Below, piece after piece: positions 1-64,000 of a DNA stretch of 64,000 nt. Under the pieces are notes generated by a model. That model saw nothing but the letters and a program-made list of their open reading frames with translations. It searched no databases and was not told the origin of the DNA. Each line of letters starts with the position of its first letter. The first letter of the stretch is position 1. The stretch comes from Thermotogaceae bacterium. GTDB lineage: Bacteria > Thermotogota > Thermotogae > Thermotogales > Thermotogaceae. The position numbers and the translations under genes are program-made. The stretch is taken from assembly GCA_027077795.1 (NCBI GenBank), contig JALWTT010000015.1, positions 124,001 through 188,000 on the forward strand, given 5' to 3'.

Positions 1-430
1 CGGATAGAATGGCCATCTTATAGAGGCGTTCTTCTGGATTCTCGTATGTCATCTTGATCTCTTCTAGTATTATCCTTCTCTCTATTTCAACATCTTCTTC
101 TCTCACAAGAGGGTAGAAGACTATCTCGTTGAGAACCTTCATAGTTTTCTTGAGTTGAAATGATGGAACCCTGGCATAGTAGACTGTTGATACTGGTGTG
201 GTGAATGCGTTCAGAACACCTCCAACACTTTCTACAGTGTACTTGAGCTCCTTCATCGCGAAATTTCTCGTTCCACGAAAGGACACATGCTCAAGAAAGT
301 GGGAGATTCCCGCTTGAGAATCTCCCTCATGTGCCGAGCCTATTCTCACAAGAAATGCCACAGATACTGTTTCCACGTGTGGTAGATCTTCAACGTAAAG
401 CTTTAAATCACTTATGTCTATTCTCTCCAC
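1..430 (-). CDS. M16-family zinc metallopeptidase, N-terminal part (cut by window edge)
   Basis: Only the first 143 codons are present. The translation has the inverzincin motif HFLEH at residues 44-48, where H44 and H48 would bind zinc and E47 would be the catalytic base. It also shows the usual family opening, with [15 protein letters not shown] followed by a glycine-rich turn. I place the start at GTG 430 because AGAAGGAGAG lies six bases upstream. This makes the gene overlap the end of pnp by 23 nt, so the two are probably translationally coupled. The frame stays open upstream to about 514 and could encode a longer N-terminus from GTG 514, but no ribosome-binding site is visible there. 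Members of this family are processing peptidases; the substrate cannot be inferred here. Confidence 0.85.
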
Positions 431-2621
431 TTTTTTCTCTCCTTCTGCTAGGGTTGCCATATCTGTGCATTCCAGAGTGATCTCGAGGAAGTCTTCTGGA
501 AGATCTATTATCACCTTCAGTTATTTTAATTCCAGGTCTTTTAAATTGAAGTCTTCCCATTTCATCCACGTTTATTACCTCGACTTCTATTTCATCACCT
601 ATTTTGATTTTTTTCAGGAATTCTTTTGCACCAGCCCCCATCTTGCTCGCATGCATGAGCCCGATCTTCCCCGGTGGGATCTCCAGGAATATCCCGTAAG
701 GCTCTATTCTGGTAACCTTTCCCGTGACCACAGTTCCAACTTCTATATCTTTGACTATGCTTTGGATCATCTCTATAGCCTTATCTACCTTTTCTTCATC
801 GCTCCCTATTATCTTGACTTTTCCGGTCTCATCGTCTATGGAGACTTCTACACTGTAATCCTTGCTGATCTTCTTCACGATCTTTCCACCCGGCCCGATT
901 ATCTCTCCAACCTTTTCGGGATCAACTTGAGTCATCTTTATTATGGGCGCGTATTTCGACACACTGGGTCTTGGATTTGAAATGGTTTCATACAGTTTAT
1001 CCAGTATGAACATCCTTGCCCGTTTGGCCTGCTCTAGTGCCTCCTTCAAAAGTCTTTCGCTTACACCAGAGACCTTACAATCCATTTGAAAAGCCGTTAT
1101 TCCATCCCTCGTTCCAGCGACTTTGAAATCCATATCTCCGTAGTGGTCTTCGTTTCCCAGTATGTCTGTTAAAATGACAGTTTTGTCTGGTTCCATTATG
1201 AGACCCATTGCAACTCCAGCAACGTGTTTTTTCACCGGTACACCAGCATCCATGAGAGCCATGGAACCCGAGCAGACCGTTGCCATAGAACTCGATCCAT
1301 TGGATTCCAAAATCTCTGATACCACCCTTATTGTGTAAGGAAAGTCATCCTCCGGCGGTATAACAGCCTTGAGAGCTCTCTCAGCTAGATGGCCGTGACC
1401 TATTTCTCTTCTGCTCGGCCCTCTCATCGGTTTGACCTCTCCCGTTGAGAATGGGGGGAAATTGTAATGGAGCATGAACCTCTTTGTTCCTTCCTCCAAA
1501 ATTGTGTCGATTATCTGCTCATCCATAGGTGCCCCAAGGGTAACTATTCCTAGACTCTGCGTCTCACCTCTTGTGAAAAGGGCCGAACCATGTGTTCTTG
1601 GAAGTAGCCCCACCTCGCATGTTATAGGTCTTATCTCATCTGGTTTTCTCCCATCCATTCTCACACCTTTTTCTACGATCATTCTTCTCATCGTATACTT
1701 AACGAGATCATCATAGGCATCTTTTAAGAATTCCACGTAGTTGTCTAAACTATCGCCTTCCTCCAAATTCCATACCTCCGAGAAAAATCTTTCCATTAGA
1801 GAATCTCTGTAGTTTTTCAAGGCCTCACTTCTGGCGTGTTTTTCCTTAACCAACATCCGCTTTTCAAGCTCGTCCTTATCGATCAGTTCCAGGAACTTGT
1901 CAACCATACCTTCAGGTGGTTCTGGGTATTCAGGCTGATACTTCTCCACTTGGATCTCAGAGATGATCCTCTCCTCAAATTCCACGATTTTTTTGATGGC
2001 ATCGTGTGCCACCATCAGAGCTTTCACCATTTCCCCCTCGCTTATTTCACCAGCTTCCCCTTCAACCATAGTTATCGCGTCTTTCGTTCCAGCGACGACT
2101 ATATCAAGTCGGCTGTTTTCCAGTTGCTCTTCACTGGGGAATACAACAAACTCCCCATCTATGTAGCCAATTCTCACTCCGGCGACGATACCTTCAAATG
2201 GTATCTTGGATATATTAAGCGCGAGTGAGGCAGCGGTTATTCCCATAACATCTGGTGGATTGCACGGATCAGCGGACAGAACCATGACTATCACCTGAAC
2301 TTCGTTTCGGAATTTCTTTGGGAAAAGAGGTCTTATGGGCCTGTCGATGAGTCTTGCTGAGAGTATAGCGCTCTCTGATGGCCTCCCTTCCCTCTTTATA
2401 AAACCTCCTGGAATCTTTCCAGCGGCGTAGAACTTCTCTTGAAAGTCGACCGTTAGTGGAACAAAGTCTACGCCTTGTACAGTGCTTTCTGACATGGTTG
2501 CGGTTGCTAAAACTATAGATTCTCCCATCTTCAAGAGAGCTGATCCGTGTGCTTGCTTTGCCACCTTTCCATGCTCCACAACCATCTTTCTACCGTAGAG
2601 CTCCATTCCCCATCTTTGCAA
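408..2621 (-). CDS. pnp: Polyribonucleotide nucleotidyltransferase (PNPase)
   Basis: This is the phosphorolytic 3'-5' exoribonuclease of RNA turnover. Two RNase PH domains are seen, the second with the motifs [10 protein letters not shown] and [17 protein letters not shown]. They are followed by a KH domain ([14 protein letters not shown]) and a C-terminal S1 domain ([20 protein letters not shown]). I choose TTG 2621 as the start because AAAGGGGTGAT, a near-perfect anti-16S match, lies just upstream. The resulting N-terminus [11 protein letters not shown] also fits what I remember of Thermotoga PNPase. After the S1 domain there is a basic tail of about 35 residues rich in Arg and Ser that ends inside the start of the M16 gene. 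The gene lies 64 nt downstream of rpsO, as in the classic rpsO-pnp arrangement. Confidence 0.97.
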
Positions 2622-2657
2622 TAAAATCACCCCTTTCCGAGTCTGTATCTAAATGGA

Positions 2658-2680
2658 GAGCGGGCGCAATCAGCCCGCTC
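2658..2680 (-). terminator. Strong hairpin between rpsO and pnp
   Basis: GAGCGGGC and GCCCGCTC form an 8-bp GC-rich stem around a 7-nt loop, directly after the rpsO stop codon. No long T-run follows. It is therefore more likely a read-through attenuator or RNase processing site than a full terminator, comparable to the hairpins between rpsO and pnp in enterobacteria. Confidence 0.5.
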
Positions 2681-2685
2681 CCCCT

Positions 2686-2955
2686 TCACTTCCTCAATCC
2701 CAGTTTCTCTATCAACTCTTTATAAACTTCCGGTTTTTTCTTCCTCAGATACTTTAGAAGCTTTCTCCTCCTACCGACCATTTTCATCAGTCCTCTTCTG
2801 GAGTGGTAATCCTTTGGATGCTTTCTCAAGTGCTCTGTTAAATGCCTGATTCTAGCTGTGAGAAGGGCAATTTGAACTTCCACAGATCCCGTGTCCTTAT
2901 CACTTATCCTATACTCCTTTATTATCTCGGCCTTTTTCTCCGGGTCGAGACCCAA
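2686..2955 (-). CDS. rpsO: 30S ribosomal protein S15
   Basis: The 89-residue product has the four-helix S15 sequence, including [15 protein letters not shown], a central His-Ser-Arg-Arg-Gly segment at the rRNA-contacting loop, and a basic C-terminal helix. The start is TTG 2955, six bases after AGGAGGTG. An in-frame GTG lies inside the ribosome-binding site itself and would add three residues, so I reject it. The length equals the family norm. S15 binds 16S rRNA at the central-domain three-way junction. In several bacteria it also represses its own mRNA, and the structured leader just upstream suggests the same here. Confidence 0.97.
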
Positions 2956-2986
2956 TTCGAACACCTCCTAATTTCTTCTCCCAGAG

Positions 2987-3023
2987 CCCAGAATCGGGAC
3001 TTCGCCGCGACCCGAGCTTTGGG
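2987..3023 (-). promoter_or_regulatory. Structured rpsO leader hairpin, possible S15 autoregulatory site
   Basis: On the minus strand the rpsO 5' leader contains CCCA...TGGG enclosing CGGG...CCCG, with an inner TCG/CGA pairing. The whole makes an interrupted long hairpin of about 37 nt that ends some 22 nt before the ribosome-binding site. S15 leader RNAs in other bacteria use GC-rich helices with internal mismatches as mimics of the rRNA site. That function here is inference. Confidence 0.45.
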
Positions 3024-3031
3024 GCAGATGT

Positions 3032-3037
3032 ATTATA
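3032..3037 (-). promoter_or_regulatory. Candidate -10 element for rpsO
   Basis: TATAAT is read on the minus strand, about 80 nt before the rpsO start and just upstream of the leader hairpin. No convincing TTGACA-like -35 box lies at 16-18 bp, so the call rests on the -10 box and its placement. Confidence 0.4.
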
Positions 3038-3173
3038 ACGCAATCTCCTATGAGAAGTGTAGATGGTTTTTTATCGATCCCAGCACATCTCTTCAGCTCG
3101 ATCTCAAAAAGCATGCTTGGCTTTTTCGGGAAAGTATCCGGTGAGTAGTAACATATACGGGGAGGGAGATAGG

Positions 3174-3497
3174 TTGGATAGGAGGATAAAAAGTCACCCG
3201 ATCCTTGAGTTTGAAGGTGAAGAAACTGTCACTTTTTACTTTGAAGGAACGCCCCTTAGGGCAAAACCATCGGATACGATAGCATCCGCTTTGATAGCTA
3301 ACGGGATAGATATCTTCGGATGGACGGAGAAAGGAAGAGCTCGGGGATTTTTCTGCGCGATAGGCAAATGCTCGTCATGCCTTGTAGTGGTGAACGGAAC
3401 TCCGAACATCAGAGCTTGCATCACGAAGGTTAAGGAAGGGATGAAGGTTGAAAGACAGATAGGCAGGGGAATGCCGCTCTGGGAGGAGAAACAATGA
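3174..3497 (+). CDS. (2Fe-2S)-binding small subunit of a flavin-dependent amine/amino-acid dehydrogenase
   Basis: The 107-residue protein is a single plant-type ferredoxin domain. Its cluster ligands are C61, C66, C69 and C82 (CAIGKCSSC followed by ACITKV). Small subunits like this are found in sarcosine oxidase, hydrogen cyanide synthase and dye-linked proline dehydrogenase complexes, where they sit beside FAD subunits. The start is TTG 3174, preceded by GGGGAGGGAG; the reading frame is open further upstream but has no better ribosome-binding site. The gene overlaps the next FAD/Fe-S subunit by 4 nt. The first enzyme gene of this operon thus starts with a TTG, and the promoter is not obvious. 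Confidence 0.85.
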   Translation: MDRRIKSHPILEFEGEETVTFYFEGTPLRAKPSDTIASALIANGIDIFGWTEKGRARGFFCAIGKCSSCLVVVNGTPNIRACITKVKEGMKVERQIGRGMPLWEEKQ

Positions 3498-5290
3498 AGA
3501 CAAAGCTCCTTATCGTGGGTGGTGGACCAGCTGGATTATCCGGTGCCATAGCCGCAGCAGAGAGCGGTGTGGATGTTCTCGTTGTGGACGAAGGTCTTGA
3601 GCTTGGTGGGCAATTAGTTAAACAGACTCATAAATTCTTCGGGCATCAGGGATTTTTCGCTTCAAAAAGAGGCGTTGAGATAGCGAAGATTCTCAAAAAC
3701 AGAATCGAGGAGCTGGGAGTAAAGTACATGCTCCAGACGACACTCGTTGGATTTTACGAAGATACCGCGGTCGCGTATAGCAGAGAAGAGGACAAAACTT
3801 ATGAAATAGATTACGACTACGTCCTTTTGGCAACGGGAGCTTCTGAGAAATTTCTCGTTTTCAAAAACAACATGCTTCCAGGAGTTTACGGAGCTGGAGC
3901 AGTTCAGACTCTCATGAACCAGTACGGGGTTCTTCCGGGTGAAGATTTTCTGATAATCGGTGCTGGAAACATCGGTTTGATAGTAGCGTATCAAATAGCC
4001 CAAGCTGGTGGAAACGTCAGGGCGATTGTCGAGATATCAGACAAGGTCGGTGGGTACGAAGTCCACGCCAACAAGATAAGAAGGATGGGAATACCGATTC
4101 TTTTGCGCCACACGATAATCAAAGCGATTGGAAAAGACAGAGTCAAAGGTGCCGTGATAGCAAAAGTCGATGAAAACTTCAAAGTCATAGAGGGAACAGA
4201 AAGAGAAATCGTTGCGGATACGATATGCCTGGCGGTGGGTCTCCAGCCATCGATCGAGCTTGCGAGTCAACTTGGTGTTGAGATGGTATACATACCTGAG
4301 CTCGGTGGGCACGTTCCGAAAAGAGATGAGAACATGCGAACTTCTAAAAGGAATATCTTCGTAGCTGGAGATCTGTCTGGAATCGAGGAAGCGACGAGTG
4401 CGATGGCAGAGGGTTACATAGCCGGCTACACGATAGCCCAGGATATAACAGGGAAAGATCTCTCAGAGAAGATAAACAAATACAAAGAAGAGCTCGCAGA
4501 TCTCAGAAGGGGACCATTTGGAAAGAAGGTAAGATCTGGCCTTGAGAAGATGGGAATTGTCCTTCCAAGCGGCGGGTACAGAACAGACTTGCAGAAAGAT
4601 TTCGGACCAGCTGGAAAGTTAAGAGCCGTGATGGAGTGTCACCAGAACATACCTTGCAACCCGTGCGAAGCCGTCTGCCCAACCAATGCGATAAACATGG
4701 GAGGGAATATAAACGGTATCCCACATATAAATTACGACAAATGCGTCGGGTGTATGATGTGCGTTATGAAGTGCCCCGGCCTTGCGATATTCATGGTGCA
4801 GGAATTCGACGAGTACTCGGTCGTCGGCATTCCGTACGAATTCGAGCCGCTTCCAAATGTTGGAGATAAAGTCATTCTGATGGACAGAAACGGTGAAGAC
4901 GTCGGTGAAGGTGTCATCCAAAGAGTCATAAAGAACAGAAAAGACAAGACACACGTGGTTTATGTCGCTATGGAAAAGGGGCTTGAAAGAACCGTAAGGC
5001 ACTTCAGAGTTCCTTCAGATGAAGAAGATGAAATAGTCTGCAGATGCGAAGAAGTTACAAAAAGAGATGTGGAAAAGGCGATAGATATGGGGTTCACGGA
5101 TTTTGAGGAGCTCAGAAGATATCTTAGGATAGGTATGGGACCTTGTGGTGGGAGAACTTGCAGACTCATAACTATGGGAATACTCGCAAGGAAAACCGGA
5201 AAGAGCATGGAAGAGATATCGAATATGAATCTGCGCCCACCATCGATTCCCATCTCCTTTGGCTCCATACTGAGAGGTGAGAAAGAGTGA
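3494..5290 (+). CDS. FAD-dependent oxidoreductase subunit with 2x[4Fe-4S] ferredoxin and BFD-like domains
   Basis: This 598-residue protein has an N-terminal Rossmann FAD fold (IVGGGPAGLSGAIAA), a second nucleotide-binding site (IIGAGNIGLIVAYQIA) and an FAD-closing GD motif (FVAGDLSG). A ferredoxin module follows: C382-x5-C-x2-C-x3-C, then CVGCMMCVMKC starting at C417. The C-terminus is a BFD-like domain with CRC at 516 and a downstream CGGRTC. HcnB, sarcosine oxidase alpha and proline dehydrogenase alpha-type subunits share the FAD and BFD parts. The built-in two-cluster ferredoxin adds an electron wire. It is coupled by 4-nt overlaps to the small Fe-S subunit upstream and the DAO-type subunit downstream. 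The physiological substrate is not evident. Confidence 0.85.
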   Translation: MKTKLLIVGGGPAGLSGAIAAAESGVDVLVVDEGLELGGQLVKQTHKFFGHQGFFASKRGVEIAKILKNRIEELGVKYMLQTTLVGFYEDTAVAYSREEDKTYEIDYDYVLLATGASEKFLVFKNNMLPGVYGAGAVQTLMNQYGVLPGEDFLIIGAGNIGLIVAYQIAQAGGNVRAIVEISDKVGGYEVHANKIRRMGIPILLRHTIIKAIGKDRVKGAVIAKVDENFKVIEGTEREIVADTICLAVGLQPSIELASQLGVEMVYIPELGGHVPKRDENMRTSKRNIFVAGDLSGIEEATSAMAEGYIAGYTIAQDITGKDLSEKINKYKEELADLRRGPFGKKVRSGLEKMGIVLPSGGYRTDLQKDFGPAGKLRAVMECHQNIPCNPCEAVCPTNAINMGGNINGIPHINYDKCVGCMMCVMKCPGLAIFMVQEFDEYSVVGIPYEFEPLPNVGDKVILMDRNGEDVGEGVIQRVIKNRKDKTHVVYVAMEKGLERTVRHFRVPSDEEDEIVCRCEEVTKRDVEKAIDMGFTDFEELRRYLRIGMGPCGGRTCRLITMGILARKTGKSMEEISNMNLRPPSIPISFGSILRGEKE

Positions 5291-6429
5291 AGGAATATCG
5301 CGTCTGCATAATAGGTGGGGGAATAATCGGAACATCGATAGCTTTTCATCTGGCAAAATTGGGAGAAAGAAGAGTAGCAGTCTTTGAAAGGAGCTATATC
5401 TCATCTGGCGCAACTGGAAGATGTGGCGGGGGGATAAGACAGCAGTGGAGTGCGAGGATGAACGTTCGCCTTGCGATGAGAAGCGTCAAGCTCTTTGAAA
5501 GGTTCGAAAAAGATGCGGGTTTTGACATAGAGTACAGACAGGGCGGATATCTACTGATGGCTTTCACGGAAGAGGAAGCGGAGCGCTTTGAAAGAAATGT
5601 GAAAATGCAAAGGGAAGAAGGACTCGATGTTGAGATCCTTTCTCCAAAGATGGTAAAGGAAAGATATCCCTTCATAAACACGGAAAATCTGATTCTGGCA
5701 ACATTCTGCCAGACTGACGGACATGCGAATCCGCACCTTGCGAATTTCGGATACGCTTTCGCCGCAAGAAGGTTAGGCGTTGATATATACACCCACGCGG
5801 AAGTGAAGGACATCATCGTTCAGAATGGAAGCGTTATGGGAATAGAGAGCTCTATTGGATCTTTTAAATGCGACGTTGTAGTTAACGCAGCTGGGGCGTG
5901 GTCTAAAGAAGTTGGAAAGATGGCCGGAATCGATATCCCCACAACGAGCTATCGTCACCAGATATTCGTTACCGAAAGTTTGAGAGATTTCTTCCCGTTC
6001 ATGGCGATATCTTTTGATGGGAATTTTTACATCAGACAGACCAAACACGGCCAGATGATAATGGGCCAGGGAGATCCGAATGAAAAGCCCGGTGTGAACA
6101 GAAATGTGACTTATGAGTTTTTAAAGAGTATGTCAGAGAAGATGACGAAGATCTTTCCTTTCTTGGAAAATGTCAGGATTCTCCGGCAATGGGCCGGGTG
6201 CTACAACATGTCCCCAGATGCTCAGCCGATAGTCGGATGCTCTAAGAAAGTAAACGGCTTTTGCTACGCAGCCGGCTTCTCCGGCCACGGATTCATGTTG
6301 GCACCAGCGGTCGGAGAGGCCCTGGCAGAGCTGATAATTAAAGGCTCAACCGAGCATGTCGATATCTCGTTCCTTGACATCGACCGATTTGAAAAGGGAG
6401 AAGTCGAGATAGAAGGGAATGTGGTCTAA
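5287..6429 (+). CDS. DAO-family FAD-dependent dehydrogenase (catalytic subunit)
   Basis: The 380-residue protein has the FAD motif [19 protein letters not shown] at the N-terminus and the glycine-rich segment [16 protein letters not shown] typical of the D-amino-acid oxidase/sarcosine oxidase beta fold. Near the C-terminus is [20 protein letters not shown], which closes the flavin site. It starts at GTG 5287, overlapping the previous stop (GTGA). In related complexes this subunit oxidises the C-N bond of an amino acid such as proline, sarcosine or an opine. Electrons would then pass through the Fe-S partners encoded upstream. I favour a proline- or sarcosine-type dehydrogenase, but the sequence does not fix the substrate. 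Confidence 0.85.
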
Positions 6430-7145
6430 CCCTTGAAGAACTTTTGATTTTCAAGGAGCTGATCTTTTGGGACATCTTTCAGGTATTTTGCAGGAGCTCC
6501 TATTACGATTATTTTCGGCGGGACGTCTCTTGTCACCACCGATCCGGCTCCAATCACGGCATCTTCCCCTATCGTTATCCCTGGGAGTATAGTCGCGTTC
6601 GCCCCTATCCGTGCTCCTCTTTTAAGATGCGGGCCTTTGAAATACTTGAACCTTTCTTCGGTTCTTCCCATGAACATATCGTTTGTGAACGTCACCATCG
6701 GAGCAACGAAGCAGTAGTCTTCCACTATCGACATGGCGGTTATGTAGGCGTTTGTCTCTAACTTCACCCACTTTCCTATCTTGCATTTGTTCTCAACCGC
6801 GACACCTCTTCCAACGATCGTTCCTTCTCCTATCTCAACATCTTCTCTTATGGTGGCGAGATCCCCTACGAAGACGTTGTCATTTAAAACGGCTCCCCTG
6901 TATATCACGCATCCAGATCCTATTCTGACGTTGTTCCCTATAACGAGTTTTGGAAGTTCTTTGGATTCAGTCACGGCACTCGCTTTCGCTTTCATCGGTT
7001 TTCTTCCAAGAACCGTGTTGTCTCCTATCACAACGTTGTTACCTATCACAACTCCGGACTTTATAACGACGTTATGTCCGATCACGACGTTCTCTCCGAT
7101 CTGTACATCGTCCTCTATGACAACGTTCTTTCCCATTCCTTCCAT
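6426..7145 (-). CDS. Left-handed beta-helix (hexapeptide repeat) acyltransferase
   Basis: The 239-residue protein consists largely of isoleucine/valine-x4 hexapeptide repeats ([16 protein letters not shown] and many more), the signature of LbH acyltransferases. The C-terminal coil has the usual end [24 protein letters not shown]. Such enzymes transfer an acetyl or succinyl group to a sugar-nucleotide or amino-acid amine or hydroxyl. The start is ATG 7145 after GGTGGAGGTGAG. The stop codon overlaps the stop of the converging dehydrogenase gene. The gene is transcribed divergently from the deacetylase/ATP-grasp/nucleotidyltransferase trio. That fits a shared role in making or modifying a sugar, but this is only inference. 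Confidence 0.85.
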
Positions 7146-7166
7146 GAACTCACCTCCACCTATGCT

Positions 7167-7174
7167 ATTATAAT
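7167..7174. promoter_or_regulatory. Palindromic ATTATAAT shared by two divergent promoters
   Basis: ATTATAAT contains TATAAT on both strands (plus 7169-7174, minus 7172-7167) in the 52-bp gap between two divergent genes. With starts about 7 nt downstream, each mRNA would begin almost at its ribosome-binding site, giving very short leaders. No good -35 boxes are seen; ATCACA at 7195-7190 on the minus strand is a 4/6 match. Confidence 0.55.
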
Positions 7175-7197
7175 TCTTTCGATAGGAGGTGTGATCA

Positions 7198-7932
7198 ATG
7201 TTCACTTTCAAAGATTATTCAGAGATCTTGTCAAAACTCAAAGAACTGTTTGAATTTTCGAGTTTTACAGAATTTTCAGACAAAGGAAAAGTCTACCTAA
7301 GACACGATATAGATGTCTTCATAGAGAACACCCTGATGCTTGCTAAAGTGGAGAATGAATTGAATATAAAGTCTACCTACATGTTTATGACAGAGGGAGA
7401 GTTTTACAACATATTGTCGAGAAGTTCAGAGAAATTGATAACGACTCTAAAAGATATGGGACATTATGTTGGCCTACATTTAGATATGCGATTTGTAGAC
7501 AATTCAGACGCGTTGCAGACAAAGGATTACATTATGAGAAGCTTTGAGTTCTTCTCAAAATATCTTCCACTGGACCCAGTGGTGTCTTTTCATAGACCAA
7601 ATGTGAAAGTTTTGAAAGATTTAGAATTGCCCGGAATAGTTAACGTTTATCACAGAAGATTTTTCGAAGGAATAAGATACTTTTCCGATTCAAAAATGAG
7701 GAATTTTGTGCCGCAACTTTTAGAAAGCTTGAAAAACGATGATAAAACAAGTATTCAACTTCTTGTTCATCCACTTTGGTGGGATCACGTTGAATACAAC
7801 ATACTGACGTCAGTGGACAGATATTTAGAGATGAAGAAGCAGTTTTTGAGAAGAAATTTTAGAGAGGAAATGAATGTTTTCAAAGATCTTATAGACAGCA
7901 GATTCTTTGGCGATATGGAGGAGATAAAGTGA
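7198..7932 (+). CDS. Polysaccharide deacetylase-like (NodB-fold) protein
   Basis: The 244-residue protein shows degenerate NodB-type motifs: [10 protein letters not shown] (motif 1, with the Asp-Ile-Asp), YVGLHLD, VVSFHRP and LLVHPLWW. These His and Asp residues could form the metal site of a carbohydrate esterase family 4-like fold. There is no signal peptide, so it should act in the cytoplasm. Proteins of this sort with an LRHDID motif often occur in glycan biosynthesis clusters. The start is ATG 7198, six nt after AGGAGGTGTGATC. The gene overlaps the ATP-grasp gene by 4 nt. Its base composition appears AT-richer than the flanking operons. Exact chemistry is unknown. Confidence 0.7.
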
Positions 7933-9002
7933 GAAGAGTTCTTATAACAGGTGGAGGAGCACCTGGGATAGCTGGGACTATCTATGCATTGAGAAAATTT
8001 TACGGCGACGATTTAGAAATAATAACTGTGGATGCAAGAGATGATGTCGTTGGAAAATACATGTCTGACAGATTCTACAAGATTCCAAAAGCTGGATCTG
8101 ATGATTTTGTAGATGCTCTCGTGGATATATCTATTCGAGAAAAAGTGGAAGTGATACTACCGCAGGTGACCAGAGAGCTCGAGATATTATCCGAGAACGT
8201 GGAAATATTCAAAGGAAATGGAATCAAAGTTGTAGTTTCGCCATCAAAGTCCCTATATATTGCTAACAACAAATACAAGCTTTTGAAAATAGCTGAATCT
8301 GTTGGGTATGAACAGGGGTTTTACAAGGTGGTCAAAAGCAAAGATGAATTGATCGAATTTGCAGAAGAAGTAGGTTTCCCCAAGAAGAAATTTGTTGTGA
8401 AGATCCCTATATCCAACGGCATGAGAGGACTCAGAATAGTGACCGATAAAAGATTAGATTTAAAGAGCTTTATTGAGGAAAAACCAAGGGGAGAATTTGC
8501 AACACTTGAGGATATTCTAAATTTATTCGATCAAGGAAGCTTGGAACTTTTGTGTATGGAATATTATCCCGGAAAAGAGTACACAGTCGATGTTTACAGA
8601 AGCCCCCTTACCGGTGATAAAGTTGTGGTTCCCAGGAGTAGGGATGTAATAAGAACGGGAATAACTTTTGAAGGGACAATAGAAAAAAATCAAGAAATAA
8701 TAGAAATATCCGAGAAATTAGCAGATGAGCTGGATTTGATTTTCTCGTTCGGGTTCCAATTCAAATTGGACGAAAATGGAAAACCAAAACTTCTTGAATC
8801 AAACCCAAGAATCCAGGGAACCATGATAGCGGCCGTAATGGCTGGTGCTAATATGATAGCTTGGAGCGTTGAAGAGTCTCTGGGAAATCCTGTTGATATC
8901 TCTGATGTAGAAATTTCCTGGGGAATGAAATTCAAAAGATACTGGGGAGGAATAGGAATAAAAGACAAAAGTTTCGATATTACAAATCCTTTTTTAAGAT
9001 GA
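7929..9002 (+). CDS. ATP-grasp domain ligase
   Basis: The 357-residue protein has an N-terminal Rossmann-like pre-ATP-grasp domain (VLITGGGAPGIAGTIYALRKF) and a central ATP-grasp fold. Visible landmarks are FVVKIPISNGMRGLRIV (phosphate-binding lysine and glycine loop), LCMEYYPGKEYTVDVY and KLLESNPRIQGTM (the metal-binding Glu and Asn). Family members ligate a carboxylate to an amine or thiol through an acyl phosphate. The sequence is of the carbamoyl-phosphate-synthase-like group seen in polysaccharide and natural-product clusters. It begins at GTG 7929 within the stop of the deacetylase gene and overlaps the next gene by 4 nt. I infer that the three proteins act in one pathway. Confidence 0.8.
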   Translation: MRRVLITGGGAPGIAGTIYALRKFYGDDLEIITVDARDDVVGKYMSDRFYKIPKAGSDDFVDALVDISIREKVEVILPQVTRELEILSENVEIFKGNGIKVVVSPSKSLYIANNKYKLLKIAESVGYEQGFYKVVKSKDELIEFAEEVGFPKKKFVVKIPISNGMRGLRIVTDKRLDLKSFIEEKPRGEFATLEDILNLFDQGSLELLCMEYYPGKEYTVDVYRSPLTGDKVVVPRSRDVIRTGITFEGTIEKNQEIIEISEKLADELDLIFSFGFQFKLDENGKPKLLESNPRIQGTMIAAVMAGANMIAWSVEESLGNPVDISDVEISWGMKFKRYWGGIGIKDKSFDITNPFLR

Positions 9003-9556
9003 TAAACACATTCATCCTCTGCGGTGGGCGTGGAATGAGAATGGGTGGTGTCAATAAAGGGAGATTAAAGCTTTGTGGAAGGGATTTCGTAGAGATCCTG
9101 TACGATGAATTCATACCCTTTGGGAAAGTCTATGTGGTTGGGAGGAAGGAAAAATTCCCCGAATTTCCCTCAGTTGATGACATGATTTCGGACATAGGGC
9201 CTGTTGGAGGTATACTGACAGCTCTTAGTATGTCTGAATCCGAGAAGGCCTTGATCATTCCGTGTGATACTCCTTTGTTTTCCAGGAAAATCGGTGAATA
9301 CCTTTTAGAAATCTCAGCTGGATATGAAATAGCAGCCTTTTTCACAGAGAAGCTTACCCCAATCCCTGGCGTTTACTCGAAATCCTTGCTTGATGATCTC
9401 ATGAAATTCGTTGAAGGTGGTGGGAGATCTCTCACTTCTTTTGTAGTGAGGAGGAAATCCATATTTGTTCATCCAAGAAGCTGGAACCTCATCAAAGGTG
9501 TAAATACTCCAGAAGATTATGCTCACCTTTTAGAAATCTACGGTTGTCAACATTGA
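8999..9556 (+). CDS. MobA-like nucleotidyltransferase
   Basis: The 185-residue protein starts with FILCGGRGMRMGGVNKG, a form of the LxGGxxxRMGxxK signature of MobA guanylyltransferases. DIGPVGGILTALSMSE and IPCDTPLF follow, matching the metal-binding and nucleotide-binding segments of MobA. It would attach GMP (or another NMP) to a phosphorylated acceptor, in MobA the molybdopterin cofactor. No other molybdenum cofactor gene is nearby. Its tight coupling to the deacetylase-like and ATP-grasp genes leaves open that it activates a different acceptor such as a sugar phosphate. It begins at ATG 8999 inside the previous stop (ATGA). Confidence 0.75.
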   Translation: MINTFILCGGRGMRMGGVNKGRLKLCGRDFVEILYDEFIPFGKVYVVGRKEKFPEFPSVDDMISDIGPVGGILTALSMSESEKALIIPCDTPLFSRKIGEYLLEISAGYEIAAFFTEKLTPIPGVYSKSLLDDLMKFVEGGGRSLTSFVVRRKSIFVHPRSWNLIKGVNTPEDYAHLLEIYGCQH

Positions 9557-9665
9557 TATTAAAAGGAAAGGAGAGAATTTTTTTCATAAAGCAAAATATT
9601 CCAGGAAAACAGCAGAATATCGAGAGATCTCAAGCTTGATACTCATCTACGTATGGATGTAAATT

Positions 9666-9689
9666 ATTGCTCGGAGCAAGCAATTTTTT
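9666..9689 (+). terminator. Candidate intrinsic terminator after the MobA-like gene
   Basis: ATTGCT and AGCAAT form a 6-bp stem with a 7-nt loop, followed at once by a run of six T (counting the last stem base). It ends just before the ribosome-binding site of the ROK gene. It could terminate the upstream trio or attenuate the sugar operon. The rest of the 145-bp gap from 9557 shows nothing else I can name. Confidence 0.4.
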
Positions 9690-9701
9690 GAAGGTGATGA
9701 T

Positions 9702-10730
9702 ATGGATATAAACATAACGCAACACAGAATTCTCAAGTATATCTGGAAGAAAAGAAGAACCGTTAGAAAGGAGATTAGTGAATACCTCAATGTAAACCCA
9801 TCGACGGTTACCAGAAACTTAGCGGATCTTCTGAAGGTTGGCATAGTGAGAAGCTATGGCTTTATATCGACAAGCCGAACTGTTGGGAGGAAGAGTGAAC
9901 TCATAGGTATAGACGAGCAATGGAGAAGGATCGTGGGAATTTCTATAGAGAGAGGAGAGATTACGACACTTCTTGTTTCTCTAACTGGTGAGATTCTGGA
10001 AAAGAAGAGGGATTTTATGGAAGTAAACTCTGAGAACATTGTCGGTGTCATATCGAATGCTGTGAGTTATTTCAAGGACAGTGGTCACGTCGTATCAATT
10101 GCTGTTCCCGGAATAGTCTCCAACGGTGTAATAGTATTCTCCATGGCACTTGGAATCAAGAATCTGGATCTTAAGTCGGCAATAGAGAAGATTTCTGGAA
10201 AAAGAGTTTATGTTGTGAATGATGCAAATGCCGTGTCGGCGAATTTCTCAGATGAGGCCGAAAATCTCGTCTGTTTTCTTTTGAGTATACCTTATAACCT
10301 CTCGGAAGAGGTTGGAATGGGAGCGGGTTTGTGGCTGAATGGAAAACTCTATCAAGGGTCACATAGCGCCGCAGGCGAGTCTGGTAGTGGGTTTAGAGTA
10401 GTTGAGAAATCTGGAACAATAGAGGATTTGAAATCCGGGAGGTTTAAACCTTCTGAGATGGAGAAATTTGTCAAGCTCATAGGAGGAAAAATAGCACTTC
10501 TTTCACAGTTCCTTGATCCCGACCTCGTTGTTATAAGTGGAGATGTGGATCTACTTCCAGAGAGATCCAAAAGGAAACTTCTCTCAGAGGTCAGAAAGAA
10601 TTTGATATCCAATATAGAGATCACGATTGATACAGGTGGAAGCGAGTCTATAGCAAGAGGTGCTGCCATGGCTCTTGTGAACGAGATGATGAACAACATT
10701 GAGATGATGAAAAATTACATCTGGTTTTAA
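9702..10730 (+). CDS. ROK-family transcriptional regulator lacking the zinc motif
   Basis: The 342-residue protein has an N-terminal winged helix-turn-helix (residues 1-60; VRKEISEYLNVNPSTVTRNL) followed by a ROK sugar-kinase-like domain. The segment GMGAGLWLNGKLYQGSHSAAGE matches the ROK signature. The His that normally follows AGExG is Ser here, and no CxCGxxGCxE zinc motif is present, so it probably does not bind zinc. ROK regulators repress sugar operons and respond to a sugar or sugar phosphate. The gene sits 26 bp upstream of the binding-protein gene with no terminator between them. It is thus likely part of and controls the uptake operon that follows. The start ATG 9702 is preceded by GAAGGTGATG. 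Confidence 0.88.
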   Translation: MDINITQHRILKYIWKKRRTVRKEISEYLNVNPSTVTRNLADLLKVGIVRSYGFISTSRTVGRKSELIGIDEQWRRIVGISIERGEITTLLVSLTGEILEKKRDFMEVNSENIVGVISNAVSYFKDSGHVVSIAVPGIVSNGVIVFSMALGIKNLDLKSAIEKISGKRVYVVNDANAVSANFSDEAENLVCFLLSIPYNLSEEVGMGAGLWLNGKLYQGSHSAAGESGSGFRVVEKSGTIEDLKSGRFKPSEMEKFVKLIGGKIALLSQFLDPDLVVISGDVDLLPERSKRKLLSEVRKNLISNIEITIDTGGSESIARGAAMALVNEMMNNIEMMKNYIWF

Positions 10731-10756
10731 CAAATCCTTGTTGGGAGGTGAACCTT

Positions 10757-11974
10757 ATGAGAAAGCTCTTGGTGGTTCTTTTGGCGGTTTTCGTGGTTCT
10801 GTCATTTGCTAAAACCAAGCTCGTGTTTTGGTCTTTCATGATTGATGACAAGCTCTGGCAGGATATCTACGCTCAGTTCCAAAAAGAGTACCCGGATATA
10901 GAGGTTGAATTCACGCAGCTTTCCTGGGCAAACGGTTTTGATAAGATCGTCACGGCGATCGCCGCTGGTGCTGCGCCGGATGTTGTTGAGCTTGGAAACA
11001 CATGGGTCGCAAAGTTCGCTAAAGACGGTGCTATCTATGCACTCACCCAAGATGAGATGAACAAGTTTAAAAATTACGTGGGTTATAACACCACTGCGTA
11101 CAAAGGCAAGCATTATGGATACATATGGCTTGTCGGGACCAGGGCGATGTACTACAACATAGATCTCTTCGTCAAGGCTGGCCTTAACCCAATGAACCCA
11201 CCGCAAACTTGGAGTGAAGTCCTCGAGGCAGCCAAGAAGATAAGTGCTCTTGGAAAGGACACATATGGCTTTGGTCTTCCAGCCGGGGAAAACTACAGTC
11301 CTTGGCAGCAGTGGTTCCTTCCGGCGGTTTGGGGAAACGGTGGAAAGGTCATATGCGGGACGGATTACGACAGAGCGTGTTTCAACTCACCTAAGGTCAA
11401 AGAAGCGGCAGAGTTCTATCAGGAACTTTCTAAATACGCTTTGAAAACCAAGCAGGCTGACATAGAGAAAGCATTCGGTGAAGGAAGAGTTGGAATGTAT
11501 GTAGGTGGTCAGTGGGTCATAGGAACCCTGAACAGCACTTACCCAGATCTCAACTATTGGATAGCACTTGTTCCAAAGCCAGATAAGGGGGGGTTTCATG
11601 CATCGTTTGCTGGAGGAGAAGTCCTTGCCATAACCACCCAGACTAAGAACTATGAAGCCGCTAAGAAGCTCGCTTATTTCCTCCTCAGATCTGATATAGC
11701 TATGAAGATAACCAAAGCCTATTCTGGAGTTGTTTACCCAAGTGATCCAAAAGCCATTTACGATCCGTGGTTTGAGGACAATCCTCTGCATATGGTATTC
11801 TTTAAGCAGGCAAAAACAGCTGTTCCTACACCTCCAACTCCGGCCTGGCCGAAGGTTCAGTCTCTTGTAACCGAAGCAATTGAGAAGATCATTCTCAACA
11901 ACGCCAATGTTAATGAGGTTCTTGACGAATATAACACCAAGATCCAGGAGGTTCTCGATGAATACTCCAAATAA
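10757..11974 (+). CDS. Sugar ABC transporter substrate-binding protein
   Basis: The 405-residue protein begins with a Sec signal peptide (MRKLLVVLLAVFVVLSFA) and has no lipobox, so it is probably periplasmic. The body matches family 1 (maltose/oligosaccharide type) binding proteins, with AAGAAPDVVELGNTW, MYYNIDLFVKAGLNP, a TWSEVLEAAKKI segment and GGEVLAIT. The start is ATG 10757 after GGGAGGTGAACC; an in-frame GTG inside that ribosome-binding site is rejected. A perfect 10-bp hairpin follows the gene, suggesting the binding-protein message is stabilised relative to the permeases. The neighbouring hexosaminidase suggests an amino-sugar oligosaccharide as ligand. Confidence 0.92.
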   Translation: MRKLLVVLLAVFVVLSFAKTKLVFWSFMIDDKLWQDIYAQFQKEYPDIEVEFTQLSWANGFDKIVTAIAAGAAPDVVELGNTWVAKFAKDGAIYALTQDEMNKFKNYVGYNTTAYKGKHYGYIWLVGTRAMYYNIDLFVKAGLNPMNPPQTWSEVLEAAKKISALGKDTYGFGLPAGENYSPWQQWFLPAVWGNGGKVICGTDYDRACFNSPKVKEAAEFYQELSKYALKTKQADIEKAFGEGRVGMYVGGQWVIGTLNSTYPDLNYWIALVPKPDKGGFHASFAGGEVLAITTQTKNYEAAKKLAYFLLRSDIAMKITKAYSGVVYPSDPKAIYDPWFEDNPLHMVFFKQAKTAVPTPPTPAWPKVQSLVTEAIEKIILNNANVNEVLDEYNTKIQEVLDEYSK

Positions 11975-11992
11975 TCTGTCTCGAAACCATAT

Positions 11993-12016
11993 GGGGGATC
12001 CCTTCTGGGATCCCCC
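11993..12016 (+). promoter_or_regulatory. Perfect 10-bp intercistronic hairpin after the binding-protein gene
   Basis: GGGGGATCCC and GGGATCCCCC pair exactly around a TTCT loop, between the binding-protein stop and the ribosome-binding site of the first permease. No T-run follows. Such hairpins often protect the upstream message from 3' exonucleases and so set a high ratio of binding protein to permease. Confidence 0.6.
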
Positions 12017-12045
12017 TTCCCTTGGCTCAAACTGGAGGTGAATCC

Positions 12046-13299
12046 GTGACAAGAAGATCCAAGGAAGGGCTTACGACTTTCCTTTTCCTTTCACCATGGA
12101 TAATCTTATTTTCCGTGTTCTCGGTTTATCCTCTTGTCTTCTCGGTGATAGTCAGCTTGTCTAGGTACTCCGGAATAAACCCACATATGCAATTTGTTGG
12201 ATTGAAGAATTACATAGAGGCTTTTCACGATGATGTATTCCTGATATCTTTGAGAAACACCTTTTTGTTTGTCCTGGGTACGATTCCTTTCACAACGGCT
12301 ATCTCGTTGTTTTTGGCCGTGCTGATAAACGATAGGCTTCTACCAATGAGGGAGTTCTTCCAGGCGGGCTTTTTCCTTCCATCGGTTATATCCATGGTCG
12401 TTATATCTTTGATATGGCTGTACCTTTACAGCGCCGAAGGCCCGTTCAACATGATGATGGAAAAAATCTCCGATCCACTGAAGGAGGGTGTTGCTTTCCT
12501 TCGGCATAGTGGATTTCTCTCTTGGGTAATTCTTTACATAATCACTTTTGTCATCTTGTATGTGCTGGACATGATGTTCACATTTGATGAGGATACCAAG
12601 CGAAATAGATTGGCAGTTTACCTTCTGTCTGTACCGATTTGGAGTGCCACTCACTTGGGGTTTTCATTTCTCGGTTGGTGGTGGATAGCTCTCGCCTCCC
12701 TAATAACCCCCTTGGTGATCTTCATTGTGGATTCTCTAGCGTTCAAAGAAAGGCTCAAAACAGGTCAGAAAATTCTGCTCTCTTTCTCATCTGCAGCAAT
12801 TTGGGAGACGGTGGTGCTGCTTTCAATTTGGATTCAAAGAGTTATAGAGAATTACAGCGGGAGGATAAGTTTTCTAGCGAAACCCGATACGGCTCTTCCA
12901 TCCATAATGGTTATGGATATATGGGGAGCTATTGGGTATTACACACTCCTGTTCATAGCGGGACTCAGGAGCATACCAGGCGAGGTTTACGAAGCGGCGC
13001 GAATAGACGGGGCCAGTAGATGGCAGATCACGCTTAGGATAACGCTCCCTCTTTTGAAACCGACCTTGTTTTTTGTAATAGCCATAAATACTATCAGATC
13101 TTTTCAGATTTTCACCGAGATTTTCACCATGACTGGTGGTGGACCGAGCCATGCTACTGAGACGATCGTTCACTACATGTACATAGTTGGTTTCAGGAGG
13201 TTTGAAATGGGTTATGCATCAGCTATATCCTATATTCTGTTCGGAATAGTCATGGTGGTTACTCTGATCCAGAAGAGGTTTCTCAGGAGTGATGTGTGA
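12046..13299 (+). CDS. Sugar ABC transporter permease (MalF type) with extra membrane segment insertion
   Basis: The 417-residue integral membrane protein carries the EAA loop EAARIDGASRWQITLRITLP near residues 315-335, which docks the ATPase. Compared with the usual length of about 290 residues it has an insertion of about 130 residues between GPFNMMMEK and LPSIMVMDIWGAIGYY (about 12465-12880). The insertion contains several hydrophobic stretches, for example FVILYVLDMMF and FLGWWWIALASLITPLVIFIV, so three or four extra helices are likely. The start is GTG 12046 after TGGAGGTG. No ABC ATPase gene is present in this operon, so a shared MsmX-like ATPase elsewhere is implied. Confidence 0.9.
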   Translation: MTRRSKEGLTTFLFLSPWIILFSVFSVYPLVFSVIVSLSRYSGINPHMQFVGLKNYIEAFHDDVFLISLRNTFLFVLGTIPFTTAISLFLAVLINDRLLPMREFFQAGFFLPSVISMVVISLIWLYLYSAEGPFNMMMEKISDPLKEGVAFLRHSGFLSWVILYIITFVILYVLDMMFTFDEDTKRNRLAVYLLSVPIWSATHLGFSFLGWWWIALASLITPLVIFIVDSLAFKERLKTGQKILLSFSSAAIWETVVLLSIWIQRVIENYSGRISFLAKPDTALPSIMVMDIWGAIGYYTLLFIAGLRSIPGEVYEAARIDGASRWQITLRITLPLLKPTLFFVIAINTIRSFQIFTEIFTMTGGGPSHATETIVHYMYIVGFRRFEMGYASAISYILFGIVMVVTLIQKRFLRSDV

Positions 13300-14564
13300 T
13301 GTGGACGAAAGCGAAGTTTGCCCTGCTTTTGATCTTACTTATCGTTCTTTTCTTACCTTTGATCATGATGTTTTTCACCTCTGCGATACCAGAGGGGGAT
13401 CCGTTTCACATAGTCATGAGAAGGAAGATACAGAACTTTCAGATGGAGTCTTCCAAATATGGAAATGTTCAGAGGGATTTGATGTTCCTGAATTTCTTTC
13501 TGAGAAAGAAAATCAGATCTGTTGGATCAGCTAGTTGGAAGGTGGTGGCAGGTGGGAACAGTAACTTCTTCATGGAGATAAGTGTAAGTAAGGAAGGAGG
13601 AGTTGGTATATCCACCGGAAACAAGAATATAAACGTTGTTAAAGCCATCGAGTTTCGTGTAAAAACCGATAGGCCGATGAAACTCAGATTGGGTTTCAAA
13701 GATGCCACTGAGGGGAGAAAGGAATTCCTTTCACCAATAGATGTGTACACAAGTGGCAAGTGGAGCACCTTAACGCTCAGCATCAATCCGTCAGAGCTCT
13801 CAAACATAGACAGAGAGAGAGTCAGTAGGATATATCTTATTTTTGATGGAAATGGAAAAGTTTCCATAGATGATCTTTACTTTTTGAACAAATTCCCTAC
13901 ATTTTACAACTTCGTGAAGGTAATAAAGTACGATATGTTCGGTAGGTATATGTTGAACAGTGCGATAATATCTCTCGCTGTGGTTCTTGGAAATATGCTC
14001 TTCTCTTCCATGGTTGGATACGCATTTGCGAGAAAAAATTTTCTATTGAAGGAAGCTCTCTTTGCGATAATACTAGGGATGATGATGATTCCACCGCAAA
14101 CAACGATAATCCCAGTTTTCATACTGATGAAAAAGATCGGATGGATAGATACATATTGGGCTTTGATAGTTCCCGCACTGGTTACTCCATTTGGCGTTTT
14201 TTTAATGCGCCAGTACATAGAGCAGATTCCCAAATCTTTGGATGAAGCGGCAAAGGTTGATGGAGCAAGTGACTGGCAGATATTCTGGAGAATAATAATA
14301 CCTCTGAGTAAGGCTCCTTTAGCGGTTTTGGGTATAAACGTCTTCATAGGAGCGTGGAACGACCTGTTCTACCCCCTAATTCTCACCACTTCCAAGGAGA
14401 TGAGAACCGTTCAGCTTGGACTTGCGATGTATCAGAAGCTCAACACAGATTGGCCTTCTCTGATGGCTGCTTCTACTATAGCGGGATTACCTGTGATAAT
14501 CGTTTACCTTGCTTTTCAAAAAAGGATCATAGCGGGAATTCTCCAGGGGGCGGTGAAAGGATGA
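13299..14564 (+). CDS. Sugar ABC transporter permease (MalG type) with a large extracytoplasmic domain insertion
   Basis: The protein of about 421 residues has TM1 at the N-terminus (FALLLILLIVLFLPLIMMFF). Some 180 non-hydrophobic residues follow, and then the remaining MalG-like core with the EAA loop DEAAKVDGASDWQIFWRI. The inserted part (about 13395-13920) is rich in beta strands and ends with VSIDDLYFL, the kind of C-terminal strand seen in galactose-binding-fold carbohydrate-binding modules. A typical MalG is about 280 residues. The start may be GTG 13296 or ATG 13299, both overlapping the previous stop; AGGAGTGAT lies upstream of both. The insertion would face the periplasm. Confidence 0.88.
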   Translation: MWTKAKFALLLILLIVLFLPLIMMFFTSAIPEGDPFHIVMRRKIQNFQMESSKYGNVQRDLMFLNFFLRKKIRSVGSASWKVVAGGNSNFFMEISVSKEGGVGISTGNKNINVVKAIEFRVKTDRPMKLRLGFKDATEGRKEFLSPIDVYTSGKWSTLTLSINPSELSNIDRERVSRIYLIFDGNGKVSIDDLYFLNKFPTFYNFVKVIKYDMFGRYMLNSAIISLAVVLGNMLFSSMVGYAFARKNFLLKEALFAIILGMMMIPPQTTIIPVFILMKKIGWIDTYWALIVPALVTPFGVFLMRQYIEQIPKSLDEAAKVDGASDWQIFWRIIIPLSKAPLAVLGINVFIGAWNDLFYPLILTTSKEMRTVQLGLAMYQKLNTDWPSLMAASTIAGLPVIIVYLAFQKRIIAGILQGAVKG

Positions 14565-15694
14565 ACTTCGATAGGTTGGTGGATAGGAAGGGAAGTAATT
14601 GCCACAAATGGGACACTAGACCCGATGTGAAGGATATACCAGACGATTTGATACCGATGTGGGTTGCTGACATGGACTTTGAGGCGCCGGAAGTAGTGAT
14701 CGATGCGATCGTTGAGAGGTTGAAGCACAAGATCTTTGGTTATACTTTTCCTGGTCACTCATATTTCAAGTCCGTTGCCGATTGGTGGGAAAAGCGATAT
14801 GGGATACGTTTAAACGAGGAATGGATAGTTCCGATCACTGGGGTTATACCAGGTCTGGCTACCGCTGTTGAGAGTTTTACATCTGTTAATGATGGAGTGA
14901 TCATACAGCCTCCAGTTTACTGGCCGTTCAGAGACGTTATAGAGCTGAACAGAAGAGCTGTGATCGAAAACAATCTTCTGGAAGAGAACGGTTATTACAC
15001 CATGGATCTGGATGATCTTGAAAAAAAGGTGAAGTTTGCAAAAGCTTTGATCCTATGCAACCCTCATAACCCGGTTGGAAGAGCTTGGAGATATGAGGAG
15101 CTCTCTGGAATGGCGAATGTGATGCAGCGAAGCGACCTGCTAGTCATATCCGATGAAATACATGCGGATTTCGTGTTTTCCGGGAAGTTCGTATCCTCGC
15201 TGAAAATAGAGAGTTTGCATGATAGGTTGGTGGTGCTTTCATCTCCGAATAAAACTTTTAACATTCCCGGAATTCGAAATGGATACGCAATAATCCCAAA
15301 TGAGGATATCAGGCAGAAGTTTTGGCGAGCTGTGCATGCTCATAGCATGAGACCGAATATCTTCTCCATGGTGGTTACAGAAGCCGTGTATTCCCAGGGG
15401 GAAAAGTGGTTAGAAGAGCTGAAAGAATACATAGTGGAGAATTTCAAGATCGTTGAAAGAGAGATCAATGGATTTAAAGGAATCAAGGTTAGATTTCCGG
15501 AAGCGACCTTTTTGATGTGGATTGATTTTCGAAACAGTGGCATGAAAAATCCATACGTTGATATTTTGAAAAAAGGCGTTTGGCTCCAAGATGGAAAAGC
15601 TTTCGGTACAAATGGAGAAGGGTTTTTAAGGATGAACGTGGCTACTCCAAAGAAGCTCTTGCTTAAAGCTTTAAGGAGAATTCAGGAGGGGTGA
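14561..15694 (+). CDS. MalY/PatB-type PLP-dependent aminotransferase or cystathionine beta-lyase
   Basis: The 377-residue fold-type I PLP enzyme shows DLIPMWVADMDFEAPEVV near the N-terminus, which is the MalY/PatB hallmark. LCNPHNPVGRAW and VISDEIHADFVF follow, and the pyridoxal lysine lies in SSPNKTFNIPGIRNGYA. Homologues cleave cystathionine or cysteine (C-S lyase) or transaminate, and E. coli MalY also modulates the maltose regulator. Its place between permeases and a glycosidase is unusual. Either a regulatory role or a role in metabolising an amino-sugar product is possible. The start ATG 14561 overlaps the permease stop (ATGA). Confidence 0.88.
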   Translation: MNFDRLVDRKGSNCHKWDTRPDVKDIPDDLIPMWVADMDFEAPEVVIDAIVERLKHKIFGYTFPGHSYFKSVADWWEKRYGIRLNEEWIVPITGVIPGLATAVESFTSVNDGVIIQPPVYWPFRDVIELNRRAVIENNLLEENGYYTMDLDDLEKKVKFAKALILCNPHNPVGRAWRYEELSGMANVMQRSDLLVISDEIHADFVFSGKFVSSLKIESLHDRLVVLSSPNKTFNIPGIRNGYAIIPNEDIRQKFWRAVHAHSMRPNIFSMVVTEAVYSQGEKWLEELKEYIVENFKIVEREINGFKGIKVRFPEATFLMWIDFRNSGMKNPYVDILKKGVWLQDGKAFGTNGEGFLRMNVATPKKLLLKALRRIQEG

Positions 15695-15696
15695 AC

Positions 15697-17475
15697 ATGA
15701 TCCTAGTTCCCGTACCGAAACGAGTGGAGTTCCTGAACGGAACAACGAAGATTCCAAGGAGGGGATATATATTCATAGGAGAGAGAGAGCTACTTGCAGG
15801 TGCTGAAAAGCTGAAGGAGGATCTCTTTGGGTTCAGAGTGAGTATGTACGATGATCGAAAAAGCTTTGTTAGAATCTACGTAGATGAAGCTCAGGTTGGA
15901 AAGAATGAAGGATACAGGCTGATCGTAGATGATGGTAAGGTCACAATAGTGGGAAATGATCTGAAAGGAGCATTCTATGGAATGATGACTTTAAAGCAAA
16001 TTATGAGGAACAATCCCGACGAAATCCCAGACATCCGCATAGAAGACTGGCCAGATTTTCCAAACAGAGGTTTTATGCTTGATATAAGTAGGAACAGAGT
16101 CCCAAAAATGGGAACTCTCAGGAGCCTTATCGATCTTCTCTCAGAGCTCAAATACAACCAGTTTCAACTTTACATAGAGCACACATTTGCCTATCGAGAT
16201 TATGAAAAGGTCTGGAGGGATTACTCGCCCCTCACATCGGAGGAGATAATAAAGCTCGATCAGTACGCCAAAGAGAGAATGGTGGAGCTCGTACCCAATC
16301 AGAACTCCTTCGGACACCTTGAGAAATGGCTCACACATGACGAGTACAAAAAGTATGCGGAAGTGGAAGATGGTTTCATGACGCCTTGGGGATTCAGAAT
16401 GAACCACCCGTTCTCGCTCTCACCAGCTGTTGAAGGGGTCTTCGATTTTTTGAGGTCCCTTTACGAGGAATTTCTTCCGAACTTCTCAAGTGATAAGTTC
16501 AATATTGGCTGTGATGAGACCTTCGACCTGTGCCAGGGAAAGAGCAAAGAGCTCTGCGAGAAGAAGGGGAAGGGAAGAGTGTACCTAGATTTTCTATTGA
16601 AAGTTCACAGCATCGTTAGGGAGTTCAAGAAGACAACGATGTTCTGGGGAGATATCATAAAGAATCATCCTGAGCTCGTGCCGGAGATACCGGATTCCGT
16701 CATCGCTCTTATATGGGGATATGAAAAAGATCATCCGTTCGACAAGGAGTGCGGGATTTTCAAAAACTCTGGAGTTCCTTTCTATGTGGTGCCGGGAACA
16801 TCGAGCTGGAACTCGATAGTTGGAAGAGTCGAGAACATGATCGGGAATGTGGATAACGCCGTCTCAAACGGATTGAGATACGGATCGATAGGAGTCCTAA
16901 TGACGGACTGGGGAGACAACGGGCACTGGCAGCATCTCCCGATATCGTTCCCCGGAATAGTCTACGCGTCAGCCAAGAGCTGGAACCACGAGGCTGATGT
17001 TGATCTTGCCAAAGCGCTCTCGATGCATGTTCTGATGGGCGAAGACTTTGAGAGCGGAGAAGCTCTCGTTGAAATAGGGAACGCTTATAAGGCAACTGGA
17101 GTGAGCATACCAAACGCGAATATCTTTGGAGCAGCTTTGATATGGCCTGAGAAGTTCAAGGAGAGATTGGATGAGGTAAATCTTGAAAAACTGGAGAAAG
17201 CACGAGAGATATTGCTTGATGCGCGAGAAAGGTTCTTATCATCTTCTCTTAGAAGAAACGATTCAGATACCCTGAAGAGAGAAATAGAAAATGGCGTGGA
17301 AATGGCGCTCTTCTCAATCGACTTCATGCTGAAGATGAGAGGAAAGGAAATTGATTTGAAAGAGAGATTTCCCAAATTAGTTGAAGGTTACAAGGCAACT
17401 TGGCTTTTGAGAAACCGAGAAGGTGGACTGAAACAAAGCGTGGAGAAATTGAGAGAAGTGGAGAAGTATCTTTGA
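15697..17475 (+). CDS. GH20-type beta-N-acetylhexosaminidase, cytoplasmic
   Basis: The 592-residue protein has a small N-terminal alpha/beta domain (GYRLIVDDGKVTIVGNDLKG). A TIM barrel then begins at DWPDFPNRGFMLDISRNRVP. The GH20 catalytic Asp-Glu pair is in FNIGCDETFDL, and a conserved Trp-rich end LMTDWGDNGHW follows. There is no signal peptide, so it should hydrolyse imported oligosaccharides inside the cell. The substrate-assisted GH20 mechanism requires an N-acetyl group on the substrate sugar, so chitobiose-like or glycan fragments are the likely cargo of the upstream transporter. The start ATG 15697 follows AGGAGGGGTGA. The region past residue 500 is helical and basic. Confidence 0.85.
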   Translation: MILVPVPKRVEFLNGTTKIPRRGYIFIGERELLAGAEKLKEDLFGFRVSMYDDRKSFVRIYVDEAQVGKNEGYRLIVDDGKVTIVGNDLKGAFYGMMTLKQIMRNNPDEIPDIRIEDWPDFPNRGFMLDISRNRVPKMGTLRSLIDLLSELKYNQFQLYIEHTFAYRDYEKVWRDYSPLTSEEIIKLDQYAKERMVELVPNQNSFGHLEKWLTHDEYKKYAEVEDGFMTPWGFRMNHPFSLSPAVEGVFDFLRSLYEEFLPNFSSDKFNIGCDETFDLCQGKSKELCEKKGKGRVYLDFLLKVHSIVREFKKTTMFWGDIIKNHPELVPEIPDSVIALIWGYEKDHPFDKECGIFKNSGVPFYVVPGTSSWNSIVGRVENMIGNVDNAVSNGLRYGSIGVLMTDWGDNGHWQHLPISFPGIVYASAKSWNHEADVDLAKALSMHVLMGEDFESGEALVEIGNAYKATGVSIPNANIFGAALIWPEKFKERLDEVNLEKLEKAREILLDARERFLSSSLRRNDSDTLKREIENGVEMALFSIDFMLKMRGKEIDLKERFPKLVEGYKATWLLRNREGGLKQSVEKLREVEKYL

Positions 17476-17577
17476 AGAGAAAAAGGCTCTGATGAGGTAT
17501 CAGAAAAAAGAGTGTTAGTGGATCTCAACAAAGGTGGAGAAATTGCGGTCATCGAGATGCTGGATAACTTGAGCTGA
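17476..17577 (+). pseudogene. DUF2283-like C-terminal remnant directly behind the hexosaminidase stop
   Basis: In frame with the hexosaminidase and directly after its stop codon, a 33-codon stretch reads SDEVSEKRVLVDLNKGGEIA followed by VIEMLDNLS and a stop. This resembles the second half of DUF2283 proteins (VLVDYDxxGEIVGIEIL...). The N-terminal half and any start with a ribosome-binding site are missing. I interpret it as debris of a small gene truncated at its 5' end. Confidence 0.5.
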
Positions 17578-17723
17578 TACGTCTTTACTTTGGTGCAAAT
17601 GAAGAAGCGGTATGGGACATAGTGAAAGAAAATGCTCCCGCACTATTTGAGAACTTGAACGCTATAGTCAAAAACGAGAGTCATATTGTGAACTGGAAAA
17701 ATATCTTGAAAAATGATCCCTAG
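17568..17723 (+). pseudogene. Uncharacterised coding remnant
   Basis: A 51-codon open stretch in another frame reads LELIRLYFGANEEAVWDIVK, continues with a helical, protein-like sequence, and ends at TAG 17721-17723. It has no plausible start codon with a ribosome-binding site, so it is likely the C-terminal end of a lost gene. I do not recognise the family. Together with the DUF2283-like piece it fills the gap between the hexosaminidase gene and the tRNAs. Confidence 0.4.
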
Positions 17724-17734
17724 GTTGATACAAT
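17706..17734 (+). promoter_or_regulatory. Promoter of the tRNA cluster
   Basis: TTGAAA (17706-17711) and TACAAT (17729-17734) are separated by exactly 17 bp, 13 bp before the first tRNA. This is one of the best promoter matches in the window. It may also drive infC, because no terminator is seen between tRNA-Lys and the infC leader. Confidence 0.75.
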
Positions 17735-17746
17735 CTCCGCCGGTGT

Positions 17747-17823
17747 GGGGGCGTAGCTCAGCTCGGGAGAGCGCTACCATGGCACGGTAGAGGTCGTGGG
17801 TTCAAGTCCCATCGCCTCCACCA
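17747..17823 (+). tRNA. tRNA-Ala (anticodon GGC)
   Basis: The 7-bp acceptor stem GGGGGCG/CGCCTCC, D-arm AGCTC...GAGC, anticodon stem CTACC/GGTAG with loop ATGGCAC, and a T-arm with GGTTCAAGT all fold. CCA is encoded. The anticodon is GGC, which reads GCC/GCU alanine codons. Confidence 0.97.
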
Positions 17824-17862
17824 GTCGAGAAGGTCCTTGATGTGCTAAAATAGCTCATAGGT

Positions 17863-17937
17863 GCCCCTGTAGTTCAACGGATAGAACGGCGGATTCCTAA
17901 TCCGCAAATGGGGGTTCGATTCCTCCCAGGGGCACCA
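17863..17937 (+). tRNA. tRNA-Arg (anticodon CCT)
   Basis: The acceptor stem GCCCCTG pairs with CAGGGGC. The anticodon stem GCGGA/TCCGC encloses TTCCTAA, giving anticodon CCT for AGG. The T-arm is GGTTCGATT and CCA is encoded. AGG and AGA are abundant in the genes of this window, so this is a heavily used tRNA. Confidence 0.97.
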
Positions 17938-17947
17938 AAGGAGAGGT

Positions 17948-18023
17948 GGGCCGTTAGCTCAATAGGTAGAGCACCTGACTCTTAATCAGGGGGCTGCAGG
18001 TTCGAGTCCTGCACGGCCCACCA
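17948..18023 (+). tRNA. tRNA-Lys (anticodon CTT)
   Basis: The acceptor stem GGGCCGT pairs with ACGGCCC. The anticodon stem CCTGA/TCAGG encloses CTCTTAA, giving anticodon CTT for AAG. The T-arm is GGTTCGAGT and CCA is encoded. It lies 15 nt before the first hairpin of the infC leader. Confidence 0.97.
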
Positions 18024-18037
18024 TTTTTGTAAAAAGC

Positions 18038-18152
18038 GGAAACCGCCCGGTTTCCCGCCCTTGCTTTCTGAAAGTAAGGGCCAATATTGGTAGAAATTTA
18101 GTCTTGAAGGGGTAGATTAAGGATGAGAGCGGGCGGTTTGCCCGCTTAAATT
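18038..18152 (+). promoter_or_regulatory. infC leader with mutually exclusive hairpins (attenuator)
   Basis: Three elements are seen. Hairpin 1 is GGAAACC/GGTTTCC (18038-18055). Hairpin 2 is CCCTTGCTTT/AAAGTAAGGG (18058-18080). The terminator hairpin lies at 18128-18146. The segment AAACCGCCCG (18040-18049) is perfectly complementary over 10 bp to CGGGCGGTTT (18130-18139), which contains the 5' arm of the terminator. Pairing of these two would destroy both hairpin 1 and the terminator. In Bacillus the infC-rpmI-rplT operon is controlled by L20 acting on such a leader; the same logic is inferred here. Confidence 0.7.
18128..18152 (+). terminator. Leader terminator upstream of infC
   Basis: AGCGGGC and GCCCGCT form a 7-bp stem with loop GGTTT, followed by TAAATTATTTATT. 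The tail is T-rich but broken by A, so termination would be partial. That fits a regulated attenuator better than an operon end. Confidence 0.6.
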
Positions 18153-18175
18153 ATTTATTCTGGGGAGGGGAAAAC

Positions 18176-18703
18176 ATCGCGGATAAAGCAGATCTTCCAA
18201 GAAATGAGCAGATTCACGTTTTAAAAGTAAGGTTGGTTGACGACGATGGAAAGCAACTAGGTGTTATGACGACGAGGAAAGCCATATCTATAGCCAGGGA
18301 GCGAGGGCTTGATTTGGTTTTAGTCGCTCCAAGTGCGGATCCACCAGTGGCGAAGATAATGGACTATGGAAAATACAAGTATGAGGTGCAGAAGAAACTC
18401 AGAGAGACCAAGAAGAAGCAGAAAAAACAGCAGCAAGTTAAGCAGATGAAGTTCAGAGTCAAGATAGATGAACACGATTATCAGACAAAGCTCAACCATA
18501 TAAGGCGATTCCTTGAAGATGGTGCTAGAGTTAGAGTGGCAATAATGTTCATAGGAAGGGAAATTGTTTTCACCGATAAGGGTAAAGAGATACTTGAAAG
18601 AGTTGCTCAGGATGTTTCAGATATTGCAGAAATTGAAGCGGCTCCTAAGCTCGAAGGAAGGGATATGTGGATGACATTGAAACCAAGGAAAAAGGAGGAG
18701 TGA
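18176..18703 (+). CDS. infC: Translation initiation factor IF-3, apparent ATC start codon
   Basis: The 175-residue product has the complete IF-3 N-domain (LPRNEQIHVLKVRLVDDDGK, then MDYGKYKYE). A basic linker (KKKQKKQQQVKQMKFRVKI) and the C-domain with IMFIGREI follow. No ATG, GTG or TTG exists in frame before residue 20 with a usable ribosome-binding site. The first in-frame TTG (18233) would delete the conserved RNEQI region. ATC 18176 sits five bases after GGGGAGGGG and gives the normal family length. IF-3 genes of other bacteria use rare starts (AUU in E. coli) for autoregulation, because IF-3 itself rejects them. The gene heads the infC-rpmI-rplT operon. Confidence 0.93.
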   Translation: MADKADLPRNEQIHVLKVRLVDDDGKQLGVMTTRKAISIARERGLDLVLVAPSADPPVAKIMDYGKYKYEVQKKLRETKKKQKKQQQVKQMKFRVKIDEHDYQTKLNHIRRFLEDGARVRVAIMFIGREIVFTDKGKEILERVAQDVSDIAEIEAAPKLEGRDMWMTLKPRKKEE

Positions 18704-18705
18704 GT

Positions 18706-18909
18706 ATGGCAAAAAACAAGATGAAAACCAACAGAAGTGCCGCAAAGCGCTTTAGGATCACTAGGAATGGAAAAGTGATCAGAGGACATGCATATGCGTG
18801 GCATAAAACTGGCAAGAAGAGGAGAAGTTCTCTCAGAAGGCTCAGAAAAAAAGGCCTCATTTCTTCTGCTGATAAGAATAAGGTGCTAAGGCTCATGGGA
18901 AAGAAGTGA
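18706..18909 (+). CDS. rpmI: 50S ribosomal protein L35
   Basis: The 67-residue, strongly basic protein begins MAKNKMKTNRSAAKRFRIT and has the L35 core RGHAYAWHKTGKKRRSSLRRL. The start ATG 18706 lies seven bases after AGGAGGAG and two bases after the infC stop. Length and order (infC-rpmI-rplT) are standard. Confidence 0.97.
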   Translation: MAKNKMKTNRSAAKRFRITRNGKVIRGHAYAWHKTGKKRRSSLRRLRKKGLISSADKNKVLRLMGKK

Positions 18910-18929
18910 GGAGAGGAGGGTGAACGAAG

Positions 18930-19292
18930 ATGAGAGTCAAAAGAGCGGTCAACGCGAAGAAGAAGAGAAGAAAAGTTCTAAAGGCGGCGAAAGGATATAG
19001 AGGGGCTCTCTCTAGAAGATACAAGCTTGCTAAGCAGATGTACATAAGATCGAGTATGTTTTCCTACAACGAGAGGAAAAAGAAGAAGGGAAATATGCGA
19101 AAACTCTGGATCATTAGAATAAATGCCGCGGCTCGCCAGGAGGGTCTTAAATACAACGAATTCATACACGGCCTCAAGCTTGCAGGGGTTGATATAAACA
19201 GGAAGATGCTGGCGGATTTAGCGGTTAACGACTCAGGTGCTTTTAAGGAGCTCGTGGAGGTTGCAAAGGCAGCCCTTGAGGAGGCGAGATGA
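18930..19292 (+). CDS. rplT: 50S ribosomal protein L20
   Basis: The 120-residue protein has the basic N-terminal tail of L20 ([20 protein letters not shown]) and the globular domain with [20 protein letters not shown] and DRKML-like [13 protein letters not shown]20 is essential for early 50S assembly. In Firmicutes it represses its own operon by binding the infC leader, which makes it the candidate effector for the attenuator upstream. The stop overlaps the start of mrp. Confidence 0.97.
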
Positions 19293-20176
19293 TGAATTCC
19301 AACGCCAGAAGCAGTAAGGGGAATAAGGAAGCTGAGGAGAGAAAGAAACGTTTTATAGAGGCTCAGCAGAGGAAAAAGCGCCTCAAAGAGAAGATGGAGA
19401 GAATCAAGCATAAGATAGCCGTCATGAGTGGAAAAGGGGGAGTTGGTAAGAGTACGGTTGCCGTTAATTTGGCTGTGGCTCTCTCGGAAGAAGGTTATGG
19501 AGTGGGGCTACTGGATCTCGATCTCCATGGGCCGAACGATGTCAGGATGCTAGGATTAAAAGAAAAGCTTTCTGTTGATGAAGGTGAGATAATTCCCGCC
19601 AATTATTCCGAAGGGTTGAAAGTGATATCCATGGCTTTTTTGCTTGAAGAAGGAGCCCCTGTTATTTGGAGAGGACCCATGAAAACCATCGCTATAGAAC
19701 AATTCCTGGCAGATGTCAGATGGGGAGAACTAGATTTCCTGGTGGTAGACCTCCCACCAGGAACAGGAGATGAATCCCTCACCCTCTATCAATCTGTCCC
19801 TGTGGATGGAGCAGTGATAGTCACAACGCCTCAGATAGTGGCCCTGGATGACGTGAGAAGAGCTATGAAATTTGTGATAGAGATGAAGACAGCTCCGTTG
19901 AGCTCTAGCCAGAATACAAGAATACTGGGAATAGTTGAAAATATGTCCTACTTCAGATGTCCAAATGGTGATATAGTTCATCCTTTCGGGGAGGGTGGTG
20001 CTGAGAAGCTTTCGAGGGAGTACGAGGTCCCCGTTCTGGGAAAGATTCCGATGGATCCAAAAGCTCTGGAGTTAATGGATAAAGGTATGCCTCCTGTTTC
20101 GTTTTACAGAGGTACGGAATTTGAAAAGGCTTTCAGGGACATCGTTGGTAATCTCCTTGAGAATTTGAAGGGGTGA
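19289..20176 (+). CDS. mrp: Mrp/NBP35-family Fe-S carrier P-loop ATPase
   Basis: The 295-residue protein has a charged helical N-terminal extension of about 40 residues, then [20 protein letters not shown] (deviant Walker A). [25 protein letters not shown] and [10 protein letters not shown] follow. Mrp proteins carry or transfer iron-sulfur clusters. The usual C-terminal CxxC pair is not visible; only one Cys occurs in the MSYFRCP segment. The start may be ATG 19289 or 19292, after GAGGAGG, overlapping the rplT stop. The charged N-terminal region has no iron-sulfur cysteines. Confidence 0.88.
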
Positions 20177-20180
20177 GTTC

Positions 20181-21932
20181 ATGTACAGAACCCACACTTG
20201 TGGTGAACTCAGACTAGATGATGTTGGTAGAAGGGTCACCCTCGCAGGATGGATATCACGAATAAGAGACCTTGGAGGAATAAGATTCCTGATCTTGAGG
20301 GATAGGTATGGAGAGACTCAGCTCGTGGTTACACCTGACTCACCAGCCTATGGAGAAGCGGAAAACCTAGGAAGGGAGTTCGTGGTGAAAGCTTCTGGTG
20401 AGGTGAAGATGCGTCCAAAGGATACCGTGAATCCGAAACTCCCAACTGGAGAAATTGAGGTTTATGTTGACGAACTGACGATTCTCTCACCTTCTAAAAT
20501 GCCGCCGTTCTACCCCGGTGAAGAGGCAAAAGAGGATTTAAGGTTGAGATATCGCTATCTGGATATACGAGGAGGACGGGTTCTGAGAAATCTAGAACTC
20601 CGCCATGAGGTTGCGAAATCCGTGAGAAAGTATCTGAATTCCAAAGGCTTCCTGGAAGTTGAGACTCCATATCTCACCAAGAGTACCCCGGAAGGTGCAC
20701 GTGACTTTCTCGTTCCCTCACGACTCAAAAAAGGGAGCTTCTATGCTCTTCCTCAATCTCCTCAGCTCTTCAAGCAGATATTGATGATTTCCGGAGTGGA
20801 TAGGTATTATCAGCTAGCTAGATGCTTCAGGGATGAGGATCTCAGGGCGGATAGACAACCGGAATTCACCCAGATAGATATAGAAATGTCCTTCGTGGAA
20901 AGGGAGGACATCTTGAACTTAGTTGAAGGGATGATCAGAAATGTTTTCAAAGAGACAATCGGTGTGTCCCTTCCTGAGAGATTTGATAGACTATCTTATG
21001 AAGATGCGATGAACCTCTACGGGTCAGACAAGCCAGATAGAAGGTTTGGAATGGAGATAACAGATTTAACGGAGTTCTTCAGGGACACTAAGTTTAAGAT
21101 AGCGAGAAATATTCTCGATAATGGTGGAATCTCGAAGGGCTTTATAATCCCCAGTTTTGCAGATAGAATGTCTAGGAGGCTGGGAGATGAATTTTCGGCT
21201 TTTGTCAAGGACTACGGATTAGGTGGAATAGTGTGGTTTTCTGTGAAGAACGGCATAAATTCTCCGACGAAGAAGTACCTCTTCAAGGAGTACGAAGGGA
21301 TATCAAAATCCCTGAAGTTGAATGAAGGAGATGTAGTCGTAGTGGCCTTCCATGGCAATTGGGAAGAGCTTTGTAACGGCTTAGGAGCACTTCGTTTAAA
21401 GATAGGGAAAGAGTATTTTCCGCATCTTGGAAAGGGGTTCGATGCTCTCTGGGTAGTGGATTTCCCATTCTTGGAGTGGGATGGTGAGGAAAGCAGATGG
21501 GTTGCCAGGCACCATCCCTTCACTATGCCGGTACTGGAAGATTTGGACAAATACAGGGACGATCCGGGTAAAATCAAGGCTCTAGCGTACGATATAATTA
21601 TAAACGGATACGAGGTCGGTGGAGGGAGTATTAGAATACACAACAGGGAGATCCAAGAGAAAGTGTTCAGCTTGATAGGGTTAACAAAGGAAGAGGCTTT
21701 GGAGAAATTTGGCTTTCTTCTGGATGCCTTTGAGTATGGAGCACCACCTCATGGAGGAATAGCACTAGGTTTGGACAGGTTAGTTGCTATAATAGCTGGT
21801 GAAAAATCTATAAGGGATGTTATAGCCTTTCCAAAAACTGCGAGTGGCATATGCCAACTCACAGGGGCACCATCTAGAGTTGATGAGAGGCAGCTGAGAG
21901 AACTCGGGATAAGGGTGGAGGTGAAGGAATGA
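20181..21932 (+). CDS. aspS: Aspartyl-tRNA synthetase
   Basis: This class II synthetase of 583 residues has an N-terminal OB fold for the anticodon ([23 protein letters not shown]). Motif 2 follows ([23 protein letters not shown]-type region), along with the bacterial-type insertion domain and motif 3 ([16 protein letters not shown]). It charges tRNA-Asp. It begins at ATG 20181, five bases after the mrp stop region, with GAAGGGGTGAG as ribosome-binding site. It ends in a 4-nt overlap with the STAS gene. The aspS-STAS-cmk-ispH order matches Thermotoga. Confidence 0.97.
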
Positions 21933-22261
21933 ACAAGCTGAATATAGATTTCGTAGAGGAGGACGGAAAGCTCATAATAATTGTAAGAGGAGATATAGAT
22001 GCTTATCATTCTGCCGAATTCAAGAAGGCTGTCAGGGAAAAAGTGGAGGTCTTTTCAGGATCAAAGGTTGTTTTAGACTTGTCGAATGTTTCCTATATAG
22101 ATAGTGCAGGGCTCGGCAGTCTCGTTGCTATGCTCAAAGATGCAAGGAATTCGGGAAAAATTTTTTTGCTGGCCTCACTCAAGCCAAACGTTAGAAGGAT
22201 TTTTGAGATGACCAGACTTGACAAGGTTTTCAGGATAGTTGATACGCCGGAGGAGGCATGA
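21929..22261 (+). CDS. STAS-domain anti-sigma factor antagonist
   Basis: The 110-residue single-domain protein matches SpoIIAA/RsbV-type antagonists. The phosphorylatable serine is S59 in [15 protein letters not shown], in the expected turn before helix 2. Partners would be a serine kinase/anti-sigma factor, none of which lie in this window. The start ATG 21929 overlaps the aspS stop (ATGA). Its place in a housekeeping operon is the same as I recall in Thermotoga, where the role is not settled. Confidence 0.9.
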
Positions 22262-22262
22262 T

Positions 22263-22922
22263 ATGGAGAAGTTTCACATAGCAATAGACGGACCCGCAGG
22301 CTCTGGAAAGACAACCGTTGCAAAGCGGTTGGCGAAGCGTCTGGGGTTTGAATATCTGGATACAGGAGCTATGTACAGGGCTGTCGCCCTGTTTCTTCAT
22401 GAAAATGGGATTCCACCCGAAGATGAAGACAGGATAAACGAGGTTTTATCGAGAAGTAGGATGAGCTTTCACTGTGGAAGGTTGTTCTTAAACGGAAGAG
22501 AAATGGGGGAGGAGATACGTACAGCAGAGGTTGGTATATTGGCGTCAACATATGCAAAGATTCCGATCGTCAGGAAGCATCTCACCAGACTTCAGAGGGA
22601 GATCGCTGATTCCAGAAAAATCGTGGTTGAGGGAAGGGACATAGGAACTGTAGTCCTCCCGGATGCTGAATTGAAGATTTTCCTAACTGCCTCTGTTGAA
22701 GAAAGGGCTAGGCGGAGGTGGAGAGAACTTGCCAAAAAAGGGGAGAATGTCTCGTACGAGGTTATCTTGAAACAGCTTAAGGTTCGAGACGACCAGGATA
22801 GTAAGAGAGAAATCGCTCCATTGAAGCCTGCGGAGGATGCTATCGTTATAGATACAACCAAGGTTACTGTTGAGGAGGTAGTTGGAAGAATAATTGAATT
22901 GGTGGAGGAAAGGTCGAAATGA
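22263..22922 (+). CDS. cmk: Cytidylate kinase
   Basis: The 219-residue protein starts MEKFHIAIDGPAGSGKTTVA, containing the P-loop GPAGSGKT. It also has YLDTGAMYRAVAL (CMP-binding), VVEGRDIGTVVLPDAE and the LID-like region RDDQDSKREIAPLKPA. It phosphorylates CMP and dCMP. ATG 22263 follows CCGGAGGAGG, and the gene overlaps ispH by 4 nt at its end. Confidence 0.97.
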   Translation: MEKFHIAIDGPAGSGKTTVAKRLAKRLGFEYLDTGAMYRAVALFLHENGIPPEDEDRINEVLSRSRMSFHCGRLFLNGREMGEEIRTAEVGILASTYAKIPIVRKHLTRLQREIADSRKIVVEGRDIGTVVLPDAELKIFLTASVEERARRRWRELAKKGENVSYEVILKQLKVRDDQDSKREIAPLKPAEDAIVIDTTKVTVEEVVGRIIELVEERSK

Positions 22923-23773
22923 AGGTGGTTTTGGCCACAGATTATGGATTCTGTTTTGGCGTGAAAAAAGCTGTTGACAGGCTTAGAAAAGGGCTGAAAA
23001 ATTGGGAGATTCACACAGATGGAGACATAGTTCATAACAGAAGAGTTATGGAAAGCTTGGTAAAGGATGGTCTAAAGATAGTTGAAAACGGCAAGGGCGA
23101 AATTTTCGCGATAAGAGCTCATGGTATACCTCCGAAGAAGGCCGAGGAAATCTCCAAGAGATATAATAAGCTCATGGATCTAACTTGTCCCATTGTGAAA
23201 TCACTTTTTGAAAAAGCACTCAGCTGCAGGGAAAGAGGATACGGCGTGGTGGTGTTTGGAAAAGAAGGCCATGCGGAGATGATAGCGCTCAAGGGATACG
23301 TTCCGGATGCCATAGTAACATCTGAGGCTCAGTTCTATGGAATGGAGAATATCTGCGTTCTTTCCCAAACAACCGCTTCTTGGCAAGAATTTTCCGAGTT
23401 CATCTCCGAGCTCGTTCGCTTGAACTTTCCTTCTAAGAAGATTAGTATTATAAACACAGCGTGCCCTGTAACGGTGAACAGGGAGGACGAGGTGGGGAGA
23501 TTATCGGAGAAATGCGACTTGATAGTGGTTGTTGGCGGGAAACACAGTGCTAATACGGGGAAGTTATACAGAATTGCGTCAAGAAAAACTAGAGCAGTTT
23601 GGATAGAATCACCGGATGAAGCTGAGGGAATAGACTTGGACGAGATGGAGTGTGTTGCTATTGTGAGTGGAACTTCCACACCAGCAAGGGATGTTGAAGA
23701 AGTCTACGACAAAATTTTGAGGAGGGGTAAGTATGGAGAAACACGGAGAGATAAGTATGGAAGAGGTTCTTAA
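22919..23773 (+). CDS. ispH: 4-hydroxy-3-methylbut-2-enyl diphosphate reductase
   Basis: The 284-residue LytB/IspH protein makes IPP and DMAPP in the last step of the MEP pathway. Three cysteines that hold the [4Fe-4S] cluster are visible: in YGFCFGVKKAV (C12), in LTCPIVKSL and in NTACPVTVNR. RAHGIPP and SGTSTPA are also present. It overlaps cmk by 4 nt and the S1-domain gene by 41 nt. Together with ispE at 46.8 kb this shows the organism uses the MEP route. Confidence 0.96.
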   Translation: MKVVLATDYGFCFGVKKAVDRLRKGLKNWEIHTDGDIVHNRRVMESLVKDGLKIVENGKGEIFAIRAHGIPPKKAEEISKRYNKLMDLTCPIVKSLFEKALSCRERGYGVVVFGKEGHAEMIALKGYVPDAIVTSEAQFYGMENICVLSQTTASWQEFSEFISELVRLNFPSKKISIINTACPVTVNREDEVGRLSEKCDLIVVVGGKHSANTGKLYRIASRKTRAVWIESPDEAEGIDLDEMECVAIVSGTSTPARDVEEVYDKILRRGKYGETRRDKYGRGS

Positions 23774-25379
23774 AAGTTTAGATGAAATAAAGGGAGATGT
23801 GGGAGAGGTTTTGACTGCAAGAGTCACGGGGAAGATAGAAGACGGACTGGTGGTAGATTTTGGGGGAAAATTTGAAGGCTTTGTTCCTTCCAAAGAGCTT
23901 GTTAAAGAGTTAAGTGATTATAAGGATGGCGATGAATTGAAGCTCCTTTTGTTCAAAATAGATGAGGATGAGGGAAGAGCGTATCTTTCGGAGAGGAGGC
24001 CAATGTTCAGGGAAGTTCTGAACAAGGTTGGTGAAATTTTCGAGTCGGGAGACAAAATCGTCAGAGGAAGAATAGTAGGAGAAGTCAAGGGAGGATACAA
24101 AGTACTCATAGATGAGGTATTGGATGCCTTTCTACCCGGCTCCCAATCTGCTATAAGAAGAGGCGAACCTATTCCAGATGGAGAACTTGAGTTCGAGATA
24201 ATAAATTTTGAAAGGGGAAGAAGAAGGCACAATTTGGTACTCTCAAGAAGAAGCATCCTCGAAAGGAAAAGCAAGGAGCTCTTTGAAAAGATCAAAGTTG
24301 GGGATGAGATCGAAGGGACCGTTGAATCAATCCGAAGATTCGGCGTTTTCGTTAAAATATTTGACGGTATAACGGGACTCCTTCCGAAAAGCGAGGTTTC
24401 CTACTCCAGGGTTGCGAGCTTGAACGATATGTTCAAAGAAGGTGATAGGATTAGGCTCAAAGTCATAGATGTCAACCCGTCTAGTAGAAAGGTAACCTTG
24501 TCACTCAAGGCAACGATGCCTGATCCACTTGAGGAGTTCAAGAGAGAGTATGGCACTGGCAGTAGAGTGTCCGGAACTGTCCTCAGGATAAGGTCTGATG
24601 GATTTACCATGAAGCTCCCGTACGACCTCATCGGATTTGTTCCGATAGAAGAGGTATTCTGGGGAAGGAAGGGAAGAATACGAGACATTCTCAGGGAGAA
24701 GGAAACTGTGGAAGCAGAGGTTATAAATATCGATGACAAAAAGAGGAGAATCCTTCTTTCGTATAAGAAAGCAATGGGGGATCCCTGGGAAAAGATTGAT
24801 GAAGAATATCCCGTTGGAAGCATTCACGAAGGAAAGATAGCCAAAGTTCTTCAAACGGGAGCGATTGTGGAGATAGATAACGGAATATCTGGATTCGTAC
24901 CAATGTCGGAGCTTTCATGGCATTATTTTGATAACCCAAGTGAAGTTGTCAGGGAGAGAAGAAGAGTTAGGGTGAAAATTTTAAGTGTCGATAAGGAGAA
25001 GAGAAGGATGCGCCTTTCCATAAAGCAAGCCATGGAAAATCCTTGGGATAAGGTGGATCTTCCCAAAGGAAGTGTGGTTAAGGGAAGAGTTAGAAGGATC
25101 CTGAACTCAGGTTATGTGATCAGGTTAAAAAGCTATGGTGTAGATGCATTCCTCCCGTCGAACCATGTGGAGGAGGAGCTGAAAAACGGAGACGAAGTCG
25201 AGGCAGTTGTCCTGAGAGTACTGGATGACAGAAGAACGGGTAAGAAGATGATAATAAGTGTCAAGGAACTTGAAGAAATGGAAGCCGTTCAGGAATACAA
25301 GAAAGAAGCGCAGGGAGCACAGAAGAGTCTTGGAAAGATATTGAGGGAAAAGCTTTCCAAGGGGGAAAACAATGGCTGA
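23733..25379 (+). CDS. Multi-S1-domain RNA-binding protein (ribosomal protein S1-like)
   Basis: The 548-residue protein carries five to six tandem S1 OB-fold repeats. Each is recognisable by a GxxxxGxVxxIxxxGxxVxxxxGxxGxxPxSE pattern, for example IEGTVESIRRFGVFVKIFDG and HEGKIAKVLQTGAIVEIDNG. E. coli S1 has six repeats, and Thermotoga S1-like proteins are of similar size. The start ATG 23733 has GAGGAGGGG upstream, which makes a 41-nt overlap with ispH; a second ATG at 23757 with a weaker ribosome-binding site is possible. In some bacteria IspH and S1 are fused, so the tight linkage fits. Confidence 0.88.
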   Translation: MEKHGEISMEEVLKSLDEIKGDVGEVLTARVTGKIEDGLVVDFGGKFEGFVPSKELVKELSDYKDGDELKLLLFKIDEDEGRAYLSERRPMFREVLNKVGEIFESGDKIVRGRIVGEVKGGYKVLIDEVLDAFLPGSQSAIRRGEPIPDGELEFEIINFERGRRRHNLVLSRRSILERKSKELFEKIKVGDEIEGTVESIRRFGVFVKIFDGITGLLPKSEVSYSRVASLNDMFKEGDRIRLKVIDVNPSSRKVTLSLKATMPDPLEEFKREYGTGSRVSGTVLRIRSDGFTMKLPYDLIGFVPIEEVFWGRKGRIRDILREKETVEAEVINIDDKKRRILLSYKKAMGDPWEKIDEEYPVGSIHEGKIAKVLQTGAIVEIDNGISGFVPMSELSWHYFDNPSEVVRERRRVRVKILSVDKEKRRMRLSIKQAMENPWDKVDLPKGSVVKGRVRRILNSGYVIRLKSYGVDAFLPSNHVEEELKNGDEVEAVVLRVLDDRRTGKKMIISVKELEEMEAVQEYKKEAQGAQKSLGKILREKLSKGENNG

Positions 25380-26703
25380 GGTTGTGATAATTGGAAAGCC
25401 CAACGTTGGGAAGAGTACGCTTTTCAACAGGTTAGTTAGGAAGAGGAAATCGATCGTTGATGATGTCCCGGGAGCCACCCGGGACATTGTTCGTGATGTG
25501 GTAGAAACGGAAGGTGGAGCATTTTATATGGTTGATACTGGCGGGGTATTTGAGAAACCCCCGGGAGAATTGGAGGAAAGGGTTAGACAAAGGGTTTTCG
25601 AGAGAATAGAAAATGCGGATATTGTATTGTTCTTGGTTGATGGAAGGAGAGCGCCTACTAGCGAGGATCATCATATAGCGGATATGCTGAGAAAATATTC
25701 TGAAAAAGTGATATTGGTCGCTACAAAGGTCGAAAACGATGAGATTTTCTTTGAAGTACTTCCGGAGATTTACTCGCTTGGATTCGGTGAACCGATCCCG
25801 GTATCCGCAGAGCACAAGAGGAACATAGATTTATTGCTTGATAGGATACTTGAAAAATTAGCGGGAATGGATGTGGATATGGGGATAGAAACCCCATCTG
25901 ATGATACGATCAAAGTAGCGATCCTTGGAAGACCAAATGCTGGGAAGTCTTCCCTCTTCAACTCTCTGCTGGGTCAGGAAAGGGCAATTGTTACCTCCAT
26001 TCCTGGCACCACCCGAGATTCCATAGATGAACTGGTGAAAATATCAGGGAAAAAGTATCTGTTCATAGACACAGCAGGTCTCAGAAGAAAATCTAAAATT
26101 TCTCCTAAAACCGTTGAAAAATACGGATCTTACAGGAGTGTTGATGCCCTTGAAAGAGCAGATGTCATAGTGCTAGTCATAGACTCTACCGAAGGTATCA
26201 CAAGGCAGGATCAAAGGCTAGCAGGTCTTGCCGAAAGAAAAGGAAAGGCTACCGTTGTGGCCTTCAACAAATGGGATCTCATGGACAACAGGAAAGAAAG
26301 GATAAAGGAGTACAAAGACATGTTTGAAGAGAAGTTGTATTTCGTGGATTACAGCCCGGTTGTTTTCACATCGGCAACTAGAAATTGGGGCCTTGGTGAG
26401 CTCCTTAAAGCGATTGATGATTCTTACAGATCTTACACAACGAAAGTATCCACCAGTCATGTAAACAGAGCTTTGGAGAAATTCTTGATGGTTTCTCCTC
26501 TTCCATCGAAGAAAGGAAGAAAGGTGAAAATATATTTTGGAATGCAGGTGGATATCAAGCCGCCTGTGTTCTTGTTCTTTTCAAATCACCCTGATGAAAT
26601 TTCAAAAAGCTATGTGAAATCTCTTCAGAGGATGATAAGAGAGGATATATACCCGTTCATCGGATCACCAGTGTTTATAAGGTTTAAAAGAAGCAAAAAA
26701 TAA
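25372..26703 (+). CDS. der: Ribosome-assembly GTPase Der (EngA)
   Basis: The 443-residue protein has two consecutive GTPase domains, with G1 motifs IIGKPNVGKSTLFNRL and ILGRPNAGKSSLFNSL and matching DTGG and DTAG G3 motifs. NKWDLMD is the second G4. The first G4 reads ATKVEND, which is degenerate from the usual NKxD. A KH-like C-terminal domain follows. Der acts in 50S maturation. The ATG at 25372 lies inside the end of the S1 gene (8-nt overlap). A weak hairpin (GTCGT/ACGAC, 26752-26765, then TTT) may end the operon. Confidence 0.96.
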   Translation: MAEVVIIGKPNVGKSTLFNRLVRKRKSIVDDVPGATRDIVRDVVETEGGAFYMVDTGGVFEKPPGELEERVRQRVFERIENADIVLFLVDGRRAPTSEDHHIADMLRKYSEKVILVATKVENDEIFFEVLPEIYSLGFGEPIPVSAEHKRNIDLLLDRILEKLAGMDVDMGIETPSDDTIKVAILGRPNAGKSSLFNSLLGQERAIVTSIPGTTRDSIDELVKISGKKYLFIDTAGLRRKSKISPKTVEKYGSYRSVDALERADVIVLVIDSTEGITRQDQRLAGLAERKGKATVVAFNKWDLMDNRKERIKEYKDMFEEKLYFVDYSPVVFTSATRNWGLGELLKAIDDSYRSYTTKVSTSHVNRALEKFLMVSPLPSKKGRKVKIYFGMQVDIKPPVFLFFSNHPDEISKSYVKSLQRMIREDIYPFIGSPVFIRFKRSKK

Positions 26704-26873
26704 TCTCATCGGTGAATATTCAAGCTAGTGGATTTGACCTCCCAGCTGCCTGTCGTGCTTACGACTTTCCGTTCCCGGGATACATGGTGCTAGGAATAAA
26801 TTAAATGATTCTTCAGATATCTCTTTGAGTCTTGATATAATTCATTCAACCACACCATCAGGGAGGGATTGGA
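26704..26873 (+). promoter_or_regulatory. Intergenic region with candidate arcC promoter
   Basis: The 170-bp gap holds TATAAT at 26836-26841 with TTCAGA 18 bp upstream (26812-26817, a 4/6 match to TTGACA). This would place the mRNA start some 25 bases before TTG 26874. A weak 5-bp hairpin at 26752-26765 precedes it. I see no RNA gene here. Confidence 0.45.
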
Positions 26874-27815
26874 TTGAGAAAAACCGCCGTTGTTGCAATC
26901 GGTGGAAATGCAGTGAACAGGCCGGGCGAGCCTGCTACCGCGGAGAACATGATTAAAAACCTAGCAGAAACAGCTGTCTATTTGGTGGACATGCTTGATG
27001 AATTCGATATTGTCATCACACATGGAAATGGCCCACAGGTTGGAAATCTACTTCTTCAGCAGGAATCTGCTAAAGATGTCATTCCACCTTTTCCACTCGA
27101 TGTGAACGACGCACAGACTCAAGGAAGCCTCGGGTACATGATAGCTCTAACGCTCCAGAATGAACTTATTAGAAAAGGAATGAAAAAAGAGGTGGCTGCA
27201 GTTGTAAGTAGACTCGTAGTTGATGAAAACGATCCAGCTTTTAAAGAACCCACGAAACCGGTTGGACCGTTTTACACACAAAGGGAAGCTGAAAACTTGA
27301 TGAAAGAAAAAGGATGGAAAATGGTAGAAGATGCCGGTAGAGGATGGAGAAGGGTTGTTCCTTCTCCATGGCCGCTGGATGTCGTGGAAAAAGATGTCAT
27401 AAAGACGCTCATGGAGAGAGATGTGATAACCATAGCGGCTGGTGGTGGAGGTATACCAGTTATCAGGGAGAAGGATGGAACTCTCAGAGGTGTCGAAGCA
27501 GTCATAGACAAAGACCGGGCATCGGCACTTCTGGCTATAGAACTCGATGTTGATATGTTGATAATACTCACCGGAGTTGAAAAGGTTTACTTGAATTTCG
27601 GTAAGCCTGATCAGAAAGCCCTGGATATTCTCACGGTAACTGAGGCGAAAAAGTATCTTGAAGCTGGTGAATTTCCAAAAGGTAGCATGGGACCAAAGAT
27701 AGAGGCATCGATAAAGTTCGTTGAAGCAACAGGGAGGGAAGCACTCATAACTGATATGACTAAACTAAAGGAAGCACTCGAGGGAAAAACAGGTACTAGA
27801 ATTGTAAAGGAATGA
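26874..27815 (+). CDS. arcC: Carbamate kinase
   Basis: The 313-residue amino-acid-kinase-fold protein begins AVVAIGGNAVNRPGEPAT and has ITHGNGPQVGNLLLQQE, AAGGGGIPVI, GVEAVIDKDRASALLA and GSMGPKIEA, all typical of ArcC. It makes ATP and carbamate from carbamoyl phosphate and ADP, or the reverse. No arginine deiminase or ornithine carbamoyltransferase gene is nearby. The start is TTG 26874 after AGGGAGG. It overlaps the acetyltransferase gene by 4 nt. Confidence 0.95.
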   Translation: MRKTAVVAIGGNAVNRPGEPATAENMIKNLAETAVYLVDMLDEFDIVITHGNGPQVGNLLLQQESAKDVIPPFPLDVNDAQTQGSLGYMIALTLQNELIRKGMKKEVAAVVSRLVVDENDPAFKEPTKPVGPFYTQREAENLMKEKGWKMVEDAGRGWRRVVPSPWPLDVVEKDVIKTLMERDVITIAAGGGGIPVIREKDGTLRGVEAVIDKDRASALLAIELDVDMLIILTGVEKVYLNFGKPDQKALDILTVTEAKKYLEAGEFPKGSMGPKIEASIKFVEATGREALITDMTKLKEALEGKTGTRIVKE

Positions 27816-28342
27816 TAGAGGAGTTCTTTCGCCTCAAGGATGGAAGGGTTGTACATATAAGAGAATCTCGCGTGGAGGATGCAGAGAGCCTCCACGCTTT
27901 TTACAAAGCTGTCACCACGGAGACAGAGTTCCTCATCACAGAACCTGACGAAGTTTTAGGGGTGGCGGAAGAAAGAGCCTTGATAAAAATATATCAAAAC
28001 CTGTTCAACCGCCTTTACCTAGTCGCACTGTATGGATCCAAGATAGTTGCAACTTTGAAAATAGCCGGAGCCAGAAGAAAGAGAATGTCACACACTGGGG
28101 AACTGAGTATAGCTGTCAGGAAGGATTTCTGGGGTCAAGGTCTCGGCAGAAGGATGATGGAGCTTGGCCTTGATTGGGCTGAAGGGATTCTCAAAAGAGT
28201 AGAACTGAATGTTGTTGATAATAACGAAAGAGCCATAAAGCTTTATGAGAATCTAGGTTTCAAGCTGGAGGGAATTAAAAAGAGAGCCGTTCGGCTCTCC
28301 GATGGTTTTCACGATATATACATAATGGCAAAGCTTTTCTAG
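27812..28342 (+). CDS. GNAT-family N-acetyltransferase
   Basis: The 176-residue protein has the acetyl-CoA binding signature in IAVRKDFWGQGLGRRMMELG (motif A, with Q/R-x-x-G-x-G) and a C-terminal NERAIKLYENLGFKLEG (motif B). The overall layout resembles RimJ/RimL or phosphinothricin acetyltransferase relatives that act on amino groups. The acceptor is unknown. It overlaps arcC by 4 nt, so it is translationally coupled to it, and it converges on the ferredoxin gene with a 2-bp gap. Confidence 0.85.
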   Translation: MIEEFFRLKDGRVVHIRESRVEDAESLHAFYKAVTTETEFLITEPDEVLGVAEERALIKIYQNLFNRLYLVALYGSKIVATLKIAGARRKRMSHTGELSIAVRKDFWGQGLGRRMMELGLDWAEGILKRVELNVVDNNERAIKLYENLGFKLEGIKKRAVRLSDGFHDIYIMAKLF

Positions 28343-28344
28343 TT

Positions 28345-28690
28345 TCACCACATGTCACGTCTCCTACCTCTTCCCAATCCGAAGCCGAATGTTCCTGCCC
28401 TCTGACCAGCTCTATTCCCACCTCTCACACCGAAACCTCTGCCCATTCCAAGGCCCCTACCCAGTCCTCTGCCTAGTCCTTTACCTCTACCCATTCCTCG
28501 AAGTGCTGGGTTTTCATAGTTTGGCCTTATTGCATTTTTTGGGCACTTTTCCATGCAAATACCACATCTCGTGCAGATGTATATCTATGTACGGATATCC
28601 ATCGCTTTCCAGCCTTATGGCACCTTCAACAGGGCAAACATTCACGCAAATTTTGCATTTTATACACTCTTCTTTCTTCACCCAGGGCAT
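28345..28690 (-). pseudogene. Ferredoxin (2x[4Fe-4S]) with Gly/Arg-rich tail, broken by a frameshift
   Basis: One frame encodes MPWVKKEECIKCKICVNVCP up to DGYPYIDI. A second frame continues ICTRCGICMEKCPKNAI and then a tail of GRG repeats ending RRRDMW. Joined, they form a normal two-cluster ferredoxin of about 115 residues. The break is near 28578-28586. The coding strand there reads GATATACATCTGC where GATATATACATCTGC would keep the frame, so two bases (TA) of a TATA run appear missing. ATG 28690 follows AGGATGTGAT. The tail resembles Gly/Arg-rich DUF5320-like proteins found beside Mrp-type ferredoxins. The defect could be real, programmed or a sequencing error. Confidence 0.75.
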
Positions 28691-28824
28691 ATTTATCACA
28701 TCCTCTCTATATTCAAAGCACATTATTCTACCCCCTAATAGTTAAAAATGGAACGAAAAGCTTATTAAAGCTATCTTTCAAAAGTTTTACAATTAAGTAA
28801 ATTGAGGTACTTTTTTTAACTTTC

Positions 28825-28833
28825 TGGTAAAAT
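28825..28833 (+). promoter_or_regulatory. Extended -10 promoter element upstream of ffh
   Basis: CTGGTAAAAT provides TGG-TAAAAT (TG-n extension plus -10 box, 28828-28833) 26 nt before the ffh start. A TTGAGG lies 20 bp upstream, a spacing that is too long to be convincing. The same TGGTAAAAT string precedes hrcA and gatB. Confidence 0.5.
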
Positions 28834-28858
28834 TTTGCGGGCGTTTGGAGGGGAGAGA

Positions 28859-30160
28859 ATGTTTGAGAGCCTTCAAGAAAAGCTATCCAGGGTTTTTAAG
28901 AGCATATCGGGGAAAGGGAGACTAACTGAGAGGAATATATCCGATGCTGTTCGGCAGGTTAAGCTGTCGCTTCTTGAAGCTGATGTCAATTACAAAGTTG
29001 TGAAGCACTTCATAAACTCCGTGAAGGAAAAAGCCCTGGGAGAGGAAGTTCTAAAGAGCTTCACCCCAGAGCAGCATTTTATAAAGATAATAAGAGACGA
29101 GCTCGTGAAGGTTATGGGAAATCGGGTAGAGGATCTCAAGCTCTCTGGAAGACCTGCTCCTGTAGTGCTTGTAGGGCTTCAAGGGTCTGGGAAGACAACC
29201 ACGGCTGCAAAACTGGCGGGTTATCTTAAGAAAGGCGGGAAAAAGCCTGTATTAGTCGCAGCAGACGTCTACAGGCCAGCTGCCATAGATCAGCTTGTGA
29301 AACTCGGAGATCAAATTGGGGTGGAAGTTTACGTGGGTGACAGGAGAAATCCGGAGAAAATCGTTGCTGAAGCTATGAATAAGGCGAAGGATGAATTCGA
29401 CGTGATGATAGTAGACACGGCTGGAAGACTTCATATAGATGAGGAAATGATGCAAGAGCTACTTAGAATCAAGGAAATTCTTCAACCTGATGAGACACTC
29501 CTTGTCGTTGACGCCATGATGGGGCAGGATGCAGTTAACTCCGCAAAGGTTTTCGATGATACGCTGGACTTGACAGGTTTTGTGGTGACCAAGCTTGATG
29601 GTGATGCCAGAGGTGGAGTAATACTCTCCATAAGCTATGTTCTAGGAAAACCTGTGAAGTTCGTTGGAGTCGGGGAGAAACTTGATGCCTTGGAGAAATT
29701 CTATCCAGATAGGATAGCTTCCAGGATCCTTGGAATGGGGGACGTGTTATCCCTCATTGAAAAGATGGAGAAAGAGTTGGATAGAGAGAAGATGGAGAAA
29801 ACTGCGAAAAAATTTTTAAAAGCGGAATTTACGTTAGAGGATTTTCTAGAACAGGTAAAGCAGATTAAGAAAATGGGGATCGATAAGATTGTTGAGATGC
29901 TTCCGTCTCAGCTGAAAACCCCGGATATGGATCTTGCCACAAGTGAGAAGGAACTGAAAAAGATTGAGGCGGTGATAAATTCCATGACCTCTGAGGAGAG
30001 GAGAAAGCCTTGGATAATAGATTACTCCAGAAAGAAAAGGATTTCAAAGGGAAGCGGGACGACTGTTCAGGATGTGAATAAACTCCTCAAGAGTTATGAT
30101 GAGATGAAAAAAATGATGAAAAGGTTTAAAAAGGGGAAAATGCCGTTCATCAAGTTCTGA
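28859..30160 (+). CDS. ffh: Signal recognition particle protein Ffh
   Basis: The 433-residue SRP54 GTPase has an N-domain starting [20 protein letters not shown] and a G-domain with [27 protein letters not shown] and [10 protein letters not shown]. The methionine-rich M-domain has [16 protein letters not shown] and a short basic C-terminus. It binds 4.5S RNA and signal peptides of nascent membrane proteins. The start ATG 28859 follows GGAGGGGAGAG. It leads the rpsP-khpA-rimM-trmD-rplS operon, the same order as in Thermotoga. Confidence 0.97.
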
Positions 30161-30174
30161 CGGGAGGTGATTAT

Positions 30175-30468
30175 GTGGTAAGGATCAGACTTACCAGAAT
30201 GGGAAAGAGGAACAGACCCTTTTACAGAATAGTGGTTGTGGATCAGAGGAAGAAGAGAGATGGGGCCTACATAGAATCTCTGGGATATTATGACCCGGTT
30301 AGAGATCCAGCTGAGATGAAAGTTAATGTTGAAAAAGCCGTTGATTGGATACTAAAAGGTGCTCAACCAAGTAAAACTGTCAAGGACATATTCAAAAAAT
30401 TTGGTGTCATGAAAAAAGTCCATGAGATGAAGTACGGCGAGAAGTCCAAGGAGGTTGAAGGTGAATGA
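30175..30468 (+). CDS. rpsP: 30S ribosomal protein S16
   Basis: The 97-residue protein begins [20 protein letters not shown], the S16 signature, and continues [15 protein letters not shown]. It starts at GTG 30175 after GGGAGGTGA. S16 helps early 30S assembly. It overlaps khpA by 4 nt. Confidence 0.97.
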
Positions 30469-30692
30469 GATCCCTTCTTGAACATATACTCAAGGGGATC
30501 GTTCGCCACCCAGAGGATGTGGTTGTCGTAGAGCTCGAAGAGGATGGAAAGAAGGTGTTTGAGATAGTTGTGAACAGCGAAGACGTTGGACAAGTCATAG
30601 GAAAAGATGGAAGGACTATAAAGAGCATAAAGATATTGTTGTCATCCTTGACAGACGGAAAGGAGTTCACCTTGAAGGTGGTGAGGCCGTGA
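30465..30692 (+). CDS. khpA: KH-domain RNA-binding protein KhpA
   Basis: The 75-residue protein is a single KH domain with the GxxG loop in [15 protein letters not shown]. KhpA pairs with KhpB/Jag in many bacteria to bind RNAs. The partner is not in this window. The position between rpsP and rimM is typical. It overlaps both neighbours by 4 nt. Confidence 0.93.
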
Positions 30693-31215
30693 ATCAGAGG
30701 ATCGAGAAGATCCTCAATGAAAGGATCCCAATAGGGATAGTTGGGAGGGTTCATGGCCTCGATGGGGAAGTGAGGTTCTTTCCATTCACAAACATACCGG
30801 AGATATTGGAAAACCTTGACGAAGTTTTCCTGTACAGCGATGAGAAAAAAAGGGGTTTTTTCTTGAAAGTGGAATCCATGAGGTTAGGGTCAAAGTCCAT
30901 ACTAATGAAGTTTCAAGAGTTCAACACCAGAGAAGATTCGAAAGTGTTAGAAGGCTTCAGAGTTTACATAAGAAAGGATGAGCTTCCCAGGCTTGAGGAA
31001 GGTGAGTACTACTATGAAGAGGTATACGGCTGTGAGGTTTACGAAGATGAGAAGGATATAGGAAAGGTAATAGACATAATAGAAACGGGGTCGAATGAAG
31101 TTTTGGTCGTTAGAAATGAGGAGAATGAAGAAACACTGATCCCTATGGTAAAAGATTACGTCGAGGAGATCGATGTCCAGAACAAGATCATAAGGGTAAA
31201 GAAGATGAAATGGAT

Positions 31216-31219
<4 letters not shown>
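30689..31219 (+). CDS. rimM: 16S rRNA processing protein RimM
   Basis: The 176-residue protein has the RimM N-domain (IPIGIVGRVHGLDGEVRFFP) and the PRC-barrel C-domain (YYYEEVYGCEVYEDEKDIGK). It assists 30S head maturation near S19. The start GTG 30689 overlaps the khpA stop, and its stop overlaps trmD. Confidence 0.95.
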
Positions 31220-32883
<1,664 letters not shown>

Positions 32884-32884
32884 T

Positions 32885-32908
32885 GCCACCCGCTCGGGTG
32901 GCTTTTTT
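32885..32908 (+). terminator. Intrinsic terminator after rplS
   Basis: GCCACCC and GGGTGGC form a 7-bp GC-rich stem with loop GCTC, followed by six T. This is the clearest intrinsic terminator in the window. Confidence 0.9.
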
Positions 32909-32925
32909 AAAGAGGGCCTTGTTCG

Positions 32926-32933
32926 GGTAAAAT
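32926..32933 (+). promoter_or_regulatory. Candidate -10 element (GGTAAAAT)
   Basis: GGGTAAAAT lies 20 nt before the next gene and just behind the rplS terminator. The -35 position falls on the terminator T-run. It shares GGTAAAAT with the ffh, hrcA and gatB promoters. Confidence 0.45.
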
Positions 32934-32952
32934 ACCACTAGGGGGTGGAAAT

Positions 32953-33339
32953 ATGAGGAAAGGAGAAAAGATATTGTCTTTTGTTAAGTATGAGAAAGAA
33001 ATAGAGAGTGATTATAGAAGAGCGCTAGAGGATACGAAAAGACCTGATGAGATACACAAGGTTTTTCGGGAATATGCCTTTAAAATCTTGAAAAACGTGA
33101 AGAAAGACATAAAGGAGGATATGATCGATTACTTGAAACTCACTCCCAACTCTGAGGAGCATTTTTCAGTTGGGGACGAACTCACAAAGCTTCTGGGAAA
33201 AGACTTATTGGGTAAAAGTGATCTTCTCGCAATACTAGGGAGGATGGCCATCTCAGCTGCTCACAGGTATATAAAGTTAAAGAGAGATGATGAGAGGACG
33301 GATCTGTTCAGGCTTGGAGAAGGTTCAAAAGCTCATTGA
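32953..33339 (+). CDS. Conserved-looking helical protein of unknown function
   Basis: The 128-residue protein is rich in charged residues and predicted helices (MRKGEKILSFVKYEKEIESD at the start). It has no signal peptide, membrane segment or recognisable catalytic motif. The start ATG 32953 follows AGGGGGTGG, and codon usage resembles its neighbours, so it is a real gene. It appears to be a single-gene unit, flanked by the rplS terminator and a 94-bp gap. I do not recognise the family. Confidence 0.75.
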   Translation: MRKGEKILSFVKYEKEIESDYRRALEDTKRPDEIHKVFREYAFKILKNVKKDIKEDMIDYLKLTPNSEEHFSVGDELTKLLGKDLLGKSDLLAILGRMAISAAHRYIKLKRDDERTDLFRLGEGSKAH

Positions 33340-33433
33340 GAAATGAAATCCAAGGTGCCCCTTTTTCTAAGGATTTTCTAAGAAATCCCTCCTAGAATCT
33401 CTCATGGAAAACCTACTGAAGGAGGGTGATATT

Positions 33434-34309
33434 ATGAAGAAAGTGCTGATAAGTCTCATTGCTGTTCTAGCAGTGTTTAGCTTTGCATTTGCACCAGAGA
33501 ATGAGGGACTTCTTCCTTTTATCTGGAAGAACCTGGAAACAGTCAACATTTCGGGTACAGCCACGGCTTTCGACGCCCATGATGGAAGATTGCTGGTGGA
33601 AATCACCACGGATAAGGGAAAGGTTTACTCCTTACTTCCAGTCGATATTATCTCCAAGAATGAACTTAGAATAGAACTCGGAAGTGATATCACGGTAACT
33701 GGTAAGAAAATTCCCAGTGGTGAGATGATCATGATTATCCCAGAAAAGATGGAGATAAATGGTGAGAAAATCCCGGCTTTCAGAAAACCTGTTGGAAAAG
33801 AGGAGGCACTCCGGTTCAGGAATAAAGGAGTTATGCCACCCCACAGGTCTCGTCACCCGGAATTTGGAAAAAATGTAGCATGGCTTGCCAGGTTAATATG
33901 GAACAACCTTCAAGATGTATCAGTCGTAGGGAAAGCAGCTGCTGTGGTCGAAAGAGGAGGAAAGTTCTTTTTGAAAGTTTCCAGTAGTGATGGAGATGTG
34001 TACACGATTTTCCCACTGCGTTTGCTGGCTTTAAAGGGTTTCGAGATAGATGAAAAAAGTCAAGTGCAGGTGTCCGGTAAAAAACTCGTGAGTGGCGACA
34101 TCGCCTTTATCCTACCTGAGAGGATAACGATTAATGGTAAGGCATATGATATAAAACAGATGATTGGAAGATTGATAAGGGATCGAGAGAAGAGGAAGAT
34201 CCAGGGAGGAAGGTTTGGAAACGAGACGGTTCCAAGGAAACCTCTCGAAAGAATGAGGTCACCACTTGAGGGAAGAAGGGCACCAACGCCTCCAAGACCT
34301 GGGTTCTGA
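33434..34309 (+). CDS. Secreted protein with two tandem OB-like repeats, unknown function
   Basis: The 291-residue protein has a Sec signal peptide (MKKVLISLIAVLAVFSFAFA) and no lipobox. Two similar segments of about 95 residues follow. Each has a WxNLxxVxxxGxAxA start, a VYSLLP/VYTIFP core, a VTGKK/VSGKK strand and an IPEKMEINGEK or LPERITINGKA end. The C-terminus is basic and proline-rich. The repeats look like small beta barrels of the OB or nucleic-acid-binding type, but sequence alone does not decide. The start ATG 33434 follows GGAGGGTGAT. The preceding 94 bp contain GGATTT/AAATCC as an inverted repeat (33371-33388). Confidence 0.75.
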   Translation: MKKVLISLIAVLAVFSFAFAPENEGLLPFIWKNLETVNISGTATAFDAHDGRLLVEITTDKGKVYSLLPVDIISKNELRIELGSDITVTGKKIPSGEMIMIIPEKMEINGEKIPAFRKPVGKEEALRFRNKGVMPPHRSRHPEFGKNVAWLARLIWNNLQDVSVVGKAAAVVERGGKFFLKVSSSDGDVYTIFPLRLLALKGFEIDEKSQVQVSGKKLVSGDIAFILPERITINGKAYDIKQMIGRLIRDREKRKIQGGRFGNETVPRKPLERMRSPLEGRRAPTPPRPGF

Positions 34310-34312
34310 AAA

Positions 34313-34337
34313 AATCGGGCGCGTGCGCGCCCGATTT
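34313..34337. terminator. Bidirectional terminator between the secreted protein gene and murC
   Basis: AATCGGGCGCG and CGCGCCCGATT pair perfectly over 11 bp around TG, flanked by A-rich and T-rich ends. It lies between two converging genes, and the murC stop codon begins within it, so it serves both strands. Confidence 0.85.
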
Positions 34338-35688
34338 ACTTTTGAACAAGTTTTCTCTCCCTTTTGAGTTTTTCCACAAACTTTCCCGAGTAGTATATTA
34401 TGTCCCCCGCACCAATGAACAGATAAACGGTTTCCTCCTCAGCTTCAAGAGTGTTTATAAAAGAATCAAGTTCATTCACGAAGACAGCCTTTCTCCCCAT
34501 TTCAGCCAGGTTGTTCACTATCATCTCAGCACTGATTCCCAAATCCTTTTCAAAGGCTCCGTATATTTCGGCTATGTATATCTCATCTGCCCCAAGCACT
34601 GCTTCAGCGAATTTCTCGTTTTCTCTCAAAGTTCTTGAATATCTGTGTGGTTGGAACACGGCAACAACCTTTTCGTCTGGGAAGACCTCCTTAACTGTTT
34701 TTATGAGGTTTTTCACCTCTTCCGGAGTGTGAGCATAGTCGTCGAGAACAAATATCCTCTCGCTTTCGGATGAGAACGAAATGGTGAATCTCCTGTAAAC
34801 ACTTTGAAAATCCGACAGAGAGGCAGCCACTTCGTCCGTGTCATGCCCCAGCGACGACAGGAGAGCAACAACAGAAAGAGCATTCAAGCAGTTGTGAAAA
34901 CCTGGAACTTGTAGCTCCATGACATGCAGTTTTCCGTGTGGATCCTCAAAAGAGAAACTTTGTATCCTCCTCAAAACTCTCCTCTCGAGAAATTTGAAGT
35001 CTCCTTTTCCAACTCCAAACGTGATTTTTCCAAGATCCGAGGTCAATTCATCGTCAGCAAATGTAACCACCACTCCTTTAGTATTGGATACAAGATCTAT
35101 GAAGGACTTCACATACTTTCTCCTATCCCCATAACTCTCCAAGTGATCTCCTCGAGCGTTGGTTATTATCAGGTGATCTATCTCGTAGCTCGAGAATGTT
35201 GGAACGCTCTCATCCAATTCGAACACTATCCCTTCCTCTCCGCCAGAGTAATTCCCGTACTCAAGATCTGGATGAATGCCTCCGAGGAATCCATAAGGTC
35301 TTTTCCCAAGCTTTCTCAGAGCGTGGTATACCATGGCTGTTGTCGTTGTCTTTCCATCCGTCCCGGTTATGGCAAAAGATGGATGAATATCTCTAACGAT
35401 ATCTCTCAGTGCTTCATCCCTAGCTATAACTGGTATTCCCATCTCTATGGATTTTCTAACTTCGGGATTATCCATCCCAACAGCTCTGGTTATGACTACT
35501 TTCTCCAAATCTGGCAGAATGAATTTTTCCGAGTGACCTATGTGGACTTCTATTCCCAGGCTTCTGAGGTAATCTGTTCTGTCATTGACCTCTATATTAC
35601 TTCCGGTGATCTCCTCCCCATTGAAAAACCAGTGCATGGCGAGAGCACTCATGCCGATTCCACCTATCCCAACCATATGTATTTTCAC
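34336..35688 (-). CDS. murC: UDP-N-acetylmuramate--L-alanine ligase
   Basis: The 450-residue Mur ligase has an N-terminal Rossmann domain (MVGIGGIGMSALAMHWFFNG), the P-loop AITGTDGKTTTTAMVYHAL and the Mur signature NARGDHLESYGD. A C-terminal domain carries YAHTPEEVKNLI and FQPHRYSR. It adds L-Ala to UDP-MurNAc. The P-loop has Asp where most MurC have His (GTHGKT). I recall the same variant in Thermotoga, so I do not treat it as a defect. It starts at GTG 35688 overlapping murG and is the last gene of the cell-wall operon. Confidence 0.96.
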   Translation of the reverse strand: MKIHMVGIGGIGMSALAMHWFFNGEEITGSNIEVNDRTDYLRSLGIEVHIGHSEKFILPDLEKVVITRAVGMDNPEVRKSIEMGIPVIARDEALRDIVRDIHPSFAITGTDGKTTTTAMVYHALRKLGKRPYGFLGGIHPDLEYGNYSGGEEGIVFELDESVPTFSSYEIDHLIITNARGDHLESYGDRRKYVKSFIDLVSNTKGVVVTFADDELTSDLGKITFGVGKGDFKFLERRVLRRIQSFSFEDPHGKLHVMELQVPGFHNCLNALSVVALLSSLGHDTDEVAASLSDFQSVYRRFTISFSSESERIFVLDDYAHTPEEVKNLIKTVKEVFPDEKVVAVFQPHRYSRTLRENEKFAEAVLGADEIYIAEIYGAFEKDLGISAEMIVNNLAEMGRKAVFVNELDSFINTLEAEEETVYLFIGAGDIIYYSGKFVEKLKRERKLVQK

Positions 35689-36701
35689 ATTATCGCCTCC
35701 GTTATCTCTTTATATATAATGTTTGAAGCGTTCTCATTACTGAAAACAGGATTGTAGATTGCTTGATTAACCATTTCAACTATCTTCTTTGGAGATGGAT
35801 TGCTCAAAACCATGCCTAGCCCTGCTCTTTCCACAATCTTTGCATTCTCGATCTGATGTGCATCTGTGGATCCTCTCCACGGTATAAGGATTCCTCTAAC
35901 ACCGTAATGGATCATCTCGTAAACCGTAGTTGCACCAGCCCTAGTTATGGAAAACTTCGCCTTTCTCCACAGCACAGGTACGCATTCAAAAAAGCTTCTA
36001 GCTAGAACATTTGGGAACCTCGATAATCTTCTCGTCCATTCATCACTTCCAGTAGAGTGAACATAGAAATTCTTTCTGTCTATTTCATAAACTCTTTCCA
36101 TAAGTAAGTTTATTTCGATGCTTCCAAGACTTCCCCCCATCACAAGAACTACTCCATCTGGTATATCGAGACATCCTTTTTTAAAAAAAACTTTTCTGAT
36201 GGGATTCCCTACAATTTCTATTTTACTACTAAAACTCTCTGGAAAGTGAACTTTTGCTTCTTCAAAGCTTAGGAATATTTTTTTTGCGAACCTAGCGGCG
36301 TACAAGTTTGCCAAGCCTGGAATAGCATTCTGCTCATGCAAGAACAGCGGAAACATGTTCTTCAGTGCCATGGCAACTATTCCCGAGGAATAGCCTCCAG
36401 TGAGGAAGACAAAATCTGGGTCGAAAGTTCTAGCCACTCTTCTGATCCTTCTAATTTCTCTGAGATACTGAAAACCTCTTATGATGTTCTTCGGATGGTA
36501 TAGAGGTCTATAAAGCCCACGTGTCTTTATGGGGAGAGTCCTATATGAAGGATGATCCCTGTGGATCACCATTTCATCTATCCTTCCGGATACAGTTATG
36601 TACAAAATCTCAACATCGGTATGCTTTTGGAATTCCTCGAGTACCGCTAAGGCAGGAAACAGATGCCCTGCCGTTCCACCACCAGCAGCGAGGATTTTCA
36701 T
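35685..36701 (-). CDS. murG: UDP-GlcNAc transferase MurG (lipid II synthesis)
   Basis: The 338-residue GT-B enzyme begins KILAAGGGTAGHLFPALAVL and has FLTGGYSSGIVAMAL, FLHEQNAIPGLANLYAA and VLVMGGSLGS. Its C-domain nucleotide site is ITRAGATTVYEMIHYGVRGILIP. It transfers GlcNAc to lipid I at the inner face of the membrane. The start ATG 36701 overlaps the ftsW stop by 4 nt. Confidence 0.97.
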   Translation of the reverse strand: MKILAAGGGTAGHLFPALAVLEEFQKHTDVEILYITVSGRIDEMVIHRDHPSYRTLPIKTRGLYRPLYHPKNIIRGFQYLREIRRIRRVARTFDPDFVFLTGGYSSGIVAMALKNMFPLFLHEQNAIPGLANLYAARFAKKIFLSFEEAKVHFPESFSSKIEIVGNPIRKVFFKKGCLDIPDGVVLVMGGSLGSIEINLLMERVYEIDRKNFYVHSTGSDEWTRRLSRFPNVLARSFFECVPVLWRKAKFSITRAGATTVYEMIHYGVRGILIPWRGSTDAHQIENAKIVERAGLGMVLSNPSPKKIVEMVNQAIYNPVFSNENASNIIYKEITEAIM

Positions 36702-37774
36702 TCCTCTTTTTGCCCCTTCCCAAACACTATGTTCATGACTATTCCCAGGCCTATCATAAAAGCTAGGAGAGAGCTCCCTCCCTTGCTCACAAATGGGAGA
36801 GTTATACCGGTGATCGGTAAGATCCCCGTACTCACCCCGACGTTTACCATGACCTGTAACATGATGAGGTATGCGTACCCAAGGATGAAGAGCTTCCCGA
36901 AGGAGTCCTTCACAACCTTTTCAGCGGATTTCACGAGAGAGTAGGATAACCCCAGATAAGACAGGAGAATTACGATTATCCCGATGTAGCCAAGCTCCTC
37001 TCCCACAACTGCCAGGACAAAATCACTTTCCACCACCGGAACAACCATTTTTATCTCTCCGAGGTTCACTCCTTTTCCAAGAATCCCGCCGGATCTCGCT
37101 GATTCCATTGCCAAAAGGACCTGTTCGGACATTTTCCCCCTGAAGAAACTCAAAAGTCTTTTCAGTTGATAGCCCTTCAGGAAAAATTGATACTTGTACG
37201 CGAAATATCCCAGCACCACAAACGCTCCCACAAGGAGTACAACATGTGTGAATTTCGCTCCTGCCGTATAGAGTATGAGCAGGGATAATAAGGCTATCAG
37301 AATAGCTGTGCTCAAGTCAGGTTCCACGGCTATGAGTGCTATAAGTGGTGAAACCATGAGAAGCGGTTTGATCAGCCCGTCCCAAAAATGGCTCATTTTT
37401 TCACACCTTGAAGAGTAGCTTGCAAGTAGGACTATGACTAATATCTTCACAAGTTCGGAAGGCTGAAATGAAATTCTTTCAAACCTTATCCATCTATGTG
37501 CGGTTCCTCTGAAGAAGAACGTGGATACGAGAAGTGCCACTGCTATAGTGTAATACATCATCAGCACATTTCTATCTTCATGAACCTTATAGTAAATGCT
37601 ACTCGATGCTATGAAAAAGATCAGGGCTATTAGGAGCTTCGATGTAATGTCCATCAGAGCATCCCTAGGATGACCGGAACCTTTGATCACGTCTATCATC
37701 TCGACACTTGCCATTGAGAGTGTACCTATAACCAGTATCACCATCACAAAGAGAATGATTGCCTTATGTTCCAT
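36698..37774 (-). CDS. ftsW: FtsW/RodA/SpoVE-family peptidoglycan glycosyltransferase
   Basis: The 358-residue SEDS-family protein has about ten hydrophobic helices. The family's conserved segments are seen: FQPSELVKILVIVLLASY, VAVEPDLSTAILIAL-like, VVGEELGYIGIIVILL and TGITLPFVSKGGSSLLAFM. Its place between murD and murG favours FtsW, the division-specific polymerase, over RodA. It starts at ATG 37774, overlapping murD by 11 nt. Confidence 0.93.
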   Translation of the reverse strand: MEHKAIILFVMVILVIGTLSMASVEMIDVIKGSGHPRDALMDITSKLLIALIFFIASSSIYYKVHEDRNVLMMYYTIAVALLVSTFFFRGTAHRWIRFERISFQPSELVKILVIVLLASYSSRCEKMSHFWDGLIKPLLMVSPLIALIAVEPDLSTAILIALLSLLILYTAGAKFTHVVLLVGAFVVLGYFAYKYQFFLKGYQLKRLLSFFRGKMSEQVLLAMESARSGGILGKGVNLGEIKMVVPVVESDFVLAVVGEELGYIGIIVILLSYLGLSYSLVKSAEKVVKDSFGKLFILGYAYLIMLQVMVNVGVSTGILPITGITLPFVSKGGSSLLAFMIGLGIVMNIVFGKGQKEE

Positions 37775-38966
37775 CTTTGATCAGCTCCAGAACGGATCTT
37801 TTGAAATCTTCTCCCCGTTCTTCGTAGTTCTTGTACATGTCGAAGCTTGCTCCAGCGGGACTGAGAAGAACCGTGCTGCTTGAAACTTCGTAAGCTTTTT
37901 TCACGGCATCGTCCATGTTATCTGCAAAAAAGGTTGGAACAGATAATCCTTTGATCCTTTTTGTTATGCTTTCACCCAAGAAGACCACAGCTTCAGCTTT
38001 ATCATTCAAAATCTTGATAAAATGATTTATGTCACTTTCTTTCACTATTCCGGATAGTATCAGGGTAACCTTATCGAAGTTTTCCATAGCCTTCATAACA
38101 GCGTGAGTGTTGGTGGCTTTTGAATCGTTGTAAAACTGCACACTGCCGATTTTTCCAACGAATTCTAGCCTATGGGGTGGAGTTTTGAAATCGAAAAGGC
38201 TTTCCAGAAACTCCGAGCTGTCGAATCCCAAGGCTTCTATAACAGCAGCAGCACCGGACGCATTTTGGGTGTTCTGGGGGGTCCTCAGGTGCACTGGAAG
38301 GAACTCCTTTTTTATCATTCTGTATCTGGGTTCTGCATCGATACCTTCCCCAAAGAAAATGATTTTTGAAAGTTTTGCGAGTTTCATCTTGGATTCCTTG
38401 TAATTTTCGAAGCTTCCATGCCAATCCATGTGATCTGGAGCGATGTTCAGTATCAAGCCAACATCTATTTTCAAGTTGCTAGCCCAGTAGAGCTGGAAGC
38501 TGCTGATTTCCAAGACTATGTAATCTGCAAAGCCTTCCAATCGTGAAACGGGTTTTTCGTTGTTTCCACAAAGACAAGTTCGGAATCCCCTCTTCCTGAG
38601 AAAATGGTCAATCATCATGGTCGTCGTGGTTTTCCCATTCGTGCCAGTTACGGCTATCGTTTTTCCATAGGATGGTTTGAGAAGCTCAAAGAAGGCCGCT
38701 AGTTCGCAAGTGACATGTTTTCCAGAGCTTTTAACCATCTTTCCAACGGGAGATAAAGGGGAGATGCCTGGACTCATGACGATCATATCCGATTTCAAAA
38801 CCTTTTCGGAATGGGAATTCTCAAAGCTTATGTTACAATCTTTTAGGAATGATAGTTCCTCTTTTGTGAAAGCTCTTCTTTCGCTCACAAAGACCTCATA
38901 CTTCTTGCACAATCTCCTTGCAAGCGAAAAATTGCTCTTTCCAAGTCCAACAAGAGAGATTTTCAA
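37764..38966 (-). CDS. murD: UDP-N-acetylmuramoylalanine--D-glutamate ligase
   Basis: The 400-residue Mur ligase shows ISLVGLGKSNFSLARRL, the P-loop AVTGTNGKTTTTMMIDHFL, ISSFQL, LNIAPDHMDWHGSFENY and a C-domain FYNDSKATNTHA. It adds D-Glu to UDP-MurNAc-L-Ala. I choose TTG 38966 because it overlaps the mraY stop as TTGA and follows GGGGTGG. An in-frame GTG three codons upstream coincides with the ribosome-binding site. Confidence 0.95.
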   Translation of the reverse strand: MKISLVGLGKSNFSLARRLCKKYEVFVSERRAFTKEELSFLKDCNISFENSHSEKVLKSDMIVMSPGISPLSPVGKMVKSSGKHVTCELAAFFELLKPSYGKTIAVTGTNGKTTTTMMIDHFLRKRGFRTCLCGNNEKPVSRLEGFADYIVLEISSFQLYWASNLKIDVGLILNIAPDHMDWHGSFENYKESKMKLAKLSKIIFFGEGIDAEPRYRMIKKEFLPVHLRTPQNTQNASGAAAVIEALGFDSSEFLESLFDFKTPPHRLEFVGKIGSVQFYNDSKATNTHAVMKAMENFDKVTLILSGIVKESDINHFIKILNDKAEAVVFLGESITKRIKGLSVPTFFADNMDDAVKKAYEVSSSTVLLSPAGASFDMYKNYEERGEDFKRSVLELIKDGT

Positions 38967-39868
38967 ATTAACCACCCCAATGCTATCAAGGAGAGGAGAG
39001 TGTTAAACGCGACGAAGTTGAACACCACTTTTTCCTCACTCCAGCCTTTAAGTTCGAAATGATGGTGGATGGGAGCCATCAGAAAAACACGCTTTCTCCG
39101 AGTTTTGTAAGATACAACTTGGATAATAACACTCAAGGTTTCCAGAACGAATATTCCGCCAAACAGAAGTAGGGGAATTTCCAAGTCGTTTCTCACAGCT
39201 GATGAAGCGAGAAAGGCTCCAAGAGCTAACGAGCCTGCATCTCCCATAAAAACTCTTGCAGGTTTTATGTTGAAAAATAGGAAGCCGAGAAGAGCCGAAG
39301 ACACTATTAGAAGAGATCTGTCCGCAGACCCTCTTAAAAGTGTAGCAGCGAACATCGGTACGAAAGCCGTTAAAGAGGTGAATGAAGAGAGGCCATCCAA
39401 ACCATCCGTTATGTTCACTGCGTTAGAGCTCCCTGTTATCAAGAAAATAGCAAAGATTTTATACCACCACCCTAAGTGATATTCCCCTATTCCTGGAACA
39501 GTCACGTAATCTTTGTCAACAAATAGAACCACCAAGACCGTTGAGAAGAGAATCTGTAATGTGAATTTTGTTCTGATTTTCATCCCGTACGCGTCTTGTT
39601 TCACAATACTGGATAGATCATCAACAACGCCTAGTAGGGAAAACAGAAGCAGGGAACTCCACAAAAATGGATCACACCTCTCAATCACCATGAAGATAGC
39701 TGAAGTCGTTGTAAAAACAATTCCTCCCATAGTTGGTGTACCTCTCTTGTAACTGTGAAGGTCAGGGCCATCTTCTTTTATAAGCTGGCCTATACCAATC
39801 ATTTTAGCGATTTTTATGTAGAAACTGACTCCCACCAACGAAACCACGAATGCGAGGATTAGATCCAT
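38963..39868 (-). CDS. mraY: Phospho-N-acetylmuramoyl-pentapeptide transferase
   Basis: The 301-residue polytopic membrane enzyme makes lipid I. It shows GTPTMGGIVF, LLGVVDDLSSI (the catalytic Asp pair), SNAVNITDGLDGLSS, ARVFMGDAGSLALG and a C-terminal APIHHHFELKGWSEEKV. It overlaps murF by 10 nt and murD by 4 nt. Confidence 0.96.
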   Translation of the reverse strand: MDLILAFVVSLVGVSFYIKIAKMIGIGQLIKEDGPDLHSYKRGTPTMGGIVFTTTSAIFMVIERCDPFLWSSLLLFSLLGVVDDLSSIVKQDAYGMKIRTKFTLQILFSTVLVVLFVDKDYVTVPGIGEYHLGWWYKIFAIFLITGSSNAVNITDGLDGLSSFTSLTAFVPMFAATLLRGSADRSLLIVSSALLGFLFFNIKPARVFMGDAGSLALGAFLASSAVRNDLEIPLLLFGGIFVLETLSVIIQVVSYKTRRKRVFLMAPIHHHFELKGWSEEKVVFNFVAFNTLLSLIALGWLI

Positions 39869-41112
39869 CCGATCACCCTCTTGAGAACTTCCTCCATTTT
39901 CACGCCACGTGACGCTTTGAACAAAACTACATCACCTGGCTTCAAATATTTCGCCACAAACTTTGTGAGTTCCTCTTTGGAAGACGATCTATATACAAGG
40001 TTTCTGGGATTTATATATTCAGATTCTTCAAAACCATCGAGTACAAAAGTTCCGTTTAACCTCTCAAGAATGTTGGAAAGCATTTCATGGGTTTCTCTCG
40101 CGTACCTCCCTTGTTCTAATATAGGTCCAACGACGGCGATCCTTCTTCCCTTCAATTTGAGCATAGCGTCCACCGCTCTTTCAAAAGATATTAGGCTTGC
40201 GTTGTATGTGTCATCTATGAACAAAATGCCTCTCTTTGAAAAAACGTGAAACCTCTGAGAGACTGTTGGTAATTCCACCAGTTCAGTGAGGTTCAGCGGC
40301 ATGTTCAAAAGCTTGAGCGTACACAGAGAAGCGGCTATGTTCAATAGGTGACCCTCATGGAGTATCCTACCAAAGCTGAAACGAAGTTCTTTACCTTCTA
40401 CCTCGTATGCCACTTTGGTGTGAAAATCCGAGTACATCCAATCAATTAATGTGCAAATTCCAAAGCTTCTTCCAAATCCAACGGAGATTTTCCCCAGTTT
40501 TTCAACCCACTCTCTCATTCTAGGATCGTCAGCGTTGTAAACTAATTTCTCTGAGCATTCGAACATCTCCATCTTGGATTTGAAGAGATCTTTCTCTGAC
40601 GAGAAGAAGCCCAAGTGTTGTCTTCCAACGTTGAGGACTATTCCTACATCTGGCTTTCTTATCTCACACAATTTCCTGATATCTCCTGCCTTGTTCATCC
40701 CCATTTCGAGTATAGCGACTCTTTCTCCCCTGTAACTGTTCAGTATGGATATAGGTAGGCCTATCTCTGTGTTCATGTTTCCTGAATTTTTAAAGGAATC
40801 TGGGATCACAGAAGCAAGAACTTCCTTTGTAAAGGTCTTTCCGGATGATCCTGTTACACCGATCACCACATCGGCTTTGAGTTTTTCTGAGGCAAGGTTT
40901 ATGAGATACCTCACGACATTCTCAACGACAATTTGCCTATCGATTCCAACATCACGTTCCACCAATGCCAAATCTGCTCCTCTCTTGAGTGCATCCTCGA
41001 CAAAATTGTGGCCATCATACCTTTCTCCCCTTATGGCCACAAAAACACAACCGGATTTGACTTTTCTGGAATCAAAGCAAAATTTCTTGTCTAAAAGATT
41101 CTCTTTTTTCAT
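39859..41112 (-). CDS. murF: UDP-MurNAc-tripeptide--D-alanyl-D-alanine ligase
   Basis: The 417-residue protein has an N-terminal MurF domain (FDSRKVKSGCVFVAIRGERYDGHNF) and the P-loop IGVTGSSGKTFTKEVLASVI. It also has TEIGLPISILN, ILEMGMNKAGDIRKL and DDTYNASLISFERAV. It adds the terminal dipeptide to the stem peptide. The start ATG 41112 overlaps the murE stop (ATGA). Confidence 0.96.
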   Translation of the reverse strand: MKKENLLDKKFCFDSRKVKSGCVFVAIRGERYDGHNFVEDALKRGADLALVERDVGIDRQIVVENVVRYLINLASEKLKADVVIGVTGSSGKTFTKEVLASVIPDSFKNSGNMNTEIGLPISILNSYRGERVAILEMGMNKAGDIRKLCEIRKPDVGIVLNVGRQHLGFFSSEKDLFKSKMEMFECSEKLVYNADDPRMREWVEKLGKISVGFGRSFGICTLIDWMYSDFHTKVAYEVEGKELRFSFGRILHEGHLLNIAASLCTLKLLNMPLNLTELVELPTVSQRFHVFSKRGILFIDDTYNASLISFERAVDAMLKLKGRRIAVVGPILEQGRYARETHEMLSNILERLNGTFVLDGFEESEYINPRNLVYRSSSKEELTKFVAKYLKPGDVVLFKASRGVKMEEVLKRVIGWI

Positions 41113-42575
41113 CTTTTTTTCCTCAATTTCTCCTTTACTATCTCTCGGACGATATCTATATCTTTGAATGGTTTTTTCATATCATCACTGAACACTTGAT
41201 ACTCTTCATGGCCTCTCCCAGCTATCAGAACGATATCCCGCCTTCCCGCTAAAGTCATCGCTGTTTCTATGGCATCTCTCCTATCTTCAATAACTAAGGG
41301 CTCATTTTTTGTGAAACCCTCCAATATATCGTTCATTATCTCCCTTGGATCCTCTCCACGTGGATCGTCGTTTGTAACTATGGATATATCGGCGAGCCTG
41401 TCAGCTATTTCTCCCATTATTCTCCTTTTTCCCTTATCGGCCATACCACCTGCTCCGAACACCACAATTACTCTACCGTTCCCTGAGATCAACTTCTTTG
41501 CATTTCTAAGGGCTTTCTCAAGTGCGTCGGGTGAATGGGCGAAATCCACAAAGACTCTACTTCCAACTTTTTCAGCTTCTTTAACTGGTTCAAATCTCCC
41601 ATCAACTCCTTTGAAATCTTTAAGATTTTCCACGACCTCGTCGAGATCAAAGCCTATTTCGACGAGCATGGCAATAGCGGCAGCAGCATTATAAGCGTTG
41701 AAATCTCCTATGATCTTCAGATCCATTTGCTTTCTTCCATACGGAGTATCCAGCTTGAATGATGTTCCCTTAGAACTAACCGATATATCCCAGATCACGT
41801 AGTCTCCCAGTTTTCCAAAGAAGACTTTCTTAAACCTTCTGGATTTGAAGTGTGAAATGAAATCAGAGTTTATCACACTGACCCCTTCACTTTTCAAAAG
41901 ATCAAATATCGTAAACTTCACCTTCATGTATTCTTCAAAACTTTTGTGGAAGTCTAGGTGATCTCTGGTTATATTGGTTAAACTTGCAGAATCGAATCTC
42001 ATTGAAAACACCCTTGACTGTGCTAAAGCGTGTGAAGACACTTCAAGTATGAAATACTCTCCGCCTTTTTCCAGAGTTTCTCTCATAGCCCTGAAGAGGT
42101 ACAAAGCTGGGGGCGTTGTGTTCTCCGTCTTTTCCACTCTCCCAACTATATCGTTTTTCACCGTTCCGACAAGGCTTCCCTTCATCCCCATCTTGGATAA
42201 AATATGATGAACCATGTGAGTCACGGTAGTTTTTCCATTCGTTCCGGTGACCCCGAATGTGATGAGCCTTTCATAAGGGCTACCGTAGAAGACATCCGCT
42301 AGGATCGCTTCGGCTACTCTCGAGTCAGATACCACTGCCATTGGAACCCCACGGTTTCCAATATCTCTTTCGCATATCAAAGCAACAGCTCCCTTGGAGA
42401 TGACTTCCTCCACCACTTGGTGTGAATCGAATTTTTCTCCCTTTCTGCATATGAAAAGATCTCCCTTTTTTACAAATGAAGAGTGAGTTTCAATATCCCT
42501 TATCTCCGGATCTCCTCTGCCTCGCCATCCCAAAACCAAGTCGTGGACAAACCTCATCACCTCTGTGAACTTCAT
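41109..42575 (-). CDS. murE: UDP-MurNAc-tripeptide synthetase MurE, lysine-type motif
   Basis: The 488-residue Mur ligase has the P-loop GVTGTNGKTTVTHMVHHIL, LEVSSHALAQSRV, TNITRDHLDFHKSFEEYMK and the third-residue selection motif DDPRGEDP. Diaminopimelate-adding MurE usually has DNPR. The DDPR form is what I recall for the Thermotoga enzyme, which adds L- and D-lysine. A lysine-type peptidoglycan is therefore likely, though not proven by sequence. ATG 42575 overlaps the upstream ttuA-like gene by 4 nt. Confidence 0.95.
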   Translation of the reverse strand: MKFTEVMRFVHDLVLGWRGRGDPEIRDIETHSSFVKKGDLFICRKGEKFDSHQVVEEVISKGAVALICERDIGNRGVPMAVVSDSRVAEAILADVFYGSPYERLITFGVTGTNGKTTVTHMVHHILSKMGMKGSLVGTVKNDIVGRVEKTENTTPPALYLFRAMRETLEKGGEYFILEVSSHALAQSRVFSMRFDSASLTNITRDHLDFHKSFEEYMKVKFTIFDLLKSEGVSVINSDFISHFKSRRFKKVFFGKLGDYVIWDISVSSKGTSFKLDTPYGRKQMDLKIIGDFNAYNAAAAIAMLVEIGFDLDEVVENLKDFKGVDGRFEPVKEAEKVGSRVFVDFAHSPDALEKALRNAKKLISGNGRVIVVFGAGGMADKGKRRIMGEIADRLADISIVTNDDPRGEDPREIMNDILEGFTKNEPLVIEDRRDAIETAMTLAGRRDIVLIAGRGHEEYQVFSDDMKKPFKDIDIVREIVKEKLRKKR

Positions 42576-43516
42576 CGGATCACCCCTTGACTGGCGCCCT
42601 TTTTTCTTTCGAGTCGTTTTTTTAGACTCTCCCTACTCCGACAGAAATAACACATCTCAGAGGTAGTTGGGTAACCACATACCTTGCAGGAATTCAGCTT
42701 GACAGCTTTATCGTCGGTTTTGAAAAATTCTTTTTTCTCTCTGAGATATCCCAGATAGAAGGATAGAACAACGCCTCTCTGCTCGGATTCAAGCTCTTCA
42801 AGAAGTTTTTTATATACCTTGGAAGTTGCTCCAAATGAAAATGGACAGACCTCTGATAAAAATGGGATTCCTCTCATCTTGGCGTAAAGTTTGATGTCAT
42901 CTTCATAATTCAGAACCAAGGGTTTTGCTTTCTTGACGAGTTTCTCATGAGTTTTCTCCAAAACTGGCCAATTTCGTAGGATATACCCTTTCTGCCAGTG
43001 AAGTATATTTCCCAAAAGCTGAGACGCCTCATCATCTAAGTTATGGCCTGTGACTAGAACATCATAACCCTTTTCAAATGCCACTTTGTTCAGGAGATAT
43101 CTTTTAACCATTCCACAAAAAGAACAAGCAGGCTTTCTGAGAATTCTGGCAGCTTCAAAAGTCGATAATCCATAGAGATAGTTCGTGGCATCTTCTACTA
43201 CTAATCTGCTTCCGATGGATTCAGCAAAGCTTTTCAGCATCTCCTGGGTTTCATCAATCACTTTCCCACTTCCAAGCCTTATGAAAAGGGCATCGGGGTT
43301 GTACCCGAGTCTATGTAGAATGTACCAAGCCACCATGCTGTCTTTACCGCCTGAAACTGCAACGATTATTCTATCTCCTTTCGAAAACATTTTGAACTTG
43401 TTGATAGCCTTTTTGACTCTCCCCTCGAAAAACTCGTAGAAGTGTTCTTCACACAGAGAAAGGTTGTAATGCTTCAGTTTCACAGAGGCCTCTCTGCCGC
43501 ACTTTCGACATTTCAT
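42572..43516 (-). CDS. ttuA: TtuA/TtcA-family tRNA thiolation enzyme
   Basis: The 314-residue protein has two zinc ribbons, CRKCGREA at the start with a second pair in LSLCEEHF, and CKVCGYPTTSEMCYFC near the end. Between them is a PP-loop ATPase core with IVAVSGGKDSMVAWYIL. Catalytic or cluster cysteines lie in CSFCGMVKR and in SEVCPF. This layout fits TtuA, which makes 2-thio-ribothymidine at position 54 of thermophile tRNAs, better than TtcA, which lacks the double zinc ribbons. It is embedded between pgpH and murE by 4-nt overlaps, though its job is unrelated to the cell wall. Confidence 0.85.
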   Translation of the reverse strand: MKCRKCGREASVKLKHYNLSLCEEHFYEFFEGRVKKAINKFKMFSKGDRIIVAVSGGKDSMVAWYILHRLGYNPDALFIRLGSGKVIDETQEMLKSFAESIGSRLVVEDATNYLYGLSTFEAARILRKPACSFCGMVKRYLLNKVAFEKGYDVLVTGHNLDDEASQLLGNILHWQKGYILRNWPVLEKTHEKLVKKAKPLVLNYEDDIKLYAKMRGIPFLSEVCPFSFGATSKVYKKLLEELESEQRGVVLSFYLGYLREKKEFFKTDDKAVKLNSCKVCGYPTTSEMCYFCRSRESLKKRLERKKGASQGVIR

Positions 43517-44841
43517 TCATTCTCCTCCCCTTTGGGATATTCCACTCTTCTATGGTGAAACGTTGTTATAACCCTGGTGAACTCATCTATGATCAGTTCC
43601 AGTTCTTCCAGAGTTAGACCAGATGAATCCAGTTGCCTTTCGGAGAATATACCCATAACGATATTTTCAACAGTTGATTTTATCTGAGAATGCGAGTGGT
43701 TTTTAAGAGCCCTAGAGGCTGCCTCCACAGAGTCGGCTAGCATTATTATTCCAGATTCTTTGAACCGAGGCTTGGGACCTGGATACCTGAAGTCGTCTTC
43801 ACTGACCTTCTGATCGACCTCTTTCGCTTTATAGTAGAAATATCTTTGAACTCTTGTACCATGGTGCTCTGCTATAACACATTCTATGGGAATAGGAAGT
43901 CTGTATCTCCGAGCCAGTTCTCGGCCGTATTTGACATGTTCGTCGAGTATCAAATGACTTAGAAATGGGCTGATTTCATCATGTGGATTAACCTCATCGA
44001 ATTGATTTTCAACGAAAAAACTACTTCGTTTCATCTTTCCAATATCATGGTAATAGGATGCAACCCTCGCCAGGAGCGAATTAGCACCGATTCTATCAGC
44101 TGCTGCCTCGGACAAGTTTGCCACCATGGTGCTATGCTGATATGTTCCCGGTGCTTTTATGCTGAGTTCCTTGAGAAGAGGATGATTCAAGTTTCCAAGT
44201 TCCATTAAGCCTATGTTCGAATATATCCTGCTTGCATATTCCATATAGGGCAATATTCCCAGTATGAATATGGATGACACAAGAGGATTGGCTGCGGCTA
44301 TATACAGTTCGTATCTCCCCGTGTATCCGTCTACAACGTATTTCAGTATAGAGACGGAGAGATTGGTAATTGAAGCGTAGAAAGCGGACCTCATTACGTC
44401 GGATCTTCTGTAGACGTTTTCAAGAGTTCTAAGGGATATGAGAGTCATGAGGAGGGCACTCAGTAGTATCCAGACATCTCGATTAAAGTGGGTGAACGTA
44501 AGAAACGATAGAGTGAATCCCACAATTCTTCCAGAGCTTTTTCCAAGTAGTAAAACAGTCAAAGCTGTGAACATGTAGACCGTTGAGAAAGAACTTCCCC
44601 ATTTATCAATTATGAACGGTGTTACGCTACTACCGAGCAATAGGAGTGTATACAGAGTTCTTATGTAATTTTTGTGGAGATTGATGGATCTATCTTGAAG
44701 TAGATCCCTGTAGAAGAAGATCCATATCAACAGCACGAACGCGTAATCTAAAAAGAGCTCTTTCAAAACTATTGGAGCGAAGAACTCGGTTATTCCAACT
44801 ATGATAGTTGTAAGCAAAATGGATGTGAGAAAAAATTTCAT
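43513..44841 (-). CDS. 7TM-HD membrane phosphodiesterase (PgpH/YqfF-like)
   Basis: The 442-residue protein begins MKFFLTSILLTTIIVGITEF and carries about seven hydrophobic segments. A cytoplasmic HD domain follows, with YQHSTMVANLSEAAADRIG, VASYYHDIGKMKRSSFF and ECVIAEHHGT. PgpH relatives hydrolyse c-di-AMP. The large extracellular N-terminal domain typical of full PgpH is absent, so this is a shorter form. The start ATG 44841 overlaps the phoH stop (ATGA); the longer upstream frame lies inside phoH and is rejected. Confidence 0.88.
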   Translation of the reverse strand: MKFFLTSILLTTIIVGITEFFAPIVLKELFLDYAFVLLIWIFFYRDLLQDRSINLHKNYIRTLYTLLLLGSSVTPFIIDKWGSSFSTVYMFTALTVLLLGKSSGRIVGFTLSFLTFTHFNRDVWILLSALLMTLISLRTLENVYRRSDVMRSAFYASITNLSVSILKYVVDGYTGRYELYIAAANPLVSSIFILGILPYMEYASRIYSNIGLMELGNLNHPLLKELSIKAPGTYQHSTMVANLSEAAADRIGANSLLARVASYYHDIGKMKRSSFFVENQFDEVNPHDEISPFLSHLILDEHVKYGRELARRYRLPIPIECVIAEHHGTRVQRYFYYKAKEVDQKVSEDDFRYPGPKPRFKESGIIMLADSVEAASRALKNHSHSQIKSTVENIVMGIFSERQLDSSGLTLEELELIIDEFTRVITTFHHRRVEYPKGEENE

Positions 44842-45788
44842 TTCTCCATCTCCTCGTATTCTTCGTAGGCTCTTATTATTCTCTTGACAAGTGGATTTCT
44901 CACAACATCTTCCTCTGTCAAATAAACGAATTTTATCCCTTCTACTTCCTTCAGAATCTTCTGGCACTCTATGAGTCCAGACTTCTCTTTTTCTATGTCA
45001 AGTTGCGTTATATCACCTGTTATCACCACTTTCGAGTTGAATCCCAATCTGGTTAAAAACATCTTCATCTGATAGTACGTTGTGTTCTGAGCTTCATCGA
45101 GTATTATAAATGAGTTGTTCAGAGTTCTCCCACGCATATAGGCCAGAGGGGCTATTTCTATTACTCCTTTTTCTCTGTACGAGTAAAATTTATCAGGTGA
45201 GATCATATCCATGATCGAATCGTAAAGGGGACGTAAGTAAGGATCTACTTTTTCCAAGAGATCCCCCGGGAGGAATCCCAGTTTTTCCCCTGCCTCCACA
45301 GCAGGACGTGTGAGTATAATCCTTTGAACTTTGCCGCTTTTCAAGTAGTCCAGTGCCATAGCTACAGCAAGGTAAGTCTTCCCCGTTCCAGCAGGTCCAA
45401 TGGCGAAAACAACATCATTTTCCCTTATAGCTTCCATATACACCTTTTGACCTTCTGTTTTAGGCTTCACTCTCGTTCCAAGAACACTTGAACGTGCAAA
45501 ATCCCTGAGACTTGGCCTGCTCTCACTTTCCAGGTATTTTTCAACTATATACTGGAATTCATCCCAACCGACAAGCCTTCCATCGCGGGTCATTTCCACC
45601 AGTTCCTTAAAGACATCGCTTGCTGCGACCACCATTTTCTCATCCTTTCCCCTTATCCAAATTTCATCATCTATCAAGGTTATCTCAACGTTGAACTTTT
45701 TCTTAACCAAACGTGCTTTCTTGTCATAGTGTCCAAGAACTTCGACGATTTCAACACCTTTCGGGATCCTGACCTTTCTAACCGCCAC
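44838..45788 (-). CDS. phoH: PhoH-family ATPase
   Basis: The 316-residue protein has an N-terminal KH-like part and an SF1-type ATPase core. The Walker A is AIGPAGTGKTYLAVAMALDY and the Walker B is SFIILDEAQNTTYYQMKMFLTR, followed by VVITGDITQLD. The phoH-pgpH pair is a common arrangement, usually followed by ybeY, which is absent here. It starts at GTG 45788, eight bases after GGAGGTG, and appears to be the first gene of the ten-gene cell-wall operon. Confidence 0.94.
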   Translation of the reverse strand: MAVRKVRIPKGVEIVEVLGHYDKKARLVKKKFNVEITLIDDEIWIRGKDEKMVVAASDVFKELVEMTRDGRLVGWDEFQYIVEKYLESESRPSLRDFARSSVLGTRVKPKTEGQKVYMEAIRENDVVFAIGPAGTGKTYLAVAMALDYLKSGKVQRIILTRPAVEAGEKLGFLPGDLLEKVDPYLRPLYDSIMDMISPDKFYSYREKGVIEIAPLAYMRGRTLNNSFIILDEAQNTTYYQMKMFLTRLGFNSKVVITGDITQLDIEKEKSGLIECQKILKEVEGIKFVYLTEEDVVRNPLVKRIIRAYEEYEEMEK

Positions 45789-45847
45789 TTCATTCCCACC
45801 TCCAGATATATGATAATGATATACTTCAAAAATTGGGAGGGGATTGT

Positions 45848-46300
45848 GTGAAAATACTAGACCTGAATTTTTTCACCGTCGTAGTGATAATATCATCTAT
45901 TGCTGTCGCACTCTACCCGGTGATTCATGTTGGTGTGAGCGATCTGAAAATCTCTGAAATATCAAGGGAGGTTGAAAGGATAGAATTTGCCCTTGAGCAA
46001 TTCTTCTACACAGAGGGATTTGAAATAATTTCCCCTTCTGAGGTTCGTGTAAAGACACTAGTCCAGAGATATTACCTGAAGGAAGACCCGAGTGACAGAT
46101 ATTTCATACTCTGGATTGATCCTGATCCATCTGATGGGAAGATAAGTGCTGCTATCGTGTACGAGGGGAAGGTTGATCCGGTGCTAGTAGCAAGCAAGAT
46201 GAAAAAAATTACATGGTATGATCCAGGTGATGGAAGAATCCACGAGGATTTCAGGGAGAGTAGAGAAATGGCAGTTCTCGTGGAGGTGACCGAAAACTGA
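45848..46300 (+). CDS. Small membrane-anchored protein of unknown function
   Basis: The 150-residue protein has one N-terminal hydrophobic helix (FFTVVVIISSIAVALYPVIH). A soluble domain with mixed alpha/beta character follows (EISREVERIEFALEQFFYTE). The helix followed directly by an amphipathic helix recalls pseudopilin-like architecture, but the type IV prepilin motif is absent. The start is GTG 45848 after GGGAGGGG. It is divergent from phoH across a 59-bp AT-rich spacer and overlaps the NUDIX gene by 4 nt if that gene starts at CTG. Confidence 0.7.
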   Translation: MKILDLNFFTVVVIISSIAVALYPVIHVGVSDLKISEISREVERIEFALEQFFYTEGFEIISPSEVRVKTLVQRYYLKEDPSDRYFILWIDPDPSDGKISAAIVYEGKVDPVLVASKMKKITWYDPGDGRIHEDFRESREMAVLVEVTEN

Positions 46301-46878
46301 ACGAGAGGGTTCTTGTGGTGATGTCAAAAGATCTTGAAAATCTTCCAGAAGGCCTTGTGAAGATCTTGGAGAGAGATAGAATAAAGCTTCTCAAAGGGGC
46401 TTTTTTTGTGCCAAGGTTTGAAGCTGAATCGAATGAATCATGGCGCCAGGTGATACCATATGTCATGATTCTAGATGGCCAGAAAATCTTGCTTGTGAAA
46501 AGGACGAAATGCCAGACAGAAGAAAGACTTCATGGTTTGTACTCCATAGGAATAGGAGGGCATGTTAACGACACGGATGGAAATAATCCTGTTGAAGCCT
46601 TCAATAAAGGTCTCCACAGGGAGATAAGTGAGGAAGTTCACGTCGATTTAAAAAGCTTGAAATTTATCGGTCTTATAAACGATCTGTCCACTGAAGTCAG
46701 CAGAGTTCATGTGGGTTTTTTGTACGTCGCGAATGCCAAGATTTTCGGTGTACGAGAAGAGAATAATTTTGAGTGGCACTTGGTAAAAGTGAGCGATTTG
46801 GAAAAGTTTGAGGAGGGCATGGAAAATTGGTCGAGGATAGCGATGAAGTGGTTGAAATCAAATCATTTGCAAAACTGA
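46297..46878 (+). CDS. NUDIX hydrolase, probable CTG start
   Basis: The protein of about 193 residues contains the Nudix box GIGGHVNDTDGNNPVEAFNK, continuing to LHREISEEVHVD. The fold is preceded by FVPRFEAESNESWRQVIPYV, a segment shared with a group of MutT-like proteins that typically begin with VLVVPR. Here the matching NERVLVV lies before the first ATG. CTG 46297 gives this N-terminus, overlaps the preceding stop as CTGA and sits seven bases after TGGAGGTGA. The alternatives GTG 46315 or 46318 and ATG 46321 would delete part or all of ERVLVV. The substrate is not evident. It overlaps ispE by about 50 nt. Confidence 0.82.
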   Translation: MNERVLVVMSKDLENLPEGLVKILERDRIKLLKGAFFVPRFEAESNESWRQVIPYVMILDGQKILLVKRTKCQTEERLHGLYSIGIGGHVNDTDGNNPVEAFNKGLHREISEEVHVDLKSLKFIGLINDLSTEVSRVHVGFLYVANAKIFGVREENNFEWHLVKVSDLEKFEEGMENWSRIAMKWLKSNHLQN

Positions 46879-47678
46879 ACCTGTTTTTAGATGTTATAGA
46901 AGAAAGGAAAGATGGATACCACAACATAGAATCCATTATGCAGACCATATCTCTGCACGATACTCTCGTAGTTAAGAAAATCAGGAAAGGTGTGATTGTA
47001 GATAGCACTTTGGAGGTACCTGGAGAGAATCTCATAGAAAAAGCTTACAGATTCTTCAGGGAACAATATGGGTTAGATTTTGGAATAAAAGTTTGGTTGG
47101 TAAAGAGAATACCGATGGGGGCAGGGTTTGGGGGAGGAAGCTCAAACGCGGCAGCAATTCTGAAGTATTTGGCGTCTCAAACTGGGATTGGGGAGGAAGA
47201 AATCTTTGAAATAGCTCTGAAAGTTGGAAGCGATGTTCCCTTTTTCTTGAAATGCGGGACGGCTTTAGTTAAAGGAAAGGGGGACATACTAGAGCGGCTT
47301 GACGATCCTCCAAAGTATGGCGTTGTTCTTGCAGTTCCGAAAATCAGAATTCCCACTTCAAGAGCTTATTCATGGCTTAGAAAAGAAGATTTCAGCAAGG
47401 CTAGCTGTTCCCCCATGGATCTTTACACAGCTTATAGAGAGAAAAAATATGAGACGATTAAAAGATGCTCCTACAATCTCTTTCAAAAGGTTATGCTGAG
47501 AGAGTTTTGGGAAATAAAGGAATCCATGAGGTACCTTGAAGGGAACTACAGTCCAATAGTTTCAATGGTAACTGGAAGCGGAAGTGCTGTCTTTGGGATA
47601 CTTCCACCTGGCGAAGGGACTTTCTCGTTCGTCGGATCAGACTGCAAAATCAGTAGCAGAAGGAGCAAATCCATGTAA
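46827..47678 (+). CDS. ispE: 4-diphosphocytidyl-2-C-methyl-D-erythritol kinase
   Basis: The GHMP kinase of 283 residues has SFAKLNLFLDVIEERKDGYH, the ATP loop PMGAGFGGGSSNAAAILKYL and GSDVPFFLKCGTALVKGKGD. Near the end is MVTGSGSAVFG. It phosphorylates CDP-methylerythritol in the MEP isoprenoid route, as does ispH further upstream. TTG 46827 aligns with the MVE opening I recall for Thermotoga. GTG 46848 is an alternative. It overlaps the NUDIX gene and converges on the clostripain gene. Confidence 0.92.
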   Translation: MVEDSDEVVEIKSFAKLNLFLDVIEERKDGYHNIESIMQTISLHDTLVVKKIRKGVIVDSTLEVPGENLIEKAYRFFREQYGLDFGIKVWLVKRIPMGAGFGGGSSNAAAILKYLASQTGIGEEEIFEIALKVGSDVPFFLKCGTALVKGKGDILERLDDPPKYGVVLAVPKIRIPTSRAYSWLRKEDFSKASCSPMDLYTAYREKKYETIKRCSYNLFQKVMLREFWEIKESMRYLEGNYSPIVSMVTGSGSAVFGILPPGEGTFSFVGSDCKISSRRSKSM

Positions 47679-47706
47679 AGTGAGCTCGCAGCCAGATTTA
47701 AAGCAT

Positions 47707-49527
47707 TTAATATTGTACGAACCAATACAAAAAGTTACCCCATCCGCTGACAACCCCATCTGTGTAGAAAAGCAAAGTGTTTAAATCATCTACCCTGCTG
47801 TTCCATTGAGAAGAATTGATGGGGAAGAAGATGCTCAATCCAGCTGTTGTAGAATAGACTTCTCCCGATACCCCTCCATATACCTTGGCGTAAGCTAACC
47901 AGTATTCCACGTTCTGAGAATCTTCAACAGTTTGAGGGTCGGATTCATAGGTTTTCAGCATGTACATGAGATCACCAATGTCCACAAGCACATAGTAATC
48001 TGAATCAGAATCGCCATAATGGGTTATTGCGTAGTAGTAGGACAAAAGGTCATTCTTTAAATCGCCATCAAGTGTTGATAGCAGTCTGTTCCCGAGATCA
48101 GATATTGCGCTTGCTAAATTATTCATATAACTCATGTCCCAGAGCACTAGAGACAAATTGTGACTGCCTTCAGAGTAGTATTCATAGTAGTCATCTATTA
48201 TATCCTTTCCTAAAGATATGGGATCCGTGTCTTCTGATATATTTCTCAAAAACCTGTAGTCCCATCCATAGCCAGGCTCTTCAAAAGCTGAAGACAAAAA
48301 GTAATAAGCTGTGTCCTTCAATTCGTATGCTACTTCTATTGAGCTCATAAGGCATGCATCCATTCCTAACAAATCGAGTTCTCGGTTGCCAAAGTGTTGT
48401 TCAACATTCTCCAAGGCTTGCCTTACTTCTGATATGGTCAGGGCATCGTTGCTGGTTTCGTCAAAACCCACACCTTGAAACTTTTTCAAGCCATCTTTGA
48501 CCAGTACTGAATAACTGCCGTCATACAGCCATGCACTTCCATGATCCCAAAGTATTAGCCCTTTGTAATCTGACTCTATTTCGTAAAGTAAGTATAAACC
48601 CAGCTCCAGCCATTTTGGATCTCCGGTGTTTATATCTTCAGACGTTGTTGCTGTTAATTTTACCGTTACCCATTTTCCATATTCATCCAAAACGACGAAG
48701 TAATCTCCGAGATTTTTTGTATCAAGTATGGATATCACTGATACATTCTCATTAGTATTGGCGGCTTCTTGATAATCTTCGATGGCAAAGTTTTCAAGGT
48801 TATTATCTGCCACCATGAACAAAAGCATCATCCAACTTACAGGGTTAATTTTCAGGGTTATTTCACCACTTGCAGATGGATCTTCCACGAGAATAGCCTT
48901 TATTTGAAACGAACGGTCGGTGCTCTGCAAGGGGAATATAGAAATAATTGCCCTCCCATTGCTATCAGTCTTCACAATACTCTTACCAGTCACGGCGTCT
49001 TGTAGATCTTCCCAGCTACCACTACTAGGATCGTAGTACACAAATTTTATATCCTTCCCACTTATGGAATCCGCTTCTGATTTGTAAGTAGCTGTTAAGT
49101 AATAAACCCTTCCAGTTGTTAAAAGCTTTGTATCAATATTCAAGTCTAGAAGTCTGCCAGCAGTGGTTGTGAAGCTCCATACCGGGCCCTCGGTAGTGGC
49201 TCCCTTGCCGTCTTTTGCGACGATTTTCCAGTAATAGGTAGTATTGGGAGACAATTCTCCAGGATTGTACGAATTTAAAGTGTAACCACTTTGAACAAGA
49301 GGAGGTTCGCCAGTAGTGCCGAAGTATATGTCATAAGTTAGCACATCCCCGTCCGGATCATAAGCTGACCAGCTCAAGGTTGTGTTGAGTGGAACACCTG
49401 TTGCTCCATCTGGAGGGTTCAAATTGCTGGGTATTCCCGGAGCATGATTAACCATCACACAAGAGGAAGCCACAAAGATTAATATCGTTGCTATAAGAAC
49501 CAAGGCAAATGATTTTCCTATTTTCAT
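47707..49527 (-). CDS. Clostripain-like (C11) cysteine peptidase lipoprotein with FN3-like domain
   Basis: The 606-residue protein has a signal sequence ending VASSC, a plausible though imperfect lipobox. A fibronectin-III-like module follows (LNPPDGATGVPLNTTLSWSA to TTYYWKIVAKDG), then a second beta domain. The C11 peptidase domain has the likely catalytic His in GLILWDHGSAW and Cys in LDLLGMDACLMSSIEVAYEL. Such proteins are surface or periplasmic peptidases cutting after Arg or Lys. The start ATG 49527 follows AGGGGGTG. It is a single-gene unit flanked by converging ispE and diverging hrcA. Its Tyr-, Asn- and Ser-rich make-up differs from neighbours, which fits an exported protein. Confidence 0.85.
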   Translation of the reverse strand: MKIGKSFALVLIATILIFVASSCVMVNHAPGIPSNLNPPDGATGVPLNTTLSWSAYDPDGDVLTYDIYFGTTGEPPLVQSGYTLNSYNPGELSPNTTYYWKIVAKDGKGATTEGPVWSFTTTAGRLLDLNIDTKLLTTGRVYYLTATYKSEADSISGKDIKFVYYDPSSGSWEDLQDAVTGKSIVKTDSNGRAIISIFPLQSTDRSFQIKAILVEDPSASGEITLKINPVSWMMLLFMVADNNLENFAIEDYQEAANTNENVSVISILDTKNLGDYFVVLDEYGKWVTVKLTATTSEDINTGDPKWLELGLYLLYEIESDYKGLILWDHGSAWLYDGSYSVLVKDGLKKFQGVGFDETSNDALTISEVRQALENVEQHFGNRELDLLGMDACLMSSIEVAYELKDTAYYFLSSAFEEPGYGWDYRFLRNISEDTDPISLGKDIIDDYYEYYSEGSHNLSLVLWDMSYMNNLASAISDLGNRLLSTLDGDLKNDLLSYYYAITHYGDSDSDYYVLVDIGDLMYMLKTYESDPQTVEDSQNVEYWLAYAKVYGGVSGEVYSTTAGLSIFFPINSSQWNSRVDDLNTLLFYTDGVVSGWGNFLYWFVQY

Positions 49528-49721
49528 CGTAAGCACCCCCTTGAAGGTGAATTGCTGCAGATCTATTTTGTGGAAGAATCCTAGAAAACAAATTGAAATA
49601 AGTTACGCTGGCAAGCGTCACCGCTATGGACATATTATTTGATTTTTTATTAATTATAACTCAGCCTTATTTTTTGTGAAAACTATCTGACATTTGGAGC
49701 TTTTTCGAAATGTTTCCTTTA

Positions 49722-49750
49722 CTGACACAAGGATCTATATGTGGTAAAAT
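49722..49750 (+). promoter_or_regulatory. Promoter of the hrcA-grpE-dnaJ operon
   Basis: CTGACA (49722-49727, 5/6 match to TTGACA) and TAAAAT (49745-49750) are separated by exactly 17 bp. TGG precedes the -10 box as an extension. The CIRCE operator begins at the next base. The remaining gap from 49528 to 49721 is AT-rich and shows no RNA gene. Confidence 0.8.
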
Positions 49751-49777
49751 TTAGCAGTCATAAGGGGTGATTGCTAA
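49751..49777 (+). promoter_or_regulatory. CIRCE operator (HrcA binding site)
   Basis: TTAGCAGTC and GATTGCTAA are separated by 9 bp. Each arm matches the CIRCE consensus (TTAGCACTC-N9-GAGTGCTAA) at 8 of 9 positions, with compensating changes that alter one base pair. The site directly follows the -10 box, and it covers the ribosome-binding site AAGGGGTGAT and the first base of the hrcA start codon. Confidence 0.88.
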
Positions 49778-50772
49778 TGAGAAGAGATGAAAGTAGGATA
49801 TACAAGGTACTCTTTTCCGCTGTTCGTGATTACATCAAAAGCAAGAGACCAGTGAGCTCGAAGAGAATTTTGGAGATAACGAAGCTCAGCTGGAGCAGTG
49901 CTACAATAAGGAATGACCTGAAAAGATTGGAAGAACTTGGTTATCTTTATCAACCTCACACATCCGCTGGAAGAATTCCCACGGACCGTGGGCTCAGGTT
50001 TTATCTAGACGAGATGCTGAAGCTTCAAAATGGGATAAGGAGAGATGACTTGGGTATAGATATGGTTCAAAGATTTCCCGTTGGCGATTTGGAGATGATT
50101 TTAACAGCTCTGACAAGAATATTGGCATCTGCTGGAAAAGGTTTGGCGATAGTCACAAAGCCTTCATTGGAAAAGATGAGATTGGTTAAAGTAAGTGTCA
50201 CTCCAATAGGTGATGAGTATTCAGTGGTTTCAGTCATAACTGAATTGGGAGTTTCTAGGGTTATCCCTGTTCCAAAAATGTCAGATCTCATGTCAAAGGC
50301 TGTTGAAAGGTTCTTCAATGTTTTCTCCGGAAAGACTTTGGCTGAAATGGTAGAAGCTATCAATCAGTTCGTTCCCGATAGTGCCCGGGCGAGGGAAATT
50401 GTTGACGTTGCAAAGTCAATCATAGATATGGCAACTTCTGAAGGGAGAGTTATATATAAGGGTATATACGAGCTTCTCAAAGGGTCGAATCACAGCGTAG
50501 AAGACGTCGTAAGAATTCTGGAAGAATCCACAAAATTTGAGGAATTTCTGGAAGGTATTGATGATATGAGGGTTTTTATAGGATCTGAAAGCCCCCTAGA
50601 TGAGACGAAGAGCTTCTCTCTCTTTGTGTCACCCTATAAAAAAGACAGGGATATTACGGGACATGTAGCCATGATAACCGATAGATTTGTGGAGTATGAA
50701 AAAATTTATTCTCTGGTCGAATTCATGGCAAACAGGTTGACAGAATATCTAACCGTTGTGTCAAGGAGGTGA
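49777..50772 (+). CDS. hrcA: Heat-inducible transcription repressor HrcA
   Basis: The 331-residue protein starts at ATG 49777 with a winged-helix DNA-binding domain (PVSSKRILEITKLSWSSATI and NDLKRLEELGYLYQPHTSAG). A GAF-like and dimerisation region follow. HrcA binds CIRCE and releases it on heat shock, usually with GroEL as partner. It stands first in its operon and has a CIRCE site directly at its own start, so it is autoregulated. An upstream in-frame TTG (49771) falls inside the ribosome-binding site and is rejected. Confidence 0.96.
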   Translation: MRRDESRIYKVLFSAVRDYIKSKRPVSSKRILEITKLSWSSATIRNDLKRLEELGYLYQPHTSAGRIPTDRGLRFYLDEMLKLQNGIRRDDLGIDMVQRFPVGDLEMILTALTRILASAGKGLAIVTKPSLEKMRLVKVSVTPIGDEYSVVSVITELGVSRVIPVPKMSDLMSKAVERFFNVFSGKTLAEMVEAINQFVPDSARAREIVDVAKSIIDMATSEGRVIYKGIYELLKGSNHSVEDVVRILEESTKFEEFLEGIDDMRVFIGSESPLDETKSFSLFVSPYKKDRDITGHVAMITDRFVEYEKIYSLVEFMANRLTEYLTVVSRR

Positions 50773-50776
50773 GAAA

Positions 50777-51304
50777 ATGAAATGGGAAAAGATGAAGAAA
50801 GATGAACTGGTGAAAAAGTGTAAGGAATTTGAAAAAAAAGTTAGGAGATTGGAAAGAGAATTGAAAGAGATTAGCAACAAGAGCATGGAATTAGAGGACT
50901 ATGCCAAGAGGTTGAAGGCACAATACGAAAACCTTCGCAGGGAAGCAGCTGAGGAAAAACAGAGGATAATTAAGAACGCCAATGAATATCTTGTGTCTAA
51001 GATAACTACGGTTCTGGATGATTTCGATCGTGCTTTAAAAGCTGTGAAGAAGAGGGATTCTTTCGTTGAAGGTATGGAGAAGATATACAAAAAGCTCGTG
51101 TCCATCCTTGAGAGCGAGGGATTATCTGTTATAGACCCAAGTGGAGGAAAATTTGATCCTTTTGAGCACGAGGCTTTTGAAAAGATTGAAACAAAGGAGC
51201 ACGAGGAATATTCTGTAATAGAGGTGGTAGAAAAAGGGTATAAATTCCACTCCAAAGTCATAAAACCGGCTCGAGTTAAAGTTGCTGTAAGACCGAAGGG
51301 GTGA
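50777..51304 (+). CDS. grpE: Nucleotide exchange factor GrpE
   Basis: The 175-residue protein has a long charged N-terminal helix (KKCKEFEKKVRRLERELKEI) that forms the GrpE dimer stalk. The beta domain with DPSGGKFDPFEHEAFEKI and GYKFHSKVIKPARVKVAV follows. It releases ADP from DnaK. ATG 50777 follows AGGAGGTGAG, four bases after the hrcA stop. dnaK is not in this operon. Confidence 0.95.
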   Translation: MKWEKMKKDELVKKCKEFEKKVRRLERELKEISNKSMELEDYAKRLKAQYENLRREAAEEKQRIIKNANEYLVSKITTVLDDFDRALKAVKKRDSFVEGMEKIYKKLVSILESEGLSVIDPSGGKFDPFEHEAFEKIETKEHEEYSVIEVVEKGYKFHSKVIKPARVKVAVRPKG

Positions 51305-51310
51305 TGATGG

Positions 51311-52444
51311 ATGAAAAAGGATTATTATGAAATACTTGGAGTTCCAAGGAATGCTTCTCAAGAGGAAATAAAGAGAGCCTATAAGAAATTGGTTAAAAAG
51401 TGGCATCCCGATCTGAATCCAAACAACAAAGAAGAAGCGGAAAAGAGGTTTAAGGAGATACAGGAGGCTTATGAAGTCCTATCTGACCCAGAGAAAAGGG
51501 CTATGTACGATAAGTTCGGATATGTTGGGGATATTCCACCCACGTCAGGTGGATATTCAACGGGTGGCAGAATACCCTCGCTGGATGAAATCTTGAAAGA
51601 GTTCTTTGGAGAAGGATTGGGAGGGTTCTTTGGCAGGAGCTTTTTCGGATCAGACGTTTTTGACGTGTTCTTCGGGGAGAAAACAACGTCGAGGGATAGA
51701 AAGGCTGGAAAGAGAGGAGAAGACATAGAGGTAACAATTACCATAACTATGGATGAAGCCATAAGAGGGACGAGGAAGGAAATAACATATGATAGATATG
51801 AAGTTTGCGAGCACTGTGGAGGAACTGGGGCAGAGCCTGGCTATGGTTACAAGACTTGTCCCAAGTGTGGGGGAAAGGGTTATATAAGGCAGGAGTCCAG
51901 AACACCGTTTGGATTCTTTGTAACGGAAACGGTTTGTGACATGTGTGGTGGAACTGGCAAGGTGATAGAAAAAGTTTGTCATGTCTGCGGGGGAAGCGGG
52001 AGAATCAGGAAAAGAAAAAAGATAACTGTAAATATTCCAGCTGGTGTGAGTGATGGCTCACGAATGAGAATAGTTGGTATGGGAAACGCCGGATCAGAGG
52101 GAGGAGATTATGGGGATTTGTATGTACTGATTAGAGTGAAAGAGGATTCGAGGTTCAGACGGCAAGGGTCGGATATAATATACGAGGCTAACGTAGATTA
52201 CACCCAGGCTATACTTGGAACCACTATAGATGTCCCCCTCCCGGATGGAGGATATACAAAGCTCAATATCCCTCCTGGTACTGGAAGTGGAACGATATTT
52301 CGCTTGAGAGGAATGGGACTACCGGATAGTCGAGGGAGAAGGGGAGACTTGATAGTAGAAGTGAGTGTGGAGATACCAAGATCTGTCTCGAGAAAGGAAA
52401 GGAAACTACTGGAAGAGATCATGAAATTGAAGAAGCTGAACTAG
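51311..52444 (+). CDS. dnaJ: Chaperone DnaJ
   Basis: The 377-residue protein has the J domain ([20 protein letters not shown], then the WHPDLN HPD motif), a glycine-rich linker and four zinc-binding repeats ([32 protein letters not shown]). The substrate-binding C-domains follow. It stimulates DnaK ATPase. ATG 51311 lies six bases after the grpE stop. A terminator hairpin overlaps its stop codon. Confidence 0.97.
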
Positions 52445-52466
52445 GTGCCTTTCTGGGTACCTTTTT
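52443..52466 (+). terminator. Intrinsic terminator of the hrcA operon
   Basis: AGGTGCC and GGTACCT pair over 7 bp (one G-T) around a 6-nt loop, followed by TTTTT. The last two bases of the dnaJ stop codon fall at the stem base. The gatB -10 element starts two bases after the T-run. Confidence 0.8.
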
Positions 52467-52467
52467 C

Positions 52468-52476
52468 TGGTAAAAT
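52468..52476 (+). promoter_or_regulatory. Extended -10 promoter element for gatB
   Basis: TGGTAAAAT gives a TG-n extension and TAAAAT. A start about 7 nt downstream would make the gatB mRNA begin at its ribosome-binding site. No -35 box is evident, since that position falls in the preceding terminator. Confidence 0.5.
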
Positions 52477-52494
52477 CCCTTGGGAGGGATAAAA

Positions 52495-53940
52495 TTGGGA
52501 AAATACAAGCCTGTTATAGGACTTGAGATACATGTTCAGCTGTCGACGAGGACGAAGCTATTTTGTTCATGTTCTGCTGATGTGTTTAATTCGGCGCCAA
52601 ACACTCATATATGTCCGGTCTGTACAGGGCAACCAGGTGCCCTTCCAGTTACCAATGAAGAAGCCATTGAATACGCTGTGAAAGCTGCTTACGCCATGAA
52701 TTTCAAAGTTCATGAGTATTCCAGATTTGATAGAAAAAATTATTTCTATCCAGATCTTCCTAAGGGATATCAGATAACTCAGTATTTTCATCCAATAGCT
52801 ACAAATGGATATCTTGAGCTCGATGTGGATGGTAAGAAAAAGAAGGTGAGACTCAGGAGACTTCATGTTGAAGAGGATGCTGGAAAGATGATCCATGAGG
52901 GGGATAGTATGAGCGCCAAGAGTTTTGTCGATTACAACCGATCCGGTGTGCCTCTAATAGAGATAGTCACAGAACCAGACATAGAGTCTCCCAAAGAAGC
53001 CAGACTTTTCCTTGAGAAACTCAGATCAATCGTCAGATATATAGGAATCAGCAGTGGTGATATGGAAAAAGGTGCTCTGAGGTGTGACGCTAACATATCC
53101 GTCGTGGATGAGGAAAGTGGAAGAAGTTCAAACAGGGTGGAAGTCAAAAACATGAATTCGTTCAAATTCGTTGAAAGGGCTCTTGAATACGAATACAGCA
53201 GAATCGTGAATGCCATGAAAAATGGGGAAAATGTCCCCCAGGAAACCAGGGGATGGATCACAAGGGATAAAAGAACCATATCTATGAGGAGCAAGGAAGA
53301 GGAAAGTGATTATAGATACTTTCCGGAGCCGGATATCCCGCCAGTTGTGATCTCCAAGGAAAAACTGGAATATATAAGGAGAAGCCTACCGGAACTCCCG
53401 GATGAGAAAAAGAAGAGATTCATGGATGAATACGGTTTGCCGGAGTACGACGCTTCTGTGATCACATCGGATAAAGACTTGGCGGATCTCTACGAGATGA
53501 CCGTGAAGATCACGGGAAAACCAAAAGAAACCAGCAATTGGTTTATGACAGAACTTTTGAGAATGATGAACGAGAAAGGTGTGGATGATGTAGAAAATTT
53601 GAAGGTCACGCCTCAGCACTTCAAGGAGATTTTCGATCTCATTGACAGTGGAAGGGTAACCAAGAACATGGCAAAGGAAGTCTTCAGAGAGGTGTTTGAG
53701 ACTGGAAAAAGTCCAAGTGAAGTGGTGAGAAATAAGGGATTAGAGGTGGTAACCGATGAAGCTAGAATAAAAGAGATATTACTTGAAGCTATGAAGAGGA
53801 ATCCAAAAGCTGTGGAACAATATAGAAGTGGGAAGCAAGGAGTGATTGGGTATTTCATAGGTCAAGTCATGAAAGCAACTGGAGGAAAAGCTGATCCGAA
53901 GGTAGTTCAGAAAGTGTTTCAAGGAATCATCAAAAATTGA
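52495..53940 (+). CDS. gatB: Aspartyl/glutamyl-tRNA amidotransferase subunit B
   Basis: The 481-residue protein begins [20 protein letters not shown] and has the zinc cysteines CSCS and CPVC. The amidotransferase core contains [33 protein letters not shown] and [14 protein letters not shown] helical tail and a YqeY-like C-domain ([17 protein letters not shown]) follow. It works with GatA and GatC, which are not here, to amidate Glu-tRNA-Gln or Asp-tRNA-Asn. The start is TTG 52495, five bases after GGGAGGGA. Confidence 0.96.
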
Positions 53941-53964
53941 AAAGGCCCCGAAGAGGGGCCTTTT
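53940..53964. terminator. Bidirectional terminator between gatB and gap
   Basis: AAAAGGCCCC and GGGGCCTTTT form a perfect 10-bp stem with a GAAGA loop. A-run and T-run arms serve both strands. It sits between the converging gatB and gap genes. Confidence 0.9.
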
Positions 53965-53968
53965 ATTT

Positions 53969-55373
<1,405 letters not shown>

Positions 55374-55375
55374 GT

Positions 55376-56767
55376 TTACCCCTCCTCGGCATTTCCAAAG
55401 AGCGATAATATCCTATTTTTCACCTCTTCCGCTCTTTTCGACCCATCCGTTATGCTTAGCTCAACATCGAGATTCCCCATTGATTTTCTCACCGCATCCT
55501 CGAGCTCGAGTATCTTTTCTTTTAGGATTATATAGGAGAATTCTTTCTCTTTTGGGAAAACTATCTTTAGCTTGCCAGTGTCAACTTTTATTTCATCTGC
55601 TAAAGAAAGGGCAACGAATACCGCCAAATCGCCTTCATTTCTCAAATACTCCATCAGTCTTTCCAGATCTTCTTTCTCCTTGGATTTCAGAGCTGTTTCA
55701 TCCTTTGAAACATCCTTTTCCTCTGTCTTTACACTTTGAGGTTCACCTTGCTCTGGAATAAAGCCAGCAAGCTTTTGAGCGAGATCAAAGGAGAATGCCA
55801 TGGTGTAAATCTTTTTGTTGTCAAAAAACTTAATCTCTTTAACGGCCCCAAGAAGAGCTTTGGAAATCTGCAGATATTCAATTTTCCCCTTTTCAACCTT
55901 TTCCACAGCTGCTTCTAAGGCTTCTTGGAGTAAAACATCCATTTCTTTTCCAGAGTAGTAAACATCGTCTATCACTTCTTTGAGCTTGCTCATGTTTCCT
56001 TTCAAGATGCTTTCCAAGTATCTATCGACTACATCTGCTCCTATTAGGCCAAGTGCATTTTCAACAGCTTTGACATCCACTTTTCCTCTGGAGAACTTCC
56101 AGACCTGCTCCAGAATCGTGATCGCGTCTCTCATACCCCCCATAGATCTTTTAGCTATGTACATGAGAGCATCCTTTGTTACCTCAATTCTCTCAGTCTT
56201 GCATATCTCCTCCAGCCTTTCAACTATCAGTTCATGTGGAAGATTCCTGAACTCTAGAACTTGACACCTGGAAATTATCGTAGCTGGTACCTTCTCAAGG
56301 TTAGTAGTGGCTAAGATGAATACCACATGTGGCGGAGGTTCCTCCAGGGTTTTTAAAAGTGCATTAAAAGCTTCGCGAGTTAGCATGTGAACCTCGTCTA
56401 TTATGTATATCTTGTATTTCCCTTCGATTGGTCTGAACGATGCACCTTCTTTTATCCTTCTGATCTCATCTATTCCTCTATTTGACGCCGCGTCCAGTTC
56501 CACTACATCCATGAAAGTTCCCTCGTCTATGGCCTTGCAAGCATAGCATTCTCCACAAGGCTCCGCATTCTGGCGTCTTTCACAATTCAGAGCTTTCGCC
56601 AACACCCTAGCGGTTGTCGTTTTTCCCGTACCCCTAGGACCTGAGAATATATAGGCATGGGAGACTTTTCCTTCTTCTATGGCCCTCATCAGGATCTTCT
56701 TTACATGGTCCTGCCCTACTATCTCCGAGAATTTCCTGGGTCTGTATTTTCTATAGAGCGCTTCCAC
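55376..56767 (-). CDS. dnaX: DNA polymerase III subunit gamma/tau
   Basis: The 463-residue AAA+ clamp-loader protein has LYRKYRPRKFSEIVGQDHVK and the Walker A FSGPRGTGKTTTARVLAKAL. It also has zinc cysteines (CERRQNAEPCGECYAC), IIDEVHMLTREAFNALLKTL and the SRC sensor loop. The C-terminal tail after residue 350 is short and charged. I choose GTG 56767 (MEALYRKYRP), which follows AGAGGGTGAT and matches the Thermotoga N-terminus I remember. ATG 56773 and GTG 56776 fall in that ribosome-binding site. I see no obvious slippery run that would make a separate gamma form. Confidence 0.95.
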   Translation of the reverse strand: MEALYRKYRPRKFSEIVGQDHVKKILMRAIEEGKVSHAYIFSGPRGTGKTTTARVLAKALNCERRQNAEPCGECYACKAIDEGTFMDVVELDAASNRGIDEIRRIKEGASFRPIEGKYKIYIIDEVHMLTREAFNALLKTLEEPPPHVVFILATTNLEKVPATIISRCQVLEFRNLPHELIVERLEEICKTERIEVTKDALMYIAKRSMGGMRDAITILEQVWKFSRGKVDVKAVENALGLIGADVVDRYLESILKGNMSKLKEVIDDVYYSGKEMDVLLQEALEAAVEKVEKGKIEYLQISKALLGAVKEIKFFDNKKIYTMAFSFDLAQKLAGFIPEQGEPQSVKTEEKDVSKDETALKSKEKEDLERLMEYLRNEGDLAVFVALSLADEIKVDTGKLKIVFPKEKEFSYIILKEKILELEDAVRKSMGNLDVELSITDGSKRAEEVKNRILSLFGNAEEG

Positions 56768-56786
56768 TTTCATCACCCTCTAAGAT

Positions 56787-56810
56787 GGTATAATCCAAAC
56801 CGATTATACC
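56787..56810. promoter_or_regulatory. Face-to-face divergent promoters in a perfect palindrome
   Basis: GGTATAATC (56787-56795) and GATTATACC (56802-56810) are perfect inverted repeats with a 6-bp spacer. They present TATAAT to both the lytic transglycosylase gene (plus) and dnaX (minus). On the plus strand TGG extends the -10. Predicted starts of each transcript fall within or near the opposite -10 box, so the two promoters would exclude each other. It could also be an operator. Confidence 0.65.
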
Positions 56811-56830
56811 CCAGTTATGGGAGTGGTATC

Positions 56831-57394
56831 GTGAAGAAGTTGTTAACAGTAGGTCTTATAGCGCTAGCTCTAACGGTGAGTACCGAAGAGATCTTCTTCG
56901 GTGGGAAGTTTATCTTGTACTATACCAAAGACTACTATTCATACGAGTGGCTTAAAAACTATGTTACAAAGCTTAGGAATCTTCACAGGCTGGCGACGGA
57001 AGATCGATATGTTCTTGAATTGAAAAAAGCCATCGATACAGCATCTGCTAAGACAGGCCTAGACCCACTTTTGATAATCTCGGTTATAACCGTTGAAAGT
57101 GAATTCAGGAACGTCATAGGCTCTTCAGGAGAACTCGGTTTGATGCAGGTGAAACCAGAAACGGGTGAGTTTATTTCAACGAAGTTCGATCTCCCTGTTC
57201 CAAAAGATTGGAAGGCACTTCTCTGGGATTATAACCTGAACATACTTTATGGATCATGCTACCTGAAATACCTTCTCGATAGATACAGAGATCTGAGGAA
57301 AGCACTCGAGGCGTACAACGGGGGCAGTTATCGAAAAGAGTATGCGGAGAAGATACTCACATTATACGAGGAGCTCAAAGCGGGAACCATCTAA
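56831..57394 (+). CDS. Soluble lytic transglycosylase-like protein (SLT domain)
   Basis: The 187-residue protein has a short hydrophobic N-terminus (LLTVGLIALALTVSTEEIFF), likely a signal anchor or cleavable signal. An SLT fold follows, with ISVITVESEFRN (catalytic Glu), SSGELGLMQVKPET and LEAYNGGSYRKEYAEKI. It would cleave MurNAc-GlcNAc bonds in peptidoglycan, perhaps for insertion of the pilus encoded just downstream. It starts at GTG 56831 after GGGAGTGG and converges on the pilin cluster. Confidence 0.88.
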   Translation: MKKLLTVGLIALALTVSTEEIFFGGKFILYYTKDYYSYEWLKNYVTKLRNLHRLATEDRYVLELKKAIDTASAKTGLDPLLIISVITVESEFRNVIGSSGELGLMQVKPETGEFISTKFDLPVPKDWKALLWDYNLNILYGSCYLKYLLDRYRDLRKALEAYNGGSYRKEYAEKILTLYEELKAGTI

Positions 57395-57395
57395 G

Positions 57396-57773
57396 TTACT
57401 TACAATGTAGAACGGTGAAGCCTAGTAAACTTGGATTAATCCTGATTTCACGTCTCCCCAAAACAGAATGCAACTCCGAGAAGTTCATGGTGATTTGATA
57501 TTCGTCGCAGTTTCCATATTCACTGGACGTGGATTGAACATCTATTCCCATATTTTCAGCAGTTTGCACTATGTCTAAGGGTGCTCCGTTGTCTATGATT
57601 TCCTTTCCCACCTCATATGCCGAACTCAGGTTCACATAGGCTTTTTCAAAAAAAAGCCCGATATTTCTGCTATCCACGTACATCTTGAAAGATTGAAACA
57701 TTATGACAACACTTATAGTGACTAGAATCAAGGATACAAGCACTTCCATCAACGTAAAACCGCTTCTTTTCAT
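57396..57773 (-). CDS. Type IV prepilin-like protein (PilV/GspI type)
   Basis: The 125-residue protein begins MKRSGFTLMEVLVSLILVTI, a class III signal with the peptidase site after Gly5 and Glu at mature position 5. The rest is a small globular domain with two cysteines (GNCDEYQI and LHCK) that may form a disulfide. It is the last of three pilin-like genes, four bases behind the giant one. Confidence 0.85.
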   Translation of the reverse strand: MKRSGFTLMEVLVSLILVTISVVIMFQSFKMYVDSRNIGLFFEKAYVNLSSAYEVGKEIIDNGAPLDIVQTAENMGIDVQSTSSEYGNCDEYQITMNFSELHSVLGRREIRINPSLLGFTVLHCK

Positions 57774-57777
57774 GGGA

Positions 57778-60252
57778 TCACCTCACAAGTATCATTTCAA
57801 ATCCGGTGGTTGTACCTGATCCAGGTACAGTAAACGGTTCATAATCCACAGATTCTATTTTCCCGTTGCATGTGTAAAAGCCCTCCACGGTGAGCCTTTT
57901 ATCGGTTATAAGTGTTACGCTCCTCGGGTTTACTTCCATACCTCGTTTAGCGTAAACACCTCCTAGAAGAACCAGCCTGTTCCTCCAGATTCCACCATCT
58001 GTTACTGCGCCATCCAGACTGACAAATTCTCCTGTTATCTGGTTTTGACCACCAAACCACCAGTTTTTCCATAGGAATCCTATATCATCATTTGAAACGA
58101 CCTCTACATACGTGTTCTCGTCGTTACTTGGATTGCTATCCAGCAAGCTTTCATACGCTTCCTCTATCCTGCTTGGCCAGCTGTTGGAATTGGATGACAA
58201 AAAATAGTATCTAAATGGTGAGTAAATACTGACGGATCCTTTGGATATCAAGAAGAGCCTCCCATAGATAACTTTCGCCTTGGTGAAACCCGCCGAGTTT
58301 TTTCCGATATCCAAGTCTCCTTCCGACAGTAGAACTCCGTTGAACTTGAAACTCTTCGTGACATCTCCACATTGAATCGTGGCGTTATAGGCGGGGCATT
58401 CGCCAGCGGGAACATCGTAATTTATCGAGATATCATATGATCCAGCTTTGGATTTGATCTCCAAGATCATGGGGTTTCCCCCGCCAATTTCAACTATACT
58501 GTCTTCAGGAAAACGAACGCCAACGGGTTTTTCGGAACCCAGTGAGCAAAGCTTGGAGTAGTCTTCCGTCATACTCTCCACCCTGCTGAAATAAACATCG
58601 GAGCTTGGAAATGCATCATTTGTGCTTTCAATAAGCGCAAATTTGTCTTGAGCTTCTTCTATACAACTTTGTATTGGACAAGGAATGTCAATGGGACAGG
58701 GCTGAATGGAATTCAGCACTGATTGGTCTATACGATTCCAACCTTTTTTCAGACACTTTGAACTGATATCAGGCTTCTGTGGAGAAAAAACCTTTTCTTC
58801 GAAACCGTTTCCATCCCAGCAGGAGAGGTTCCCAGTGAGATAGCCTGTGTATGTTTTGCCGTTGATTCTGAAGTTCTGGAGATTGTCCAGTTCATATTCT
58901 TTTACGATGCTACTCTCTCCGGTAACTCTGTATTTGGATTGGTCTACATAAAAATTTCCAAGAACAGTCATGGAATTTAGATCTATACTAGTGTTGTTTA
59001 CCATTGAAACATTAGAGCTCGCACAAAGATGACTTTCACAGGCGAAATTGTTGTTTCCATTTGCCGCTAGTCGTTCAACCTTGATTTTCTCTATTTCAAC
59101 TTTGTTACTGGCATTGGATATGGTAGCGTCATTTGATATCACATCTTTCACTTCCACCTTGGCGGTGTTATCGATATACAACGACCTGGCTACCACACTG
59201 CCTGCCTTTACATGTGAGGTGTAGCCACCCGATATGTCCAAATCGCACGTTTGTATACTGTTGCCAACATCTACGCCGTTGTATATTTTGGAAAGATGTA
59301 TACTGTTAGCTTTCATGCTTTTACCCACATCTATGTGACCCATTTTGCTTATATCTATATTGTATGAAGAGAAATCACCCCCTATTTCTAACTCACCTGA
59401 ATTTGAAAGGCTAACTGAGGACGCGCACAGGTTCCCATTGACCGAGATTTTCGAATTCCAGCCGCTTCCCTGAATATTTTCAGCGTAAAGATTCGATTTA
59501 AAATCAAGGTTTGCACCGGGACTCAGAATCAGGTTTTTCGTGTACACATCTTTGTAGAAAGAAGCCTTGCCAAACCACCCTATAGTTGTCTCTAAGGTGT
59601 CGGCTATCACTTCGTCATGAAACTCAGGATTGTGAGCTTTGATAGAGAGACTCTTTTTACTTGTTATTGGGCCGTAAACTCTTAACTGAGACATCCAAGT
59701 TGTCCCAAGATCGATGTTAACTGGTGAATAGATCGCGTTTGAATGGACTTCAGTCGCTGTAGGAATAGTCTGACTCTTTTCACGACCAAAAGCCCAGCTG
59801 AAAGTGTCACCGAATTTTTCTTCACCCTTCTGTGCCACTGCTGCATACAGTATTCCCACAGGAGTGCTAGCTCTCAGCTTCATTAAGGTTACTTTCCATC
59901 CTTTCCACGAGCCGAAATTGAAAGTTACTGTGGTTTCTCCCTCGCATACTCCGTTCTCCACGACGTCCGCCCAGCCATATCCCACAAAACTGTTTTCCTT
60001 CAGATATGATGTGAAAGCCTCTTTCAGCGATGGGTCACAAGGTGAGTCTAGAGAATAACTTTTGGGATTTTTCACTATGTTGTAAATCATACTTCGAGAG
60101 ATCAATTTCGAATATCTGTAATTTCTCTCATCAACATAGCGTCTCATAAGAGATCTAGACGTGTTGAAGGAGACCCACATGAGGTATCCTGAAACTAGAG
60201 AGACAACCGCTAGAATCAAAACTGCCAAAGTTAATATGAAGCCCTTTTTCAT
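57778..60252 (-). CDS. Very large minor-pilin-like protein (PilX/GspK type) with probable beta-helix domain
   Basis: The 824-residue protein starts MKKGFILTLAVLILAVVSLV. This is a short basic leader with Gly-Phe at the prepilin cleavage site, but without Glu at position 5, as in GspK/PilX tip pilins. An alpha-helical stalk follows. Residues about 170-460 are a run of short beta-strand repeats (for example GELEIGGDFSSYNIDISKMG and HIDVGKSMKANSIHLSKIYN) that suggests a right-handed beta-helix or bactofilin-like solenoid. A cysteine-bearing region and a beta-rich end follow. The start ATG 60252 follows GGAGGCG; the open frame upstream lies in the previous gene. Confidence 0.78.
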   Translation of the reverse strand: MKKGFILTLAVLILAVVSLVSGYLMWVSFNTSRSLMRRYVDERNYRYSKLISRSMIYNIVKNPKSYSLDSPCDPSLKEAFTSYLKENSFVGYGWADVVENGVCEGETTVTFNFGSWKGWKVTLMKLRASTPVGILYAAVAQKGEEKFGDTFSWAFGREKSQTIPTATEVHSNAIYSPVNIDLGTTWMSQLRVYGPITSKKSLSIKAHNPEFHDEVIADTLETTIGWFGKASFYKDVYTKNLILSPGANLDFKSNLYAENIQGSGWNSKISVNGNLCASSVSLSNSGELEIGGDFSSYNIDISKMGHIDVGKSMKANSIHLSKIYNGVDVGNSIQTCDLDISGGYTSHVKAGSVVARSLYIDNTAKVEVKDVISNDATISNASNKVEIEKIKVERLAANGNNNFACESHLCASSNVSMVNNTSIDLNSMTVLGNFYVDQSKYRVTGESSIVKEYELDNLQNFRINGKTYTGYLTGNLSCWDGNGFEEKVFSPQKPDISSKCLKKGWNRIDQSVLNSIQPCPIDIPCPIQSCIEEAQDKFALIESTNDAFPSSDVYFSRVESMTEDYSKLCSLGSEKPVGVRFPEDSIVEIGGGNPMILEIKSKAGSYDISINYDVPAGECPAYNATIQCGDVTKSFKFNGVLLSEGDLDIGKNSAGFTKAKVIYGRLFLISKGSVSIYSPFRYYFLSSNSNSWPSRIEEAYESLLDSNPSNDENTYVEVVSNDDIGFLWKNWWFGGQNQITGEFVSLDGAVTDGGIWRNRLVLLGGVYAKRGMEVNPRSVTLITDKRLTVEGFYTCNGKIESVDYEPFTVPGSGTTTGFEMILVR

Positions 60253-60253
60253 C

Positions 60254-60691
60254 TTATTCGCCTCCAAACAAGAGAGCGTACGTTCTTCTAGGCGTGGACA
60301 CTCGCATAAGCACGAAATGCCCATCTGATTTCTCCATTTCCAAGACTTTGACATTTCGGAGAGATATAGACCCTATGGTAGACCCGTCTATTGAAAAGCT
60401 CAGGCTTTTCCCACCTGATGAAATTTCAAGGCTGGCGCTAGAGTTTCCTTCTGGAAGTACATAACTTCCATTTATTTCATTACCACTCACGACAGTGTGC
60501 TTCATGGCGTTCAAAGCGCTTGATACGAAGAACCTCAATTCCTCGACCTCGCGGAGATAAGGATCCTGTAAGCTGTTTATCCCCGCAAATCCTCTAGTGG
60601 TTGTACCCATTACGTTAAGGAGCAATACAAGGACCCCAGAAAACACGACGAGTGAGAGCAAAACTTCTAGAAGTGTGAAACTATTTTTCAT
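60254..60691 (-). CDS. Type IV prepilin-like protein (PilW/GspJ type)
   Basis: The 145-residue protein begins MKNSFTLLEVLLSLVVFSGV. It has the hydrophobic helix and Glu5 of type IV pilins, but the residue before the cleavage site is Ser instead of Gly. A beta-rich C-domain follows (SFSIDGSTIGSISLRNVKVL). It is the first of the three pilin-like genes. It lies 10 bp downstream of dtd, so it is likely in the same transcript. Confidence 0.83.
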   Translation of the reverse strand: MKNSFTLLEVLLSLVVFSGVLVLLLNVMGTTTRGFAGINSLQDPYLREVEELRFFVSSALNAMKHTVVSGNEINGSYVLPEGNSSASLEISSGGKSLSFSIDGSTIGSISLRNVKVLEMEKSDGHFVLMRVSTPRRTYALLFGGE

Positions 60692-60701
60692 GATCTCACC
60701 T

Positions 60702-61154
60702 TCAGAAGACCTTCTTTGAGTCTATCAATATCGTGACGGGTCCCCAGTTCACTAGATGTACATCCATTTTCGCTCCAAATTCTCCTGTTTTAGTTCTCAG
60801 ATTGTACCTGCTCTTTATGTAATCGACAAACTTTTTGTACATATCTTCACCTTTGTCAGGTGAAGCAGCGTCTGTGAAAGAAGGTCTTCTTCCCTTTCGT
60901 GCATCACCGTACAGTGTGAACTGGGATACCACCAATAAATCTCCTTTGATATCGAGTAAGGATAGGTTCATCTTTCCGTCATCGTCTTCGAATATTCGAA
61001 GATTCACAACCTTATCAGCCACCCATTTCAAATCTTTATCGGAATCATCTTTCCCTATGCCGAGGAGAAGGAGTATCCCCTTTCCTATTTGCCCAACAAC
61101 TTTGTCACCAACTCTTACAGAAGCGCTTTTCACCCTTTGAACAACTGCTCTCAT
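60702..61154 (-). CDS. dtd: D-aminoacyl-tRNA deacylase
   Basis: The 150-residue protein shows [40 protein letters not shown] and the C-terminal [10 protein letters not shown] with the Gly-Pro of the active site. It removes D-amino acids wrongly attached to tRNA. The start ATG 61154 overlaps the stop of the rsh gene. The rsh-dtd pair is common in bacteria. Confidence 0.96.
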
Positions 61155-63301
61155 CCCATCACCCTTTCAACGTCTACAACTTTTTCAGAGGATTTAATTC
61201 CCCTCATGACATCCTCCATCTGTCCTACTCCAGAAACCCTCATCTCTATGATGAAAATCACTGTTCCCCATTCCGTATCCCTTAATTCCACCTTATCTAC
61301 TCTTACACCAAAGCCCTCCATCTTTTCCATAACTTTTCCAATGGCACCCTTGTTCTCCAGCTCGACGGCGATTTTAGCTGTGAACTCCCCTTCGATGTGC
61401 TCTATCCATTCCGCATGGAAGAGTCTGTCTGCTGGAAGCCCTTTTATATTTCTACATCCGATTCTGTGAATAGTTATTCCTCTTTTTCCAACCACAGCAA
61501 CTATTTTATCTCCTGGGATTGGATTGCAACACTTAGCCATCCGCACATCCAGGCCTTCCATACCGTCAATACGAACAATAGGTTTCCTGGGTAATCTCCG
61601 TCTTTTTCTTCGCTTTCCCTTCTTCTTTGTTCCGGTATCTACAAGCACGTTTAGGACGAGCTCCTTGGATATGGTACCTTCGCCAAGCCTTACTAGAAGC
61701 TCTCTTTCGTTCAAACCATTTGTATCTATGAACCTCTTCATTTTGTCAGTCTTGAGTATTTCGTCCATCGATTTTCCCAATCTCTTACTGATTGCTCTGA
61801 GAGTTTCCTTGCCCTTTTCTTCCATCTCTACCACGTACTCTTCCTTGAGGAACTTCCTGATTTTTGCGCGGGTTCTGGGAGACTTAGCATACCTGATCCA
61901 ATCGAGACTAGGACCTTTCGAGTTTCTGTTCACTATGATCTCTATTACATCTCCGTTCTTCAGCTCATAATCTATCGGCACGAGCTTTCCATTAACCTTA
62001 GCTCCAGCAAAATGATGGCCTATTTCCGTGTGGATAGAGTATGCAAAGTCTATGGGTGTAGATCCCTTCGGAAGATGCTTGATTTCACCTTTCGGAGTGA
62101 ATACAAAAACTTCATCAACGACTAGTTCTTTCTTGACATCTGCTATTCCCATTATCCCTTCTGAGAGCTCTTTTTTCCATTCAAGGAGCATTCCTATCCA
62201 TTTCTGCTTTGTCGTCACATCTACATTTTCCTTGTATATCCAATGCGAGATGAGACCATATTCGGCTTCTTGATGCATTCTTTCATCTCTTATTTGTACT
62301 TCAAGGGGCTCACCGAATTGAGTTATGACAGTCGTATGAAGGGATCTGTAGCCGTTCGATTTTGGAGCAGCTATGTAATCCTTGAATCTCCCAGGCATCG
62401 GTTTCCAAAGACTGTGAACAACTCCCAGGCTTGTATAACAAGTTTTCTCATCTCTGACAACTGCTCTTACAGCTATTAAGTCGTATATCTCTTCGAATTT
62501 TTTCCCCTTTGCTTTCATCTTCTTCCATATACTGTAATAATGTTTGTACCTCCCGTCTACCATGGCTGGTATGCCGTGCTCCTCGAGGGCTATTTTCAAC
62601 ATGTTTATGTATTTTTCAGTTTTTTCCGCCCTTTCCCTTTTCTTCTGGGACATCAACTCCTTCATCCTGTAATACTCTTTTGGGTAAAGGGTTTTAAATG
62701 CTAGGTCTTCTAACTCCGCTTGGACAACGTGTATGCCGAGCTTATGAGCTATTGGTGCGTATATTTCAAGTGTCTCCAGGGCTTTGTAGCGCTTCTTTTC
62801 TTCACTTTTCAGATATTTCATTGTTCGCATGTTGTGAAGTCTATCCGCGAGCTTTACAAATATAACCCTCATGTCTTCAGCCATTGCAAAGAGCATCTTT
62901 TGGATGGTTTCCAATTTTTCTCTTGCCTTAGAATTACCAACAGGAGCGTTTATCTTGCTCACTTTTGTGACTCCATCAACTATTCGAGCTATTTCGGAAC
63001 CAAACACCGCCTCTATGTCCTTGATCGTAACTTTTCCTTCGCTGTCCTCAACAGTATCATGAAGAAGAGCTGAAACGAGTGAGTCCGTGTCTACCTTGAG
63101 GGAGGCGAGTATCCTCGCCACTTCTTTGGGATGCTCTATAAACGGCTCACCAGAGGCTCTGAAGTAGCCCTCATGTGCATATTCTGCCATGTCATAAGCC
63201 CTAGCAATCTTATCCACATCGTCATCACTGAATATTCTTTCAGCGATCTTTTCTAATTCTTTTGCAAATGCAATGCCTTTTTCACTTAGCATTGCTCTCA
63301 A
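61151..63301 (-). CDS. RelA/SpoT-family (p)ppGpp synthetase/hydrolase
   Basis: The 716-residue long RSH protein has an HD hydrolase domain ([33 protein letters not shown]) and a synthetase domain ([34 protein letters not shown]). TGS ([20 protein letters not shown]) and a C-terminal ACT domain follow. Both catalytic domains look intact, so it should be bifunctional. I place the start at TTG 63301, five bases after GGGGGTGA; the first residues are MRAMLSEKG. It lies 19 bp after the 3' end of rnpB with no terminator between. Confidence 0.95.
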
Positions 63302-63320
63302 CTTGCTCACCCCCAAAGGC

Positions 63321-63647
63321 GGAGGAGAGCTGTAAGCCGGATTCTGTTCCATGGATCATCAATCTTGAGGATATGTTGCCATATCCCTCAAGCAGGCTAC
63401 CCGGGGATTTGGGCGGAGCCACCCGATCCCCTGCTTGCCCTTGCTCCAGGTGAGGCTTGCCGAGCCGCCGGGTCTCCCCGACGCTGGTGGGCTCTTACCC
63501 CACCTTTCCACCCTTGCCCTTCCGGGCGGTTTGAAGTCTCTATAGCGCTATCCGTGGATCACTCCACCCGGGTGTTACCCGGCACCTTGCCCTACGGAGT
63601 CCGGACTTTCCTCGGCTTTTCAAGGCCGCGACCCATCGCTCTCCTCC
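63321..63647 (-). ncRNA. rnpB: RNase P RNA (bacterial type A)
   Basis: On the minus strand the RNA starts GGAGGAGAGC, which pairs with GCTCTCCTCC at its 3' end as helix P1. Universally conserved segments are present: GAGGAAAGTCCGGACTCC (P4 5' strand), GGTAAGAGCCCACCAGCG and ACAGAATCCGGCTTACAG (P4 3' strand). At about 327 nt it is a little short of the usual length. The 5' 28 nt overlap the end of the alaS-like gene. No -10 box sits at the mature end; TATATT lies some 30 nt upstream, so a processed 5' leader is possible. Confidence 0.96.
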
Positions 63648-64000
63648 ACCAAGACCCCTTCGAGCTCCTGTAATATAATCTCGAGAGGCTTTTCAGTTGC
63701 TATCCTCCCTCTGCTGCTACTACCACCGCCTTTTGAACCAATCAAGGTGTTGATCTTTCTTACAATTGAACCTACGTTCACCGATTTTGATCCTATTTCA
63801 TATCCGTTTTTAGTCTTGACTATCAAGATGATGCCTGGCTCGTCCCCGAGAAATTTGAACAAGTATTTCCCCACTTCCTCGTATCCATTAAAGCTTACTA
63901 TTCTCAAGTCACAGCAACTTTTCGCTTTCTCCAGTAAGTTTGAAGAGATGACCTTGGCATACTCCTCCGCCAATTTATCAAGCTTGGCGGATTTCTCTCT
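63620..64000 (-). CDS. Alanyl-tRNA synthetase-like C-terminal part with DHHA1 domain (cut by window edge)
   Basis: The last 126 codons are visible and the frame is open to the window edge. A charged helix (REKSAKLDKLAEEYAKVISS) leads into a DHHA1 domain with INTLIGSKGGGSSSRGRIAT, the glycine-rich motif found at the C-terminus of AlaRS and related proteins. AlaRS is the most likely identity because of the preceding coiled helix. A free-standing DHHA1 protein cannot be excluded. The stop at 63620 lies 28 nt inside the rnpB gene. Confidence 0.7.
   Translation of the reverse strand, partial: REKSAKLDKLAEEYAKVISSNLLEKAKSCCDLRIVSFNGYEEVGKYLFKFLGDEPGIILIVKTKNGYEIGSKSVNVGSIVRKINTLIGSKGGGSSSRGRIATEKPLEIILQELEGVLVEESDGSRP

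Follow-up and report, generated by a model that had tools for sequence, protein, structure and literature searches.

Three genes that overlap one another by 4 nt and diverge from an acyltransferase gene raise the question of whether they specify a single biosynthetic pathway. In the window, by which we mean the whole 64,000-nt stretch of DNA analyzed, taken from a Thermotogaceae genome (G000, contig C15, positions 124001-188000; 1.72 Mb assembly, 16 contigs, 96% complete), the three genes encode a deacetylase-like protein (DA), an ATP-grasp protein (AG) and a MobA-like protein, and the acyltransferase is LbH (Table 1). A sequence-only reading of the window had tentatively combined them into a small pathway for a modified sugar or conjugate, with deacylation by DA, ligation by AG and nucleotide activation by the MobA-like protein, and had placed LbH and the trio under a shared promoter region. 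The coordinates of the four genes bear out the layout itself, including the divergent gap and the two overlaps (GTGA at 7929-7932 between DA and AG, and ATGA at 8999-9002 between AG and the MobA-like gene). The 52-bp gap exists as described; its putative role as a joint promoter has a consensus-type match behind it. As set out below, DA, AG and MobA are not one unit, and the apparent trio is largely explained, leaving no new three-step pathway.

Table 1. Positions of the genes and intergenic features at the DA-AG locus (window coordinates).
Feature	Position	Strand	Remarks
LbH	6426-7145	-	start ATG at 7145; hexapeptide N-acyltransferase, WbpD/WlbB/QdtC-like; older neighbor
LbH-DA divergent gap	7146-7197		52 bp; alignable with the G098 empty site up to ~7163
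Promoter-like match in the 52-bp gap	7195-7167	-	consensus match alone
DA	7198-7932	+	244 aa; NodB-like deacetylase homologue; LRHDxD, H-x4-H, FHxP, HP-x2-W
AG	7929-9002	+	357 aa, GTG start; ATP-grasp ligase, ATPgrasp_Ter plus PylC-like N-terminal domain
MobA-like	8999-9556	+	185 aa; molybdopterin guanylyltransferase-like, formate dehydrogenase partner; outside the cassette
Segment missing from the syntenic G098 locus	7164-9005	+	1842 bp here versus 33 bp in G098 (blastn)

The family assignments hold to different degrees. AG and the MobA-like protein pass Pfam cut-offs, and AG is an ATP-grasp family member by both model scores (ATPgrasp_Ter, PF15632, 97.2 versus a cut-off of 29.1 bits; PylC-like_N, PF21360, 46.1 versus 27) and kept residues, with a predicted role as an amide ligase. 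K158, E211, E217, D221 and R236 are kept in all ten aligned sequences, and we take K158 and the acidic residues to be the catalytic ATP-grasp residues. E290 and N292 of the E-x-N motif, both present in the window AG, each occur in seven of the ten; since the motif is missing from some distant relatives, not all of these may be active.

Because DA matches no family directly (no Pfam, NCBIfam or PHROG match at E <= 0.1), its deacetylase-like label draws on remote evidence. When DA was aligned with 10 relatives at 24-60% identity, R35-H36-D37-x-D39, H94, Y161, D164, H191-P192 and W195 proved invariant across the 11 sequences, and H89 was present in 10. Five of the 11 match Polysacc_deac_1 (PF01522; best E-value 4.8e-6), the window DA itself giving no match at E <= 0.1, and a profile of the DA family recovers chitin and peptidoglycan GlcNAc deacetylases from the PDB at E-values of 4e-4 to 0.02. 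These matches point to a remote link with NodB-type polysaccharide deacetylases that falls short of membership. The residues presumed to form the metal motif (D37, D39 and H94, 11/11 each; H89, 10/11) have H-x4-H spacing and no reliable model, differing from the H-x3-H metal motif of NodB enzymes. AlphaFold models of DA and AG, built with 3 and 2 sequences respectively, were poor (pLDDT 55.5 and 51.0), and a Foldseek search with the DA model returned no match at E <= 1e-3, so the folds of both proteins are unproven.

LbH passes the Pfam Hexapep cut-off (137.8 versus 27 bits), has QdtC (3fs8, 2.8e-31) as its best PDB match with a WlbB-type structure also matched (3mqg, 1.8e-21), and, in a sample of 61 Thermotogota genomes, is present in 49 (E <= 1e-30). 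The protein resembles the amino-sugar N-acetyltransferases QdtC and WlbB/WbpD, and this is its predicted activity. The likeness extends to gene context in three of seven other Thermotogota loci (L109, L112 and L113), where genes for a Gfo/Idh oxidoreductase and a nucleotide-sugar dehydrogenase adjoin that of LbH, accompanied at two of the loci by one for a DegT aminotransferase. Here the window differs: no such partner was found near its LbH, and wbpA/B/E-type genes were absent from the ~200 kb of the genome that was searched. Next to LbH, a split sarcosine-oxidase-like dehydrogenase is encoded at window positions 3063-6429 by three genes that overlap (a 2Fe-2S protein, an FAD/4Fe-4S protein and a DAO-type protein).

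The loci of DA and AG relatives offer a view of the company that such genes keep. Among 72,556 plasmid records searched by tblastn, DA kin occurred on 13 and AG kin on 15, with one record common to both; we inspected six of the 13 and five of the 15. Glycan genes were present in all six DA loci and four of the five AG loci, an annotated ATP-grasp gene in two of the six DA loci, and a MobA match in none of the 11. Four of the 11 (L071, L072, L074 and L076) hold two of the dehydrogenase, Gfo/Idh and DegT types by tblastn. Outside Thermotogota, DA and AG were seen together in one locus once, in Haloarcula GH36, where a DA relative (30% identity), a glycosyltransferase, an AG relative (36%) and a HAD hydrolase lie in a row. 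The nearest outside relative of AG (42%) is on a plasmid of Halobaculum sp. XH14, in a run of PIG-L deacetylase, AG-like and PHP genes (L076 7294-9643) joined by a 4-nt overlap each. This arrangement is like that of the window in that a deacetylase gene overlaps the AG relative, and unlike it in that the deacetylase is of another family by annotation, the third gene is a PHP gene and the whole sits inside a glycan locus. Glycan genes are common neighbors, so this context is weak evidence. Together with the LbH likeness, it suggests, short of proof, that the pair landed beside a gene of the same broad trade. A Gfo/Idh match (wbpB-type, 59-65%) also lies at ~1440 of L059, ~7.7 kb from the DA-AG pair of G089 (contig C19), a genome from another genus of the same family.

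On this basis we consider that DA-AG is probably a horizontally acquired deacylase and ATP-dependent ligase pair that modifies amino sugars or uronates and that entered the DNA between mobA and a wbpD-like gene. DA would act as a NodB-like, metal-dependent amidohydrolase that strips the N-acyl group from an amino sugar, carried on a nucleotide sugar or a surface glycan, and frees the amine. AG would then spend ATP on a new amide, either at the freed amine or, in the manner of Cj1438C, at a uronic acid carboxylate. The substrate of the neighboring LbH would be an amino-uronate that is N-acetylated on the way to a glycan of this type. We infer this chemistry throughout, from the substrate and the sequence of reactions to the involvement of LbH. 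The modified-sugar pathway of the sequence-only reading thus stands in part: the recurrence of DA-AG as an overlapping pair, the loci of relatives and the likeness of LbH to amino-sugar N-acetyltransferases speak for it, and MobA drops out as a member.

Known systems resemble parts of this proposal. That ATP-grasp enzymes can act on sugars has been tested for the Campylobacter jejuni capsule, where Cj1438C amidates glucuronate and the HAD phosphatase Cj1435 follows (PMC11800379). The two systems share amide formation by an ATP-grasp enzyme on a surface-polysaccharide sugar and a small partner enzyme; they differ in that Cj1438C is a TupA-like ATP-grasp fused to a glycosyltransferase and its partner is a phosphatase rather than a deacetylase (PMC11800379). 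By inspection, distant ATP-grasp relatives in other Thermotogota (L081 9549-11158 of G092, L083 and L089) have an overlapping HAD-like gene, an arrangement to be compared with Cj1438C/Cj1435. The order of steps proposed for DA-AG also resembles the logic of mycothiol (MshB/MshC) and bacillithiol (BshB-type) synthesis, in which an N-acetyl amino sugar is deacetylated and its amine then acylated. In contrast to what is predicted for DA and AG, MshB has a PIG-L fold and MshC is not known to be an ATP-grasp enzyme. Among the papers listed by our literature searches, none showed a deacetylase/ATP-grasp pair of the DA-AG kind.

An alternative that we regard as less probable is that DA and AG make a soluble conjugate, such as an amino-acid amide or a stress metabolite, with no tie to glycans, AG then being like the ATP-grasp ligases of small-metabolite operons. 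The top Pfam model of AG (ATPgrasp_Ter, with the PylC-like N-terminal domain) is compatible with this idea, as are the lack of an adjoining glycan cluster, both here and in G089, and the position of a Lawsonia AG relative among radical-SAM, methyltransferase and aminotransferase genes. Against it, most of the inspected loci of relatives are glycan loci, and we continue to favor modification of an amino sugar or uronate.

How the pair came to lie against mobA is suggested by G098, a genome of the same genus. There LbH and MobA are syntenic, separated by a 33-bp spacer and lacking DA and AG, and the gene order matches that of the window, running from LbH through MobA, ROK regulator, sugar ABC transporter and PatB-type lyase to GH20. 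By blastn, window positions 6355-7163 align with L064 7-815 of G098 at 82.6% identity and positions 9006-10800 with L064 849-2647 at 67.0%. The G098 locus is a DNA-level empty site: the divergent LbH-MobA pair split by DA-AG in the window is intact there. An apparent three-gene operon with 4-nt overlaps can come about when a cassette enters at a start codon, so overlap alone is no proof of a shared pathway. Because the cassette would have landed at the mobA start codon, mobA would now be translated by coupling to DA-AG. Beyond mobA, window positions 9702-17475 form one run encoding the ROK regulator, the sugar ABC transporter, the PatB-type C-S lyase and the GH20 hexosaminidase; the lyase (TIGR04350, 393.7 versus a cut-off of 340) sits oddly in an operon for glycan uptake.

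The simplest reading is that a foreign two-gene cassette was inserted at the start of mobA, an argument made from GC content and rarity rather than from a tree. Among the 48 window ORFs that reach 150 aa (mean GC 43.2%, s.d. 2.3), the two lowest GC values belong to DA (34.8%) and AG (38.3%). Across the 103 Thermotogota genomes of the phylum set, DA matches occur in five, two of these being weak and partial, and AG matches in 15, with the only close one besides the window's own in G089 (62%). The G089 pair (L059 9165-9899 and 9896-10990, contig C19) also overlaps by 4 nt and is 60-62% identical to that of the window; a gene that is rnfB-like by inspection precedes it, and G089 has its MobA on contig C18 and its LbH on contig C49. 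In G008, DA is present without AG beside it. A scan of genome contigs with DA, which relies on exact peptide patterns and so lets distant kin escape, confirmed two of 119 pattern matches, both being the already known G089 and G008; none of 47 pattern matches in viral contigs was confirmed, and phage records held no DA relative. Between 7100 and 9100 we found short two-copy direct repeats only, with no inverted repeats and no sign of a transposon end. The pair would have been gained as an intact, translationally coupled cassette.

The opposite history, an ancestral presence of DA-AG in the genus or family followed by loss from G098 and other genomes, is improbable. Common descent with relocation would fit the identity and shared 4-nt overlap of the G089 pair, but that pair has different flanks, its 60-62% identity compares with 80% for FdhA between G000 and G089, 98 of the 103 phylum genomes have no DA match, and the GC content of both genes is low. 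Insertion accordingly remains our preferred account of the locus.

The MobA-like protein, outside the cassette, appears to be an ordinary-looking cofactor gene product serving formate dehydrogenase. It passes NTP_transf_3 (82.9 versus 27 bits), its best NCBIfam match is TIGR02665 MobA (76.6 bits, below the cut-off of 151.85), and its nearest PDB sequences are solved MobA structures (2e8b, 4.3e-12; 1e5k, 3.7e-9). MobA matches occur in 27 of the 103 Thermotogota genomes. FdhA (TIGR01591) is found at E <= 1e-30 in 29, or 28 once G099 (115 bits, a shorter protein) is left out; some of the 28 have split or partial FdhA matches (G015, G057, G062 and G087). All but one (G053) of the MobA-bearing genomes have FdhA (26/27), and MobA is present in 26 of the 28 FdhA-bearing genomes, the exceptions G003 and G014 being 71% and 87% complete (Fisher p = 6e-21, a value that ignores shared ancestry and that we do not take as a probability). 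In 16 of the 26 genomes no more than 1.2 kb separates the two genes, and in 14 no more than 122 bp. Among the 14 genomes of the window's family, all five with MobA have FdhA, not adjacent, and none of the other nine has a full FdhA. The window genome itself encodes an MGD-type client enzyme (FdhA, 880 versus a cut-off of 666.25). Its MobA is like those of Thermotogota formate dehydrogenase loci in homology and in co-occurrence with FdhA, and unlike them in that the family's genes are not adjacent to fdhA and the window's lies downstream of DA-AG.

It is very improbable that MobA supplies a nucleotide-activating third step to DA and AG, as the sequence-only reading had it: the 4-nt overlaps do imply co-translation in the window and the TIGR02665 score is low, but 25 of the 27 MobA-bearing genomes lack the DA-AG pair, MobA tracks FdhA and often adjoins its gene, DA-AG occurs on a different contig from MobA in G089, where their separation could be tested, and nine of nine Thermotogota MobA homologues (matched stretches; seven within 1.2 kb of fdhA) likewise fall below the TIGR02665 cut-off, the top hit of each being a MobA or MobA/MobB model. 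The three-step pathway is not supported, because MobA is a separate, ordinary-looking cofactor gene. We also dropped the idea that MobA is an unrelated sugar nucleotidyltransferase, since the FdhA linkage argues otherwise, and the idea that DA-AG belongs to pterin salvage, because the pair is present in only two of the family's five MobA-bearing genomes. Between the window and G098 (L064), MobA is 63% identical, LbH 94-95% and FdhA 91%, an unusually fast change in MobA.

The sequence-only reading had named two findings that together would count against its pathway: that this is the sole MobA of a genome with a complete moa/moe set, and that the deacetylase/ATP-grasp pair always occurs without it. 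The latter is borne out in G089, where it could be examined, and the former in part. Of the genome's seven NTP_transf_3 hits, no other looks like a MobA, the second short strong match (L001) being best matched by MocA when scanned and the remaining frames being GlmU-, GlgC- and other nucleotidyltransferase-type by inspection. The genome has two MoeA, one MogA-like protein, an AOR N-terminal domain and two PF00384 proteins, but profile models found no MoaC, MoaE or MoaA C-terminal domain, leaving the set incomplete. The MoaC, MoaA C-terminal and MoaE models each matched 11 of 14 controls. Among the 103 Thermotogota genomes, MoaC was found in 36, the MoaA C-terminal domain in 33 and MoaE in none, and no member of the window's family (14 genomes) gave either of the first two. 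In 13 of the 28 FdhA-bearing genomes, spread over four families, neither MoaA nor MoaC is detectable, and the 13 without the one are also the 13 without the other (G000, G003, G006-G011, G013, G087-G089 and G098), and several of these keep MoeA and MobA. Either the pterin is imported in such genomes or an early route of another kind exists. "Orphan molybdoprotein-containing organisms" are a known category (PMC6147048), so the gap looks like a case of this kind. The repeated occurrence of formate dehydrogenase and late Mo/W-cofactor genes without detectable MoaA or MoaC merits separate study.

What remains at the locus is a modest finding, a two-gene deacylase-ligase cassette that probably serves glycan modification. 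More tentatively, and in our estimation rather unlikely, DA-AG may be a portable acyl-swap module, in which the NodB-like enzyme would remove the N-acetyl group added by LbH to an amino-uronate and the ATP-grasp ligase would install a different acyl group or an amino acid in its place. One ATP-grasp family would then have joined, on two independent occasions, with deacetylases of unrelated fold (NodB-like in the window, PIG-L in Halobaculum), and the module would move as a two-gene cassette outside glycan clusters. If true, DA and AG would provide a two-enzyme route to diversify amino-sugar acylation in thermophiles.
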